Shown here one piece after another: positions 1-64,000 of a DNA stretch of 64,000 nt. The stretch lies in NCBI GenBank assembly GCA_018896525.1, contig JAHIMR010000048.1:62001-126000 (forward strand), written 5' to 3'. Numbering within the stretch: position 1 is the stretch's first letter; every line of letters begins with the position of its first letter. The notes under the pieces were generated by a model, which worked only from the letters and a program-made list of their open reading frames with translations, did no database searches and had not been told where the DNA came from. The translations under genes were made by a program, and so were the position numbers. The DNA comes from Actinomycetota bacterium (lineage in GTDB: Bacteria > Actinomycetota > Geothermincolia > Fen-727 > Anoxymicrobiaceae).

Positions 1-2260
1 CGGAGCGGATTTGCCCGACGGACGAGCGGCAATCGCGGTTGACGGGGCGGGCGTCTCGCACGTGGCCTACTTCGACGACAGTTCGCTGGAGATGCATTAC
101 GTCAACAACGCCTCCGGCTGGAGCGCGCCTCTCAATTTCGGTGGCGCCGACACCGGGGGTATAACGGTAACCGCTGCCTGCGACCCTTCGAACAATCTCC
201 ACGTCACCTACCCGGACAAGCCCGGCGCCGGCGACTGGCGGATACGATACGCCGGCAGGTCCGCGGCGGGAACATGGGTCTCGCCCGCGACGATAAGCGG
301 GGGAGAAACGGGAGCCCTGGACCCGGATATCGTGGCCAGGTCCGACGGCACCCTCGACGTTGCCTACTCCGCCGACCTGGGCGGTGGCACCTACAACATC
401 AGACACACCGGGAAAGCCCCGGGAGGGGCCTGGAGCGCCCCCGCTACCGTGGGAAGCGATGACGACTGCTGCCCGCCGTCCCTGGCGGTGGACCCGGACG
501 ACAACGTACACCTCTTCTACGAGAAGCCACTTTCCACTACCCCGCAGGAACTGAGATACGCCAGGCTGAGCGGCGGCTCCTGGGAAGGCCCCTGGACCGC
601 GGTCGCCGGCGTCGAGCCTGATACCTTCATGATGGGCGAGCATAACTACGCGGCGGCGGTATCTCCGGGAGGGGTACCGTGCTCCACGTTCGAGGACCAC
701 GGCTCGCTTATGTTCGCAAGCGAGGCGCTCGGGCCCCGTGTGGACAGCATCACCCCCGGTGAAGGCACCAGCGGAGCCACGGTCGAGATAACCGATCTCG
801 CGGGCGCCTGCTTCGAGCCGGGGTCCGCTGTTTCGCTTAAGAACGACAGGGTGGGCGCCAGTCATAACCCCGGGATCATCCAGGCCACCGATGTCGACGT
901 GGTGCACTCGGGGAAGATAACCTGCAAGTTCAACCTGGCGGGAGCCCGGGACGGGGCATGGGACGTGGTGGTGACGGCCCCCGATGGGCGCGCGGGCACG
1001 CTTCCCGGCGGTTTTATGGTGAAGTATAAGGATGCGGTCGACACCTGGTACTTCGCCGAGGGCACGACAGCCTGGGGGTTCGAGGAGTGGATACTCATCA
1101 AGAACCCGCACGACAAGGACGTTACCGTCAACATCAACTACATGACCCCCGACGGCCCCGTTGCCCGCGAGCCCATAGTTATGGCCCCGATGAGCAGGGC
1201 CACCGTAAGCGTTAACGACGATATCCACCCCACCGATACCTCCACCCTGGTGACCGCAAGCGACACGATCATGGCCGAGCGGAGCATGTACTGGGACAAC
1301 CGGATAGACGGCCACTGCTCGATAGGAACGATGGAGCCGTCGTTCACCTGGTACGTCGCCGAGGGCTCCACCGCCTGGGGGTTCGAGAACTGGTTGACCA
1401 TCATGAACCCGGGCACCGCCCCGGCGACGGTTGACGTTACCTACATGACACCTGATGGCCCGACGGCCCGCGAGCCGGTCAAGGTGGGCCCCGGCTCCAG
1501 GGCCACCATCGACGTCAACGACGACCTCGGCCCAACCGACGTAGCGGCGGTTCTCTCGTCAGACGTTCCCATCGTCGTCGATTCCAGCATGTACTGGGAC
1601 GGGCGCCGGGGGGGCAGGTGCTCGGTCGCCGCCGGTAAAACCTCCACCAGATGGTTCCTGGCGGAAGGGACCACCGCCTGGGGGTTCGAGGAGTGGCTCA
1701 CCCTCCAGAACCCGGGAACGGATAAGGCGACCGCGACCGTCACCTGCTTCACGCCCGACGGCGCCGCGGCGCGGGAGACGGTCGAGATAGACCCCGGGTA
1801 CCGCCGGACGATCAGGGTCAGCGACATCCTGCCCAACTCCGACAACTCAATCGAGGTGTCCTCCGACTGGCCGCTGGTGGCCGAGCGCTCCATGTACTGG
1901 AACAACGGCACCGGCAAAGCGGGCCACGGCAGTATCGGCGCCACCGAACCCGCCGATACCTGGAACCTGGCCGAGGGTTCCACCGCCTGGGATTCCGGCT
2001 TCGACACCTGGGTGCAGGTCTTCAACCCGGGCAACAGCACCGTTACGGTTACCGTCACGTTCATGTCCCCTGACGGCCCCATCGCCATGAAGCCGTTCGA
2101 CCTCGCGCCGGAAAGCCGGGCGACGGTCCACCTGAACGACGAGCTTCCGCTCACCGACTCGGCGATGGACGTAAGCGCTACCGGCCCGATAGTTGTCGAG
2201 CGCTCCATGTACTGGAACGACAACGGCGGCGGCCACTGCTCCATCGGTTACGGTCGGTAA
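1..2260 (+). CDS. Large secreted/surface protein, probably 5'-truncated by the window: beta-propeller-like N-terminal part, IPT/TIG-like segment, and four tandem ~100-aa 'FAEGTTAWGFEEW' modules
   Basis: ORF 11-2260 has no signal peptide at its TTG start, so the true start is probably upstream. Repeats begin at TWYFAEGTTAWGFEEW, TWYVAEGSTAWGFENW, RWFLAEGTTAWGFEEW and TWNLAEGSTAWDSGFDTW; each ends in (E/D)(R/S)SMYW. Confidence 0.8.
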   Translation, partial: GADLPDGRAAIAVDGAGVSHVAYFDDSSLEMHYVNNASGWSAPLNFGGADTGGITVTAACDPSNNLHVTYPDKPGAGDWRIRYAGRSAAGTWVSPATISGGETGALDPDIVARSDGTLDVAYSADLGGGTYNIRHTGKAPGGAWSAPATVGSDDDCCPPSLAVDPDDNVHLFYEKPLSTTPQELRYARLSGGSWEGPWTAVAGVEPDTFMMGEHNYAAAVSPGGVPCSTFEDHGSLMFASEALGPRVDSITPGEGTSGATVEITDLAGACFEPGSAVSLKNDRVGASHNPGIIQATDVDVVHSGKITCKFNLAGARDGAWDVVVTAPDGRAGTLPGGFMVKYKDAVDTWYFAEGTTAWGFEEWILIKNPHDKDVTVNINYMTPDGPVAREPIVMAPMSRATVSVNDDIHPTDTSTLVTASDTIMAERSMYWDNRIDGHCSIGTMEPSFTWYVAEGSTAWGFENWLTIMNPGTAPATVDVTYMTPDGPTAREPVKVGPGSRATIDVNDDLGPTDVAAVLSSDVPIVVDSSMYWDGRRGGRCSVAAGKTSTRWFLAEGTTAWGFEEWLTLQNPGTDKATATVTCFTPDGAAARETVEIDPGYRRTIRVSDILPNSDNSIEVSSDWPLVAERSMYWNNGTGKAGHGSIGATEPADTWNLAEGSTAWDSGFDTWVQVFNPGNSTVTVTVTFMSPDGPIAMKPFDLAPESRATVHLNDELPLTDSAMDVSATGPIVVERSMYWNDNGGGHCSIGYGR

Positions 2261-2297
2261 GCACACGGCAAGAGGAAATCAGTAGAAAGGAGTGCAG

Positions 2298-2483
2298 ATG
2301 AAGAAGTGGGTGTTTGTATTCCTGGCGATGTGCCATCTATTTGAGGCCATGGTCGCCTACCACGCCGCCGAGCGGCGCGGAAAAGACCCCAAGGAGTACT
2401 TCCTCAAGACGCTGTTCCTGGGAGTGTTCATCCTCGTGCCACTGCTGCGCGAACCGGTCGAGGAGGAAACCGCTTCCGCTTGA
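2298..2483 (+). CDS. Small hydrophobic protein (~61 aa)
   Basis: AGAAAGGAG Shine-Dalgarno-like sequence upstream; MKKWVFVFLAMCHLFEAMVAYHAAERRGKDPKEYFLKTLFLGVFILVPLL. Confidence 0.55.
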   Translation: MKKWVFVFLAMCHLFEAMVAYHAAERRGKDPKEYFLKTLFLGVFILVPLLREPVEEETASA

Positions 2484-2598
2484 GCAGGGATTCAAGTCGC
2501 ATAAGCCAATACCTGCTGTTGCCGGCGCTAAGAGGACAATCCCGGAGGGCGACTGATGGTCACCCCTCGATCGTGGGGGGTAGAACCCCGGGGCAGTC

Positions 2599-5340
2599 TT
2601 AATAGAAATCCTTCAGCGTGAACTCGAAGCAGGCGCCGCTATTGTTGTAGGCCCTTATCTGTCCACCGTAGATCTTGACCAGCTTCTCGACGATGGACAG
2701 GCCGATCCCGGTATCACTGCTCTCCCCCCTGGTGAAGGGAAAAAAGACGTTGTCGATTATGTCATCGGGAATCCCCGGGCCGTTATCCCGGACCATGTAG
2801 CGGTGAGCGCCACCTTCGTCATCACCCAGGTAGGATACCTGTATGACCGGGTTCTCGCTGTCGTTGTACCTGAAGGCGTTGCCGATCAGGTTGGAGAACA
2901 CCTGTTGTATTTGCGTGGGACTGGCGATGATACGCCCCAGGTCGGGGGAGACATCCACCTCTATGCCCTTCTCCTTGATTTCGCGAGAGCTTTCCGCGAG
3001 TATCCCTTCAACGACCTCTCCGACGTCCACCGGGGATGTCTCTCCTGGCTCCTGACCCGATTTCGCCAGGGAAAGAAGGTCGTCAGTTCGCCTTTGCGCG
3101 CTCCGGGCATTCCTGCCTATTATCGCCACGATCTCGGACGTTTCCTCGATATCCCCCGTGTCAATACCCTCTAGTGAATCGGCAAGCGTGTCCACTCCCA
3201 GCATGATGGCCGAGAGCGGGCCCTTGAGGTCGTGGGATACGGTGTGGGCGTATCCTTCGAGCTCGGCATTAATCCTCTCAACCTCCTCTTCCGCCCGCTT
3301 GCGTTCGGTGATGTCATGGGCGATGTTGACGACCTCGTTGATCTCTCCATCCTTGTAGAGTGCGGTCAACGTTACTTTAGCCAGAGCAACGGAGCCGTCC
3401 TTTCTAATCACCCTCACAGTGTCGCTTATGACCTTCTCGCCGGACAAGAGTTGCCCGAGGAGTCGCGTGGCCTTTTCCACGTCTTCAGGGTGAAGGATAC
3501 CCACTTCAAGTACGTTTTTCCCCAGCAGTTCCTCCTTGGTGTAGCCGATCATCTCGCAGGCGGCGGGGTTGATGCTTGTCAATATCAGATCTCGGTTATG
3601 GGTATAGATCGCTTCACCCGCGGATTCGTAGAGTAGCCTGTATCGCTCCTCGGACTCCGCCAGGGCGGAGGCAAGCCGAGCGCGCCTGATTGCCTGCCCT
3701 ATCTGCCCTGCCAGGGTCTCCACCATGGCCCTGGATTCATCCGGTATCTCACCAGTACTGATATGTGAGGCAACGTTTACACAGCCGATGACCGCGCCCT
3801 CATCGGTTACAGGCACAATACCGAATGCCCCGAGGCCTTCATTTCTCCGGACATCATCAAGGGGGATGGGAATATCCTCATAGTTGATGAAAAGGGCCTC
3901 GCCCTCCAGGACAAGCTGGGAGCTGGGGCTGTCGGCGTCGTAGTGGCTCGTGGCCTCGACGAAGTCACGGGAAAGTCCTATGTCGTACAAGAGCTCCAGC
4001 GCGCCAGACTCCTTATCGAGTGTGTACACCCCTCCGCAGTCGAATACTGTGGCCTCGAGGATGGCGTCTATCGCAACCTCTAGCGTCTCATGAAAGCCGC
4101 TTATTCCGGAGAGCTTCACGGCCATATCCCGCTGGATGGTGACCAGTCGCTCCGCCCGCTTGCGCTCGGTGATGTCATTGCCCTCGGGCACCAGGTATAC
4201 GACCTCCCCCTTGTCATCCATAACCGGGTTCAGGGAGAACTCTATCTCGCGGATCTCGCCGTCCACGTTCTCGTGGGTGGTAAGGAACTGAACATATTCG
4301 CCCTCTCGAGCCCTCTTGATAGCTACCTTCAGGTCGGCCTGCGCTTCCCTTGAGTGCCGCCACCATGGGGTCTCCCAGAACGGCTTTCCAAGGACGTCCT
4401 CCTCGCTAACTCCGACAAACAATATCGATGCGGCGTTCGCCGCCAGCAGGTTACCGTCAGGGCTCAAGAGGCCGGTAAGCTGATGGTGGTGGCTGAGTAT
4501 CGCGCGCGAGATCCGCTCGCTCTCGCGAAGGGCCAGTTCCGCCTCCTTGCGCTCGGTGATGTCGATAGCCAGTTCAAACCTCACGTCCCGGCCGTCCGGC
4601 CATTTGATTACCCTGTCGGTTATCAGGTAGTCCCTGTCCAGGACCGGGTTGTGGTACTCCCAGCTGTACGGCTTCCCCTTGTTCTTGAAGATTTTCTCAT
4701 TGGTACAGAATTCGCAGGGCTCGTCCAACTCCTGCAGTTCCCTGTAGCATATGCCGCCCACCAACTCCTTGCCAAAGGCGTCCTTCAAGTGCTTGTTGGC
4801 GAAGAGTATCTCGTGGCTCTCGGGGTCCACCACGTAGATGACTTCGTCTATGCTCTCGAAGAGGGCCAGGAGTTGCTTCCGTTCAAGATCGAGCGCCTCT
4901 TCCGCTCGCCTTAACCTCACATCCGAAAGCGCGTGCTCAACCGCGTCCACGAACAGCGTGGAAAGTCGTTTGTCCTTCACCACATATCCATTGGCCCCCT
5001 GCTTGAAGGACTCCACGGCGGTCTGCTCGTCGCCATGCCCGGTTACCATGATGACCGGAGGGGGGCTATCCATCTCGTTTATTTCCCCGAGAAGTTCAAG
5101 TCCGTCCCCGTCGGGAAGCTGGTAGTCCAGGGTGATGATGTCGAAGGTCCCGGACTCGAGTCTCTCCCTCGCCGAGGCGTAGTCTTCGGCGATCTCAGCA
5201 GTCGCGGAGAACTCGCGCTCCAGGAGCATCTTCAGCATCTTGGCCATGTCAGGGTCGTCTTCTACGATGAGAACATGGGGGGCGTTATCTTGTTCCAAAT
5301 CTGCTCTCCGGGAGTTGATCGCCATAACGCGGTCGGACAA
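2599..5340 (-). CDS. Sensor histidine kinase with N-terminal receiver domain, several PAS domains and a GAF domain
   Basis: VLIVEDDPDMAKML...ITLDYQLPDGDGLELL (REC), repeated 'DITERK' PAS ends, HTVSHDLKGPLS H-box, DNGPGIPDDIIDNVFFPFTRGESSDTGIGLSIVEKLV ATPase motifs. Confidence 0.9.
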   Translation of the reverse strand: MSDRVMAINSRRADLEQDNAPHVLIVEDDPDMAKMLKMLLEREFSATAEIAEDYASARERLESGTFDIITLDYQLPDGDGLELLGEINEMDSPPPVIMVTGHGDEQTAVESFKQGANGYVVKDKRLSTLFVDAVEHALSDVRLRRAEEALDLERKQLLALFESIDEVIYVVDPESHEILFANKHLKDAFGKELVGGICYRELQELDEPCEFCTNEKIFKNKGKPYSWEYHNPVLDRDYLITDRVIKWPDGRDVRFELAIDITERKEAELALRESERISRAILSHHHQLTGLLSPDGNLLAANAASILFVGVSEEDVLGKPFWETPWWRHSREAQADLKVAIKRAREGEYVQFLTTHENVDGEIREIEFSLNPVMDDKGEVVYLVPEGNDITERKRAERLVTIQRDMAVKLSGISGFHETLEVAIDAILEATVFDCGGVYTLDKESGALELLYDIGLSRDFVEATSHYDADSPSSQLVLEGEALFINYEDIPIPLDDVRRNEGLGAFGIVPVTDEGAVIGCVNVASHISTGEIPDESRAMVETLAGQIGQAIRRARLASALAESEERYRLLYESAGEAIYTHNRDLILTSINPAACEMIGYTKEELLGKNVLEVGILHPEDVEKATRLLGQLLSGEKVISDTVRVIRKDGSVALAKVTLTALYKDGEINEVVNIAHDITERKRAEEEVERINAELEGYAHTVSHDLKGPLSAIMLGVDTLADSLEGIDTGDIEETSEIVAIIGRNARSAQRRTDDLLSLAKSGQEPGETSPVDVGEVVEGILAESSREIKEKGIEVDVSPDLGRIIASPTQIQQVFSNLIGNAFRYNDSENPVIQVSYLGDDEGGAHRYMVRDNGPGIPDDIIDNVFFPFTRGESSDTGIGLSIVEKLVKIYGGQIRAYNNSGACFEFTLKDFY

Positions 5341-5464
5341 CCTTGCCTGTTTTTGTCACGTTAGTATCTTATCATGACGAGACGCCGCTAACGACCTGTC
5401 GGTGCGACGCCTGACCCCCCATCCTGTGCCCTGGGCTGTTGCATTTTTGACTCATTTTTCTTTG

Positions 5465-5953
5465 TCAATTTTGCTTGTTTGGAGGAGTTTGCGTCTTTTT
5501 TTGGATTTCGGGTGCGTAGTCTTTCAAAATCAGTACATCCAAATCTTCAAACTTGACCAGTTTCGGTTCGTTTGTGATAAAAGCTTCTCCGCCGTTCTCC
5601 GCCGTAGTGGCGAGCAGAATACTATCGGGAGTTTTGAAATTGTATTTTGCCCTTATTTCAGCCGCTTTCAACGCAATAGGAACACTCACGGAGTTCATTG
5701 AGAGATTCGGCATGCCTTTGAGCATGACCTCGTAAAGGGCAGCCAGTTCCGCATTGTTTTCCCTCAAAGGTTTAACAAGGACTTCCATAAGAGTGACTGT
5801 TGAAGCGATTCCCGCAACCCTTCCCTCCGTGACGGCCGAAACGACGAATTCCGCGAAGTCGGCGAATTCGGGATTGTTTTCAATGAGATATATGAACACG
5901 CAGGAATCTATTCCGATGGAACCGTATTTTCCCAAGTCTTCTTTCAGTCCCAA
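5465..5953 (-). CDS. PIN-domain protein, VapC-like toxin
   Basis: IGIDSCVFIYLIE...TLMEVLVKPL...TPDSILLATTAENGGEAFITNE PIN acidic-residue pattern; overlaps the upstream AbrB-type ORF. Confidence 0.8.
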   Translation of the reverse strand: MGLKEDLGKYGSIGIDSCVFIYLIENNPEFADFAEFVVSAVTEGRVAGIASTVTLMEVLVKPLRENNAELAALYEVMLKGMPNLSMNSVSVPIALKAAEIRAKYNFKTPDSILLATTAENGGEAFITNEPKLVKFEDLDVLILKDYAPEIQKKTQTPPNKQN

Positions 5954-6198
5954 CTTCCCCTCTCCTCTTTGAGGTACTCATCCGTATTGGTGTCTTTCCA
6001 GATTTCGGCACCGAGACCCCGCATGGTTTTGGCCCAGTCCTTCGGCTTGGGGAGAAGTATCGCCATCGGCAACCGTTTTGAATCGGCGGTGGAAACCGAC
6101 TCGAGCACCACTTCGTCGCCCTGCTTGAGACCGAGTTTTTCCCTAACTTCCTTGGGAATCACGATTTGCCCTTTGCTACTCACCTTTGCGCTTTTCAT
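5944..6198 (-). CDS. AbrB/SpoVT-AbrB-type antitoxin, VapB-like
   Basis: MKSAKVSSKGQIVIPKEVREKLGLKQGDEVVLE swapped-hairpin motif; start reset to ATG at 6198 behind AAAGGAGGAA. Confidence 0.85.
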   Translation of the reverse strand: MKSAKVSSKGQIVIPKEVREKLGLKQGDEVVLESVSTADSKRLPMAILLPKPKDWAKTMRGLGAEIWKDTNTDEYLKEERGSWD

Positions 6199-6546
6199 TT
6201 TTCCTCCTTTCGATTCAGCAAGAGCATTATAATATAAGTAAGAATAACTGTCAATAAGTAAAGCATGACGACATACTCGGTTTACCATCCTATATATACT
6301 TCGCGCCTGGCTCGGCTCATGCCGCCGCCCTCTCGTAGTGCGCTTCCCTCATCTGGATTGGGCTCAAGGGGTGAAGCAATTTCCCGAACGAACGAGACTT
6401 TGAGCAGGGCAAGAGGAGCAAGTAGGGCCACGGATAGAAAGAGTGAACCAAGAGTTGTCAGAACTGACAGAGAAGGCGAGATAAGAGGTACTGATATGAG
6501 CGGTGACGATTTTCCCCCTGGTTGGTGGTTCGAGTGTGTACGCCGC

Positions 6547-6622
6547 TGGAGCCGACGGAGGGACTCGAACCCACAACCTGCGCATTACAAGTGCGCTGCT
6601 CTTCCAGTTGAGCTACGTCGGC
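6547..6622 (-). tRNA. tRNA-Thr (anticodon TGT), CCA encoded
   Basis: Minus strand GCCGACG...CGCACTTGTAATGCG...GGTTCGAGTCC...CGTCGGC-T-CCA; 7-bp acceptor, anticodon loop CTTGTAA. Confidence 0.95.
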
Positions 6623-6657
6623 TTATCGGCGGACCATTCGCTTATTGTAGCAGTCGG

Positions 6658-7179
6658 CTAACGCCTATGGCGAAACCGTTCCAGCGCGGCCCGGACGTCG
6701 GTGGATATCCTCTCGTCGAGCCTTACCCTTTGGCGGCGGGTACGCCGGCTTTTCAGCTCCGCTCTCCAGCGCTCCTCAGAGTCCCGCATCTCCTCCAGGA
6801 ACTCCCTTGATGACATCCGCAGCATCCCCACACCCGAGGCGATCCTCTGTATTTCGTAATCCCCGGTAACGATTGTCACCGACCCCGCGCCGCCCCTGGG
6901 GACGCCGTATATCAATGCCTCGACGCATGCGTCGGCGGTCTTCCCCCCCGCGGTGAACGTCACGCTGAGGAAGCGAGAGCGTTTCTCGTGTCTTTCCGCG
7001 CCGCCGGCCCCGGCCGCGTCGAACACGACCTCCACCTCGCGCTCCTCGCGGTCGCAGTACTCCACCAGGTCGGACAGGAGTGTTTGCCGGGCCGCCTCGA
7101 AATCCTCACGCAGGATGGATTCGAGTCGCTCACTCGCGTACATCAGGTTGTAGCCGTCAACGATTATCCTGCCGGTCAT
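6658..7179 (-). CDS. yacP: NYN-domain putative RNase, YacP family
   Basis: MTGRIIVDGYNLMYA...VEVVFDAAG...VTIVTGDYEIQRIA; start overlaps the end of rlmB by 4 nt. Confidence 0.85.
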   Translation of the reverse strand: MTGRIIVDGYNLMYASERLESILREDFEAARQTLLSDLVEYCDREEREVEVVFDAAGAGGAERHEKRSRFLSVTFTAGGKTADACVEALIYGVPRGGAGSVTIVTGDYEIQRIASGVGMLRMSSREFLEEMRDSEERWRAELKSRRTRRQRVRLDERISTDVRAALERFRHRR

Positions 7180-7946
7180 CTCCTGTCCACTTCCCGTTGT
7201 CGGAGGATCTCGTAGAGGAGCACCGCCGCGGCGGTCGAAACGTTGAGCGACGATATCGCACCGGCCATCGGCAGCCGTGCCAGGAAGTCGCAACGCTCCT
7301 TTACAAGCCGCCTGAGGCCTTTGCCCTCACCGCCGAGCACCACCGCCAACGGGACTGTGAAATCCAACTGGTAGTAGGGCTCGTCACCCTCCGCGTCGGC
7401 CCCCACCACCCATAGCCCCTCCTTCTTCATCATGAGGAGCGTTCCGGATATGCTGGCGACCTTCGCGACCGTTACGTGCTCCACCGCCCCGGCGGAGGCC
7501 TTGGCTACCACCGCGGTCACAGGGGAGGAACGCCTCCGGGCAACTATCACCCCGTTTGCGCCAACCGCGTCGGCGACCCGGAGCAACGACCCGAAGTTCC
7601 TGGGGTCTTCCACGCCGTCAAGGATAAGAACGAGTGGAGTCCCCCCTTCCTTGAAGCCGCCTGTCAACTGGTCAAGGGTCGCGAACCGGTACGGCGAAAC
7701 GGACGCCAGGACACCCTGGGGGGAGGAGGTTACGGCCATTCGTGAAAGCTCATCGCGGGGAAGGCGAATGACCGGAACCCCGTCCCGCCCGGCGAGATCC
7801 ACTATCTCCTCTACGATACCGGAGTGCATTGCCCCCTCGGCGATATAAACCCGCCCGACATCACGGGGGCCGCGCAGGGCCTCCAGCACCGGGTTCCTGC
7901 CCTCGACCCGGTCTTTACTTTCGGGGGAACTCGCCATGAGATTCAC
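7176..7946 (-). CDS. rlmB: 23S rRNA (guanosine-2'-O-)-methyltransferase RlmB (SpoU/TrmH family)
   Basis: VEGRNPVLEAL...LVLILDGVEDPRNFGSLLRVADAVGANGVI...VVLGGEGKGLRRLVKERCD...SSLNVSTAAAVLLYEILRQR. Confidence 0.93.
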   Translation of the reverse strand: MNLMASSPESKDRVEGRNPVLEALRGPRDVGRVYIAEGAMHSGIVEEIVDLAGRDGVPVIRLPRDELSRMAVTSSPQGVLASVSPYRFATLDQLTGGFKEGGTPLVLILDGVEDPRNFGSLLRVADAVGANGVIVARRRSSPVTAVVAKASAGAVEHVTVAKVASISGTLLMMKKEGLWVVGADAEGDEPYYQLDFTVPLAVVLGGEGKGLRRLVKERCDFLARLPMAGAISSLNVSTAAAVLLYEILRQREVDRR

Positions 7947-7970
7947 ACCGTCCGTGGTGGTTGATGCCTC

Positions 7971-9467
7971 CTACCGTTCAAGGCGCCAGCGGAATCCGTC
8001 CTGCACGTCCTCCACCCTGACACCCAGTTCCGCCAGCCCGTCGCGAATCCTGTCCGCGAACTCGAAGTTCCCGCCTTCCCTGGCGGTTTCCCTTACCCGC
8101 AACAGCAACTCGATCAACTGCTCCCGGGACGGGCCCTCGGTGGCGGCCGGGCCACCCATGGGCACCCGCTCCACCGAGCCCGCCGACTCCGCCGCTCCCC
8201 GGAACAGCCCCAGGGCCCCGCAGAGACCGTCCAGCACCCGCTGCGCCTCCAGCAGGACAAGCTTGCCGGCGGGCGTCTTGATGTCCCCGGCCTCGTCGAG
8301 GTAGCTGTTTACCTCCCGCACCACACCGAATATGACCCCCAGGGCTGCCGCCGAGTTGAAGTCGTCATCCATGTGCCCGCGGAACTCGACCTCGGCCTCG
8401 TTCAGGAAGTGCACCAGCACGGTCTGGCGATCGCTGTGGTGGAGCCCCGCCTTCTCGCCCGCGGCCTTCCTGATATGGTCCTCCAGGTTGAAACGGCAGT
8501 TCCTGATCCTCGCCAGTGAGGCGTGGACCTCAGCCAGGGAACCATCTCCAAAGCTCAACGGGCTTCGGTAGTGGGTGCCCAGCATCAGCATCCGTACGGT
8601 GTCCGCGTCGTGTTCGGCCAGGACCTCCCGCAGCGACCTTATGTTCCCGAGCGACTTTGACATCTTCTCACGGTCGATGTTCAGCATCCCGCTATGCAGC
8701 CAGTACCGCACGAACCGGGCTCCGTCGGCGAACGCCTCCGACTGTGCTATCTCGTTCTCGTGGTGGGGGAAGATGAGGTCCTGGCCCCCACCGTGAATAT
8801 CGAACCCGGTTCCCAGGTACTTGATGGACATGGTGGAGCACTCGATATGCCACCCCGGCCGGCCGGGGCCCCATGGGCTCTCCCAGGAGGGCTCCCCCGG
8901 CTTTGACGCCTTCCACAACGCGAAATCGAACGGGTCCCGCTTTCGGGCCGCATCCACCTCGCACTGGACGGTCATCCTCTGCTCCTCCAGGTTCCGCCTG
9001 GAGAGTTTTCCGTAATCGTCGAACCTCTTGACCTCGAAATACACATCGCCGTCCGACTCGTAGGCGTACCCTTTTTCAACCAGCGCTTCGATGACCTCCA
9101 GCATATCGGGTATGCACTCCGTGGCCCTGGGCGCGATATCCGGGGGCTCGATCCCCAGCGCCGCCATGTCCTCCTCGAACGCCACCCGGTACTTCTCGGC
9201 CACCACGTCGGTTGATACGCCTTCCTCGTTGGCCTTTCCTATTATCTTGTCGTCCACGTCGGTGACGTTCTGCACGTAGGTGACATCGAAGCCGGCAAAC
9301 CGCAGGTACCCCTGTATCATGTCAAAGTTGATGAACGTGCGCGCGTTGCCTATGTGGATGTAGTTATAGACGGTCGGTCCGCACACGTACATCGATATCT
9401 TGCCGTCCTCGCGCGGGACCAACTCCTCTTTCCCCCTGGTCATCGTGTTGTAGACCTTGATGCTCAT
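7971..9467 (-). CDS. cysS: Cysteinyl-tRNA synthetase
   Basis: MYVCGPTVYNYIHIGNARTFINFDMIQGYL; GWHIECSTMSIKYLG; FDIHGGGQDLIFPHHENEIAQSEAF; KMSKSLGN. Confidence 0.97.
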   Translation of the reverse strand: MSIKVYNTMTRGKEELVPREDGKISMYVCGPTVYNYIHIGNARTFINFDMIQGYLRFAGFDVTYVQNVTDVDDKIIGKANEEGVSTDVVAEKYRVAFEEDMAALGIEPPDIAPRATECIPDMLEVIEALVEKGYAYESDGDVYFEVKRFDDYGKLSRRNLEEQRMTVQCEVDAARKRDPFDFALWKASKPGEPSWESPWGPGRPGWHIECSTMSIKYLGTGFDIHGGGQDLIFPHHENEIAQSEAFADGARFVRYWLHSGMLNIDREKMSKSLGNIRSLREVLAEHDADTVRMLMLGTHYRSPLSFGDGSLAEVHASLARIRNCRFNLEDHIRKAAGEKAGLHHSDRQTVLVHFLNEAEVEFRGHMDDDFNSAAALGVIFGVVREVNSYLDEAGDIKTPAGKLVLLEAQRVLDGLCGALGLFRGAAESAGSVERVPMGGPAATEGPSREQLIELLLRVRETAREGGNFEFADRIRDGLAELGVRVEDVQDGFRWRLER

Positions 9468-9477
9468 TTCTACCTTC

Positions 9478-10149
9478 TCAAGTGTTGTCTTTATTTTCCA
9501 GGCGATCGAGCCGCCGCTCTATCCCGTTGAACATATCCAGTACAGGGTCCGGCAGGTTCTCGTGGTGGAGATCTATCGGCGAAACGCGCTCGCCGGAGCG
9601 AACCGCCACCCGCCCGGGCACTCCCACCACCGTGCAGTTAGGTGGGACGTCCTGGATAACCACCGCCCCGGCGCCCACCCGCGAGTCCCGGCCTACGGTA
9701 ATGGGGCCCAGCACCTTGGCTCCCGCCGCTATCACCACGTTGTCCTCCACCGTTGGATGCCGTTTGCCCCTCTCCTTGCCGGTCCCCCCCAGCGTTACAC
9801 CCTGGAATATGGTGACGTTCTCTCCTATCTCGCATGTCTCGCCTATCACCACTCCCATTCCGTGGTCGATAAATAAGCCGCGCCCGATGGTGGCCCCCTG
9901 GTGTATCTCGATGCCGGTTACGGCCCGGGCTAACATCGAGAGCAGCCGGGGCAGCAACGGGACCCCCCTCCGGTGAACATAGTTGGCGACCCGGTGCACC
10001 CACAACGCGTGGAGCCCGGGGTAGGACAGTACTATCTCCAGGGTGCTGGTGGCCGCGGGGTCACGGTCCTTCACCGCTCCGATGTCGTCACGGAGCACCG
10101 CGACGGCCTTCTGAAAAAACTCGCCTGCCGTTCCCGCGGGCTTACTCAT
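9478..10149 (-). CDS. cysE: Serine O-acetyltransferase
   Basis: Left-handed beta-helix motif [55 protein letters not shown]; start chosen as MSKPAG, overlapping the gltX end. Confidence 0.93.
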
Positions 10150-11617
10150 CTCTCTCCTCCAGCGTCCGTTTCGTGGCCCTGACACGGTCGGCGCAACCGC
10201 CCGGCCCCCAGAACAGTATGAGGTAGGTCAGGTCCGGCCCCACTGTACTACCTGTAACGGCAAGCCGGAAAGGCCATAGTACCGTCTTCGCCTTCCAGCC
10301 CCGCTCGGCAGCCTCCCGGCGCAGGTCGTCCACGATGCGCTCCGCCGTCGCCATGCCGTTTGATGGGTGCTTCTCAAGCGTCGAGATAAGGAGGTCCAGC
10401 GCCTCCTCGATGTCCGGAGACTTCACGAGCTCCCCGGCGGCCTTGTCGGATAACTCGCCGGCGGGACGTACGTAGATGTCGAGCGGCTGGCTTGCTATGT
10501 CGGCGAGTGTCTCCATACCGTTTCTTACTGAGGCGACAGCTATCTCCATCTTATCGCGCGCAAGAGACCGGTCCAGGTGGTCTATCACCAGGTCGGTCAA
10601 CTCCGAGTCGGAGAGCATCTTCATGTGCTGCCGGTTCAGCCAGTTGAGCTTGTCCATGTCGAATATCGCCTTGCCGGCGGAGACTCCCTCTATGCTGAAC
10701 TCCTCCACCAGTTCCCCCGGGGTAAATATCTCCCGGTCGTCCCCCGGCGACCACGAGAGCAGGGCAAGGTAGTTGATCAGCGCCTGTGGCAGATATCCCA
10801 TCTCCCGGTAATCGGAAACGGAGGTCGCCCCGTGCCTCTTGGACAGCTTCGCCCCGTCCGGGCCCATGAGCAGCGAGTGGTGCAGGAACATCGGCGGCGC
10901 AGCCCCAAGTGCCCTAAAAATGAGGACGTGACGAACCGCGTTTGTCAGGTGGTCGTCGCCCCTGATGACGTGTGTCACCTCCATGGTAATGTCGTCCACC
11001 ACCACCGCGAGGTGAAAGCCCGCCCGGCCGTCGGAGCGCAGTATGATGAAGTCGTCAATCTCGGAAGCGTTCACCTTCACCTCGCCCCTCAGCATATCGT
11101 TCACCGTCACCTCACCCTCCGGCACCCGGAACCTGATGGCGTACGGCCTGCCCTCCGCGGTGAGCCGCGCCCGCTCCTCGTCGGTAAGCCCGAGGCACTT
11201 CCGGTCGTACCGCCAGGCACGGCCCTCCCCGACCGCCGCGTTTTTCCTCTCCTTCAACTCCTCCGGGGTGCAGTAGCAGCGGTAAGCCCTGTCCTCTTCC
11301 AGAAGCCGGCGGGCGTACCCGGAGTAGATGTCCATACGCTCGCTCTGGCGGTATGGGCCGTGCTCACCACCCACGTCGGGCCCCTCGTCCCAGTCCAGCC
11401 CCATCCACAGCATCGAGTCCATGATGTCGCGCTCGAACTCCGCGGACGAACGCTCCCTGTCGGTGTCCTCCAGCCGCAGTATCATATCGCCGCCCGACCC
11501 CCGGGCGACCAGCCAGTTGAACAGGGCGGTACGTGCCGACCCCAGGTGCAGCCTCCCGGTGGGGCTGGGCGCGAACCTGACCCGTGCGCCTGGATTATCG
11601 CCGTCCCTTCTGGTCAT
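10142..11617 (-). CDS. gltX: Glutamyl-tRNA synthetase
   Basis: [28 protein letters not shown] (HIGH-like) and [31 protein letters not shown] (KMSKS-like). Confidence 0.97.
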
Positions 11618-11652
11618 CGGTACTCCTCTGTTTCGCCCGTGAGAACATCCCC

Positions 11653-12513
11653 TTAATGGCAGGGATGATGGTACGAATCCGCCATCGGGGCAAACCGTTT
11701 CCTCGACTTTTCCTCCTCGTCCCGGTAGACCCCCAGCCGGGCTGTCAGGAGGTCGAAATCAACCTGGTGGCCGTCGAACTCCGGCCCGTCCACGCAGGAG
11801 AACTTCGTCTCGCCACCCACCTCGCAGCGGCAGGTGCCGCACATGCCGGTCCCGTCCAGCATTATCGCGTTGAGGCTTACCACGGTGGGAATGCCGTACC
11901 CCCGGGTAAGCGACGATACCGCGGCCATCATGGGGACCGGCCCTACCGCCACCACCCTGTCCGGCTTCCACTGCTGGGCGGCGTCCTTCACCAGGGTGGT
12001 CACGAAACCCTTGATGCCCATCGAGCCGTCATCGGTCGCCACCTCGACCGGCGCGCCCAGCGCCTCCATCCTGTCCAGGAGGATGAGGTGCGCCCTGTCA
12101 CGGGAGCCAAGGAGAACCCTGACGTCGTTTCCCGCCTCCACCAGCGCCCGCGCTATCGGGTAAAGGGCGGTGATCCCGACGCCCCCACCCACGCAGGCCA
12201 CGCGGCCGAACTCTCGCGCCTCGGTAGGCTTTCCCAGGGGCCCCACCACGTCCTGGAGGCAATCTCCGATGCCCAGCAGGGATAGCTTATCGGTGGTCGT
12301 CCCCACCGCCTGGAACACCATCTCCACGGTGCCCTCCTCGGCTTTCCAGTCCATCAGCGTCAGCGGTATACGCTCGCCCGGCTCATCCACCCTCACGATG
12401 ATGAACTGCCCGGCCTTCGCGAGGGTCGGCACCAGCGGCGCGGTGACCTTAAGCCGGTACACATCCTCGGAGTACTGCTCCTTCTCCACTATCTCGAACC
12501 TCGTTCGTGCCAA
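11653..12513 (-). CDS. FAD/NAD(P)-binding and [2Fe-2S] oxidoreductase subunit, SudB/NfnA/PyrK-like
   Basis: AKAGQFIIVRVDEPGERIPLTLMDW; VACVGGGVGITALYPIARAL; DGTGMCGTCRCEVGGETKFSCVDGPEFDGHQVDF. Confidence 0.85.
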   Translation of the reverse strand: MARTRFEIVEKEQYSEDVYRLKVTAPLVPTLAKAGQFIIVRVDEPGERIPLTLMDWKAEEGTVEMVFQAVGTTTDKLSLLGIGDCLQDVVGPLGKPTEAREFGRVACVGGGVGITALYPIARALVEAGNDVRVLLGSRDRAHLILLDRMEALGAPVEVATDDGSMGIKGFVTTLVKDAAQQWKPDRVVAVGPVPMMAAVSSLTRGYGIPTVVSLNAIMLDGTGMCGTCRCEVGGETKFSCVDGPEFDGHQVDFDLLTARLGVYRDEEEKSRKRFAPMADSYHHPCH

Positions 12514-12517
12514 CTCC

Positions 12518-13300
12518 CTACTTCCCCTCCAGCTCTTCTTGCAACCTGTTCTTTATCACCACTATCTCGGCCTCGAACGTGGGGTCCGCGTCAAGCGCCG
12601 ATATCCCCTCGAGGTCCGCCTTTCTCACCTTATCGCTGAAGTGAACCGTGCCCAGGTACTCGATACCTTCGACGCCCTCCCTGAGCTTCTCTATCTCCGA
12701 GTCTTCCACCACCTTATTGAATACCATGAACAGCCGCCCGATACCTATCTCCCGCGCCAGCCGGGCAGTGGTGGTAGCCGTCTGTATGCTCCTCAGGCCC
12801 GGCTCAGCCACTATTATTATCGCGTCTACGCCCCGGGCTGTGCCCCTGCCCAGGTGCTCTATCCCCGCCTCCATGTCCATCACCACCACGTCGTCCCGGT
12901 CCAGTAGAATGTGCCGCATAAGGGCCTTGAGCAGCACCGACTCCGGGCACACACAGCCGCCGCCGCCCTCCTTGACCGTCCCCATCGCCAGGAGCCGTAC
13001 CCCCTCGTGGTCCAGGCATATCTTGTCCGGCAGGTCGTCGACCCTTGGGTTCATCTTGAACATCTGGCCGTAGGCGCCCAGCTTCGCACCGGTCCGCTCT
13101 TCCACCACGTCCTTCATCTCCGCCAGCGGGACTACGTCCATCGCGGTATCCGGGGGCACTCCGATAGAGACCGCGAGGTTGGCGTCAGGGTCGGCGTCAA
13201 TGGCCAGGACCTTCCTCCCGTCGGCCGCGAAGGATCGTGCGAGCCCGCCCGCGATCGTGCTCTTCCCAACTCCCCCTTTTCCACTGATGGCAATCTTCAA
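12518..13300 (-). CDS. cooC: CooC-type nickel-insertion ATPase / carbon monoxide dehydrogenase accessory protein
   Basis: MKIAISGKGGVGKSTIAGGLARSFAADGRKVLAIDADPDANLA deviant Walker A; GGGGCVCPESVLLKALMRHILL CooC-type Cys motif. Confidence 0.87.
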   Translation of the reverse strand: MKIAISGKGGVGKSTIAGGLARSFAADGRKVLAIDADPDANLAVSIGVPPDTAMDVVPLAEMKDVVEERTGAKLGAYGQMFKMNPRVDDLPDKICLDHEGVRLLAMGTVKEGGGGCVCPESVLLKALMRHILLDRDDVVVMDMEAGIEHLGRGTARGVDAIIIVAEPGLRSIQTATTTARLAREIGIGRLFMVFNKVVEDSEIEKLREGVEGIEYLGTVHFSDKVRKADLEGISALDADPTFEAEIVVIKNRLQEELEGK

Positions 13301-13411
13301 CCGGGTTCACCTCCAGGCTATACGGGCCACCATCCCGCGACAAGTGGCACCGGCATACGACGATACATGCAATGACCAATAATAACTGATATTGCGCCCG
13401 GTGCGCAGGTG

Positions 13412-15460
13412 TCACTTGATGGAGGTGATCTGCTCGAGCAGATCCATGAACTGCCGAACCACCTCAGGGTCGAACTGCGACCCGGAGTTCCTTCGCATCT
13501 CAGCCGTCGCCTCCTCGCGGGAGAGGGCCTTCCGGTACGGGCGGTCGGATGTCATCGCTTCGAAGGAGTCGGCGACCGCGAGTATGCGGGCACCCAGCGG
13601 TATATCGTCACCGGCCTTGCCGTCGACGTAGCCAAGGCCGTCGTATCGCTCATGGTGGTGGTAGATTATCGGTATTATGTTCCCCAGGTGCGGGAGTGGC
13701 TCGATTATGCGCATGCTCAAGACGGGGTGCATCTTGATAGCGGAGTACTCCTCCTCGGTCAGGCGGCCCGCCTTGTTGAGAATGCTGTCGGGCACTCCGA
13801 TCTTCCCCAGGTCGTGAAGCAGGGCCGCGAGTCTCACTTCCTCCACTTCCTCGCCGGACAACCCCATCGACTCCGCGATAGCTACCGAGTACTGTGTCAC
13901 CCGGGCGGAGTGCCCTACCGTATATGGGTCGCGCGCCTCGATCGCCGCCGCCAGGGAAGCGATCGCTCCCAGGTACGTGTCCTCGAGCCGCTCGTTGAGC
14001 TTGGTGTTCTCGATGGAGACCGCCGCCTGGGCCGCGAAGTTACCGAACACCTCCAGGCTGTCGCTGGTGTACCTCTCGTCAGGGGTGCGGGAGCCGACGG
14101 TTATCACGCCGATAATCTTGCCCCGGACCATCAGCGGGGAGACGATGCTCGCCTCGATCCCGATGTCAACGTCCCCGAAGCGGGGGTCCTTTACACCCTT
14201 GAGGAGGAGAACGGTCTCTCCATGCCGGTTGACCCAGTCCGCCACCTCCAGGAACGCCTCATCGCTCACCCAACCGGCTTCCCCGGTGCTCGCGGCCTCC
14301 TTGAGCTTGCCAAACATCTCCTCGGGAATCAGTATCGCCCCGCTGTCGGCGTGGGCCAGGGCGGTCGCCATCTCCAGAAGACTCTTGTGTTGCTCGTCAG
14401 GATCCAGGAACGAAGACAGTGTCCTGGCCACGATCCCGACCGCGGCCATGTGCTTCATCTTGCCTTCCATCTCGGCGAAAAGTCCGCTCTTCTCTACGGT
14501 AACCGCGATCTGGTTCGCGCAGGCCACCGCGAGGGCTATCTGCTCGGGAACGAACTCGCCGGTTTCACCCTGGTCCAGCAGGAGCAGGCCGACGTACTTC
14601 TCGCCCGACATCATCGGGACCAGCAGGACGACACTGGTGCCGTAGTCATCGAGCAGGCGTTCAATCTCCGGCGGGTTATGGCCGCCTTTCTTCAGTATCA
14701 CCGGCCCCCCCAGCAAGACCACCGCCTTCAAGGCGGCCAGGTCGGCTGTGGATTGTCGAATTGTTCCGGTGGCGTCCCACCGGTTACAGGCGACAATCTC
14801 GAGTTCCTCGCCGCCAAGGAACGCCAGCAGCGAACACCGCCCCAGCCCGGTAATGCTCGCCACCTTCTCCACGATTTCCGTGTAAACCTCGCGCTTGTTT
14901 CCCTCACTGGAGAGAAGGTCCGCCATGGAGTAAAGCGCCTCTATGCGCTTGGTTTTCTCGGTCACCTTGATGTTCCGGGAACCCAGGTACGTTCGCATCA
15001 TGGCAAACCGGCACTCCGAGAGAACCAGCTCCACGTCCATCATCGCGTCCACCAGGTCGGGGAGGGAAATAGCGCCTTCTTCGACCCGCTTCTCCATCTC
15101 GCCCCATATCGCCCTCTTCACCAGGTCCGGCGTATTGGGGATCTCGGCCATCGTGAGCCCGCGCTCGGAGCAGTTCTCGCCTATCGTCCCCCACCGGTCC
15201 AGTGACGCCGTGCTCTCCACCTTTCTCAGCCGGGAGACAAGCAGTTCGAGTGTCATCTCCGCCTGCCGGTGTATCTCGTCCGGAGGCAGGGCGGAGCGGC
15301 CCGCCTCTCTCTCGGTGATGAGCGCCGCGACACGTTCCAGTATCTCGGCACGGCTGCCGGATATCGCGTCAGCAATCCACGTCATAGACCTATCCATAGC
15401 TGTTTTCAGGGGATATCCTGGTCCTCGGGAGGACTCCCTATCCCATCGTTCAAACGGCAA
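13412..15460 (-). CDS. HD-GYP domain protein with GAF domains and an RsbRD-like N-terminus
   Basis: ARDPYTVGHSARVTQYSVAIAESMGL...LLHDLGKIGVPDSILNKAGRLTEEEY...HHHERYDGLGYVDGKAGDDIPLGARILAVADSFEAMTSDRPYRKAL. Confidence 0.9.
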   Translation of the reverse strand: MPFERWDRESSRGPGYPLKTAMDRSMTWIADAISGSRAEILERVAALITEREAGRSALPPDEIHRQAEMTLELLVSRLRKVESTASLDRWGTIGENCSERGLTMAEIPNTPDLVKRAIWGEMEKRVEEGAISLPDLVDAMMDVELVLSECRFAMMRTYLGSRNIKVTEKTKRIEALYSMADLLSSEGNKREVYTEIVEKVASITGLGRCSLLAFLGGEELEIVACNRWDATGTIRQSTADLAALKAVVLLGGPVILKKGGHNPPEIERLLDDYGTSVVLLVPMMSGEKYVGLLLLDQGETGEFVPEQIALAVACANQIAVTVEKSGLFAEMEGKMKHMAAVGIVARTLSSFLDPDEQHKSLLEMATALAHADSGAILIPEEMFGKLKEAASTGEAGWVSDEAFLEVADWVNRHGETVLLLKGVKDPRFGDVDIGIEASIVSPLMVRGKIIGVITVGSRTPDERYTSDSLEVFGNFAAQAAVSIENTKLNERLEDTYLGAIASLAAAIEARDPYTVGHSARVTQYSVAIAESMGLSGEEVEEVRLAALLHDLGKIGVPDSILNKAGRLTEEEYSAIKMHPVLSMRIIEPLPHLGNIIPIIYHHHERYDGLGYVDGKAGDDIPLGARILAVADSFEAMTSDRPYRKALSREEATAEMRRNSGSQFDPEVVRQFMDLLEQITSIK

Positions 15461-15531
15461 CCAGGGGCGCCGGATACGACCACAACGACTATTCTATCAC
15501 CTGCCGCGGGAACTGACCCCCGGCCAGTCGC

Positions 15532-15572
15532 AAAATGACGCACTGGTGACAGGCACCAGTGCGTCATTTTTT
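15532..15572 (-). terminator. Long palindromic hairpin, bidirectional terminator-like
   Basis: AAAATGACGCACTGGTG-acagg-CACCAGTGCGTCATTTT, 17-bp perfect arms flanked by T/A tracts, between nth (end) and the HD-GYP gene. Confidence 0.75.
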
Positions 15573-15685
15573 CTAACGTTATTGCGTATAACGGTGGTGC
15601 CAGGCACCTGCGTTGCATTAAAGAGAGCGTTTGTGTGGATAGGTCAACGACAACACATGAGCCAGGCACCGTTTGGTTGACGCGA

Positions 15686-16339
15686 TTATTGTTGGTACTC
15701 GCAGATGTTGTTGACCGGGCAGACCTCGCAACGGGTGGCCCTCGCGCGGCATACCTCGCGACCCAGGCGCACCAGGTTGAGGTGCGTCCGGGGGCGCTTC
15801 GCCGGTGGGACGAGCTCCTCCAGCTCCTGCTGCGCCCTCTCCGCGGTAATCTCTTTATCTATCAGCCCTATCCTCTTCGTAGTCCTTAGCACGTGGGTGT
15901 CCACCGGAAGTACCTTTCGGCCCCCCGCGAACATCAGCACCACCGACGCGGTCTTCGGCCCGACCCCTGTAAGGGACGTGAGGAACTCCCGCGCCTCACC
16001 CACGCTCAAGCCACCGAGGAACTCCAGCGAGTACTCGCCGCGCTCACGGTGAATCTCGGCCAGAATCGCTTGAATGACTACCGACTTCCGCTGGGATAAC
16101 CCTCCGGGACGAATCGCCTCCTCCACCTCCGTAAGCGGGGCGGTCGCTATCCCCTCGACTGACGGGAACCTCTCGGTCAGGCGCCGGTACGCCAGGTCGT
16201 AGTTGTTCCTCGACGTGTTCTGGGAGAGCACCGCGTGGATGAGTTCGTGGATCATGTCACGCCTGTCGCTGGGTAAACGTGATCCGAACGCCCGGGCCAG
16301 CCGCCTATCAACCTCCAGCGCTTTTTCTCTTCTTTCCAT
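15686..16339 (-). CDS. nth: Endonuclease III-like HhH-GPD DNA glycosylase/lyase with FeS loop
   Basis: LIHAVLSQNTSRNNYDLAYRRL; LTGVGPKTASVVLMFAGGRKVLPVDTHVLRTTKRIGL; C-x6-C-x2-C-x5-C in GREVCRARATRCEVCPVNNIC. Confidence 0.88.
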   Translation of the reverse strand: MERREKALEVDRRLARAFGSRLPSDRRDMIHELIHAVLSQNTSRNNYDLAYRRLTERFPSVEGIATAPLTEVEEAIRPGGLSQRKSVVIQAILAEIHRERGEYSLEFLGGLSVGEAREFLTSLTGVGPKTASVVLMFAGGRKVLPVDTHVLRTTKRIGLIDKEITAERAQQELEELVPPAKRPRTHLNLVRLGREVCRARATRCEVCPVNNICEYQQ

Positions 16340-16344
16340 AGCGG

Positions 16345-17649
16345 CTAATGAGGGACTATAGGGGGAATCCGGGCGGTGGTCCGATGCAACTTCGCCTTGA
16401 GCAGAAGTTCCACCGACTTGACCGGGCTCACCGGCACCATCTTCAGGGGGCTCACCTTCATGAGCTTTGTCAACGCCCCGGTGGTGCCGGCCAGGTCGTT
16501 GCACTCACGGGTGTAAGAGACGTTCTTCCTGCCCAGCCGATTCTTGAGCCGCCTTCCAACCTCGTTGTAGGCACACGGACCCGCGATGAACACGCGCCCC
16601 TCTATCCCGTCTATCTCCTCGAGGTCAAAGCCCTTGCCCATGACGATGGTAAAGCCTCCCTTGCCCTCGAAGTCCAGGTAAAGGACCTGGAGAAGCGCCA
16701 TCGTGTTGCCGTAGCATCCCTCAGGACAGTTACGCTCGGCGCCTCTTATCACCTCAACATCGGGTGGGAACGCGTCGTACAGCTCGTACGGGTACCTCTT
16801 CTTGAAACGGTCCAGCGGCTCCTCCACCACCTCGATCTCTTCCAGGTCCCCGCAGCCCAGGCCCATCCCCCTGGCTTCCTCGAGATGCTCGACCTCCTCG
16901 ATGCCGTATCCTAAGATACGGGCACAGACGACATCCACCGCCAGCGTATCCGTCCCCCCGATGAGGATGTTGAACGGCACCAGTGCCTTCTTGTGCAGCG
17001 CCACCGGCGGGTAATGACCGTAGATGGTCGCCACGGTGCCGTCCACCAGCGTGAAGTCCGGCCTGATAACGCTGTAAATATCGGCGAGCTTCCTGTGTAA
17101 CAGGAAGTTGTGGTCGGGGGAGCGGTCTTTGTGGGCGATGAGGCCGTACTGGTTCTTTATCCCCGCGGTGAGCACGGTCATGGAGTGGGTCTTGAGCCGG
17201 GGGACGTTTATATAGCAGACCCGGTCACGTTCTTCGATGATGCGCTTGACGTGCCTGGAGACATTGACCCGGTAACCCATGTGGGGAAGCTCGAGTGGCA
17301 CCTGCTTTCCCTCGTCCAGGTACAGCACCTCGGCCCCGTGCTCCCGCGCGAGTTCATCGAAGCCCGTGACATGAAAGACCAGCCGGGTGATGTTGCTCTG
17401 GGTCGAGTTCTCCATAAGGTACAGTTGCCTGGCACCCGCCTCCCTGCAGTAATCCATGACCGCGCCGGTCACCTCGAGGTTGGTGTAGGCGTACGGCTTG
17501 AAGTCGATCGCGTTGACCTTGACGTAGACGGCGTCCGGCTTCTCCTCTATCATGCCCGCGACGCCATGCCGGTCCATCACCCGCGAAACGGCGCCGGGCA
17601 GGTCCCTCTTGATGTCAGCGATGGATACCGTCGTTTTCTTTTTCGCCAC
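16345..17649 (-). CDS. DUF362 domain-containing protein
   Basis: YINVPRLKTHSMTVLTAGIKNQYGLIAHKDR...ADIYSVIRPDFTLVDGTVATIYGHYPP is typical of the DUF362 family. Confidence 0.8.
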   Translation of the reverse strand: MAKKKTTVSIADIKRDLPGAVSRVMDRHGVAGMIEEKPDAVYVKVNAIDFKPYAYTNLEVTGAVMDYCREAGARQLYLMENSTQSNITRLVFHVTGFDELAREHGAEVLYLDEGKQVPLELPHMGYRVNVSRHVKRIIEERDRVCYINVPRLKTHSMTVLTAGIKNQYGLIAHKDRSPDHNFLLHRKLADIYSVIRPDFTLVDGTVATIYGHYPPVALHKKALVPFNILIGGTDTLAVDVVCARILGYGIEEVEHLEEARGMGLGCGDLEEIEVVEEPLDRFKKRYPYELYDAFPPDVEVIRGAERNCPEGCYGNTMALLQVLYLDFEGKGGFTIVMGKGFDLEEIDGIEGRVFIAGPCAYNEVGRRLKNRLGRKNVSYTRECNDLAGTTGALTKLMKVSPLKMVPVSPVKSVELLLKAKLHRTTARIPPIVPH

Positions 17650-17684
17650 CGTTCCTCCACGCGGTTCAATCGGAGAAAGGCGGC

Positions 17685-18941
17685 TTAGATACCGTCGGGG
17701 ATGGCCTCACCACGGACCAGGTCCTCGTAAGTCTCGCGACGCCTTATCACGAACGCCTTTCGCCCCCACACCAGTATCTCGGGGACCCTGGTCCGCGAGT
17801 TATAGTTCGAGGACATGGAGAACCCGTAAGCCCCGGCGGTAAACACCGCCAGCAGGTCCCCCTGCTTGACCTCCTGCATCGTAAAGTCCCGGGCCAGGAA
17901 ATCGGATGACTCGCAGATCGGGCCGACGACATCCACCTTGACGTCCCTTACCCCCTCGCGTTGGTTGACAGGCGCTATGTGGTGTTTCGCCTGGTACAGA
18001 CTGGGGCGTATCAGGTCGTTCATGGCGGCGTCAACTACGACGAACCTCTTCTCCTCGCCATGCTTGTCGTAGAGAACCGTGGTGACCAGTATCCCCGAGT
18101 TCCCGGTTATCATCCGGCCGACCTCAACTATGATTGTCGCCCCGACGTCTTCCAGCAACGGCACAAGGGCGCTGGCGTACTGGTCCGGGGTGAGCGCCTC
18201 CTCGTCGGTGTACTGGATGCCGAACCCCCCGCCGATGTTTACGTACCGGATATCCATCCCCAGGACCTTCAAGCTCTTGGCCAGCTTGACTAACTTGTTC
18301 ACGCCGTTCTCGAACGGTCCTGACTCCAGTATCTGGGAGCCGATATGCATATGGACCCCTATGGGGTTCAGGCCGGGGAGTTTCTGGGCCACCTCGTACT
18401 CCGCCATCGCCGCCTTCAACGGTATGCCGAACTTGCTCTGCTTGAGGCCGGTTGCAACGTAAGGGTGGGTCTTGGGGTTGATGTCGGGGTTCACTCTCAA
18501 GGCGACCGGCGCCTCGACCCCCATCCTCTCCGCAACCCTGTTTATGAGCATCAGTTCCTGGCTGGACTCCACGTTGAACAGGAGAATGCCCTCCCCCAGG
18601 GCATGCTCGATCTCTATCTCAGTCTTGCCCAACCCCGCGAAGACTATCTTCCGGGGGTCTATTCCACCCTTGAGCGCCCTGAAGAGCTCGCCCCCGGAGA
18701 CCACGTCCGCTCCCGCACCCTCGTTTGCGAGCAGCCGCAGGATTGCTACGTTGCTGTTCGACTTCACCGAGAAGCAAATGATATGCTCCAGCGCGCTGAA
18801 CGCCTGGTCCACCACCCTGTAGTGATTGACCAGCGTGTTCCTGCTGTACAGGTAGAACGGCGTGCCGACCTTCTTCGCGATATCGGAAACACGGAGTTCT
18901 TCGCAACACAGTACGCCGTTCCTGTAGACGAAATCGTTCAC
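17685..18941 (-). CDS. lysA: Diaminopimelate decarboxylase
   Basis: TPFYLYSRNTL...ICFSVKSNSNVAILRLLANEGAGADVVSGGELFRAL; GVHMHIGSQI; YVNIGGGFGIQY; CESSDFLARD; GAYGFSMSSNYNSR. Confidence 0.95.
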   Translation of the reverse strand: MNDFVYRNGVLCCEELRVSDIAKKVGTPFYLYSRNTLVNHYRVVDQAFSALEHIICFSVKSNSNVAILRLLANEGAGADVVSGGELFRALKGGIDPRKIVFAGLGKTEIEIEHALGEGILLFNVESSQELMLINRVAERMGVEAPVALRVNPDINPKTHPYVATGLKQSKFGIPLKAAMAEYEVAQKLPGLNPIGVHMHIGSQILESGPFENGVNKLVKLAKSLKVLGMDIRYVNIGGGFGIQYTDEEALTPDQYASALVPLLEDVGATIIVEVGRMITGNSGILVTTVLYDKHGEEKRFVVVDAAMNDLIRPSLYQAKHHIAPVNQREGVRDVKVDVVGPICESSDFLARDFTMQEVKQGDLLAVFTAGAYGFSMSSNYNSRTRVPEILVWGRKAFVIRRRETYEDLVRGEAIPDGI

Positions 18942-19020
18942 ATTTCCTCCCGTAACAACTCCATGCTTTTACAATACCACAACTGCATGTTCATCCCGGA
19001 ACCGTTCACGTTGCTTTTTG

Positions 19021-19347
19021 GTGCCCCGTCTCACAAATACAATGGCATTCGAACGCCGCTGCATCCACACCGGCTGCGTTCCGCTCCCTCGAAGTACTAC
19101 GGAAGTACGTATAAGTACCCCGCTCCATGAATACGCCGGCATTCGAACGCCGCTGCATCCACACCGGCTGCGTTCCGCTCCCTCGACGTACTACAGGAGT
19201 ACGTCTAGGTCGCGCGCCTTGCCGGAGCGGCGCTTCGACGCTCTCGGTGCTTAACCGTATCCATGGACCGGGGCACTGAGTCGCGCGCCTTGCCGGAGCG
19301 GCGCACCGACGCTCTCGGTGCGTCACCGTACTTATGAAACGGGACAC
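19021..19347. mobile_element. Nested MITE-like elements: an intact 162-bp copy (19115-19276) inserted inside a related copy (19021-19114 plus 19277-19347)
   Basis: Inner copy has inverted termini GTACCCCGCTCCATGAATACG / CCGTATCCATGGACCGGGGCAC; outer halves align to positions 1-94 and 92-162 of the 162-bp consensus, a 3-bp overlap (TAA/TGA). Confidence 0.8.
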
Positions 19348-19433
19348 CTAACTGCTATTATGGTGATATCAGACGGTTTTCGCCAGCGTTGACGCCAACG
19401 GTATTGGCGCTGAAATAAACGGGGAGGTGGAGT

Positions 19434-19697
19434 TTGCACATAACAAATCCCGACCTGGTGGCAATCAAGACGGCCATAAGGCACCTGGCAAGCAGGGTCG
19501 AGGCCGAGGTGTCGGAGGCTGAGCACTGGTCCAGTCTGGCCGGGAACCGCGGGGTAGGTGATGTCTCCGCCACGCTGGACAGCGTTGCCGAGACGCTGAG
19601 GAACGCCCACGCCGACCTCGACGCTGCTGCCCGGCTTCTGTTTGACGCGCAGGAGCAACAGTCATCGCAGGCGCACGACCACCCTCACCAGCATTGA
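19434..19697 (+). CDS. Hypothetical small helical protein (87 aa)
   Basis: GGGGAGGTGG ribosome-binding site upstream of a TTG start; heptad-rich sequence with a His-rich C-terminus (QSSQAHDHPHQH). Confidence 0.5.
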   Translation: MHITNPDLVAIKTAIRHLASRVEAEVSEAEHWSSLAGNRGVGDVSATLDSVAETLRNAHADLDAAARLLFDAQEQQSSQAHDHPHQH

Positions 19698-19739
19698 GGG
19701 GGAACCAACACTCCTGTCGCCCTCTTATCCCCGCCCTCC

Positions 19740-19841
19740 GGTCCGCAGTGCCGGCATCTTGCCGGCATCCCTTTCCGCAGTGTAGAGCCGGCATCTTGCC
19801 GGCATTCGTCGCGGCCTATGCCGCCTGGAAGGCGGCGCTAC
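19740..19841. repeat. Dispersed GC-rich REP-like repeat cluster (GCCGGCATCTTGCCGGCAT / GCCGCCTGGAAGGCGGCGCTAC)
   Basis: Motifs recur at 31223-31251, 37354-37501, 44152-44211 and 46575-46620. Confidence 0.75.
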
Positions 19842-19896
19842 CAGGGAGCCGGATGCGGGCTGAAGCCCGCACTCTAGATGGGGAGGGAACGGGAGG

Positions 19897-20733
19897 TCAG
19901 CCGTCGACCAGCGAGCGCAGCAGGCCGATGTCGTCGGGGTTGGAGCCACCGTGGGCAAGCTCGATGATGGCGGGGAGTTCCACCAGCGCCTCGTGGTTCA
20001 CTATGTAGCGGAACGCCTCCATCCCTATCATGCCCTGCCCGATATGCTCGTGGCGGTCGGTGTGCGAGCCGCACTCCGCCTTCGAGTCGTTGAGATGAAG
20101 GAGTTTGATCCGGTCCAGTCCGATGAACTTATCCAGTTCCTCCAGGGCGGCGTCGACACCCCCGGGAGTGCTGATATCGTAGCCCGCCGCGTATACATGG
20201 CAGGTGTCCAGGCAGATGCCAAGCCGGTCCGGCGCTCCCGAGATGTCGAACACCTCCCCGAACTGCTCGAACCTGCCCCCGATGGACGTTCCCGCCCCGG
20301 CGGTGGTCTCCAGCAACAGCATCGACTCCCCGGGGGACCTCTCGAGGCAGGAGTTGACCGCGGCGGCAATCCGCTCGAGGCCGGACCGCTCTCCTTCGCC
20401 CTTGTGGTTCCCGATATGGGTGACGACCGCGTTCGCGCCCAGCTTATCGGCCTTGCCCAGAGCGCTGACCAGTGAGCTTACCGAGCGCCCGAACACCTGG
20501 TCGGAGGGAGAAGCGATGTTGACCAGGTAGATGGAGTGTATGATGACCGGATCGATGCCCGCCTCCGCCTTCGCTTCCCTGAACGCCCGGGCATCCTCAT
20601 CCGAGGCCTTCGGGGTCCCCCACTGGCGAGGGCTTCCCGGGAACATCTGGATGGTGTCGCAGCCGGCCTCCTCCCCGCCTTTGATGGCGGAAACCGGGCT
20701 CCCGGCAAGCTTCACGTGATACCCGAAACGCAT
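19897..20733 (-). CDS. nfo: Deoxyribonuclease IV / endonuclease IV (TIM-barrel AP endonuclease)
   Basis: MRFGYHVKLAGSPVSAIKGGEEAGCDTIQMFPGSPRQWG; VVTHIGNHKG; LETTAGAGTSIGGRFEQ; GICLDTCHVYAAGYD; HLNDSKAECGSHTDRHEHIGQGMIG. Confidence 0.94.
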   Translation of the reverse strand: MRFGYHVKLAGSPVSAIKGGEEAGCDTIQMFPGSPRQWGTPKASDEDARAFREAKAEAGIDPVIIHSIYLVNIASPSDQVFGRSVSSLVSALGKADKLGANAVVTHIGNHKGEGERSGLERIAAAVNSCLERSPGESMLLLETTAGAGTSIGGRFEQFGEVFDISGAPDRLGICLDTCHVYAAGYDISTPGGVDAALEELDKFIGLDRIKLLHLNDSKAECGSHTDRHEHIGQGMIGMEAFRYIVNHEALVELPAIIELAHGGSNPDDIGLLRSLVDG

Positions 20734-20747
20734 GCGGCCCGCCCCTC

Positions 20748-22421
20748 TCACATCTGCTCGGGCGCGGACACCCCAATCAGCCCCAGCACTATCCGCAGGG
20801 CCTGCCTGACCCCTTGCACCAGGAAAACGCGGGCGCGCATCAGGCGCTCGTCGTCGGTCACCACCCGGCAGTCCCGGTAGAACGCGTGGAAAAGGGCGGC
20901 CAGCTCCTCGGCGTACCCGGTCAGCCGGTGGGGCACACGCTTCATCGCGCAGAACTCCACCACCTCCTCCAACTCGCCCAGCTTGCGGAGCAGGTCCATC
21001 TCCGCCTCGGCTTCGAGCAGTTCGAGGTCTTCGGGAAGCGGATCTGGGAGTTCCGCCTCCGCCGCCGCCTCCCGGGCGTAGCGAAGTATGCTCGAGATGC
21101 GGGCGTGGGCGTACTGAACGTAATAGACCGGGTTCTCGGGGGACTCCTTCTTGGCAAGCTCAATGTCGAAATCCAGCGGGGAATCGTGGGAGCGCTGCAG
21201 GAAAAAGTACCTCGCGGCGTCTGCCCCCACCTCCCCCAGGAGCTCGTCCAGGGTAACTACGTCTCCGGTGCGCTTGGACATTACCACCGGTTTGCCGGAG
21301 CGAAACAGCTTGACCAACTGCCCCAGGATGACCTCCAGGGCCTCCCGGTCGTACCCCATTGCCTCCATCGCCGCCTTCATGCGATTGACGTACCCATGGT
21401 GGTCGGCGCCCCATATGTCTATTACCCTGTCAAAGCCGCGCTCCATCTTGTCGCGGTGATAGGCGATGTCGGACGCGAAGTAAGTCGGCTCACCCGACGA
21501 CCGTACCAGCACCCGGTCCTTCTCGTCGCCGTACTCGGTGGTCCGGAGCCACAGCGCCCCTTCCTCCCGGTACGCCTTGCCATCCCGCTCAAGCGCGCCG
21601 AGCGACTCCCCGACCTCGCCCCGTTGATACAGGTCACGCTCTCTGAACCACACGTCGAAGACAACGCCCATCCCCTCGAGGGTTTCCCTGATGGACTCCA
21701 GCATCCGCGGGTACTCCATCTCTATGAAAACATCGACCCTGTCCTCCTCGGGGAGGTCCAGGAACTCGTCTCCGCACTCGTCCACTATCCTCCGGGCGAT
21801 GTCCTTTATATACTCCCCGGCGTACCCACCATCGGGCAGCTCGCAGCCACGCCCCAGCAGTTCCATGTAGCGCGCGGATATAGAGCGGCCGAAGTTCCGG
21901 AGTTGGGTCCCGTAGTCGTTGACGTAGAACTCGCGCTCCACCAGGAAACCGGCGTGGCTCATCACGCCCGCGAGGGCGTCACCGAGGGCCGCCCACCGCC
22001 CGTGCCCCACGTGGAGCGGGCCCACGGGATTGGCGCTGACAAACTCGACCTGGACCCTTTGCCTGCCCCCGGCGTCCGAGGAGCCGTATCGGTCGCCCAT
22101 CTCCTCTATCTCGAACAAGACGTTCCGGATATAGGCCGGGCTGAGGTGGAAGTTGATGAACCCCGGCCCGGCGACCTCCACCCTGCTGATGACATCGGGG
22201 CTTTCGGCTACACGGCCCGCGATTATCTCCGCGATCTCCCTCGGGTTCCTGTCCAGCCGTCCCGCGACGCCGAGCGCCAGGTTGGTCGACCAGTCGCCGT
22301 GCTCCCTGCGCCTGGGGTGCTCGAGCTCTATCTTACCGGCCGGGGTGGGGGGCAGGAGTCCCTCCGACACCGCCGTTTCCAGCGCGTCCTCTATGAGCTC
22401 GACTATCTCATCCCTTGCCAT
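20748..22421 (-). CDS. argS: Arginyl-tRNA synthetase
   Basis: VEFVSANPVGPLHVGHGRWAALGDALA; IWGADHHGYVNRMKAAMEAMGY; MSKRTGDVVTLDELL; AHARISSILRYA. Confidence 0.96.
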   Translation of the reverse strand: MARDEIVELIEDALETAVSEGLLPPTPAGKIELEHPRRREHGDWSTNLALGVAGRLDRNPREIAEIIAGRVAESPDVISRVEVAGPGFINFHLSPAYIRNVLFEIEEMGDRYGSSDAGGRQRVQVEFVSANPVGPLHVGHGRWAALGDALAGVMSHAGFLVEREFYVNDYGTQLRNFGRSISARYMELLGRGCELPDGGYAGEYIKDIARRIVDECGDEFLDLPEEDRVDVFIEMEYPRMLESIRETLEGMGVVFDVWFRERDLYQRGEVGESLGALERDGKAYREEGALWLRTTEYGDEKDRVLVRSSGEPTYFASDIAYHRDKMERGFDRVIDIWGADHHGYVNRMKAAMEAMGYDREALEVILGQLVKLFRSGKPVVMSKRTGDVVTLDELLGEVGADAARYFFLQRSHDSPLDFDIELAKKESPENPVYYVQYAHARISSILRYAREAAAEAELPDPLPEDLELLEAEAEMDLLRKLGELEEVVEFCAMKRVPHRLTGYAEELAALFHAFYRDCRVVTDDERLMRARVFLVQGVRQALRIVLGLIGVSAPEQM

Positions 22422-22488
22422 GCCATCTCCACCCGTCGACCTTGCGTTGGTGCCTATCACCTTTTGCAAGTACTTTACGTCTAAACTT

Positions 22489-22567
22489 GTTGCGTTTTGC
22501 ACGCCTGGTGCCTGGCACCACTGTTGCGTTTTGCACGTTTGGGGCCTGGCCCCATTGTTGCGTTTTT
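22489..22567. repeat. Tandem 34-bp-period repeat with palindromic cores (TGGTGCCTGGCACCA and GGGGCCTGGCCCC)
   Basis: GTTGCGTTTTGCACG-cctggtgcctggcaccact-GTTGCGTTTTGCACG-tttggggcctggccccatt-GTTGCGTTTTT, immediately 3' of the HtrA gene's upstream neighbour argS and 3' of htrA itself. Confidence 0.8.
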
Positions 22568-23938
22568 CTATTGGAGGTTGGTGGGTTTTTCCTCGAGGGT
22601 CACATCCACCATCTTCTTCTCGTTGCCGTCGTAGTAGGTCAGGGAAACCGTGTCCCCCACGTTCCGGCCACGGACCTCGCTTATTATCTCGTCCATCCCC
22701 TTGACCATCTCGCCGTCTATCTCCACTATGATGTCACCGGTCTTGATGCCCGCCTTATCGGCCGGCCCGTCGGGCACCACGCGTGTGATATACGCCCCGT
22801 CGCTCACCGGCAGTTCGTACTGCTCGGCTATCGTATCCGTGACGGTCTGGCCGAGGATGCCGATGTAGGGATGCGACACGGGCCTGCCGGCTATTATGTC
22901 GTCGGCCACTTTCTGAGCCGTGTTTATCGGTATTGCGAAGCCGACCCCCTCCGAGCCGCCCGCGGCGGAGGCGATGACCGCGTTAATACCTATGAGCCTT
23001 GCCAACGAATCGCAGAGCGCCCCTCCCGAGTTCCCCGGGTTGATCGCCGCGTCGGTCTGTATGAGGTCCGTCAGCACCGTTACGCCTTGCTGGGAATCGG
23101 CGGATATGTTCCGGTTCAGGGCGCTTATTATCCCGGCGGTCACGCTCTGCTCAAACCCGAACGGGCTGCCAACCGCCACGCACAGCTCGCCTACCACCAG
23201 CTTGTCGGAATCGCCCAGCTTCAGGGTGGGCAACCCGGTCTTGTCTATCTTCACCACCGCGATATCGGTCTCGGGGTCGGCGCCCACCTTCGTCCCGGTG
23301 AGTTCCTGCCCACTGGCGAGTCTCACCGTTATCTCCCGGGCATCCTGGATGACGTGGTTGTTGGTGATGATGTAACCGTCCTCCTTGTATATGACACCGG
23401 AGCCGGTCCCCTCCTGGGGGCCTACATCAAAGAACAGCCCCCTCTGGGGAGCGGTCCTGATATCGATGTTCACGATCGAGGGGGTTACCTTGACCGCGAT
23501 ATCCGCTACGTGGGTGGCGCCTTCGGTGGGGCTCACCAGCTTTACGATGCCCTCCCCATCCTCTTCCGTTCCAGCGTTGCGGAGCTCTCCCCTGACCAGG
23601 TCCCACGGGTTGACGCCAAACGCCCACGGCATAGCGGTAAGCACCAGCAGGGCACCGATTATCGAGGCGACGAGCGCTATCAGGAAAGTACCGCCTCCCC
23701 CCCTCTTCTTCCTGCCCGTCTCGGTGCGGCGGGGTATCGGCGGGAGCGTGCCGGACGGAGGTATTCCCGCGCCCTGCCCTCCCATGTGGGCCGATGGCGC
23801 CGGCCTCGCCGGAGGCGGAGGCGGAGTCCCCCCCTGTGGCATCGGAGGTATCTGCGCTCCGGGTACTGGAGTTCCCTGGCCGCCCGACACCGGTGGACCC
23901 GGTTCCCCGGGGGGCCTTCCTTCCTGATTCGAGTTCAT
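22568..23938 (-). CDS. HtrA/DegP-like membrane-anchored trypsin-like serine protease with PDZ domain
   Basis: GSGVIYKEDGYIITNNHVIQDA; DIAVVKID; QTDAAINPGNSGGALCDSLARLIGINAVI; GVGFAIPI; C-terminal PDZ DGPADKAGIKTGDIIVEIDGE. Confidence 0.93.
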   Translation of the reverse strand: MNSNQEGRPPGEPGPPVSGGQGTPVPGAQIPPMPQGGTPPPPPARPAPSAHMGGQGAGIPPSGTLPPIPRRTETGRKKRGGGGTFLIALVASIIGALLVLTAMPWAFGVNPWDLVRGELRNAGTEEDGEGIVKLVSPTEGATHVADIAVKVTPSIVNIDIRTAPQRGLFFDVGPQEGTGSGVIYKEDGYIITNNHVIQDAREITVRLASGQELTGTKVGADPETDIAVVKIDKTGLPTLKLGDSDKLVVGELCVAVGSPFGFEQSVTAGIISALNRNISADSQQGVTVLTDLIQTDAAINPGNSGGALCDSLARLIGINAVIASAAGGSEGVGFAIPINTAQKVADDIIAGRPVSHPYIGILGQTVTDTIAEQYELPVSDGAYITRVVPDGPADKAGIKTGDIIVEIDGEMVKGMDEIISEVRGRNVGDTVSLTYYDGNEKKMVDVTLEEKPTNLQ

Positions 23939-24177
23939 TCTTCTCCCTCCTGGCTTACAAGACGATGCACGATGAGTTCATTTCGGATATAAGCATAACT
24001 TACCCGTCAAAGGGAAATAAGCCTACTACATACTGAAGCCGTCTGACGTGTTCGGGTTTCAAGGACAATGGGTCTTTTCCGGCCCCGATACCGCCCCAGG
24101 ACTGTAATTTCAAGCTCCCTTTCCCTATACTCGACAGTGTAGTAGCGATCACTGGAATACCCACAGGGGGATGAGGC

Positions 24178-24543
24178 ATGAATAACGACCAGCAAGTCAC
24201 CGGTGAGGGGCAGGAGCCCCCTGTGCCGGCCGGGCCCTTCGACAAGAAGCACGCGCCGCTGAGGGTGAGCTTCGGCGTCTATGCCATCAGCATCCTGGTG
24301 GTAGCACTTCTCATCTTCATCCTGATGCTCGTCCAATATCTACCCGGGCACAAGAACAGCACCAAGTTGGAAGGCGCGATCCACAACGCCGAAGTATCCC
24401 TGACGATCGAGATCCCCAACGACGAGCTCAAGAAACGGGACGACAACCCCGTGAACGAGGAGTACATCAAGGACATCGGGAAGCTTCTCAAAGACATGGG
24501 GGCCAAATCGGCCGTAGTGGTCATAGAGCCCACCGGGAAGTGA
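24178..24543 (+). CDS. Hypothetical single-pass membrane protein
   Basis: 121-aa ORF with one TM helix (VSFGVYAISILVVALLIFILMLVQYL) and an intact start just after CAGGGGGATGAGGC. Confidence 0.6.
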   Translation: MNNDQQVTGEGQEPPVPAGPFDKKHAPLRVSFGVYAISILVVALLIFILMLVQYLPGHKNSTKLEGAIHNAEVSLTIEIPNDELKKRDDNPVNEEYIKDIGKLLKDMGAKSAVVVIEPTGK

Positions 24544-24577
24544 TCGCCCGACGGGGGCGCCGGGAATCGTATCCCCG

Positions 24578-25603
24578 TCATCCTATCGCGAGTCCGTACT
24601 CCCCGGCCATGGCGAGCGCCCGGCGCCTTTCCTCCTCCGAGAGCCGCCGGTCTATGGCGGGAAACAGGCCGGCACGGTACTCCGGCCTGTACTGAAACAT
24701 CAGGTTGAAGTAGGCACCCGGCATGTTCTTGCCTACCCACTCCATTACAGGACGGGTGCAGCACTCCAGGTGCCCGGGCAGAACCAGGTGCCGTATCATG
24801 ACCTCGGCGGTTTCATGCGCACGCGCGAAGTTGCGTCCGACCACCTCGAAGTACCCGTCGACGTCCGACAGTTCACGGGCGCACTCATCGTTCCCGTAGC
24901 GAAAGTCCCCCAGGTAGACGTCCATCACGCCCTCCAGTACCTCCATCGCCTCCAGGGACGTGTACATGTTCGAGTTCCAGACCATCGGGAGAAACCTGCC
25001 GGCGCTCCCCAATAATCTCACCGTCTCCAGGATGGTGTGCAGGTTGGGGTCGGGGTTGCCCCCCACGAAGTTCGCGTTCCTCGAGCCCTGGGAGATACCC
25101 TCCATGAGAACGGCGGACAGCATCTCCGGCTCGGCGGTGCGCCCCGATTCGGGGTGCATCGCGATATCCCAGTTCTGGCAGTAGACGCACTTGAACGTGC
25201 ACCCGGAGAAGAAGATGGTGTGGCTGGGCACCAGTTCCATCTCCTCTCCCATGTGCAAGAAATCGGAGCTGTAGCGGGAGTGGGCCCCCACCCCGCAGTA
25301 ACCCTTCTCGCCTTCGGTCCTGTCGGCGCCGCAGCGCCGCTCGCAGCAGGCGCAGTGAGTGAGCATCCTTCCCGCCAGCTCTATCTTGAGGTCCAGCAGG
25401 CTGTTACCTCTTGCCGGCGCCACCACGGGGTCCGCGGGTCGGGAGGCAAGCGCGCGGGCCTCCCGGGACATGCCGCGATTCGCCTCCGCTAGCTCCTCCT
25501 CGGTCGCCGATGACATATCCTCAACCCCGCACTCGAGGGAGCGGGTTACCCAGTGCACCGCGAACCTTTTCTTTTCTTGTATAGAGAAGTACCTTTCCAG
25601 CAT
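24578..25603 (-). CDS. Radical SAM protein, PflA/PflX-like
   Basis: CACCERRCGADRTEGEKGYCGVG then FFSGCTFKCVYCQNWDIA (CxxxCxxC) and NFVGGNPDPNL. Start reset to ATG 25603, because the longer ORF runs antisense through trxB. Confidence 0.85.
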   Translation of the reverse strand: MLERYFSIQEKKRFAVHWVTRSLECGVEDMSSATEEELAEANRGMSREARALASRPADPVVAPARGNSLLDLKIELAGRMLTHCACCERRCGADRTEGEKGYCGVGAHSRYSSDFLHMGEEMELVPSHTIFFSGCTFKCVYCQNWDIAMHPESGRTAEPEMLSAVLMEGISQGSRNANFVGGNPDPNLHTILETVRLLGSAGRFLPMVWNSNMYTSLEAMEVLEGVMDVYLGDFRYGNDECARELSDVDGYFEVVGRNFARAHETAEVMIRHLVLPGHLECCTRPVMEWVGKNMPGAYFNLMFQYRPEYRAGLFPAIDRRLSEEERRRALAMAGEYGLAIG

Positions 25604-25708
25604 TACATCATTATTACATTCTTTAATGGTCTCCGTGCTAGAATATCCGTTACCCGGTTGCATCAATTGGATGCGTTGGCATCGTGCCCGGGAACAAGGG
25701 AGAATAAG

Positions 25709-26665
25709 ATGGACGAGAGGGTACGCGAGGTCGTTATCATAGGCGGAGGACCGGCAGGGCTCACCGCCGGTCTCTACCTGGGCCGGGCCGACGTGGACAC
25801 CGTCCTGCTGGACCGGGAACTGACCGGTGGGCAGGTGATAACGGCGCCGCTGATCGAGAACTACCCCGGTTTCCCCGACGGGGTCGAGGGCACCGAACTT
25901 GTGGGCCGGATGAAGAGGCAGGCGGCGAAGTTCGGCCTGGAGATCAAGACCTTCGCCCAGGCAACGGGAGTAACGCCGGGCGATGGCGTCATGACCCTCC
26001 ATCTCGAGGGCGGCGAGCTCAACGCCCGCGCCCTGATAGTAGCCACCGGGAGAAATCCGCTTAAAATGGGGATCCCCGGGGAGGAGGAGTTCAACGGGCG
26101 GGGTATCTCCTACTGCGCCACCTGCGACGGACCCCTTTTCCGCGACCGGGTAGTGATGGTTATAGGCGGCGGGGATGCCGCTGTTGGGGAGGCGCTGCAC
26201 CTGGCAAGGTTTGCCGGCAAGGTACTCATCGTCCACAGGAGAGGTGAGCTCAGGGCCTCGAAGTACCTGCGAGAACGGGCTGCAGCCGAGCCGAAGCTCG
26301 AGTTCATGTGGAACTCCGAGATAAAGTCAGTCAACGGCGGTGAGACGGTGGAATCAGCGACGATCATGAACAACAGTACCGGGGAGAGAACGGACGTGCC
26401 GGTTTCCGGCATCTTCTTCTACGTGGGAAACACCCCCAACACCGCTTTCCTCTCGGGCCTTCTGGCCCTCGACGATGCCGGCTACATCATCACCGGTGAG
26501 CTCCTTGAGTCTACAGTCCCGGGGATCTTCGCCGCCGGGGATGTCCGTGCCGGCCTGTTCAAGCAGGTCGTAGTGGCGGCCGGGGAAGGCGCCCTCGCCG
26601 CTTCGTCGGCGCAGCGTTTTCTGGAGAAGGTGAGCGCCCGCAAAGCATATGAGGGAGACCTTTAG
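25709..26665 (+). CDS. trxB: Thioredoxin reductase-like FAD/NAD(P) oxidoreductase
   Basis: EVVIIGGGPAGLTAGLYLGRADVDTVLLD; GISYCATCDGPLFRDRVVMVIGGGDAAVGEA; GIFAAGDVRAGLFKQVVVAAGEGALAA. Confidence 0.93.
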   Translation: MDERVREVVIIGGGPAGLTAGLYLGRADVDTVLLDRELTGGQVITAPLIENYPGFPDGVEGTELVGRMKRQAAKFGLEIKTFAQATGVTPGDGVMTLHLEGGELNARALIVATGRNPLKMGIPGEEEFNGRGISYCATCDGPLFRDRVVMVIGGGDAAVGEALHLARFAGKVLIVHRRGELRASKYLRERAAAEPKLEFMWNSEIKSVNGGETVESATIMNNSTGERTDVPVSGIFFYVGNTPNTAFLSGLLALDDAGYIITGELLESTVPGIFAAGDVRAGLFKQVVVAAGEGALAASSAQRFLEKVSARKAYEGDL

Positions 26666-27109
26666 ATGATTATCGCGGTAGTGGATGGCATGGGAGGGAG
26701 CATAGGTACCCAGATGGTCCTGCGCCTGCGGAACGAGCTCCCCGAGGATGCCGATATAATGGCCCTGGGGACCAACGCCATCGCCACCGGGAACATGATC
26801 AAGGCGAAGGCCAACAGGGGCGCCACCGGCGAGAACGCGGTTGTCCACTCCGTGAAGGACGCCGATATAATAATGGGCTCGCTCTCCATCGTCGTGCCCA
26901 ACTCGATGATGGGCGAGGTAACACCCGCCCTCGCCACCGCGGTAGCCTCGGCGCCCGGGCGGAAGATCCTGTTGCCGATATCCAACCCGCCCCTGGAGCT
27001 ACTGGGGGTACACAAGAGGCCGCTACAGCAACTCATCAAGGAAGCGGTTATTCTGGTCCTTGAGCATTACGGGCTACCGCTCGAATCCGAGGAGGAACGC
27101 GATGTGTGA
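26666..27109 (+). CDS. DUF3842 family protein
   Basis: MIIAVVDGMGGSIGTQMVLRLR...IGTNAIATGNMIKAKANRGATGENAV-like family sequence; directly abuts trxB. Confidence 0.8.
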   Translation: MIIAVVDGMGGSIGTQMVLRLRNELPEDADIMALGTNAIATGNMIKAKANRGATGENAVVHSVKDADIIMGSLSIVVPNSMMGEVTPALATAVASAPGRKILLPISNPPLELLGVHKRPLQQLIKEAVILVLEHYGLPLESEEERDV

Positions 27110-27287
27110 AGCGATCGTTTTCGTGGTGAAGGACGGAGAGAAGCAGAAGGTCATGGAAGACGTTGTGACCGTTCATCCGGAAGGTGACAAGGTCCTGCTG
27201 ACCGATCTCTTCGGCGAACAGAAGCTGATAACCGCAAAGGTCGAGCGGGTAGACCTCCTCGAGCACGAGATAATCCTGTCCACCTGA
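27102..27287 (+). CDS. CooT-family small nickel-binding protein
   Basis: MCEAIVFVVKDGEKQKVMEDVVTVHPEGDKVLLTDLFGEQKLITAKVERVDLLEHEIILST; N-terminal MC and ~61 aa length are typical of CooT; start overlaps the DUF3842 stop by 8 nt. Confidence 0.83.
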   Translation: MCEAIVFVVKDGEKQKVMEDVVTVHPEGDKVLLTDLFGEQKLITAKVERVDLLEHEIILST

Positions 27288-27299
27288 CCTCCACGTGAA

Positions 27300-27338
27300 A
27301 AAACGCGCCACTGGTGCCAGGCACCATTGGCGCGTTTT
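27300..27338 (+). terminator. Palindromic terminator-like hairpin of the GGTGCCAGGCACC family
   Basis: AAAACGCGCCACTGGTGCCAGGCACCATTGGCGCGTTTT just after the cooT-like gene. Confidence 0.75.
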
Positions 27339-27529
27339 GCTTTTAGGGCCGGATTCTGTTATAAATCTCCTGTAAGCGGGTCAAGAAGGCTCAGGAACAA
27401 GACGAGATAGAAGTAATCAGGCCACGAAGGCCGGTATTCCGGTAGGAGCCGGTTGTTTGGTGGCTTTTTTCTTGCCACCCGACGTTGCATGGGAGTGAAA
27501 TGGCACGCTATGGAAAAGGGGTGGTCTAA

Positions 27530-28216
27530 GTGCACATTCCCGATGGATTTCTGGACCCCAAGACGTGGGGCACCTTGACCGGTGTTTCGGCGGGGTTCAC
27601 CGGCTACGCGCTTTACGCGGCCAAGAGCAAGCTCAACGAGAAGGTGATTCCCCTTCTCGGCATCACCGCGGCGTTCATCTTCGCGGCGCAGATGCTGAAC
27701 TTCCCGGTGGCGGGCGGCACCAGCGGCCACTTCCTGGGAGCTATCCTCGCGATGGTCCTGCTGGGGGCCTGGCCGGGTTTCCTGGTCATGGTGGTGGTGC
27801 TCATGGTGCAGTGCCTGTTCTTCGCCGACGGGGGACTGACCGCGCTGGGTGCCAACATCTTTACCATGGCGGTGATAGGCGGCCTGATGAGCTACTACCT
27901 GCTGATGCTCTCCAAGGGCGCGCTTGGCAGGAGCCTCAGCGAGAGGACGTCTCTGTTGACCTGCACCGCCGTCTTCTCCTGGATATCGGTGGTGCTTGCC
28001 TCTATCGCCTGCTCCTTTGAGCTGGCGATATCGGGAACTGTGCCGCTGGGCACGGTGCTTCCCGCGATGGTCGGCGTTCACGCCATCATCGGTGTCGGCG
28101 AGGCGATAATAACCACGGTTGTGATAGCGGTCGTGCTCCAGTCGCGGCCGGACCTGGTAGACGCCTACAGTGGGCCGCCGGAGCTTGGCAAGAGAGTAGC
28201 GAGGGAGGTTGCGTGA
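27530..28216 (+). CDS. cbiM: Energy-coupling factor ABC transporter substrate-capture protein CbiM (Ni/Co)
   Basis: MHIPDGFLDPKTWGTLTGVSAGF; FPVAGGTSGHFLGAILAMVLLGAWPGFLVM; LFFADGGLTALGANIFTMAVIG. N-terminal MHIPDG is characteristic. Confidence 0.93.
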   Translation: MHIPDGFLDPKTWGTLTGVSAGFTGYALYAAKSKLNEKVIPLLGITAAFIFAAQMLNFPVAGGTSGHFLGAILAMVLLGAWPGFLVMVVVLMVQCLFFADGGLTALGANIFTMAVIGGLMSYYLLMLSKGALGRSLSERTSLLTCTAVFSWISVVLASIACSFELAISGTVPLGTVLPAMVGVHAIIGVGEAIITTVVIAVVLQSRPDLVDAYSGPPELGKRVAREVA

Positions 28217-28581
28217 TGGCAGACGACGTAAATAATGTTTCGGGTAAGAAGACCACGGGTCTATGGATATTCTTCGGCGTCGCGATGCTGGTGGCCATCC
28301 TCCTCGCGGTGTTCATATCGCCGTGGGCGTCCTCCAGCCCTGACGGGCTCGAGAAGGTAGCGGAGGACAAGGGGTTCATGGAGGCGGCCGAAGACACCGA
28401 GCCGACCTGGACGCACTCGCCGATACCGGATTACGGTGACGCCGTGGGCACCAAGGCCGCGGTGGGCCTCTCCGGCTTCATCGGGGTCCTTTTAACCGGC
28501 GCACTGGCAGCGGGAGTGGCGCTGCTCGCCCTCGGCCTTGGGCATATGAACAAGAGGAGGGCCGCGGAACCGGGTAATTGA
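28216..28581 (+). CDS. PDGLE-domain (CbiN-like) transporter subunit
   Basis: SSPDGLEKVAEDKGFMEAAE PDGLE motif; two TM helices; located between cbiM and cbiQ. Confidence 0.85.
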   Translation: MADDVNNVSGKKTTGLWIFFGVAMLVAILLAVFISPWASSSPDGLEKVAEDKGFMEAAEDTEPTWTHSPIPDYGDAVGTKAAVGLSGFIGVLLTGALAAGVALLALGLGHMNKRRAAEPGN

Positions 28582-29342
28582 AACACGACTATATTGACAG
28601 ATACAGCAAGCTCGAAAGCCCTGTACACTCGCTGGATCCCAGGGCGAAGGCGATCGCGTTGTTCGCACTGATAGTAATCTGCGTGACCACGCCCCCCCGG
28701 GCGTGGTGGGCTTTCTGCGTATACGCCGGGGTGGTGTTGATTATCGCCGCCGCTTCAAGGGTGCCTGTTTCCTACCTCCTTTCCCGGGTGCTGGTCGTGC
28801 TACCATTCATCCTGATGGTGGCGGTGTTCATCCCGTTCATGCACAAGGGAGGGACCTCCTACGACCTGGGGCCTTTCGCCGTCTCCAGTGAGGGCCTTCT
28901 TGTTCTCTGGAACGTCGCCATCAAGTCAACCATCTCGGTTTCGTGCCTCATACTGCTCTCGTCCACGACCCCCTTCCCCGACCTGATGCACGGGCTCGAG
29001 AGGCTCCACGTCCCTTCTTTCTTCACCACCGTTGCCGCCTTCATGTACCGCTATATCTTCGTTATCGTCGACGAGGCCCAGAGGATGAAGCGGGCCTGTG
29101 AATCCCGCAACTTCCGGGGGCGCTGGATCTGGCAGGCCAGGACGGTCGGCTACATGGTCGCGTCGCTTTTCCTGAGGAGCCACGATCGCGCGGAGAGAGT
29201 TTACCAGGCGATGTGCGCCCGCGGATTCGACGGGACGTTCCCGCTCCAGCGGGAGAGCAGCATGAGAGCCGCGGATTACGTCTTCATGTCGGTGGTGGTC
29301 CTTATCGTGCTCACGGGAAGGCTGGCAGTCCTGTGGAAGTGA
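28578..29342 (+). CDS. cbiQ: ECF transporter T component CbiQ
   Basis: LDPRAKAIALFALIVICVTTPP; MKRACESRNFRG; ERVYQAMCARGFDG, typical CbiQ motifs. Confidence 0.88.
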   Translation: MKHDYIDRYSKLESPVHSLDPRAKAIALFALIVICVTTPPRAWWAFCVYAGVVLIIAAASRVPVSYLLSRVLVVLPFILMVAVFIPFMHKGGTSYDLGPFAVSSEGLLVLWNVAIKSTISVSCLILLSSTTPFPDLMHGLERLHVPSFFTTVAAFMYRYIFVIVDEAQRMKRACESRNFRGRWIWQARTVGYMVASLFLRSHDRAERVYQAMCARGFDGTFPLQRESSMRAADYVFMSVVVLIVLTGRLAVLWK

Positions 29343-30058
29343 TCGGGCTCGACACCAGAGAAGCGATCAGGATCGAGAGCTTGAGCTACCACTACCACGA
29401 TGGCACCCCAGCCCTGGAGGACGTCAACCTCACGGTCCGGCGCGGTGAGTCGATAGCGGTCATGGGGCCTAACGGCGCGGGCAAGTCCACGATGGCGCTC
29501 CATCTCAACGGGATTCTCTCGGGTGAAGGCCGGGTCGAGATAATGGGGTTGGAGGTGTGCGGGAAGAATCTGTCCGAGATAAGGAGCATGGTGGGGCTGG
29601 TGTTCCAGGACCCCGACGACCAGCTTTTCTGCCCAACGGTGCGGGAGGACGTGTCATTCGGCCCCAGGAACCAGAAGCTCACACAGGAGCTTGTCGACCA
29701 GGCGGTCAGCCGGGCGCTCACGTGGGTTGGAATGGAGGGGTCGGAAGACCGCTCGCCGCACCATATGAGCTTCGGGGAAAAGAAGCGGATATCGCTCGCC
29801 ACCGTGCTATCGATGGATCCGGAGATACTGGTTCTGGACGAACCGGCAACCAACCTTGACCCCAAGGGCCGTCGCGAGCTGATAGAGCTGGTAAGGGGCT
29901 TCGAGGTCACAAAGGTAATCATCTCCCACGATACCGGCATGACCCGCGAGCTCTGCGATCGCCTTATCATCATAGACGACGGCAGGATAGTCGCCGACGG
30001 TCACACCGACGAACTGCTGAGCGACAGCCGCCTGCTGGAGCTCCACGGTCTGCTCTAA
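29333..30058 (+). CDS. cbiO: ECF transporter ATPase CbiO
   Basis: GPNGAGKSTMALHLNGIL Walker A; GLVFQDPDDQLFCPTVREDVSFGP; MSFGEKKRISLATVLSMDPEILVLDEPATNLDP; GTG start overlapping cbiQ. Confidence 0.92.
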   Translation: MEVIGLDTREAIRIESLSYHYHDGTPALEDVNLTVRRGESIAVMGPNGAGKSTMALHLNGILSGEGRVEIMGLEVCGKNLSEIRSMVGLVFQDPDDQLFCPTVREDVSFGPRNQKLTQELVDQAVSRALTWVGMEGSEDRSPHHMSFGEKKRISLATVLSMDPEILVLDEPATNLDPKGRRELIELVRGFEVTKVIISHDTGMTRELCDRLIIIDDGRIVADGHTDELLSDSRLLELHGLL

Positions 30059-30124
30059 CCACGATTTCGCGTACCTGTGATAGAATTATCAGCTATACAA
30101 CAGGCGGGAGGGTGGTAGAAGATA

Positions 30125-31033
30125 ATGCCCGAGCTCAAGAAGAGAAAGGTCCTCCTGATAGACGACGAGGTCCCCCTGCTCGAGGTCATGAAGACGAACC
30201 TCCAGATCGAGGGATACGACGTGGTCACCGAGATGAGCGGCGAGACCGGCCTGGTGTCGGCGTTCGTCGATGAGCCGGACGTTATAATCCTGGATATAAT
30301 GATGCCGGACGTTGACGGGTGGGAGATCTGCGAGAGGTTGCGCTCCGACGCCCGCACCAAGTACGTCCCCATAATCATGCTCACCGCGCTCGACGAGGCG
30401 CATCACGTCGTCAAGGGCTTCGAGTGCGGCGCAGACGACTACCTGGCGAAGCCGTTCGACAACGCCGAGCTTTTCGCCCGCATCAAGTCGGTGCTGACGA
30501 AAGCAAGCAAGGGCATGGCGGTCGACCCGTTGACAAAACTCCCGGGGAAGCACCAGATCTACGAGGAAACCCGCAAGCGCCTCGAGCGACGAGGCAAGTT
30601 CTTCGCGTTCATCTACGTGGATATCGGGAACCTGCGGCTCGTCAACTACCGTTACGGCGTCAACCGCGGTGACAGTCTGATAACCAGCCTGGCCGGCATA
30701 CTGCGGGATGTCGTAATCGGCGATAAGGAGTTCCTGGGGTACATGGGCGAGGACGATTTTGTGATGCTCTCGGTTCCCCTGAGGGTCAACCAGATCTTCT
30801 CGACCATAACGGCCCGGTTCGACGAGGCGCTCCGGGAGATATGCCCGGAGATGGAGGACGAAGGCGATCCCGGTGAGGGGTCCACGATCAAGATCGACAT
30901 GGCGGTCGTCACCAACGAGAAGAAGCAGTTCGGCGATCCGCTCCAGGTCAAGCACGCGGCGCTGGAGGTTCTCAAGACGGCCCGCGGCCATCCGGGGCAT
31001 TACTGCGCCAACCTCAAGAATTTCCCGGTCTAA
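30125..31033 (+). CDS. Response regulator with degenerate GGDEF-like output domain
   Basis: KVLLIDDEVPLLEVM...VIILDIMMPDVDGWEIC...KPFDNAEL (REC); DPLTKLPGKHQIYEE...YVDIGNLRLVNYRYGVNRGDSLI...GYMGEDDFVML. Confidence 0.87.
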   Translation: MPELKKRKVLLIDDEVPLLEVMKTNLQIEGYDVVTEMSGETGLVSAFVDEPDVIILDIMMPDVDGWEICERLRSDARTKYVPIIMLTALDEAHHVVKGFECGADDYLAKPFDNAELFARIKSVLTKASKGMAVDPLTKLPGKHQIYEETRKRLERRGKFFAFIYVDIGNLRLVNYRYGVNRGDSLITSLAGILRDVVIGDKEFLGYMGEDDFVMLSVPLRVNQIFSTITARFDEALREICPEMEDEGDPGEGSTIKIDMAVVTNEKKQFGDPLQVKHAALEVLKTARGHPGHYCANLKNFPV

Positions 31034-31222
31034 CAGCCCCCTACGCCACTCGGTGGGGACTGTGCCTTTCAGCGGTGGTCTAAAACAAACGTGATGGCTA
31101 GAAGGCCTGTCCCCACGCGTCACACAAGCGGCGGTCACACAAGGTACGCCACCCCAGGACTGTTGCCGTTGCAACATCCACCCAAGACGACGTCTGTTAT
31201 GCAACAGCCCGGGGCAAGACCC

Positions 31223-31251
31223 TGCCTATCCCGGCAAGATGCCGGCGCTAT
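31223..31251. repeat. Fragment of the dispersed GCCGGCAAGATGCCGGCGCTA repeat
   Basis: tatcccggcaagatgccggcgctatga, similar to 44152-44211. Confidence 0.6.
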
Positions 31252-31614
31252 GATGTGGAGGGAATGCGATTTCTGTAATGAGGTCAGGCACTTGCGTCAC
31301 GTTCAGACGATTAACCCTGCTCTATATGCTTACTAACGCGGCGCAAGCACCTTCCCCTCAATAAAAGGGAGGAAAGGTGGGGCAGGCGGTGGGTAGGCGG
31401 TTTGCTGAGGTCTAGCGCAGGTGCACTTCCCCCCACCCCACCTGAGGTTACCATTCCTCTTGCCAGGTACTATAAGTGCTATCGGCCGGTATTTGAGTTT
31501 TCTCTATCCCGCAAACTTACTATAAGCCTCGGCATTGGCGTGAAAATCTATCCCCCAATCGAGGGGTAGAGGCAGAGAAGGCCGATTACTTACTCCCGCG
31601 TGGTGGTTTCAGGC

Positions 31615-31637
31615 AAAAAAAACGGCCCTGAGGGCCT
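31615..31637 (-). terminator. Rho-independent terminator downstream of the MR/MLE pseudogene
   Basis: Minus strand GGCCCTCAGGGCC-GTTTTTTTT. Confidence 0.75.
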
Positions 31638-31746
31638 TTCTAAAAATCTTAACAATAATTATATCATGGAAACTCGAAAGTGCAAACAATTCAAGCAAGA
31701 CGCTCTCTCATGGTAAATAGCCGTCAAAGTATCAAGGCGGCCCTCG

Positions 31747-32420
31747 TCAGAGAATCTTTTCCCCGTGGGCACGGATCTTCTCCATGTCCACCTCTATGCC
31801 CAGCCCCGGCGCCTCCGGCAAGTGCACATACCCCTCCCCGTCAATATCAAACGGCCTTGCCAGCATCGCGTCCCGCGCCTCAGGCACCCACCCGGGGGGC
31901 TCGTAGGGAAACTCGCAGTAGGTGCAGTTGGGAATCGCCCCCATCAGGTGCAGGTTGGCGGCCAGCCCTATCCCGTTTGTCCAGGTGTGGGGATTCAGCG
32001 ACAACCCCGCCGCCTCGGCCATTCCCGCTATCTTTTTCCCGTTCAGGATGCCGCAGGAAAGTGTGACGTCCGGCTGCAGTATGTCGTAACAGCGCCTGCC
32101 TATGAGTTCCCGGAACTCGAAGATGTCACTGTTCATCTCGCCGCCGCTGATGTTCAGCGCGGTGGATGCCGTAAGAGTGGATAGCGCGTCGTAGTCGTAC
32201 ATGCCGAGCGGCTCCTCCAGCCAGGCTACGCCGAGGGCCTCCAGCTCCCTCGCGGTCACCATGGCGCGCTTGAGGTCCCAGGTTGGGTACTCAGAAAAGC
32301 CGTGGATGGGCCACGCCTGGTTGGCGTCAACCATTATCTCCATATCCGGCCCTACCGCGTCGCGCACCGCCTCGACAGCGGGATATGGCACAGGTAAGCC
32401 TCGACGTCGGTGATCTTCAT
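31747..32420 (-). pseudogene. Mandelate racemase/muconate-lactonizing enzyme-family gene with apparent internal deletion and frameshift
   Basis: Begins ATGAAGATCACCGACGTCGAGGCTTACCTGTGCCATATCCCGCTG (MKITDVEAYLCHIPL) at 32420, then switches frame to the C-terminal barrel VEAVRDAVGPDMEIMVDANQAW...WLEEPLGMYDYD...GLSLNPHTWTNGIGLAANLHLMGAIPNC. Confidence 0.8.
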
Positions 32421-32448
32421 CGATTGCCCCCCTTCGAGCGCGGGTTTC

Positions 32449-35241
32449 CTATATCCCGTAGCCCAGGGTGTCGGACCCTCCGGCGCACCAGAAATGGTAG
32501 CCGAAGTACATTGGGCGCTCGACCACGATCAGTTGATCGGCTTCGACCTTGATGGAAACGTCCTGGTTGGGGCCCACGTCCGCGAGCACGTCCCTGGTGT
32601 ACCTCTGGTTGGGCTCCACGGTGGCGGTCTTCTGTACTGTGGTCCCATCCCCCAGCATGTAGGTGAACGTCACCTGGGCCTGTGTCCCGCCGGTGTTCAT
32701 CACCGCGACATAGGTGGCGAACTGGCCCTCGAGCGTGGTCCCTTCCGCGAAGTAAAAAGTCCCCTTGGGGGCACTACAGCCCATCACGTCATGGCCTCCG
32801 GGCCACATGCTATGGTAGTTGAAGTACATTGGGCGCTCAACGAGTATCGGCACGTTCGACTCTATCTTGAACGAGGTATCCACGTCAGGCCCCAGCTTGA
32901 GATTCACATCCACCGTCTCTCTGGCCTTCTTCTCCACAGTCACGTCCTGGGTCTGGGTACCCTTTTGCGCGGTGTAGTAGGTGATGGTCACCTCCGCGTC
33001 GGTGTCCCCTGGGTTCTGAATGCACACCCACTCCTCGAACGAGCCGTCGTTGGGGTTGTCGCGGGTCGTGCCCTCGGCGAAGAAGAACTCGGTGCCGGGG
33101 GCCTCCGCCCCCACGACGTCGTGCCCCCCGGTCCACTTGTTGTGGTAGTTGAAGTACATGGGGCGCTCGACAACAATCGGTTCGGTGCTGTCAACCACGA
33201 TGGACACATCCTGGTCTGGGCCCACATCCTTGTTCACGTCTATGGTTTCCCGGCTTGTCTTTGCTACCGTGTACTTCTCCTCGATGTTCTGGCCCGTCCC
33301 CAGCATGTAGGTGACGGTCACCTCGGCGTCGGTGGCTCCGGGGTTCTGGATGCACAGCCACTCCTCGAAGTACCCGTCGATGGCGTTCCCCCTGGTCGTC
33401 CCTTCCGCGAAAAAGAAGGTGTCCCGCGGCGCCGGGAGCCCCATCACGTCATGCCCCCCGGTCCACTTGTTGCGGTAGTTGAAGTACATGGGGCGTTCGG
33501 GGAGGATGGGCTGGTCGCTTGTAACCATCGTGGACACGTCCCTGTTGGGACCAATCCTGTCGTTCACGCTGACGGTCGTCCTGCTCTCCTTCGCCACCGT
33601 CACGTTCTGGGTCTCCGTCGTCCCGTCGTCCAGCATGTAAGTAAGAACCACTCCGGCGTCGATACTGCCGGGGTTCTGCAGGCATATCCACTCCTCGTAG
33701 GTTCCGTCGATGGCGTTGTTGCGGGTGGTCCCCTCGGCGAAGAACCAGATGCGGGACAGGTCCAGTGTATACGTGAGCTCGTTTGAGTCCCCGTTGGACT
33801 GGCGTACCTGCACCGGGCCGGTTGTTGCCTCCGACGGCACCACGGCCTCGATGAGCGTGTCGCTCCAGGAGATTACCGCGGCCTCTACCCCGTTGAACGC
33901 CACCGTCCCCGTCCCCTGCTGGTTCAGGAAGTCGTGCCCCTGTATCTCCACGATCGCCCCGTAGGGGCCGCTATCGGGAACCAGCCGGTCAATGGACGGA
34001 GCTATCGGGGTGGTCCAGACCTCGGAGCCGTTGGGATTACCGGTGAACCCCATCAACTGGCCGTTGTAGCTGGATATTAGGGCTGACAGGTTGGACGTGG
34101 GGTTCACAATGTCGAATCCTATTTCGGAGATATCCGTGAAACTACTTCCATCCCTCTGGTACACGCAGCATTCCTGGACCTGGGGAGGGAGGGCTGCATT
34201 GGAGCACCAAGTCGCAACGTAGAGGTCCTCTCCCCTGACAATCGGCTGCAAGACGAAGTTGTTTGAATCCCCGAACCCGGGGCCGGTTATGGTCCCCGGG
34301 GCTCCCTGGCCCACGAGTTGCGTCCAGGTGGTGAATGAGGAGTCCCACGACCATACCCCGCCACCGTTCCCGGACCCATGCGGGGTGCCGGTACCCAGGT
34401 AAACCTTGCCCTCCAGGTTGGAGACCGCGACCGAGCCATCGACCTGGTTCGCGGACCAGAGGCCCGGGTCTCCCGCCTTGCCTATCCGGGTAAAAGCGGT
34501 GCCGTCGTACGTCCAGACCTCGAGGCCGTCAATCGTGTTCTCGGTCGAGAGTAGAAGCCTTCCATCGAGAACATCGTGTTCTCCGTAGTTGATAACTCCA
34601 CTGTTGTTGGGATTTCCAAGGCCCCTGAGGGTTGGCGCTGATGGGCCGGCGATCTCGGTCCAGTTCGTCCCGTCAAAGCTGAAGAGGCGGAAGCCTACCC
34701 CCGTTGAGTCGCAGGCACACACCACCAGCCGGTTATCGATAACCCCCACCGGGACCGTTCTGTGGCAGTTCACTCCCTCGCCCCATCCACCACCTGACTG
34801 CATCGACTCCGGGACCTGGATTGGGATTCCGGTGCCGTCCCATCTATACAACTGCGACCCGTTGGTTGTGTTACCGGTCCCGATAAACAGCTCGTTTCCG
34901 TAGACGGCTGTCGGGTATAGCTCCTCGTTGTTCAGGTCGCCCAGGCCGTCGGCTCCAATCACGGTAAAGTTGACCCCATCGTATACGTTCATTGAAGGCG
35001 CCCCCGCCGGCGGGGGTATCCCGTAGGGTGACCTACTCCCAATCGGAATACTTCCCTGGAAATGAACGCCCGGCACCGTGAAAAGGTTGACGTTCGGCGC
35101 CGGAGATATCCCGCTATCAGCTTTCTTGGCCCACGGCAACGGCGCCGCAGTTGCCGGCACCGTGAACAGCGGCACCAGCGTCAGCGCCAGTGCGATACAC
35201 CCTACGACCGCGATTGTTCTTATGAAGCCTGACCTACCCAT
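32449..35241 (-). CDS. Secreted protein with N-terminal signal peptide, IPT/TIG domain and four C-terminal FAEGTT modules
   Basis: MGRSGFIRTIAVVGCIALALTLVPLFTVPATAAP signal; IDRLVPDSGPYGAIVEIQGHDFLNQ IPT; repeats WFFAEGTTRNNAIDGTYEEWICLQNPG, FFFAEGTTRGNAIDG, FFFAEGTTRDNPNDG, FYFAEGTTLEGQF, most ending ERPMYFNY...GGHDVMG. Confidence 0.88.
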   Translation of the reverse strand: MGRSGFIRTIAVVGCIALALTLVPLFTVPATAAPLPWAKKADSGISPAPNVNLFTVPGVHFQGSIPIGSRSPYGIPPPAGAPSMNVYDGVNFTVIGADGLGDLNNEELYPTAVYGNELFIGTGNTTNGSQLYRWDGTGIPIQVPESMQSGGGWGEGVNCHRTVPVGVIDNRLVVCACDSTGVGFRLFSFDGTNWTEIAGPSAPTLRGLGNPNNSGVINYGEHDVLDGRLLLSTENTIDGLEVWTYDGTAFTRIGKAGDPGLWSANQVDGSVAVSNLEGKVYLGTGTPHGSGNGGGVWSWDSSFTTWTQLVGQGAPGTITGPGFGDSNNFVLQPIVRGEDLYVATWCSNAALPPQVQECCVYQRDGSSFTDISEIGFDIVNPTSNLSALISSYNGQLMGFTGNPNGSEVWTTPIAPSIDRLVPDSGPYGAIVEIQGHDFLNQQGTGTVAFNGVEAAVISWSDTLIEAVVPSEATTGPVQVRQSNGDSNELTYTLDLSRIWFFAEGTTRNNAIDGTYEEWICLQNPGSIDAGVVLTYMLDDGTTETQNVTVAKESRTTVSVNDRIGPNRDVSTMVTSDQPILPERPMYFNYRNKWTGGHDVMGLPAPRDTFFFAEGTTRGNAIDGYFEEWLCIQNPGATDAEVTVTYMLGTGQNIEEKYTVAKTSRETIDVNKDVGPDQDVSIVVDSTEPIVVERPMYFNYHNKWTGGHDVVGAEAPGTEFFFAEGTTRDNPNDGSFEEWVCIQNPGDTDAEVTITYYTAQKGTQTQDVTVEKKARETVDVNLKLGPDVDTSFKIESNVPILVERPMYFNYHSMWPGGHDVMGCSAPKGTFYFAEGTTLEGQFATYVAVMNTGGTQAQVTFTYMLGDGTTVQKTATVEPNQRYTRDVLADVGPNQDVSIKVEADQLIVVERPMYFGYHFWCAGGSDTLGYGI

Positions 35242-35421
35242 AACCGACTCCTTTCTCCGAACTTACGCCTTTACTCACCTACAGACAATTCATCGACAAC
35301 AATAATAACGAATACAGGGTCAACATGATACCTCTTTTTCTCCAACGCCGGTTGAAATCGGCGGTGGCGGGATGGAGTGTTCGTTTCCCGGAGACAGGCC
35401 GAAGCCGGTTAACCGGTACTG

Positions 35422-35844
35422 TTATTTCTTGGTGTACTGATCGCCCCCGGGGCTACCCAGCGCGTATACCTTACCGTTGCCGATCATTACGCTCCACTTC
35501 TCGGTGGTGCCGTCATCAAAGGTCAGCACCACGAAGGTGTACTCTCCCTCTTCGACTTCGTACTTCCCGCTTTTCGACGCGTCCCAGGCGTCACCCTCGA
35601 ACGTGCCTTCTGCTACAAACGTTACGGTCTTCTTGCCCTCGGCGTCGGAGGTGCTCACGCCCTCGATAAACGTGCCGACGATGCCTTCGGACACCGGCTC
35701 GTCGAGACTAATGGTCCCTTCCTCATCGCCCTCAACGTTCTCTACGGCATCGTCGCTCTCCTCGCCGTTGCCACATCCGACAACCGCCATCACGCCCACG
35801 GCCAGGAACAGTACTACAAACAACACCACGATCTTCCTCATCAC
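35422..35844 (-). CDS. Small putative lipoprotein
   Basis: MMRKIVVLFVVLFLAVGVMAVVGCGNGEESDD lipobox-like start; beta-rich C-terminus. Confidence 0.75.
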   Translation of the reverse strand: MMRKIVVLFVVLFLAVGVMAVVGCGNGEESDDAVENVEGDEEGTISLDEPVSEGIVGTFIEGVSTSDAEGKKTVTFVAEGTFEGDAWDASKSGKYEVEEGEYTFVVLTFDDGTTEKWSVMIGNGKVYALGSPGGDQYTKK

Positions 35845-35983
35845 GCCTCCTTCTATCAGCCCGCTTCTCCTGTCTTATCCATTATTGCTCTACAGTCTAA
35901 GAGTGTCCCCCGTCCGCAAGGGCACGGCCTTGATGCCCGACATCGCCTCGACCTTCGCCGGCCTACAGGCGTCTCCGTCCGGG

Positions 35984-36592
35984 TCACTCGGCGTACCTGA
36001 CGCCAACGATACCACAGACAAGGACCATGATAGAGAAAATGAGCATCAGCCACAGGCCGGCACCCACGCCACCGTTGTCGTAGGTCGCATAGACCATGAT
36101 TACATTCACGAGAGCCATGAAGAAACCGAACACCCCCGTCACGATAGCCCAGCTCGGACCGCCCCTCTTATTTAAAAGCAGCAGTATCGCGGGAATAATC
36201 ATCAGGGCCCCGATGACCAGACTGAAGAAGCCGGTGAAGAGCATCCCTCCCCAACCCCACCTGATCATGAAGAACCCCTCTCCCTGCATGGTCATCAGAC
36301 TGACGCCCGAGGTCGATGCCCCCGCGGAGGTGACCCACGGGAGGAACGCGGAGACGAACACCATGACCATGCCCAGTGCGACAATTATCCCGAGAATCAT
36401 CGTGACCATCCCCGTCCCGGCACCCCTCCCCTGCTGGGGGACAACAGGGGGATACCCGTACTGGGTCTGGACCGGAGGCGGCCCCTGTTGCCATCCGGGA
36501 GGGCCGGTCGCGCTCACCAGCCCCCCCGGTCCGGTCGGCCATGAAACTCCAGGCAATCCCGCTATCTCCACACCCTCGAACATCAACACCAC
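35984..36592 (-). CDS. Hypothetical membrane protein with Gly/Pro/Gln-rich N-terminus
   Basis: Four predicted TM stretches after a GPPGWQQGPPPVQTQYGYPPVVPQQG low-complexity segment. Confidence 0.65.
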   Translation of the reverse strand: MVLMFEGVEIAGLPGVSWPTGPGGLVSATGPPGWQQGPPPVQTQYGYPPVVPQQGRGAGTGMVTMILGIIVALGMVMVFVSAFLPWVTSAGASTSGVSLMTMQGEGFFMIRWGWGGMLFTGFFSLVIGALMIIPAILLLLNKRGGPSWAIVTGVFGFFMALVNVIMVYATYDNGGVGAGLWLMLIFSIMVLVCGIVGVRYAE

Positions 36593-36862
36593 CCCCGGTT
36601 TCCTATATGTCCTTCGTTCACCCCGTCGTGCTCTGCTTCCAATACTTTGACAACCGCTCCGCTTGCTCCTCCGAAGGCTCCCGTCAACAGCACGTGACTG
36701 GTCGAAGCGCCGATACCCGGGTGGCGGTGATTTGTGGCGCTACGACGGCGGCAACTCAGTGAAACGCCTGAGCGGCGCCCGAAGGGTGCGCGGGTTGGTG
36801 AGAAATCACTCGAAGGACGTCCATATCAACAGGACACGCGATACATGGCTTTCGTATACAAT

Positions 36863-36956
36863 TGGAGGGGAGTAGTGGGAATCGAACTCCACCCCGGTTT
36901 TATCAGAACCGGCCAGCGGGTTTGCAGCCCGTGGGAGACCCAGTCTCGTACTCCCC
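36863..36956 (-). tRNA. Non-canonical tRNA: anticodon GCA (Cys), U73, encoded CCA, on a SelC-like body (8-bp acceptor, long variable arm, bulged T stem)
   Basis: Minus strand GGGGAGTA-C-GAGACTGGGTCTC-CCACGGG-CTGCAAA-CCCGCTGG-CCGGTT-CTGATAA-AACCGG-GG..TGG(A)G-TTCGATT-CCCAC-TACTCCCC-T-CCA; acceptor GGGGAGTA/TACTCCCC is 8 perfect pairs. Confidence 0.85.
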
Positions 36957-37206
36957 ATATAAGAATATCTTATCATATCCATAGGAAATACTAATAACGT
37001 AACAATCGTATGCGCCCCCCGCATGTCCCGGCATTACAATGTGTGAGAGACGGGTTTTCTCTCTTATCTACAGTCCTTGTTTTATGGTGAAGCGTGCGTT
37101 GTAATCAGGATTTTCGTTATTGCCGTGAATCACTGGTGATTGTCAGAGTGAGTCGGTAGAACATCAATAAAGCCCTTCGCTTCGGGCTTCCCCGAATAAC
37201 CTATGC

Positions 37207-37299
37207 TGGCGGAGAGAGTGGGATTCGAACCCACGGGACGGAGCTAAGCCGCCCACACGCTCTCCAGGCGTGCGCCTTCGTCCACTCGGCCATCTCTCC
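37207..37299 (-). tRNA. tRNA-Ser (anticodon GGA), CCA encoded
   Basis: Minus strand GGAGAGATGGCCGAGTGG...CACGCCTGGAGAGCGTG...long variable arm...GTGGGTTCGAATCCCACTCTCTCC-G-CCA. Confidence 0.95.
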
Positions 37300-37353
37300 G
37301 AGATTGAGTTTAGCAGTAGGGCACGCGTTATTCCACAACCCACCGTTGGTTAT

Positions 37354-37501
37354 CGGATGGGGATGCCGGCAGGTTGCCGGCGCTACGGGGAGTTCTTCGA
37401 TACGCCTCGGATGGGGATGCCGGCAGGTTGCCGGCGCTACGGGGAGTTCTTCGATACGCCTCGGATGGGGATGCCGGCAGGTTGCCGGCGCTACGGGGAG
37501 T
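37354..37501. repeat. 54-bp tandem repeat, ~2.7 copies, each carrying the GATGCCGGCAGGTTGCCGGCGCTAC core
   Basis: CGGATGGGGATGCCGGCAGGTTGCCGGCGCTACGGGGAGTTCTTCGATACGCCT repeated at 37354, 37408 and 37462 (partial). Confidence 0.9.
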
Positions 37502-37781
37502 CCCCGGAGGCGTCATCCTTCCAGTTCCACCACTTCAGGAGTTCGGGGTCGTGCGTTTCGTTTGATGCGTAGTAGACGTCGCACCTGAACACGTAGAGCA
37601 TGCACCGGTCAACGTTCACGCCTTCCCCAAGGCACATCCTGCCGTACAGCTCCTCGGGATCGCGGCCCTCGAGATCTCCAACGGAATGAATGCCCATCTT
37701 ATGCAAATCCCGGGATATCTTCTTTCCCACCCCCGGGATCTCCCGGAGTTGCTCCGGTTCGCGCGTCTTCACAGGAGTCAC
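37491..37781 (-). CDS. Helix-hairpin-helix, Cdd1/'pathogenicity locus'-like small protein
   Basis: LREIPGVGKKISRDLHKMGIHSVGDLEGRDPEELYGRMCLGEGVNVDRCMLYVFRCDVYYASN; GTG start overlapping the permease stop; C-terminus runs into the tandem repeat. Confidence 0.75.
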   Translation of the reverse strand: MTPVKTREPEQLREIPGVGKKISRDLHKMGIHSVGDLEGRDPEELYGRMCLGEGVNVDRCMLYVFRCDVYYASNETHDPELLKWWNWKDDASGDSP

Positions 37782-38920
37782 TCCCAGCGGAAGAACTTGA
37801 CGGAGATAATGAAGCAGACGATCCCGAAGGCCACCATGACCACGATGTCCAGCCATACCGCCGCCAGGCTCGCCCCGTGTATCATGACCTCCCTCAAGGC
37901 GTCCGCGAAGTAGTAGAGCGGCAGGCACTGGGCAATCACCGCGAGCCACTTGGGAATCATGTCCACCGAGAAGAAGATGCCGGCCAGGAACATCATCGGC
38001 ATCGCTACAGCCGTAGCCGCCAGGGTCGCGCTCTTGGCGGTGCCCGCCAGGGAGGAGATCATGAAGCCCAGGGCGAGGAACGAGACGGCCCCTATCAATA
38101 CGATTATTGCCATGTAGAAGTAATTGCCGCCGATATTGACGCCGAAGGCGAGGACCCCCACCAGGAGCAAGAGTACCGACTGCACAAGCGCCAGGATCAG
38201 CACCGTGGTCATCCCGCTCGCCAGGAACGTCGGCAGGGATATCGGGGAGACCTTTATGCGGCGCAGTATCCCTTTCTCGCGGTAGGTGGCTATCTCCTGT
38301 GCGTAACCCATCAGGCCGGCGAACATGATGGTCATCGCCAGGATGCCGGGGACCATGAAGTCGATGTAATCGAAATCGTCGCCGGTGACCTGCTTCTCCT
38401 CCACCTTGATCATCTCGGGGACCTCCTGTGCCCCGGTCGCATTCTTAGCCATCTCCCGGGATATCTCACTTAGCATCCCGGTAAGTGTCTGCTTGGTTAT
38501 CTCGGCTGTGGTCACATCGGACTGGTCCACGTATACGGTGACAACGCCCTCCCGGCCCGCCATTATTGAGTCGGCGAACCCCTTCCCGATGACCAGGACC
38601 CCGTTCCTCTTCCCGTCCTCGAGCTCGTCGAGCTCTTCCTTCTCATCACCGGTGGTGACTTTCAGGGGAGCGTCCTTCGTCTCCCCCGCCTCTTCGGTGG
38701 GCTCCGCTATCGACTCGAACGCCTTGACCACCTGCTTGCTGATGAAGGAGCCGTCCTGGTCAACTACTCCCACCTCCAGGACCAGGCTTCCACTGCCGCC
38801 GAAGACGAAGCCGAGGATGAGCATCATCAGGATGGGAAACGCGAACATCCAGAACAGCGCTTCCTTCTCCCTGAGGGTCATCTTGAAGTCGCATACGAAC
38901 ATCCGGTAGAACTTCTTCAA
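37778..38920 (-). CDS. ABC-2 type transporter permease
   Basis: Hydrophobic C-terminal TM cluster with VPGILAMTIMFAGLMGYAQEIATYREKGILRRIKVSPIS and an extracytoplasmic loop; 4-nt overlap with the ATPase gene. Confidence 0.88.
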   Translation of the reverse strand: MKKFYRMFVCDFKMTLREKEALFWMFAFPILMMLILGFVFGGSGSLVLEVGVVDQDGSFISKQVVKAFESIAEPTEEAGETKDAPLKVTTGDEKEELDELEDGKRNGVLVIGKGFADSIMAGREGVVTVYVDQSDVTTAEITKQTLTGMLSEISREMAKNATGAQEVPEMIKVEEKQVTGDDFDYIDFMVPGILAMTIMFAGLMGYAQEIATYREKGILRRIKVSPISLPTFLASGMTTVLILALVQSVLLLLVGVLAFGVNIGGNYFYMAIIVLIGAVSFLALGFMISSLAGTAKSATLAATAVAMPMMFLAGIFFSVDMIPKWLAVIAQCLPLYYFADALREVMIHGASLAAVWLDIVVMVAFGIVCFIISVKFFRWE

Positions 38921-39831
38921 ACCTTGATCTTCCTCCCGGTTATCTTCAGGAACACGTCCTCGAGAGTCGCCCTCTTCATGTTGATCTCGTCGGCCTTGAC
39001 CCCCTGCTCATGCGCCATCGCGAACAGGCCTATCAGCGTCTCCTGCGGCGTCGCGGTGGTAAGTTCATACTCCTGCCCGTGGCTGTGACCGCTCTCGACC
39101 CCGGTGACCTTCCAGACCACATCGTCATCTACCTCCGGGTTGATGCGGAAGCTGATGACACTCTTCGAGACGTACTCGTCAATCAACTCGTCAGGGGTTC
39201 CGAGTGCGATTATCTTCCCGTGGTCCATGATCGCCACCCGGTCGCAGAGGTACTCCGCCTCCTCGATATAATGGGTGGTGATTACTACGGTCTTGTCCTT
39301 ACCCCTGAGCTGCTCGATAATCTCCCAGACCCGGCGCCTCGCCTGGGGGTCGAGCCCGGTGGTCGGCTCGTCCAGGAACACTATCCTGGGGTCGTTGATG
39401 AGGGCCAGGGCTATGGATAAACGCTTGTGCTGGCCACCGGAGAGGTCGCTCACCATGGTTTCGGCCTTCTCCTTCAGGTCCACCAGGTCGATGAGGTAAT
39501 CCAGGTCCAGTGTCCGGGGATAGAAACTGCTGAACAGGCTCATCGCTTCCCGCACCTTGAGGTTGTCAAAGAACACGGTGGTCTGAAGCTGGACCCCGAT
39601 TATCTCCTTGACTGCCCCGGGGTCCTTCAAGACATCGATGCCGTCGACGAAAATCTCCCCTGAATCAGGTTCTCGCAGGGTCTCCGCCATCTCCATGGTG
39701 GTGGTCTTGCCGGCTCCGTTCGGCCCCAGGATGCCGAATATCTCTTTCTCCTCTATCTCCAGGCTCACCCCGTCCACGGCCTTCAGGTCACCGTAGCTCT
39801 TTCGCAGGTCCTTGATGATAACCGCGGGCAT
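38917..39831 (-). CDS. ABC transporter ATP-binding protein
   Basis: GILGPNGAGKTTTMEMAETL Walker A; LSGGQHKRLSIALALINDPRIVFLDEPTTGLDPQARR; C-terminal DUF4162-like tail. Confidence 0.93.
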   Translation of the reverse strand: MPAVIIKDLRKSYGDLKAVDGVSLEIEEKEIFGILGPNGAGKTTTMEMAETLREPDSGEIFVDGIDVLKDPGAVKEIIGVQLQTTVFFDNLKVREAMSLFSSFYPRTLDLDYLIDLVDLKEKAETMVSDLSGGQHKRLSIALALINDPRIVFLDEPTTGLDPQARRRVWEIIEQLRGKDKTVVITTHYIEEAEYLCDRVAIMDHGKIIALGTPDELIDEYVSKSVISFRINPEVDDDVVWKVTGVESGHSHGQEYELTTATPQETLIGLFAMAHEQGVKADEINMKRATLEDVFLKITGRKIKV

Positions 39832-39869
39832 CGGAGCCTCCCTTTCTCTCGCGGTGATTCTATCATTAA

Positions 39870-39920
39870 GTTCCTCGTTCCATAAATACGGTTAAGCACC
39901 GAGAGCGTCGAAGCGCCGCT
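39870..39920. mobile_element. Truncated copy of the 162-bp MITE-like element (one terminus only)
   Basis: GTTCCTCGTTCCATAAATACGGTTAAGCACCGAGAGCGTCGAAGCGCCGCT matches the first 51 nt of the 46824-46985 copy with few mismatches. Confidence 0.75.
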
Positions 39921-39970
39921 GACCGCTCTCCGGCCACGAGCGGGTCTGCTAAGATAGTCTTCGTTTTCTC

Positions 39971-40702
39971 TTGATGGTTGCCGGTTGTCTACTGGAAGGT
40001 AAGCGATTGCGGGAAAGGCAGGGAAAAAGAGGTCTCTTCAAGAGGTTCTCCGACTCCAGGTTCGCCTGGGACGTCGTCCAGGGCCCTGTATACAACCGCC
40101 TTATCGGGGGGGCGGCGTCAGAGCTCTACGAGCGGTTCGTTGACAGCGTCAGCCCCCCTGAGGGCTCCCGGTTGCTGGATATCGGATGCGGGCCGGGCCA
40201 CATCTGCCTGATGCTCGCGGTGAAGCATCCAACCGTGTCGATCTTGGGAGTGGACTACTCGCAGACCCAGGTTCGGGCGGCAAACCGCCTTCGGGAAAAG
40301 CAGGGTATCACGAACTGCGAGTTCGTCCGGGGCGACGCGATGGACCTCCCTTTCGGGGACACCTCGTTCGAAACCGTCATCAGCTTCGCGTCCATCAAGC
40401 ACTGGCCGGACGAGAGACGGGGCCTCGAGGAGGTGCGCCGGGTACTCGTGCCCGGTGGCTCCACACTCATCGAGGAGGCGGACAGCGCCGCCGACTACGA
40501 GGACCTCCAGCGCTTCTACCAGAGGTTCAGCGCATGGTGGGTGTACGGGAGGTTTATGGACTTTTACCTCAACAGCGTGGTTTTCGGAAGAAGCGTCAGC
40601 ATGAAAGAAGCGGAAGCGCTTGCCCGCGCCTCCGGTTTCACCGATGTCTCCGCAGAGAAAGTGGAAGGCTGGCCAATGTTCCTTCTGAGATTTACCCGGT
40701 AG
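39971..40702 (+). CDS. Class I SAM-dependent methyltransferase
   Basis: SRLLDIGCGPGHICLMLAVKHPTVSILGVDYS...FVRGDAMDLPFGDTSFETVISFASIKHW...EVRRVLVPGGSTLI. Confidence 0.88.
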   Translation: MMVAGCLLEGKRLRERQGKRGLFKRFSDSRFAWDVVQGPVYNRLIGGAASELYERFVDSVSPPEGSRLLDIGCGPGHICLMLAVKHPTVSILGVDYSQTQVRAANRLREKQGITNCEFVRGDAMDLPFGDTSFETVISFASIKHWPDERRGLEEVRRVLVPGGSTLIEEADSAADYEDLQRFYQRFSAWWVYGRFMDFYLNSVVFGRSVSMKEAEALARASGFTDVSAEKVEGWPMFLLRFTR

Positions 40703-40743
40703 GCCTTCCCAGATGTTTTTCCGCTGCGACCGGGAATCCGGGC

Positions 40744-42306
40744 TTAGTCTATTGACATAGTCCAGGGCCCGTCCGCCTCGACGTTCAACAGGTAGTTCAC
40801 GTCGCTTCTCAGCGAGATTATCTTGAAGCTCTGGAAAGGCCCGGTTTCGTTCGCCAACAGCGCCACCGAGTTCCCCCCGGCCTCCATGACCGTAACCACG
40901 AAGTCGCCGCTGACCGCGTAGTCCATCGTGAACAGTAACGGGCCTCCATTGGTCTGGAAGAACGGTGTCGCCATGGACCCTTCGGCGCCGTAGGTCAGTG
41001 GCGGATACTGCACCGCTACCGGCGCGGGCTCCTCGATCCCGACCGACCAGGGACCCTGCGCCTTCACGTCCAAAACATACGTTCCCGCCGGTACCCCGAC
41101 CGCCTTCGACCCCACCATCGGCCCTTGGACGCACTCCAGCCTGTCCACCTGCTGACCCGACTCCGTAAGAATGGTAGCCGAGAAGTGGCCCTCCGCCTGG
41201 TAATCAAAGTGAAAGACGACAAGCCCCTGGTCCAGGTCGAATGGAGGCGAGATCGTGTCGCCATCACCGGTAATAGGCGGCTTCGGCGGCTGGGGCTCGG
41301 TCTCTCCGATGGACGTGTCCTCGGAAGTGGAGGCCGTCTTCTTGACCTCCTCCGCCTTGACGAGGAGGCCATCGAACCTCTGCGCCAGCTTCTTCCCTTC
41401 GGTCAGGCCTGATACGGTCTCACTCGTCAGCAGGCTCTCAGCCTCCGGCATGAGCCAGAGATCGTACTTCTCCTCGAGACCGCTCGCCGCCTCCAGTATC
41501 TCGATGGCCTTGTCACAGCTTTCCCTGGTGGGATCAGCCAGTAACGCCTCAACGGAGTTTATGACGTAGAGGGACGTCGTGCCGCCGGATGACATCAACA
41601 GCAGCGCCGAGAGGTCCACCTTCCAGCCATCTCCGGCGTTGATCTCCATCAAGGGGAAAGCGATATCGCTATCAAATGAGTGGACCGCCACCACGTAGTT
41701 GGATTCGGGCACCAACTTGCGGCTGTTGATGGATTTCGTGTTCCCCTTCTGAAGATACTTGCCAATAGAGGCAAAGTAGCCTTCTCCGAACTCCCTGGTC
41801 ATGGTCCTGTCGCGCAGATCAGCGTCCGGTTCGAGGATAAGGATGCCACCCGGGTCCTGCTCGGTTGCCTCTGACATCAGCAGGCCCAGTAGCGGCATGT
41901 CGCTGTTGTCCAGGTCACCGGAGATCGCGTCGTAGTTCTCGTCGGTCACGTTGTCAATGACGTCCTCTGCGACCGCCTCGGTGTCCACCTCGTCGGTGGA
42001 TGGCCCGCTCCCGATGAAGACGCCCGCAAGGACCCAACCGACTACCGCAATTACCGCGATGACGATAGCGGCAATCGGAATCCATCCTATATGGGGGCCT
42101 TCGGTCGGGCTCTTATCGTCGTTGGAGGTCTTGTCCCCGGCGGGAACATCCTCGGAAGGATCCTGTGTCGGGGCAGGTACAACCCTCGGCACCGGGCAGG
42201 CCCGTGCTTTCGGCTCCGCGCCGGATTCCTCACGCTTCTTCTTCCCACAGTAAGGGCAGAAACTGAAGGAATCCTCGTACTCTTTTCCGCAACCAGTACA
42301 GTTCAC
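40744..42306 (-). CDS. Zinc-ribbon membrane-anchored protein with large extracytoplasmic region
   Basis: GTG start VNCTGCGKEYEDSFSFCPYCGKKK, then TM IAAIVIAVIAVVGWVLAGVFIG and two similar C-terminal beta domains. Confidence 0.75.
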   Translation of the reverse strand: MNCTGCGKEYEDSFSFCPYCGKKKREESGAEPKARACPVPRVVPAPTQDPSEDVPAGDKTSNDDKSPTEGPHIGWIPIAAIVIAVIAVVGWVLAGVFIGSGPSTDEVDTEAVAEDVIDNVTDENYDAISGDLDNSDMPLLGLLMSEATEQDPGGILILEPDADLRDRTMTREFGEGYFASIGKYLQKGNTKSINSRKLVPESNYVVAVHSFDSDIAFPLMEINAGDGWKVDLSALLLMSSGGTTSLYVINSVEALLADPTRESCDKAIEILEAASGLEEKYDLWLMPEAESLLTSETVSGLTEGKKLAQRFDGLLVKAEEVKKTASTSEDTSIGETEPQPPKPPITGDGDTISPPFDLDQGLVVFHFDYQAEGHFSATILTESGQQVDRLECVQGPMVGSKAVGVPAGTYVLDVKAQGPWSVGIEEPAPVAVQYPPLTYGAEGSMATPFFQTNGGPLLFTMDYAVSGDFVVTVMEAGGNSVALLANETGPFQSFKIISLRSDVNYLLNVEADGPWTMSID

Positions 42307-42382
42307 CCTGTTATCCCCCTGCCCGGATAATACCGGGAACCCGCCCCGCTGTCGAGTGAGCACGGGGTCTTGGCACCCAACG

Positions 42383-42586
42383 TCAATCGATCGTTTGCTC
42401 ACCCCGACGGTCGCATATCATCTCTCCCCCGACACTGACGTTCTCCGGGGAGTTCTCCCTGATGACCACGATGTACACCTCCCAGGGCAAGCCGTACGCC
42501 TTCTCGAGGGCGTCGGTTATCTCCGCCGCAAGCGAACGTTTCCTGTCCAGGTCCATCGGCGGACCTTCTACGGTTGTCGTCGGCAT
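42383..42586 (-). CDS. 4-oxalocrotonate tautomerase-family protein
   Basis: MPTTTVEGPPMDLDRKRSLAAEITDALEKAYGLPWEVYIVVIRENSPENVSVGGEMICDR with catalytic Pro1. Confidence 0.82.
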   Translation of the reverse strand: MPTTTVEGPPMDLDRKRSLAAEITDALEKAYGLPWEVYIVVIRENSPENVSVGGEMICDRRGEQTID

Positions 42587-42802
42587 CTGGCATCCTCCTT
42601 CAGGGCCCGCGATAGCGCCGTTAGAACCCCGGCGGAACCTAACCATTACTTGATTTCCATTTTATTATATACTTGAACCTGGGTATGTGCTTCCGTAAAC
42701 GGTGTTGCTGTCACTGGCAACCGCTTGCGCATCGAGAGCCATGCCGGGGCACGACGGAATTCGGCCGCCCGCGAGATGAACCGCCGACCTGGGAGTAGCT
42801 GA

Positions 42803-44113
42803 GTGCCTTCAAGTGATAAGTCCGGGCTGGACATGCTGGCATTCTACCGGCGCTTGTTCCTGCTCTTGTACCTCGCTACCATACTGTTTACGGTAGCCAT
42901 TGAGCTTGCCTTCGTCAGCACCGGAGACCTCACCTGGTCCTCTTTCTTTCTGGGCCTTGGAGGTTATACAGTCGCAATCGCCGCGATAGTCCTCATCTCC
43001 TACGTCATGGTACTCAAAGCGATAGCGCGGTCGGAAAGGGACAAGGAGGAACTCGAGGAAAGCGAGGAGCAGTACCGTGACCTCTTTGAAAACGCGACAG
43101 ACCTCATCCAGAGCGTCTCCCCCGACGGGCGATTTCAGTACGTGAACCGTGCCTGGCGCCAGGCACTTGGGTACAGCGAAGAGGAGGTACGGGAGATAAC
43201 CCTGTTCGACGTCATCCATCCCGACAGCATGGAGCACTGCATGGAGACGTTCAAGCGGGTGATGTCCGGGGAAGTGGTAATTGGAGTTGAGGCGGTGTTC
43301 GTCTCAAAGGACGGCCGGCGGGTCCTTGTCGAGGGAAACGTGAACTGCCGCTTCGATAGTGGTCAGCCCGTCGCCACCCGCGGTATCTTCCGCGACGTCA
43401 CCGAGCGCAAGCACGACGAAGATGAAATCAAGAGGGTCAACGCCGAGCTCGACGGGTTCGCCCATACCGTCTCCCATGACCTCCAGGGACCGCTCACCGC
43501 CATGAGGCTGGCCAACGATCTCCTCTCGCAGCTGATGGAGGAACCACAAACCGAGAGCGTCCGCGAGGATATGCGTCAGACCGTACAGATAGTTGGCAGG
43601 AACATCACTGCGTCGAGCCGCCTCATCAAGGACCTGCTTGCCCTGGCCAGGGCGGGACAGGTGCCCGACTCGGTCTCCAGTGTCGACGTATCGGAAGTGG
43701 TGGCGCGGGTTATCGACGAGAACGTGGGAAGCATCAAGGGCGGTGGCATCGATGTAGTGGTGGGCGATGACCTGGGACGGATAACCGCTAACCCCACCCA
43801 CGTCTACCAGGTCTTCTCCAACCTCATCGGAAACGCCATCAGGCACAACGACAGTCCGAACCCTCGAGTGACGGTCACCTTGCTGGGAGCGGAAGGCGGC
43901 AACCGCCGGTACCTGGTGAAGGACAACGGCTCGGGCATGCCACCCGGGGATATCGACAGGATATTCACACCGTTCTTCAAGGGCAAGAGCGGAGAAACGG
44001 GGATAGGCCTTGCCACCGTGAAGAAGATCGTAAGGACGAACGGCTGGGAGATACGCGCCTACAGCGACAACGGGGCCTGCTTCGAACTCGTCGTCAACCC
44101 CTCCCCCTCTTGA
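42803..44113 (+). CDS. Membrane PAS-domain sensor histidine kinase
   Basis: Two TM helices, PAS SEEQYRDLFENATDLIQSVSPDGRFQYVNRAW, HTVSHDLQGPLTAM H-box, YLVKDNGSGMPPGDIDRIFTPFFKGKSGETGIGLATVKKIV. Confidence 0.9.
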   Translation: MPSSDKSGLDMLAFYRRLFLLLYLATILFTVAIELAFVSTGDLTWSSFFLGLGGYTVAIAAIVLISYVMVLKAIARSERDKEELEESEEQYRDLFENATDLIQSVSPDGRFQYVNRAWRQALGYSEEEVREITLFDVIHPDSMEHCMETFKRVMSGEVVIGVEAVFVSKDGRRVLVEGNVNCRFDSGQPVATRGIFRDVTERKHDEDEIKRVNAELDGFAHTVSHDLQGPLTAMRLANDLLSQLMEEPQTESVREDMRQTVQIVGRNITASSRLIKDLLALARAGQVPDSVSSVDVSEVVARVIDENVGSIKGGGIDVVVGDDLGRITANPTHVYQVFSNLIGNAIRHNDSPNPRVTVTLLGAEGGNRRYLVKDNGSGMPPGDIDRIFTPFFKGKSGETGIGLATVKKIVRTNGWEIRAYSDNGACFELVVNPSPS

Positions 44114-44151
44114 GGGGATCCAGGTTCTCAACCTCCCCGAAGGGTTCCCTC

Positions 44152-44211
44152 GTAGCGCCGCCTTCCCGGCGGCACCCGCCATCACGAATGCCGGCAAGAT
44201 GCCGGCGCTAC
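44152..44211. repeat. Dispersed palindromic repeat GTAGCGCCGCCTTCCCGGCGGCA...ATGCCGGCAAGATGCCGGCGCTAC
   Basis: Outer inverted ends GTAGCGCC / GGCGCTAC enclose two inner hairpins. Confidence 0.8.
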
Positions 44212-44245
44212 AAAGGATCTTATATCGCCCCTCAAGGTTAGGGGG

Positions 44246-44494
44246 TCAATCCGTCAAGGCGTAGCCAATTGAGTCGTGCCCTCCCGACTTGCCGTCATAT
44301 TTGAAGTACATCGCCCTCTCACAGACAACCGGCACATTGTTGGTCACCTCAACCCTGGTTGCGAACTCGGTGGCCTCAAGGCCCGGTATGTCGTCGACCT
44401 TGATCTCCTTCTCCGGCTTCCCGGTAAGTACGGAGGGTACTCGCCCCGGATACTCCGGTGGCGAAAAGAAACCCAGCCATAAACTTCTCCACAT
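44246..44494 (-). pseudogene. C-terminal remnant of a FAEGTT-module surface protein
   Basis: Only the last ~half module remains: EKEIKVDDIPGLEATEFATRVEVTNNVPVVCERAMYFKYDGKSGGHDSIGYALTD; no signal peptide and no FAEGTT start. Confidence 0.6.
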
Positions 44495-44620
44495 GCAACT
44501 ATAACGGCAGGAAGCAACCTCGAGTAGGTATCAATGGCAGTATCAAGGAACAAGCCCCCCTGGAATGTAACGAAAGGGGTCCCATAGGGAATAAGCCAGC
44601 GCATTTATAGAGCGGGATAC

Positions 44621-45370
44621 TCAGATATTAAACCGGGATTTCACCGAGGGGTAGTACGAATCACCCACCGGGAACTCCCTGGCTTGGCCACCGAACTCCA
44701 CCACGACCTTCCGGGGTTTCTCCCGAATCACCTTCTGCACCTGTCCCATGTTGACCAGGTAGGAGCGGTGCACCCTCAGGAACGCCTCCGAGAAACCGGG
44801 CCTTTTCTCCAGTTCGCCTATCGAGTAGCCGGCCAGGTGTCTTCTGTCTTCCGTATAGACGTAGCTGTATTTGCCAGACGCTTCCACGAACATTATCTCT
44901 TCCAGCGGAACCAGGAGTACCTCTTTCTCGTGCTCCACCGCCAGGCGGTCCATTTGCGCAACCGACGGAGGCGACTGCGGGACGTCCTTCGCGGTCCGGT
45001 CGAGTATTCGCTTTACCCGGGCCTCCAACTCAAGGAGCCTCGGGGGCTTCTCCATGTACTCGTCCCCGCCCCTCAGGCACTCAACAACCGTCGCCTCGTC
45101 TCCCAGTGCCGTCAGGAATAGTATGGGGATGTCTTTCCCCCGGGGATCCTTACGCAGTTCATCCATAACCTCGAGGCCGCTTTTGCCGGGGAGCATGACG
45201 TCCAGTATCACCAGGTCCGGTTCCAGACCCAGGATGCTCTTCAGGCCTTCTTCCCCGGTGTGGCTCTCGGTGACGACATAACCGCCCCTGGTTAGAAAGC
45301 GGCTGATTAGACGAGCGATGTCCCTGTCGTCTTCAACTACGTGTATCCTCGGTGCCAGAGTTTCCGTCAT
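44621..45370 (-). CDS. Response regulator with LytTR DNA-binding domain
   Basis: IHVVEDDRDIARLIS...LVILDVMLPGKSGLEVM...PILFLTALG; C-terminal VPLEEIMFVEASGKYSYVYTEDRRHLAGYSIGELEKRPG...FLRVHRSYLVNMGQV; RBS GGAGGCG. Confidence 0.9.
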   Translation of the reverse strand: MTETLAPRIHVVEDDRDIARLISRFLTRGGYVVTESHTGEEGLKSILGLEPDLVILDVMLPGKSGLEVMDELRKDPRGKDIPILFLTALGDEATVVECLRGGDEYMEKPPRLLELEARVKRILDRTAKDVPQSPPSVAQMDRLAVEHEKEVLLVPLEEIMFVEASGKYSYVYTEDRRHLAGYSIGELEKRPGFSEAFLRVHRSYLVNMGQVQKVIREKPRKVVVEFGGQAREFPVGDSYYPSVKSRFNI

Positions 45371-45442
45371 TCTCACGCCTCCCGCTTTCATTATAACAAC
45401 AACCCCACCCCCAGTTCGATATTTTCCCCCGGCGCAGGACTA

Positions 45443-45510
45443 TGCACGTCAGGGGCCTGGCCCCTTGGGTGCGTTTTGCACGGTAGGGGCCTGGCCCCAT
45501 GGGTGCGTTG
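45443..45510. repeat. Second tandem 34-bp-period palindromic repeat array (GGGGCCTGGCCCC cores)
   Basis: TGCACGtcaGGGGCCTGGCCCCttgggTGCGTTTTGCACGgtaGGGGCCTGGCCCCatgggTGCGTTG. Confidence 0.8.
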
Positions 45511-45534
45511 TTCCCCGCCCTGCGCGCGAATGAC

Positions 45535-45557
45535 AAAATGGTGCCTGGCACCATTTT
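45535..45557 (-). terminator. Palindrome AAAATGGTGCCTGGCACCATTTT, terminator-like
   Basis: 11-bp perfect arms; lies 3' of the DUF6159-like gene. Confidence 0.65.
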
Positions 45558-45610
45558 CTCATCAGGGGGCGTAGCCGATGCCGTGCGCTACCTGCCTCTC
45601 GAGCCGGCTT

Positions 45611-46456
45611 CTACCTGAAGAACCGCCGGGTCTTCTGGCTGAACGCCCCCTGTATCACGTTGGGGCTGAACACCCGGGGGACCTGCCCGGTGACCGCGAA
45701 GTCGTAAAGGGCGGTGGCGAAGACACCGTTCAAGGCGGCCGCGATTACCGCCAGGACCACCCAGTAGATTATCACCAGGCCGACGACGGGGATTATGACC
45801 ACAGCGGTCTTGGTCAGGGCGGCGAGTACTATCGGGATAATCCCGACCAGCCCCAGGAGAAAGAAGATCAGCCCAACGGAGAAGCGCAGGACCATGTTCT
45901 CCCCCCAGGTCTTCCTGAATATGGACGTCGACCTCTTGATGGAGTCAATCGCGCCAAGGCCCTCGAAGATAATGACCGGGATCACGAAGAACGTTATCAG
46001 GTTCCAGGCGATCCCTATTATCCCCGCGACGATGCTGCCGAGTATCCCTGCCCTCTCGCGGATCATCCTCAACACCAGCCCCACCGAAGCGTTTATCGCC
46101 GACCAGGCGAATATCTTTCCGATGTTTCCGTAGGCGCAATCTATGCCGTCTCTGAACGTCGGCTCCCCGCCGCGGAACCGTATCTGAACGCAGGCGATCA
46201 ACGCGGTATTGAAGAAGATGACCACGAACGAGGCCGCGAAGTAGTAGATGAAGAAGAAGACGTAAAAGACATAGGTGTTGTCGGTGTTGCCGGCGACCAG
46301 GCCGCTCAAGAAAGCGGCCGGTACCATGAGTAGCGCGAACAGGATTATCGTCGCGATCCCGGAGATGATTGGGAACACCACCAGGTGCTTGTCCGTCTTC
46401 AGGACCTCGAAGCTCTCCTTCGTCAGTTGCCAGCTACGTGAGAATGTCCCCTGCAT
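45611..46456 (-). CDS. DUF6159-like polytopic membrane protein
   Basis: MQGTFSRSWQLTKESFEVLKTDKHLVVFPIISGIATIILFALLMVPAAFL; multiple TM segments. Confidence 0.75.
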   Translation of the reverse strand: MQGTFSRSWQLTKESFEVLKTDKHLVVFPIISGIATIILFALLMVPAAFLSGLVAGNTDNTYVFYVFFFIYYFAASFVVIFFNTALIACVQIRFRGGEPTFRDGIDCAYGNIGKIFAWSAINASVGLVLRMIRERAGILGSIVAGIIGIAWNLITFFVIPVIIFEGLGAIDSIKRSTSIFRKTWGENMVLRFSVGLIFFLLGLVGIIPIVLAALTKTAVVIIPVVGLVIIYWVVLAVIAAALNGVFATALYDFAVTGQVPRVFSPNVIQGAFSQKTRRFFR

Positions 46457-46574
46457 GGTAAACTCCTTGCCGTTCGAGTACCCGGGTTCTCCACATCTAA
46501 TTATCGGCACCCGCCGCATATAACGCAAGGCAACCCGTGTTTCAAGCCGTCGTTATGCTTGGTACTGCTCCTCA

Positions 46575-46620
46575 AGCCGCCTTCCAGGCGGCATCCGGCG
46601 GATGAAGATGCCGGCGCTAC
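46575..46620. repeat. Dispersed REP-like repeat (GCCGCCTTCCAGGCGGCA...GATGCCGGCGCTAC)
   Basis: Same motif pair as 44152-44211 and 19740-19841. Confidence 0.75.
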
Positions 46621-46823
46621 GATTGAGAGCTGCTCGGTTTCGGGCGCTACCGGTCTTTCTTGCGTACAGCAACCGCCGCGTGGATTTCATCTACGACAGG
46701 AGGGAAATAACCGGGTCGTCTCGGGGGAGAACGGTAATCTTGTGAGGAAACCGGACTCCGGGAGCATCCGGCGGACGGGGTCGGCGCCTTGATGGTACTC
46801 TTATCTACGGTCAAGAAAGGGAA

Positions 46824-46985
46824 GTGCCCCGTTCCATGGATACGGTTAAGCACCGAGAGCGTCGAAGCGCCGCTCCGGCAAGGCGCGCGACTCATGCGTA
46901 CTCCTGTAGTACGCTTGGGGAGCGGAACGTAGCCGGTGTGGATGCAGCGGCGTTCGAATGCCAGCGTATTTATGGAGCGGGGTAC
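46824..46985. mobile_element. Intact 162-bp MITE-like element
   Basis: Terminal inverted repeats GTGCCCCGTTCCATGGATACG / CGTATTTATGGAGCGGGGTAC; same length as and >90% identical to (by eye) the reverse complement of 19115-19276. Confidence 0.82.
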
Positions 46986-47032
46986 TAAAGGGCCTGGGCG
47001 CTCGGGCCCGGAGTATAGACAGGCTGAAGTAG

Positions 47033-48298
47033 TTGGATTACTGGTACCGCCACAGCAAGAGGATAACCGCCGCGTTATGGCTTGCAGGCATTCTCTTTAT
47101 CTCCGGGGTCACGGCGACCGTGTCCTGGATTGTATTGAGCGCACTCTCGAGAGCGCCCGACAGTTCCCAGGCGTTCGGGCTCATCGTGTTCCTGCTGATA
47201 CCGGTCTACTACCTGCTTTTCATATTCCTGTACTCCTTCAAGGGAATCATCTCCAGCCGCATCAAGAGGTTTCGGCTGGAAAGGGACCTGGCGAAGGTCC
47301 CCGAGGGCGCACATCCCCGGTCGAAAGCGAAGCCGGCGTGGGACCTGCTTCCATTGAGGGCCGGCCCGCCCGGAACCCCGAGCGGTATTCCAATCTCCAC
47401 CATCTACGGAGCGTCACTCGCACCGGAGACAAACGAAAACTGGGACAAGCTGGCCTGCGCCAACGCCAATGCCCGGCTCGCCACCGGATCCTCGTTCGAC
47501 ATCCTGGTGCTGTTCAAGGGGGCCGAGTTCAACTTCTTTTCGGGAGAGCTACCCGGGATCGGCTCCTGGTTCGCGGCCCCACTGGCGCTGGTTGACGGTC
47601 TGGAAGAAGAGGAGTTGCTTGTGGCTCTCCTCCACGAACTGTTTCACCGGGAAACAGGCGAGCTGAAGGCAAGACGCCTCGCGTCAAAGATGGAGGGGTT
47701 CGGGCGGCTGGCAACCGTCTTCGTCCTGATGTACTTCGCCATCGCGTTGTTTGCGACGAAAGCGACCGTGGGGAGCACACAGGTCTCTCCGCTGCCATTT
47801 GTGATGATACTCTGCGCACTGTGGGTCTCTCTCCGGTTATTCTGCGCCTGGACATCCTTTCAGGTTTCCCCCCGGGCCCTGTTCATCGCCGCCGACAGGC
47901 ACGCCCTGGAGACCATCTACAGCCCGGTGGTGGTAGCCGGGACGATCAAGGCATCACTCCTCTACAGCAAGAACCACGCCACCAAGTTCGGCTTCTGGTC
48001 GCCGTTCTGGTATCAACTCTCGCGGTTCATGTTCGTACCGGTAAGGAAACGGAAGAAGGAGGCCGAGAGCCTGGCCGAACGTGTCAGGGCCCTTCGCCCG
48101 GTTTCCCCCGGCGGTGAATGCGATGTCTCGCGCGAGGTGTCAGCGATGAACCGGCAGGTGGGGGCGATTGCCGCCGATGTTGAGGCAATCTACGAGGAAC
48201 TCCTGGACTCCAGGCCCCTGGCGCCAAGGGTCTACTGGGTGATCAGTTACTCGCTGACAATCGCTATGTTAATAATCGTCTGGATAGTCTCAGGGTAA
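47033..48298 (+). CDS. M48-like (HtpX-type) membrane metalloprotease
   Basis: ELLVALLHELFHRETGELKARRLAS HExxH motif between TM segments; FNFFSGELPGIGSWFAAPLALVDGLEEEELLVALLHE context typical of M48. Confidence 0.75.
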   Translation: MDYWYRHSKRITAALWLAGILFISGVTATVSWIVLSALSRAPDSSQAFGLIVFLLIPVYYLLFIFLYSFKGIISSRIKRFRLERDLAKVPEGAHPRSKAKPAWDLLPLRAGPPGTPSGIPISTIYGASLAPETNENWDKLACANANARLATGSSFDILVLFKGAEFNFFSGELPGIGSWFAAPLALVDGLEEEELLVALLHELFHRETGELKARRLASKMEGFGRLATVFVLMYFAIALFATKATVGSTQVSPLPFVMILCALWVSLRLFCAWTSFQVSPRALFIAADRHALETIYSPVVVAGTIKASLLYSKNHATKFGFWSPFWYQLSRFMFVPVRKRKKEAESLAERVRALRPVSPGGECDVSREVSAMNRQVGAIAADVEAIYEELLDSRPLAPRVYWVISYSLTIAMLIIVWIVSG

Positions 48299-49075
48299 CT
48301 CATCACGGAGGAGGCGGTAGAACTCGTCTCTCGCGGCTCTTTCAATCCATGGCTGATGGCCACATTTCTCCAGCAGGATAAACCTGAAATCACTCAACAC
48401 GTGCGAAAGCGGGACCTCGACTCCCTCGAAAGGATGAGGATCGTACTCACCGTGAATCGCGACTACGGGACATTCGATCTTCTTCCCGAGCTCCAGTAGC
48501 CCCCCGCTGTTTCTCAGCTCCGCGGCCTGTCTCCACACACCTTGAAATACATCGGGCTGACATTGAAGCATCTTGTTTTCATAAGGCAGCGGGTCGTACG
48601 AGTCAGCTCTCGAAATCAGCTCTCCAAGCCGGGACATCTCCGTGCTCCCACCACCAGCGGTGTCACCCAGGGCCTCCATCAAGGTGAGGACCTCCGCCCT
48701 TTCCTCCTTACCAAGGCGGGCCAGCCGGGTTTCCGTGATCCTTCCCGCGTACTTCGCCTCGAGTGGTCCACTGCCTATGAGTATGAGTCTCTTCACCAGC
48801 GCGGGATATCCGGCGGTAAGAATAATGCTGAGCCATGCCCCCCACGACCAGCCGATCAACGTGACGGGGGAGTCCCCTTTCTCTTCCAGGACGTCACGCA
48901 ACTCCCGTACCTGCCCATCAAGTGATGCCGCCGTTTGGAGCGGCTCCAGCACGCCGCAGGTGGAGGAGAGTTCCCTGGCCACAGGCGCCATCTCCCCGGG
49001 CGCGCCGGGGCCGCCGTGAATGACCGCTACGCTGAAAGGCGGGCTTCCGTATTTCCTCAGGTTTCTCATGCTCAT
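48290..49075 (-). CDS. Alpha/beta hydrolase
   Basis: SVAVIHGGPGAPGEMAPVARELS; VTLIGWSWGAWLSIILTAGYP nucleophile elbow; CPVVAIHGEYDPHPFEGV; LEKCGHQPWIE. Confidence 0.88.
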   Translation of the reverse strand: MSMRNLRKYGSPPFSVAVIHGGPGAPGEMAPVARELSSTCGVLEPLQTAASLDGQVRELRDVLEEKGDSPVTLIGWSWGAWLSIILTAGYPALVKRLILIGSGPLEAKYAGRITETRLARLGKEERAEVLTLMEALGDTAGGGSTEMSRLGELISRADSYDPLPYENKMLQCQPDVFQGVWRQAAELRNSGGLLELGKKIECPVVAIHGEYDPHPFEGVEVPLSHVLSDFRFILLEKCGHQPWIERAARDEFYRLLRDELP

Positions 49076-49288
49076 ACTCGCGTCTCGCCTATTGATGACC
49101 GCCTCATTGTACACGGCAATGCGGTCAACCATCTTCCAGCTCGGGCTCTCAAGCAAACATCAGTAAGGCGCTCCAGGGCAGACTGGATTCAACGCCAGGA
49201 AGACGAACCCGGTTCAATTGGTGGTAATATACGACTATTGAGATACGGGTATCATTAGTGGATATGCGAGTCGAAGGAGGGTATACAG

Positions 49289-49927
49289 ATGAGTAACGTA
49301 CCGGAGATCAAGCGGCGCCTGGATCGGCTTACTCAGCTCGGCAAGAAGATGCGGGAGCAGTTCGCCAGGTTGAGCGGTCCCGATGGTGAGGAGATGAAGA
49401 AGAAGGCCAGGAAAGAGGGCACCCGCCTTGGCATAGGCGTGGGCGTCTCGTTCTTTGGCCTGATGATCGCGGCGGTAGCTTCCGTCTATATACTGGCGGT
49501 CATCATACTGCTTGTGAACATATCAGTGGACAGACTGTGGCTGTCCTCCCTCATCGTTGTCGGAGGTTTCCTCTTGATCGGCGGCGTGATTATCGCCATT
49601 GGGGCCGGCCTGGCCCATTCCTCCGCGAAGGAGCTGTCCAGTGCGACGGGGGACATTACTGAGCAAATGAAACAGACCGGAAAGGAGATCAAGACCGAAG
49701 CGGAGGAGCTCCAGGAGCTTGCCAGGGCGGAGGCGGAGGAACAACAGCGGCAAATGAAGGAGCTCATTGAGAAGGCGAAGTCGGCCGCCCCGGTTGCCGC
49801 CCCGGTTGCCGCCGGAGTCTACCTGGGATTCAGGTTTGTAAAACGAAGGATAAGGTCACGCAGAGAGAAGCGGAGAATCCTGCGGGTAGTCGAGTTGTAC
49901 GAAGAGAAAAGAACCCGGGAGCAGTAG
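49289..49927 (+). CDS. Hypothetical membrane protein with coiled-coil C-terminus
   Basis: AAGGAGGGTATACAG Shine-Dalgarno; two TM helices followed by a charged coiled coil EEQQRQMKELIEKAKS. Confidence 0.7.
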   Translation: MSNVPEIKRRLDRLTQLGKKMREQFARLSGPDGEEMKKKARKEGTRLGIGVGVSFFGLMIAAVASVYILAVIILLVNISVDRLWLSSLIVVGGFLLIGGVIIAIGAGLAHSSAKELSSATGDITEQMKQTGKEIKTEAEELQELARAEAEEQQRQMKELIEKAKSAAPVAAPVAAGVYLGFRFVKRRIRSRREKRRILRVVELYEEKRTREQ

Positions 49928-49983
49928 CGGGGATCCTATAACGTCCTCTCCACAGGCGATTAGAGTCTACGCGCGGCCTGCGG

Positions 49984-50757
49984 TCAAACCCGGTCGTTGG
50001 CGATATCGAAGGGCTTCTCACCGATCAGGAAACGCTCGTCTTCTTCCCCGTTGTAAAGCTTTATCACCACGCGCCTGATCTTGCCGCTTATCTGGCTGAT
50101 AACCGCCCGGTCTATCTCCTGGTCGTAGTACCCGGAGAGGTCGATCGGGCACCCTATTCGGACCCTGATCCGCCGGTAGTATATCCACTGAACTCCTTCC
50201 TGGAACTGGGGGTGGTCAAAGAATATCTTCACCAGTTTGGGAGGGACCCTGGGGAGATTCCTCTCGCCCAGGCCGATTACCGCAAACGGGATCAGCGGCA
50301 CCCTGGCGTTGAGGGCCACCCTTGCGAACCCCGTACGGAACGTCTGTATCTTGGAAACGCTGTGGGGCTTCGCCATAGTGTGGACACCTTCCGGGAATAT
50401 CCCCACCAGGTCCCCGTCCTCGAGGGACCCGGTCAGGTTGTCCAGGTCCTTCCTGCCCTGCTTTCCCCCGAACACGTCAATGGGCTTTGTTCCCACGGAC
50501 CCGGCGAAAGCCCGCATCACCGGTATCTTGAATATGAACGAAGCGGCTCCCCAGACAATAGGCCTCTCCACCGCGTAGGAGATAGACAGGGGATCGAGGA
50601 AAGGGTTGCGGTGGTTACCCACAAGAAGGGCGGCGCCTTCGGCCGGCACGTTTTCGGTGCCCTCGGCCCTGATCCGCATGATCGTGCCTAACACGGGGCC
50701 CAGGGCCATTCTAAGTGTGTAATAACAGAGCAGTTGGTTCACGTTCAATACTCTCAC
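49984..50757 (-). CDS. 1-acyl-sn-glycerol-3-phosphate acyltransferase (PlsC family)
   Basis: LLVGNHRNPFLDPLSI (NHxxxxD variant of HX4D) and VGIFPEGVHTMAKPHSVSKIQTFRTGFARVAL. Confidence 0.85.
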   Translation of the reverse strand: MRVLNVNQLLCYYTLRMALGPVLGTIMRIRAEGTENVPAEGAALLVGNHRNPFLDPLSISYAVERPIVWGAASFIFKIPVMRAFAGSVGTKPIDVFGGKQGRKDLDNLTGSLEDGDLVGIFPEGVHTMAKPHSVSKIQTFRTGFARVALNARVPLIPFAVIGLGERNLPRVPPKLVKIFFDHPQFQEGVQWIYYRRIRVRIGCPIDLSGYYDQEIDRAVISQISGKIRRVVIKLYNGEEDERFLIGEKPFDIANDRV

Positions 50758-50857
50758 CTCTTGCGTTTGCGAATCCTGCGGGAAACTGTTCTCGATTGGT
50801 TAACATAATAACGTATTCCTGCGTTTCGCTTCTTCCGGTAACAGTCTATGGCGCGAG

Positions 50858-51472
50858 ATGGCATTGGACCTCGAAAGTGATCTCGGCGGAGTGGACGTCC
50901 TGGTGAATGTCGCGTGCGTAGCGGTGGTGGGCGAGATGGTGGACACCACTGTTGAGGACTGGGAGTGGGTCATAGGGGTCAACCTCTGGGGGCCGATCAA
51001 CACGATCAGCGCGCTTCTGCCGGGCATGCTCGAGCGGGAGAACGGCTATATACTGAACGTGGCGTCCCTGGGCGGGCTGGTAAGCCACGGCCTGCTCCTC
51101 GCTTACTGCACCACCAAGTTCGGCCTGGTGGGTCTTTCCGAGGCGCTCTACCAGCAGGTCAGAGAGCATAACGTCCACGTGACCGCTTTCTGCCCGGGCA
51201 TCATCAGGACCCCGATAGCGGAACACATGAAACTGCGCGGCTACTCGTCCGACAAGGTGAACCGTTCCGTCTCGATCCTCATGAAATCCCCTATTACGAT
51301 GTCCGCGGACAGGACCGGCGATTTGATAGTCCGCGCGGTGAAGAAGCAACAACCTCTCGTGGTGACGACCGTTACAGGGAAGCTCCTGGCGGCGCTGCAC
51401 CGGCTCTCACCCGGGCTGGTCAGGTTCCTTCTGACGAAGGCGCATAAACTGGATAACGCCACCCTCCGTTGA
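50858..51472 (+). pseudogene. Short-chain dehydrogenase/reductase lacking the N-terminal cofactor-binding segment (truncated)
   Basis: Starts at GGVDVLVNVACVAVVG (NNAG region), continues LNVASLGGLVSHGLLLAYCTTKFGLVGLSEAL (S...YxxxK) and CPGIIRTPI; no TGxxxGxG motif upstream. Confidence 0.65.
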
Positions 51473-51531
51473 CGCTCCCCAAGCCGCCGCTTGCCTTTGT
51501 AACAGGCCCCTCATGCTGGCATAATGACTCC

Positions 51532-51942
51532 ATGGCCCTGTATCTCTCTCAGGAATGGCTGAACGAGGCGCGGGAAGCCCTGGACGGCAGTGAGGTGTTC
51601 GTCAAGGCGGCGCGGGGGACCCTGACCGCCACCTTCCAGCATCACATAACCGATGTGCCCGCCGGTGCCGGCGGAGAAGACATCGCCTTCTGGTCAGAAT
51701 TCCAGCAGGGGCGATGCGTGGACGTCCGGCTTGGCGAGCTTTCCTCCCCCGATGTCACCCTCACCGCCCCTTACTCCCTGTGGAAGAGGTTCCACGCCGG
51801 GGAAGTGGGACTTGCCGGTGCTCTATTGAGCCTGGACCTCGAGGTGAAGACCCGGCTATCCACCGCTCTGTCCCTGACCCGCTACTGGCGGCTTTACGGG
51901 ATGAACAGGATACTGTCCACCGTTCCCACCAGGTACGATTGA
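51532..51942 (+). CDS. SCP2 sterol-binding-like domain protein
   Basis: FVKAARGTLTATFQHHITDVP...CVDVRLGELSSPDVTLTAPYSLWKRFHAGEVGLAGALLSLDLEV pattern. Confidence 0.6.
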   Translation: MALYLSQEWLNEAREALDGSEVFVKAARGTLTATFQHHITDVPAGAGGEDIAFWSEFQQGRCVDVRLGELSSPDVTLTAPYSLWKRFHAGEVGLAGALLSLDLEVKTRLSTALSLTRYWRLYGMNRILSTVPTRYD

Positions 51943-52108
51943 GACCGGTCAGCATATCGCGCCGTAATCATCTCAACAGGCCGGTGGGTTCGAGCCTGGC
52001 CGCGAGCGTGTTCGCGGCTTCCGTGCTTATCACGATGAGGCAATCCGGCTGCGCGCTTCTTATCCTGAGTTTGACCTCGATGATACTTCTGTTCTCTCGC
52101 AGGCGGAG

Positions 52109-55100
52109 CTATTTCAACCCCTTGAGTTCCTGTATCAACGCCGCGCCTTTCTCCAGCAGAAGGTCCCTGTTGGTCTCGAGCAGTATGCCCGTGATGATAA
52201 CCAGGGAACCAACCAGCATCGCGTAGATCGACCAGTGCAGGCTGGTGACCGGGGACCAGAGCCGCACCAGGCCGTCTATCACAATGAAGGTGAGACCGGC
52301 GCCCAGGAACACCCTGCGACGCTGCCAGACGCCGACCACCAGCGCGGCAACGCTCTCGGCAAGAAGGACCGTGGCGTGAAACCCACCCAGTTCCCCGATA
52401 GATGGGATGAGCGAGGATAGCGCCAGTGTGGTGAAGCCCACCAGGTGCAGGAGGCGCACCGCCCGCCTGCTGTAACCACGGCTCTCACAGTAGTATCCCA
52501 GCGCGATCAGGTATATTCCCATTGGCAGGAAGTAGAGATGCGGGCTCGAGATATTACCGTTTCTCATGATCAGTATGTATCCGGCGAAGAAGTGGGCGAA
52601 GGATACGTGGCCCATGGAGCGGTAGTCCTTGATTATTCCTACGCAGGCGTAGATGGACCCGGCCGTGAACAGGGTCGCGATGGTGAAGATGTCGCCGTCG
52701 CCGTTCATACTCAGGCCGACCAGAACGCAACCCGTGCCCAGGGCGGTCATGCCCACGCAGAACTGCAGGAATATTTCCGAGACGCGCTCTCTTGCCCCGA
52801 CCAGCAACCAGCCAATCGCCAGGTAGACCACGGCGGGCCCCATCAAGAGCAGTCCGGCCAGTGAGAGTTCTACGGGGGGCCTTATCACCGCAAGTATGTA
52901 GACGGTCTCCACTACGGACATGGTGAGCGGCAGGTAGGCCAGTTGCTCCTCGCCATAGACGAATACTGAGGCGGCCCCTACCGCCAGCGCCGCGCTCATG
53001 CTCACTATCGCCTGGAAGTGCAGGCCCAGCGCTACCGGTTGCGCGATGGAAGCCACGAACAGGGGGATACCGAACACCCAGCCGACGGCCGCGAACCGGT
53101 CGTGGTTGCGCGTGTAGTGGATAAAGGACGTCACGGAGATAACGACCGCGGGCGCGACGAGCCAGTACGCCATGTAGGTGGACGACACGTTCAACAGCGC
53201 CCCCAGGCCGAGCCAGGCCAGCACCGCGAAGATGTATCCCGCCGCGCCCTGGACCACGTCCTCGAAGTACTCGGAGCCGACGAAGGCGAGGACGGCCATT
53301 ACCGCCAGGGAACCGCACTGCCATGCGAGGGCCCCGTCAGGGACAGGAAGCCTGGTGGCGCCCGCGAAGCACATGAACGAACATGCCGATATCGCCGCAT
53401 ATACGCCCAGCGCTATTCGATAGTAGAGGCGGTCCCACGACTGGAGATCGAACGTGATGAACGACAGGGCCAGGACGGCAACGCATATCACGTTGGCGTA
53501 GTAACCCCCCCAGACCGGGTTGATCAGCGAGCAGGCCACCGCGGTGAAGCCTATCACCGGCGCCCCGTATTGCATTGGGCGCTCCAACCACTCCGGCAGG
53601 CGGTCGGCCAGGGCCGAGCCGGCGGCCAGGGCCGAGCCCAGGCCGGCCAGGGAAACGGCGGCTACTGTCAGGCCGCCGCTGTATGCGTACGAGACGTATC
53701 CAATCGCGAGCGCCAGGTGGCCCAGTGAAGTGTAGGCCAGCAGTTCGGGTAGTAGTTCCTTCCACCCCTCCGCTTGATACCGGCCGGCCAGGCCGGCCGA
53801 GACCGCGCAGATGGCCGACACGGCAAACAGGTAGAGATACACACTGTAACCCAGCCCCCAGACGACGAACGCCGCCTGGCATATCAACCCCGCCACCATG
53901 AATACCGCGCCCGACACCAGCATCGGGATCGCGAACTCGTCCCTTTCCCGCGACATCGCGAGAACCGTGCCTCCAATCAGCAGGAGAGCTGCGATCGGGA
54001 TCAGGAACAGGGGGTTGTTCACCTCCAGCCCCTTCCCGGGGAGGACCATGTCTATCACCACCGTTCCCGACATGAACGCGGAGAGGATGGCGGGGTAGAG
54101 GAACTCACCCCGGTTCCAGAGAGCGGTCTCGGCGGCGAACACAGCCAGGAACGCCCCGAATGTAATCGCGACCGCGGCGGTCGCGCCCAGTGAGAGGTAG
54201 TAAAACTGCGACGCGAAAGAGAGCGCGGAAACCCCGAAGAAGGCGATAAAAAGCGGCAGCGAGAGGTCATCGTATCCGGCACGCTCAAGCAGGTGGCCCG
54301 CGACCGCGAACAGTACCGCCAGGGGAACGAAAAGCATCCCGTAGTTGACGCCTCCACCGGAGAGCTCCGTTACCCAGTTCCAGGCGGATGCCCCGTGGGC
54401 CTGGACCGCGAAAGCAATGGTCGCGGTGGCGCAGGCGGCATAGAGCCAGTGAGGTCTCCTGGAGCGCAGGGCCGCGACCAGCAGATAAATGGTTGTCGCC
54501 AGGGCGGTTACGCCAAGCGAGAGATAGGCATGGCCGTACAGTGTCAGGCCGGGGATGATGTCCTTCGATATCACCGGCAGGTAGAATACCGATGCCGCCG
54601 CGGTGCTTACGCCGGCCACAGTGAAGGCGGGAACGTACGCGGTCAGGGCCCATTCCCTGCCTGATGTCCGCTCGAGCACCAGCCCCAGGAGCAGGAGCGA
54701 GCCAGCGACCAGCGTCGCCTCGACCAGGCACCACAACGGTGGGCCGTCCACCCGGAAGCCCAGGAAGATCAGCGAAGCGTAGACCACCGCCGACGACGCC
54801 ACATACCCGAGGTACCTCTTCTTCTCCAACAGCGCCTCCGCCCACAGCAGCAGGGCGATCACCAACCCCGAGATGAACGATGCCCACATCTCGGCGGTGG
54901 TTGCCGTCTCCCAAACTTGAGGCAGCTTCCATAAGAGGTCCTTCATGGCAAGCGTCGCGAGAATACCCAGCATCGCTGCAACGCCGGCGTTGGTGAACGG
55001 CCTGGAGTCATGCTCCCCGATGAGCACGGAATCCACGTATCCGATGAGCAGCAGCGCTCCGGCCGCCAGTGTCAGGCCCGGCGCCGCCATGTACCAGTTG

Positions 55101-56572
55101 GCTCCCGGTGTATGCGCCAGGAAGTAGGTGGAAACGAGTATCATCCCCGACGAGATGTAGGCGAGAACCTTGTCCTCGTAAGTGAATGAGCCGATCAACA
55201 GGGCGGCGGCGGCCGAGCCGATAAGGAGCCCCGAGGTCCTGAAGCCTTCGTCCATGAAGTAGCTGAAATCCAACAGCGTGGTCAGCAGGGCAAGCACAAT
55301 CGTAGCGTTGGCGACCGCGTACATGGTCCTGGCGTAAGAGGACAGCCCGCCGCGCCGCAGCATGTAGCCGCTCGCGAAGTAGCAGACCGCCATCCCCACG
55401 AACCACAGCCCGTAGAAATGCACACTCACCCCTGAGCTCTGTAGTACGAAGTAGAGCAGGGACAACGGGGTCATGGCGGTAAACGCCAGGAGCGCCTGGT
55501 CCCTCGAGCGGTAGAAGTTGAGGCCATAGACGGCGGCGGCGATAATGGACCCCGCTATGCCAAGCATGTTGGGATTGAAGACCGTGCCGCTGATGGCGTA
55601 GTAGTTGAACAGGTAGATGTTCAACGGGACCAGCAAGGATGCTATCACCATGATTATGGAAGAGCCCAGACGAACCCTCTTTGCGAGGTAGTGGCCCAGC
55701 AGGTAAAGACCGACGTTGGAGGCCAGGACCGTGAAGAAGACGAAGTACTTACCGATCGTCCCCCATTGCCAGGTGACCAACCCGACCAGGCCGGCGAGCA
55801 GGATGAACGTGCCGACGAAGTACCACCACTTGAGGAAACCGGTGTTCACCAGGCCTTCTATCCAGCCGGTGAGGTCGGGCTTCTTCCTTTGTGTCCAGGG
55901 CTTCACCGGCGGGCGCGAGCGACCGGCTTTCCCGCCTCGGATACCGGCGGTTTCACCGCCCGTCTCCCGTTGGGCCGTCACCGCCGGCCCTGTTGCCCGG
56001 CGCTCCCCCTCTTCGGGCGCGTCACGGCGCTCCTTGAAAGATGCTTCCAGCCGGAGCCGGCTTATGTAATCCTCGATCGTTCCATCGGACGGGTCCAGGC
56101 CCCGGGCGTACGTCGCTGCGCGAATAGCGTCCTCGAAGTTTCCCCTCAACTGCGATATCCTCGCCATAACCATGTGTGAAGACGGGTTCGCCGGTTCAAC
56201 CTGGAGGATGTTCTGGACCGACGCGTAGGCGTCGTCCAGGCGGCCGGCGCCGATCAGTTCCTTCGCCCGGGCCAGTTTCCAGCTCACCCACCTGTTGCGC
56301 AGGCGCTTCCTTTCACGCTCGATTCCGGCGAGCGCCGTCTCGGTCTCCGCAATCCCGCTTGACAGGGCCCTCACCGTGGTGCGGTAAGCCGAATCGCCTA
56401 CGCGCCCCAGGGCCTTCTCCCTGTCGAGTGACTCCCTGGCGGTGGTCGCCTCCGCCAGCCGGCGGCTGAGCTCTCTCTCCCGTTCGTCGTCAACGAGCTC
56501 CACCCCGCACATGTCGCAGTAGTGAAAATCGCTCGTTCCGGGAAACACCTTTCCGCAGATAACGCATTCCAT
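52109..56572 (-). CDS. Giant polytopic membrane protein (1487 aa) with N-terminal zinc ribbon, coiled coil and TPR-like segment
   Basis: MECVICGKVFPGTSDFHYCDMCGVEL; AYASVQNILQVEPANPSSHMVMARISQLRGNFEDAI; then dozens of TM segments. Confidence 0.85.
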   Translation of the reverse strand: MECVICGKVFPGTSDFHYCDMCGVELVDDERERELSRRLAEATTARESLDREKALGRVGDSAYRTTVRALSSGIAETETALAGIERERKRLRNRWVSWKLARAKELIGAGRLDDAYASVQNILQVEPANPSSHMVMARISQLRGNFEDAIRAATYARGLDPSDGTIEDYISRLRLEASFKERRDAPEEGERRATGPAVTAQRETGGETAGIRGGKAGRSRPPVKPWTQRKKPDLTGWIEGLVNTGFLKWWYFVGTFILLAGLVGLVTWQWGTIGKYFVFFTVLASNVGLYLLGHYLAKRVRLGSSIIMVIASLLVPLNIYLFNYYAISGTVFNPNMLGIAGSIIAAAVYGLNFYRSRDQALLAFTAMTPLSLLYFVLQSSGVSVHFYGLWFVGMAVCYFASGYMLRRGGLSSYARTMYAVANATIVLALLTTLLDFSYFMDEGFRTSGLLIGSAAAALLIGSFTYEDKVLAYISSGMILVSTYFLAHTPGANWYMAAPGLTLAAGALLLIGYVDSVLIGEHDSRPFTNAGVAAMLGILATLAMKDLLWKLPQVWETATTAEMWASFISGLVIALLLWAEALLEKKRYLGYVASSAVVYASLIFLGFRVDGPPLWCLVEATLVAGSLLLLGLVLERTSGREWALTAYVPAFTVAGVSTAAASVFYLPVISKDIIPGLTLYGHAYLSLGVTALATTIYLLVAALRSRRPHWLYAACATATIAFAVQAHGASAWNWVTELSGGGVNYGMLFVPLAVLFAVAGHLLERAGYDDLSLPLFIAFFGVSALSFASQFYYLSLGATAAVAITFGAFLAVFAAETALWNRGEFLYPAILSAFMSGTVVIDMVLPGKGLEVNNPLFLIPIAALLLIGGTVLAMSRERDEFAIPMLVSGAVFMVAGLICQAAFVVWGLGYSVYLYLFAVSAICAVSAGLAGRYQAEGWKELLPELLAYTSLGHLALAIGYVSYAYSGGLTVAAVSLAGLGSALAAGSALADRLPEWLERPMQYGAPVIGFTAVACSLINPVWGGYYANVICVAVLALSFITFDLQSWDRLYYRIALGVYAAISACSFMCFAGATRLPVPDGALAWQCGSLAVMAVLAFVGSEYFEDVVQGAAGYIFAVLAWLGLGALLNVSSTYMAYWLVAPAVVISVTSFIHYTRNHDRFAAVGWVFGIPLFVASIAQPVALGLHFQAIVSMSAALAVGAASVFVYGEEQLAYLPLTMSVVETVYILAVIRPPVELSLAGLLLMGPAVVYLAIGWLLVGARERVSEIFLQFCVGMTALGTGCVLVGLSMNGDGDIFTIATLFTAGSIYACVGIIKDYRSMGHVSFAHFFAGYILIMRNGNISSPHLYFLPMGIYLIALGYYCESRGYSRRAVRLLHLVGFTTLALSSLIPSIGELGGFHATVLLAESVAALVVGVWQRRRVFLGAGLTFIVIDGLVRLWSPVTSLHWSIYAMLVGSLVIITGILLETNRDLLLEKGAALIQELKGLK

Positions 56573-56719
56573 TTCCGCACCTCCCTGTTCGCTTTCTCTT
56601 GATGCCTATTCTCCTCGCGGACAGCGGGAAATAATATTCCCCGCCGGAGGTATAACAGGGGTTATTCCAAGGGTTAGAAAGGGGAGACCCGTACCCCTCC
56701 TGGGGGTGACGTCAGGTAC

Positions 56720-57391
56720 TTAGACCAGGCCGTCCTCGTGGGCCATCATTATGGCCTGGGTACGGTCGTCGATGTGCAGCTTGCGGAAGACGGCCTTGGC
56801 GTGGGCCTTTACGGTGTGCTCGCTGATGAACAGCCTCCCCGCTATCTCCCGGTTGGTGAGCTTCTCGGCTATGAGCTTGAGCACCTCCATCTCCCGGGGG
56901 GTCAGCCGGTTGTACGGCTCCGAGAGGGCCACCTGCTCCGGGGCGGCCTTCTCCTCCGGGAGGCCGGCCAGGTACTCGACGAGCTTCCTGGCGACCGAGG
57001 GAGATATCAGTGATTCGCCCTGGTGGGCGGCGTCTATGGCATCCAGGAGCTGCCGGTTGGCCGTCGACTTCAACACGTACCCTATGGCTCCCGCCCTGAT
57101 GGCACGCGTCGCGACCTCCCGGTCGTCGAACATGGTGAGGACCACCACCTCTCCATCGGGATTGATCTCCCTGGCCCTGGACGTGAGCTCTATGCCGCTC
57201 ATACCGGGAAGCTGAATATCGATGAGGCTTATATCGGGTTGGTGCGTCTCGATGAGGTCGATGGCCTCCTCGGCGGTCACCGCTTCCGCCACAACCTCGA
57301 TATCTTCCCGCTTCCCGAGGATGCGCCTCAGGCCTTCCCGCACGATATCGTGGTCGTCTACAATGAGGACACTGATCGGCTTGTCGTTCAT
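56720..57391 (-). CDS. NarL/LuxR-type response regulator
   Basis: VLIVDDHDIVREGLRRIL...ISLIDIQLPGMSGIEL...VVVLTMFDD; HTH LTPREMEVLKLIAEKLTNREIAGRLFISEHTVKAHAKAVFRKL. Confidence 0.93.
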   Translation of the reverse strand: MNDKPISVLIVDDHDIVREGLRRILGKREDIEVVAEAVTAEEAIDLIETHQPDISLIDIQLPGMSGIELTSRAREINPDGEVVVLTMFDDREVATRAIRAGAIGYVLKSTANRQLLDAIDAAHQGESLISPSVARKLVEYLAGLPEEKAAPEQVALSEPYNRLTPREMEVLKLIAEKLTNREIAGRLFISEHTVKAHAKAVFRKLHIDDRTQAIMMAHEDGLV

Positions 57392-59445
57392 CTCTCCCCC
57401 CTGGTCAGCGGGACCGTCACCGTCACCGTGGTGCCCCTGTTCTCTTCGCTCTCCACCCTTAGCTCTCCTCCCATCTCCCGGGCGCGCTCCCGCATGCTTG
57501 TCATGCCCATGCCCGGGGTGGAAGATGCTGCCGAAGGAGGCATCCCTTTTCCGTCGTCGGATACCCGGAGCGTGACCCTGTCGTCATCGCGCATGAGTGA
57601 TACCGCCACACTTCCGGCCCCGGCGTGCTTTCCCACGTTGTTCAAGCCCTCCTGTAGAATCCTGTAGAGGTTCCCCTCCAGTAGCAGCGGCAGCCTCTCT
57701 CTTTCACCAAGGTTGCTATCCAGGGACACCTTCATCTCTCCCGCGGTCGCGACATCGCGGACAAGTTTTCCCGCCGCTCCCTTGAGCCCCAGCACCTCCA
57801 GGGGTATGGGGCGCAGATCGTTGATGACCGTCCTCAGCTCGTCCAGCCCCTCCCTGGCCCTCTCCGCGAGCGTAACCAGGTCCTTCCTCGCCTCCTCGAT
57901 ATCCTCCTCGAGGCTCTCCAGTGTGAACTCCGACAGGTAGACGACCCCCAGGAAGCTCTGCGCCACTCCGTCATGCAGCTCTCGGGATATCCTTCTTCGC
58001 TCGTCCTCGTGGGCGACGGTCACCCTGTCCATCAGCTCGTTTACCCTTCCCTGTTTCTCCAGTACATCCTGGTAGAGCGCTCCATTCTTCAGCGCGACCG
58101 CCATCTGGGGCGCCATGGCCTCCAGCAGTGACCTGTCACTGAAAGAGAGGTCGTAACCCGATAGCTTCTCCCCAAGCAGCAACGTGCCGACCGTTTCTCT
58201 CTCGAATACCAGGGGTACCTCCACCACTTTGAACGATGCCTCGCCCCCCGGGCCCCGCTCCAGGTACAGCGTGTCCTCCTCGAGGCGCAGTTCAGGCGGG
58301 GTGTCTCGGAGATACTCCGGTGTGAAGCCGGAAAGGGCCCGCTTCCGCCAGTCACCCTCGCCCAGTGGATCGTAGAGCAGTGCCGCTCCTGTCAGCCCCA
58401 TGTTGTCGGTGAGGGTATCCGTGATCTCCCGCGAGATCTCGTCCAGGCTGGAGAGCTCCATCAGCGTTCGGGCCAGGGACGAGAGGAGTTGCCCGAACTC
58501 GTAGTCCTTGCGGAAGAAAGACCTGTCAACCACCCTCATCAGCCATCTTCTAAGCGGCTCGAAAGCCAGGACCATCAGGAAGACGAACAGGGCGGTGATT
58601 ACGTATCCCTGGGCGCTGAAGTAGCTGCTGATGAAGCGTTCCGATATGACTATTGTCAGGATGTAGGCGCTGGTTATTACGACCGTCAGGGTGAAATAGA
58701 CGATGCTTCGCCTGAGGACCTGCTCCACCTCCGTGAACATCTGGTACTTGAGTATCCCGTAGGCGAAAACAGCCGCGGTGATGGTGAAGAAACATGGCGC
58801 CGAGGAGAGAGTGTACAATCTGGCGTTCTCGAGGATGCTTATCGCCAGCGGAACCGCCACCGCGGCCACCATTACCTGGGCGATTCGCTTCTCCCTCAAG
58901 CGCCGGGAGCGGTAGTAGCTGTAGACGTAGAGCGATAGCGCCGCGATTAACAGGGTATAGGAGAACACAGCATACACCCAGTACAACCAACCCTCCCCGG
59001 TGAGGTCCATCGTACCCGGTATGGTCCTGAACTCGAGGACCCAGTCGGTACTGTAGAAGGCCACCAGGGTGAACAGCGCCGGGAGATAGAGGGATGCCTG
59101 AAGCGGCTTCAGGGACCGGCCCTTTGCCAGGAAGAAAGCCGAGGGAAAGACAAGCGCCAGGTTGAGGAAGAAAGCGGGGAACAGTATCTGGCCCGGCGCC
59201 TGGAACCGTACCCAGAAGGCCCTCAAGGAAACGCTGCTCGAAACGTTGTACATCGCGTCGCCGAACGCCCATACGGCCAGAGACAGCGCCACCAGGGCGA
59301 AGAGCTGGTTCACCGTGCGGCGCGGGTTCTTGGAGAGGACGTATACCGCAAGGGCAACATTGACGGCGGTGGCGACGAACGATAAGCAGGCAATGATGTC
59401 TCGGTACTGTCCGTTCAAGCCTATTCCCCCGTGCTCGCCTTCCAC
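57388..59445 (-). CDS. Membrane sensor histidine kinase (HisKA_3 type) with GAF domain
   Basis: N-terminal multi-TM; ERRRISRELHDGVAQSFLGVVYLSEFTLESL; HAGAGSVAVSL; VSDDGKGMPPSAASSTPGMGMTSMRERARE; 4-nt overlap with the response regulator. Confidence 0.92.
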   Translation of the reverse strand: MEGEHGGIGLNGQYRDIIACLSFVATAVNVALAVYVLSKNPRRTVNQLFALVALSLAVWAFGDAMYNVSSSVSLRAFWVRFQAPGQILFPAFFLNLALVFPSAFFLAKGRSLKPLQASLYLPALFTLVAFYSTDWVLEFRTIPGTMDLTGEGWLYWVYAVFSYTLLIAALSLYVYSYYRSRRLREKRIAQVMVAAVAVPLAISILENARLYTLSSAPCFFTITAAVFAYGILKYQMFTEVEQVLRRSIVYFTLTVVITSAYILTIVISERFISSYFSAQGYVITALFVFLMVLAFEPLRRWLMRVVDRSFFRKDYEFGQLLSSLARTLMELSSLDEISREITDTLTDNMGLTGAALLYDPLGEGDWRKRALSGFTPEYLRDTPPELRLEEDTLYLERGPGGEASFKVVEVPLVFERETVGTLLLGEKLSGYDLSFSDRSLLEAMAPQMAVALKNGALYQDVLEKQGRVNELMDRVTVAHEDERRRISRELHDGVAQSFLGVVYLSEFTLESLEEDIEEARKDLVTLAERAREGLDELRTVINDLRPIPLEVLGLKGAAGKLVRDVATAGEMKVSLDSNLGERERLPLLLEGNLYRILQEGLNNVGKHAGAGSVAVSLMRDDDRVTLRVSDDGKGMPPSAASSTPGMGMTSMRERAREMGGELRVESEENRGTTVTVTVPLTRGER

Positions 59446-59689
59446 CGGTCATTATTGCACGGCTCGGGGAACATTCACAGGGCACCGGCACCGCTTCGTT
59501 ATATAATCACTGCGAGGCCTATTGAGTGCAGTTCTCAAATGACCCGCGTCTGTACCTGACGGTTGTAGAGGTGGAGAGGTGGTCTAAATGGTGGAGGACG
59601 CGGCGCCCCTTAAGAATATGTGGATTATCTGATATACGGCAGACCGGAAATGCTCGCCCGCTGAAGCGTCGAAGAGAAAGGAGCCGATT

Positions 59690-60865
59690 GTGGAGGAGAA
59701 GGGGGAAAGCGGAAGCGGTTGGAAAGAGAAGATCTCCGGGTGGTTAAGAAGCCGTAGCTTCGTATTCTACGATTTCCTCATCCTGGCAGCGGCGATAATC
59801 GCGTTCCTGATATTGTGGTTGTCCATGACCAGGGCATCGAACGTGGCCATGTTCGGGGAGTTCTACTCCGAGGGCTTCTCCGCCACCTATTGCCTGGAGG
59901 GGTCCGCCGCCCGCGCCGTGGGCTCCGGCCGGCTGGAGATAGAGACGGTTGAGGTGAATGGCGATACCGCCGTCCTGGAGGTCACCGCGGGGGGCATGAA
60001 GAAACGCCTGACCGTTGACCGCAAGACCGCGAAGGTGACCGATGGCGAGTTGGCCGGCCTCCCGCTCGTCTTCTACTACGACATAGTGAGAGAGCCGGGC
60101 CAGACCTCGAAGACGTTCGGCTCTAATAAGGAACCCGCCTTCTCCACCGCCTTCACCGGACTCACCGGTGATGTGTCCGCCCGCATCAAGGAGAGTAACC
60201 CGGACAACGTGGTGATGTGGTACCACGAAAGTGACGAAAGGAGCTACGGCCCCCAGTTCTCCTGGGAACTGCAGCTCCACGACCAGGACGGGAAAAGGGT
60301 CGGCACCATCATCAATGACGTCACCAGCGGCGTGCTGCTGGACGCCCGGTTCTACCAGGACGGCTGGGGGGCCATGAACCTGGAGAGGACCAACTACCCA
60401 ACCGGGCTGAACCGCTGGGCCATCTTCTACGGGCTCAACTCGATACTGATCCTGTGGGGGATATTCCACCTGCTGAGGTGCAGGAAGCACCGGGAGGAGT
60501 GGAAGTCCCACTGGAGCTACTTCCCGCTTGGCTTCGTCGGCATATCAAGTTTCTACATACGGCTGATGGCGTTCACAGTGTTCGGGTTCCTGGGCATCGG
60601 CATACTCACCGGGGACCCGTACATCCTGCTGGTCACCGACCTCATAGGGCTCACCCTGATGATCTACGCGGTGGGCATCTTCGCGTTCCCCATCGTGTTC
60701 CAGTTCATACCGTGGATAGCCGCGTACGGGGTCTTCGCCGGGGGTAGGCCACTGGATTACATACAGTACCCGTTCGGGGTCCCGCTGTACCTGGTGGCGG
60801 TTGTGATGTTCGAGCTCCACCGGTACCTGTGCCACAAGGAGAAGCAAGGCTTGCCGCCTATTTGA
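59690..60865 (+). CDS. Hypothetical membrane protein with large extracytoplasmic beta domain (DUF3068/PorA-like topology)
   Basis: N-terminal TM FVFYDFLILAAAIIAFLILWLSM, beta-rich region, C-terminal TM cluster. Confidence 0.6.
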   Translation: MEEKGESGSGWKEKISGWLRSRSFVFYDFLILAAAIIAFLILWLSMTRASNVAMFGEFYSEGFSATYCLEGSAARAVGSGRLEIETVEVNGDTAVLEVTAGGMKKRLTVDRKTAKVTDGELAGLPLVFYYDIVREPGQTSKTFGSNKEPAFSTAFTGLTGDVSARIKESNPDNVVMWYHESDERSYGPQFSWELQLHDQDGKRVGTIINDVTSGVLLDARFYQDGWGAMNLERTNYPTGLNRWAIFYGLNSILILWGIFHLLRCRKHREEWKSHWSYFPLGFVGISSFYIRLMAFTVFGFLGIGILTGDPYILLVTDLIGLTLMIYAVGIFAFPIVFQFIPWIAAYGVFAGGRPLDYIQYPFGVPLYLVAVVMFELHRYLCHKEKQGLPPI

Positions 60866-61412
60866 CGATGCTCAGCGTCTCCTTGAACTCAGGCGTTCCG
60901 GCTTTCCCCAGGAGCTCGAAGATGGCCATCTCGGTAGATGATATGACGGCGCCGCTCCGGCGCATGCGCCGGATGGCGACCTCCCGGTTCTCGGGCGTCC
61001 TCGAGGAGACCGCGTCGCTTATGACGTGTACCTTTGCGTCCTCCAGCAGGTGAAGGGCGGTCTGGGTTACACAGACGTGACTCTCGATGCCGGTTATGAT
61101 GACGGTGCTCCTGCTAAGCCGCTCCAGGGCCCCGACGAACTCGGAGCACCGGCAGGCATCGAAATCGATCTTGGTGATAGGGCTGAAGCCGGAGATCCCG
61201 GATCGAATCTCCTCGATGGTGCGCCCCAGCTTCTCCTGCTCGGTCACCAGTATCGGCAGATCAATGATGCCCGCGAACCGTACCAGCTTGACCACATTTT
61301 CGATTATCTTCGCCTCTTCGTGGATAACCGGCAGCAGCTTCTCCTGCATATCCACGACAACCAGTACGGTGTCGCCCCCGACCAGAAGCCCGCCGTCGCT
61401 TCCTGCCTTCAT
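60858..61412 (-). CDS. Isochorismatase-family cysteine hydrolase
   Basis: TVLVVVDMQEKLLPVI...VEQEKLGRTIEEI-like region; TVIITGIESHVCVTQTALHLLEDAKVHVISDAVSSR with catalytic Cys. Confidence 0.9.
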   Translation of the reverse strand: MKAGSDGGLLVGGDTVLVVVDMQEKLLPVIHEEAKIIENVVKLVRFAGIIDLPILVTEQEKLGRTIEEIRSGISGFSPITKIDFDACRCSEFVGALERLSRSTVIITGIESHVCVTQTALHLLEDAKVHVISDAVSSRTPENREVAIRRMRRSGAVISSTEMAIFELLGKAGTPEFKETLSIVK

Positions 61413-61495
61413 CAGAACTCCCTTCTTATCTTTTCCAGCGCTTTCTCGTGCTCACTTAGTCACCTCGGGATAGCCGGGGGGTTTCTCTTTAGACG

Positions 61496-62440
61496 CTACA
61501 CGTCAAGGAGGTCCGACGGTGGTGGGCCGCCCTTGAACTCGGCACCGGTCCACGGCGGACCGCCGGAGGCAACGACCTCCCACGCGCCGGCCATGCTGTT
61601 GAAGATCATGAGGAACTCCTCGGTCCGGCCATCTGGAGACATCGTGCCCTTGATGACCTCCCAGTTGGAGTCGATCGTACTCACCTTTACAAGCGTGAAC
61701 GTCCAGCCCGAGGTAGGCTCACCCTTTGATTGCAGGTACGTCAGGATCGCCTGGGCCTGGTCTCCCACCGGCTGGGGGGCTGGCTGCGTGACAAGATCCT
61801 CCGGCGCCCCCAGTGCCTTGAGTTGTGCCGCGGTCCATCCATCGGTACTGGACTGTATTACGGTCCATTTTCCACTATCCTTTTGAAGCAGGAACTGCAC
61901 GTTCTCGGCTTCCTGGCCAACCTTCTTACCCAGGTCTATCTTCCAGTTCAGATCGCTCGCGCTGACAACGAGCACGGAGAAGGTCATTCCCGAAGTGTTG
62001 ATGCCGTTCTTCTCGCAGTAATCGAGTATTGCGGCGATGGGGGTGTCGTGCTCTACGTGGCCCGCCTTTCTATCGGGAACCTCGCTCTTCTTCTCTTCTG
62101 CCACCTCGAATCCGACGCCGTCGCTGGTCCCCGCGTCGGTGGTCACGGTCACCTTGTACTGGCCCGCCTTTATGTCGGTTGGGACCTTTATCTTGGCCTT
62201 GACGTCGGACCACTCTTCCACGGTCGCTGTTACCGTCCCGAACTCAACGGTACTGTCGCCTTGAGTATCTCCGAAGGACGAGCCGCTCAGCGTCACCTCG
62301 GTACCCGGCTCGCCGCTCGATGGGGTGATTGAGGATATCACCGCAATTTCACTCCCGCCACACCCACATCCGGCAAGGGCGGCTACCATGGCTATAGCGC
62401 ATGCCGCAGCCATCAGAATGAATGCTTTCCCCTTTCTCAT
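61496..62440 (-). CDS. Putative lipoprotein with IPT/TIG domain
   Basis: MRKGKAFILMAAACAIAMVAALAGCGCGG lipobox; ISSITPSSGEPGTEVTLSGSSFGDTQGDSTVEFG IPT/TIG. Confidence 0.82.
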   Translation of the reverse strand: MRKGKAFILMAAACAIAMVAALAGCGCGGSEIAVISSITPSSGEPGTEVTLSGSSFGDTQGDSTVEFGTVTATVEEWSDVKAKIKVPTDIKAGQYKVTVTTDAGTSDGVGFEVAEEKKSEVPDRKAGHVEHDTPIAAILDYCEKNGINTSGMTFSVLVVSASDLNWKIDLGKKVGQEAENVQFLLQKDSGKWTVIQSSTDGWTAAQLKALGAPEDLVTQPAPQPVGDQAQAILTYLQSKGEPTSGWTFTLVKVSTIDSNWEVIKGTMSPDGRTEEFLMIFNSMAGAWEVVASGGPPWTGAEFKGGPPPSDLLDV

Positions 62441-62484
62441 GAAGACCTCCCTCTTGAACCACAGACCGGCTTCCTGTTACTCCA

Positions 62485-62530
62485 AAAACAGAAGGCCCGG
62501 ATCCTTCAACTTGGTAAAAAGATCCGGGCC
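62485..62530 (-). terminator. Hairpin terminator 3' of the NlpC/P60 gene
   Basis: Minus strand GGCCCGGATC-ttttTaccaagttgaag-GATCCGGGCC-TTCTGTTTTTGG; 10-bp perfect arms (62494-62503 / 62521-62530). Confidence 0.75.
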
Positions 62531-62623
62531 CTGCTGCTCCGCAACAGCCCCCTTTCAACTACCAACCACACTGTAAATATTATTCGCAATTACACAGAGC
62601 GATTCCTGCCTGGGGCTCCAACA

Positions 62624-63781
62624 TCAGGGCCTGACCGCGCCGCAGAAATCGCCGCGTTCCGACAATGGCGCCACCTCCACCAACTCGCCCGTCTGTGGCG
62701 CGTGGATATACTGACCGTCACCGATGTATATCCCCACATGTCCCCACCCGTGGAACGCGACTATATCTCCCGGCTGAAGTTCCGGCTCCGGTACGGGGTC
62801 GCCGCAACGGGCCTGGGAGTACGAGCTATGCGTAATATCCACACCCCCACCGACCTTGTAGCAGAACTGGGTGAGGCCGCTGCAATCGAATGCGTCCGGG
62901 CCGGACGCCCCACTGCTGTACGGCTTGCCTAGCTGGCCGAAGGCGACGTGGACCACCCTGGTCTCCAGGTCCTTGGAACACGATTGACCGTACATCGTCC
63001 GGGCGGCCACTATCGGTCTGTCCGACTCGACTACCGTCGCCACGTTATAACCGATCACATGGTCTCCCACGTCAATGGATACCCTGGTCGCCGCTTCCAG
63101 CGACACGCTGGTGGAAACAACCTCCCGGTCCGTCTGGAAAACCACACTCGCCTCTGCGTCCTCCTTGCCGGGATTGTGGAGGAGTATCCAGGTGTCGTAT
63201 ATCGAGCCGACAGCCGCCCCTTCGGCGAAGTACCACGTCCTGCTGGTCTCGTTGGAACCGGAGGAACTGTGCGCCCACTCGCCGCCAGCCCCGTACATCG
63301 TCCTGGAGGCGACTACCGGCAGGTCCGAGGTAACAATCGTGGCAACGTTGTAGGTGCATACGTGTTCTCCCACGTTTACCGATGTCCGGGAAGCCGGCCC
63401 GACCTTGATGGCCACGGGCCCGACGACACCGCTATCGGTGTGGAACGTGAGCTCCACATCGGCCCCGTCCTCTCCGTGGTTATACAGCAGTATCCACGTC
63501 TGGTATCCGCCGGCGGTTGCGCCCTCCGCGAAGTACCAGGTCCTGGCCGGGCTGTTGACGCCGCTGTCGCTATGAGCCCACTGGCTCGATCCCTCAGGGG
63601 CTTCCTGCGCCGCGGCATCAGGCGCCAGCATGAGCAATCCCACCGATATCAGTAACGCCAGCAAGACAGAGATGAAGATAAGTATAAAGCCGATATTTCT
63701 CTTGCTTCCACGGGCCGGGCCCATCTCGTTACTCTTCCTTCGCCTCGATAATCGTGTCCCTGTGTGAAATTCGCTCTCCAC
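62624..63781 (-). CDS. Secreted NlpC/P60 peptidase with two FAEGA-type modules
   Basis: Modules TWYFAEGATAGGYQTWILLYNHGEDG and TWYFAEGAAVGSIYDTWILLHNPGKED; C-terminal FGQLGKPYSSGASGPDAFDCSGLTQFCYK...LQPGDIVAFHGWGHVGIYIGDGQYIHAPQTG. Confidence 0.9.
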   Translation of the reverse strand: MESEFHTGTRLSRRRKSNEMGPARGSKRNIGFILIFISVLLALLISVGLLMLAPDAAAQEAPEGSSQWAHSDSGVNSPARTWYFAEGATAGGYQTWILLYNHGEDGADVELTFHTDSGVVGPVAIKVGPASRTSVNVGEHVCTYNVATIVTSDLPVVASRTMYGAGGEWAHSSSGSNETSRTWYFAEGAAVGSIYDTWILLHNPGKEDAEASVVFQTDREVVSTSVSLEAATRVSIDVGDHVIGYNVATVVESDRPIVAARTMYGQSCSKDLETRVVHVAFGQLGKPYSSGASGPDAFDCSGLTQFCYKVGGGVDITHSSYSQARCGDPVPEPELQPGDIVAFHGWGHVGIYIGDGQYIHAPQTGELVEVAPLSERGDFCGAVRP

Positions 63782-64000
63782 TTAAGACCACCGCCTTTCC
63801 GGTACGTGTCCCTCTCCGTCTCCCATGTTCCTTCACAGGCGCAAGCGTGCGTTGATAAGGTAATTGGGAATCGTCATGGATTCTTTGGGGTGTGACGCCT
63901 GCCCTGGGGTACTAAACGTAAGTGTATGGCCCTTACAACACTATGTGCTGTGCCTCACTCACCTCCGCTTAGTCCGTTCATTCGCTGTCTTCTCGTATTC

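Follow-up and report, generated by a model that had tools for sequence, protein, structure and literature searches.

A selC*-type tRNA-Cys with an 8/5 tRNA-Sec-like body in Geothermincolia and its candidate role at selenocysteine UGA codons

Bacterial tRNAs that join a tRNA-Sec-like body to a cysteine anticodon have been described before. The tRNA-Sec-like tRNA-Cys(GCA) of Desulfotomaculum nigrificans is reported, in a 2024 review (PMC11415595) that describes the work of Vargas-Rodriguez et al. (2018), to read Sec UGA as Cys, to have no interaction with EF-Tu and to be delivered by SelB. The selC* group, with its A51a bulge and the genes selB* and cysS*, is set out in a second review (PMC7609411), which describes the work of Mukai et al. 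(2017), and it has been proposed that Cys stands in for Sec under selenium scarcity (PMC9437257). The gene analyzed here, which is of this already known type but from another bacterial class and of another structural subtype, lies in a window of 64,000 nucleotides (the whole stretch of DNA analyzed) from a genome of the actinomycetote class Geothermincolia. Its features and those of its surroundings are as follows.

36863..36956, minus strand: selC*-type tRNA-Cys gene, 94 nt including the encoded CCA (fold, pair counts, homologues)
36935..36947, minus strand: D arm GAGAC-TGG-GTCTC, 5 bp (100% of cells paired; both-side change in 4/5 pairs)
36923..36925, minus strand: anticodon GCA in loop CTGCAAA (sequence; invariant in alignments A1 and A3, in A3 fixed beforehand by the search pattern)
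36916, minus strand: a C left unpaired in the 3' strand of the anticodon stem (relatives also have a single unpaired base there)
36894..36912, minus strand: long variable arm CCGGTT-CTGATAA-AACCGG, 6 bp (both-side change in 4/6 pairs)
36875..36892, minus strand: T arm, 5 bp, the 8/5 form by T-arm typing, with the A at 36888 bulging out between pairs 52 and 53
36866, minus strand: discriminator U73 (sequence; kept in relatives)
37207..37299, minus strand: tRNA-Ser(GGA), upstream of selC*, a neighbor only
about 7983-9461, minus strand: cysS, the sole CysRS gene found in the genome (TIGR00435, 506 bits; PDB relatives)

From 36956 downward, the 5' part of the gene reads GGGGAGTA C GAGAC TGG GTCTC CCA CGGG CTGCAAA CCCG C TGG and the 3' part CCGGTT CTGATAA AACCGG G GTGG A G TTCGATT C CCAC TACTCCCC T CCA. 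Sequence and predicted fold give an acceptor of 8 bp, and the minimum-free-energy fold is the same cloverleaf. All the stems listed in a first-pass annotation of this DNA are present, as is the unpaired C that it had placed in the anticodon stem. The D loop, which it had taken to lack the usual GG, is TGG and holds the conserved GG. Its bulged A in the T arm stands, but the 8/4 fold proposed with it does not: there are five T-stem pairs, and the 3' strand from the T loop to U73 measures 13 nt, which gives an 8/5 fold with a bulge. ARAGORN makes no call at the window copy. RF00005, the canonical tRNA model, has no match to it at cut-off; the acceptor is of 8 bp where a canonical tRNA has 7. RF01852 (tRNA-Sec) scores it at 46.6 bits, below the gathering score of 47. 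A search for a sigma-70 consensus promoter of the gene found none. A terminator-like hairpin (37190-37169) separates it from the tRNA-Ser(GGA) gene, next to which a 54-nt repeat is found three times head-to-tail (37353-37514), two of the copies being identical and one 87% so.

Because the single-sequence fold only modestly beats shuffled sequences (z -1.6), we relied on comparative evidence for the reality of the gene. Homologues with 77-100% identity are present in 13 of the 31 other genomes of the class, and a covariance model recovers 14 of the 32 genomes at 97-119 bits; the next matches fall to 48 bits, several of them adjoining selB and being tRNA-Sec genes. In a sequence-only alignment of 15 copies, standard pairs fill 97.2% of the pair cells and both partners have changed in 15 of the 31 pairs, a count matched by none of 500 shuffles, while sliding the structure by 1-3 columns lowers the paired share to 43-58%. 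GCA, U73 and CCA are kept across the class. The copy of a sister species is identical at 94 of 94 positions, although homology spans just 129 bases around the gene and the remainder of that short contig is unlike the window region. We found no conserved neighbor gene inside Geothermincolia. The gene is hence a real RNA conserved in structure, and random decay of its stems in close relatives, named earlier as a possible refutation, is not seen.

The host genome (2.92 Mb in 140 contigs, 92% complete) was checked for the rest of the Cys and Sec machinery, with these results on contigs C44 and C55, the latter not the contig of the window.

C44:106254: canonical tRNA-Cys(GCA)
C55:30269: tRNA-Sec(UCA) with G73
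C55:30559: SelB, single copy in the genome
C55:32516: selA
C55:34650: selD

Since a canonical tRNA-Cys and a tRNA-Sec system are both present, the window tRNA is neither the sole tRNA-Cys nor a remnant of selC, and the suggestion that it is a selC relic retuned to Cys falls with the intact tRNA-Sec(UCA), selA, selB and UGA-containing selD on a separate contig. The selD gene has its in-frame UGA in the motif GSGUASK, and UGA therefore very probably means Sec in this genome; no stable SECIS-like hairpin was found after that codon, where the fold is weaker than that of shuffles. The cysS gene is in the same window, as had been noted, and its product is presumed to be the enzyme that charges selC*. 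Neither selB* nor cysS* was found in the genome, which has one SelB and one CysRS.

To place the gene in a wider context, we used a pattern scan over one genome per species (85,462 species), which yielded 69 stretches, all with GCA by construction as the anticodon arm was fixed in the pattern. Most come from Desulfotomaculales and related Clostridia, Syntrophobacteria and other former Deltaproteobacteria, and several actinomycetote groups, and U73 is kept across the family. T-arm typing (n=73) assigns 22 to the published 8/4 form with a bulged base at 51a and 48 to an 8/5 form, either without a bulge (17) or with one at 50a, 51a or 52a (31); the window gene is 8/5 with A52a. For the remaining three, which are divergent, a 7/5 reading also fits. 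Divergent U73/GCA tRNAs whose anticodon and D arms resemble those of selC*, and whose acceptor-T split could likewise be 7/5, are seen at L126:635-738, L132:5435-5535 and L102:833-935 in Planctomycetota, Acidobacteria and Actinomycetota records; the first has yedE/yedF nearby. Judged from sequence, the group comprises two subtypes, 8/4 with a 51a bulge and 8/5, a division absent from the reviews of the group cited here. The same reviews do not mention the spread through Geothermincolia, the linkage to yedE/yedF, selD and cysE-cysS, or the altered SelB* residues described below.

The subtypes differ in their partners: selB lies within 3 kb of selC* at 17 of 22 8/4 loci and at none of the 8/5 loci (Fisher p 3e-12, ignoring relatedness). 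D180, R181 and R236 (E. coli numbering) line the Sec pocket of SelB. Their equivalents are kept in 31 housekeeping SelB proteins, which have Ala at position 238, whereas the 16 SelB* proteins encoded beside selC* have Gly there without exception (16/16), and seven of the 16 carry Gln, Lys or His in place of R181. The only SelB of our host genome is of the housekeeping kind. In five Syntrophobacteria loci (L071, L074, L092, L135 and L072) an MvhD-like gene directly follows selC* and precedes selB*; the encoded protein, unusual in its Cys-rich motif (CFCCQWCSY or one resembling it), could be a target specific to the selC*/selB* pair. No UGA was found at the Cys motif of these mvhD genes. Separately, Desulfacinum and Desulfosoma, in which selC*(GCA) and selB* occur, have a second CysRS-like gene of distant relationship, at G040:C65:30116-31501, G041:C21:199186-200571 and G053:C2:60978-62378; it scores about 240-246 bits, short of the cut-off, and its contig is not that of selC*.

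Genes of selenium metabolism recur near selC*. Within 3 kb, selB, yedE, yedF or selD is found at 27 of 73 loci (L116, whose supposed SelB starts like EF-Tu and whose tRNA match is weak at 23.7 bits, was dropped), as against 0 of 30 tRNA loci of the host genome, with a control flank half as long. These include yedE and yedF at six loci (L108, L124, L128, L137, L120 and G016) and selD at two (L093 and L112), and formate-dehydrogenase-like genes are among the neighbors at this distance; comparative genomics has tied YedE and YedF to selenium use (PMC5322559). In G004, a genome of the same family, the gene order is gltX-cysE-selC*-cysS. Of 70 selC* genomes checked, 69 have a SelB above the cut-off, compared to 125 of 199 genomes across the phylum; this wider association, among genomes related to one another, is stronger than the one within the class, which is not significant (14/14 versus 28/32, p 0.085). 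The one exception, L076 (genome G058), is also the only checked selC* genome without selA and without SelD above the cut-off, a gap that points to gene loss or an incomplete assembly. LysR-type regulator genes lie 70 to 1350 bases from selC* in L073, L093 and L112, and one also adjoins the tRNA-Sec of the host genome (L032); a selenium-linked LysR group has been described (PMC5322559).

Taken together, these observations make it probable, in our assessment, that selC* inserts Cys at Sec UGA codons through charging by CysRS and delivery by SelB. CysRS would charge it with cysteine, recognizing U73 and GCA. The Sec-like 8/5 acceptor-T branch and long variable arm would direct it to SelB rather than EF-Tu for carriage to the ribosome, as we infer because the Desulfotomaculum case is reported so. 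Cys placed at Sec UGA would then yield fall-back selenoproteins, for instance the UGA-containing SelD of the host, when selenium is short. The charging, delivery, decoding and selenium dependence of the window tRNA are all inferred, the same role being assigned to it because body, anticodon, discriminator and genomic setting are orthologous. In favor of this reading are the covarying, conserved structure with GCA, U73 and CCA, the complete Sec system and UGA-containing selD of the same genome, the SelB co-occurrence, the selenium-gene linkage and the cysE/cysS flanks in G004. Against it, GCA can read UGA only with a G-A mismatch at the third position; the housekeeping SelB, the sole copy in the genome, should prefer Sec; and within the class selC* is patchy (14/32), with no conserved neighbor and a SelB association short of significance. 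The earlier description of an additional, specialized tRNA-Cys with a tRNA-Sec-like body is supported, its kind being known from the non-canonical cloverleaf literature, and of the alternatives offered with it the recoding tRNA is the one favored by literature and genomic linkage.

The GCA anticodon, U73 and CCA would equally suit a minor tRNA-Cys that EF-Tu delivers to the usual UGC/UGU codons, perhaps in certain conditions, and the lack of selB* in the host genome agrees with this. We consider such a role unlikely, as a canonical tRNA-Cys(GCA) is present, a relative is reported to do without EF-Tu (PMC11415595), and the Sec-like body, near-strict SelB co-occurrence and selenium-gene linkage would go unexplained. 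A sense-codon tRNA-Sec of the kind reported for Aeromonas salmonicida (PMC11415595), which is charged by SerRS, converted by SelA and places Sec at UGC/UGU, would account for the Sec-like body, long variable arm, GCA and RF01852 score, with SelA and SelD at hand in the genome; it is made very improbable by U73, which is family-wide where the tRNA-Sec and tRNA-Ser of the host have G73, and by the cysE/cysS flanks in G004.

The linkage to yedE, yedF and cysE, genes of transport and assimilation, could also befit an RNA that takes no part in decoding, either a donor of amino acids or a regulator such as a Cys/Se sensor that sequesters SelB or CysRS. Yet the anticodon loop, the CCA and every helix are conserved in the manner of a functional tRNA, and we give this idea equally little credence. 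As for a decaying pseudogene or chance hairpins, which the silence of ARAGORN, the bulged stems and the promoter search might suggest, compensated pair changes in every helix and the unaltered copy of the sister species, whose wider surroundings are not homologous, rule it out for practical purposes.

Returning to Cys insertion at UGA, it is conceivable, if somewhat short of an even chance, that two such systems exist in parallel: an 8/4 (51a) tRNA with its own pocket-altered SelB*, and an 8/5 tRNA, like that of the window, served by the same housekeeping SelB as tRNA-Sec, so that in Geothermincolia a single factor would bring either Sec or Cys to a given UGA depending on selenium supply. If Cys insertion at UGA is right, members of a deep-branching actinomycetote class could make cysteine versions of selenoproteins from the same UGA-containing genes, and the meaning of a codon would change reversibly. 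The 8/4 form with selB* and the 8/5 form without it, along with the pocket changes of SelB*, offer a direct test of how an elongation factor chooses both tRNA body and amino acid.

As to its standing among known systems, the window tRNA shares with the allo-tRNAs (8/4 or 9/3) a non-canonical acceptor/T split and a long variable arm; those have been described as isoacceptors for Ser or Ala whose branches measure 12 bp (PMC7609411), whereas it combines Cys elements with a branch of 13 bp. Bacterial tRNA-Sec (selC, RF01852) has the same 8/5 branch, long variable arm and UGG D loop, and an anticodon loop one base off, but is defined by UCA and G73; the window gene has GCA and U73, falls below the Rfam cut-off and coexists with a true, separate tRNA-Sec. 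The 8/4-A51a selC* form is matched in the Sec-like arms, U73, GCA, 8-bp acceptor and the single A that bulges from the T stem on its 5' side. That narrow form has a 4-bp T stem with an unpaired A at 51a and an adjoining selB*, in some cases cysS*; with 5 bp, A52a, a single distant SelB and one CysRS, the window tRNA lies outside it. By its sequence features it is instead a member of the wider tRNA-Sec-like tRNA-Cys (selC*) group, with U73, GCA (the group also admits UCA), a Sec-like body of 8-bp acceptor, small D loop and long variable arm, and a separate canonical tRNA-Cys plus tRNA-Sec/SelB in the same genome. The D. nigrificans tRNA-Cys comes from this group too: most Desulfotomaculales forms carry either no bulge or a bulged C at 51a or 50a, unlike the A52a of our actinomycetote host, but GCA, the tRNA-Sec-like structure and a SelB-bearing host are common to both, and the Desulfotomaculales relatives share the 8/5 body.
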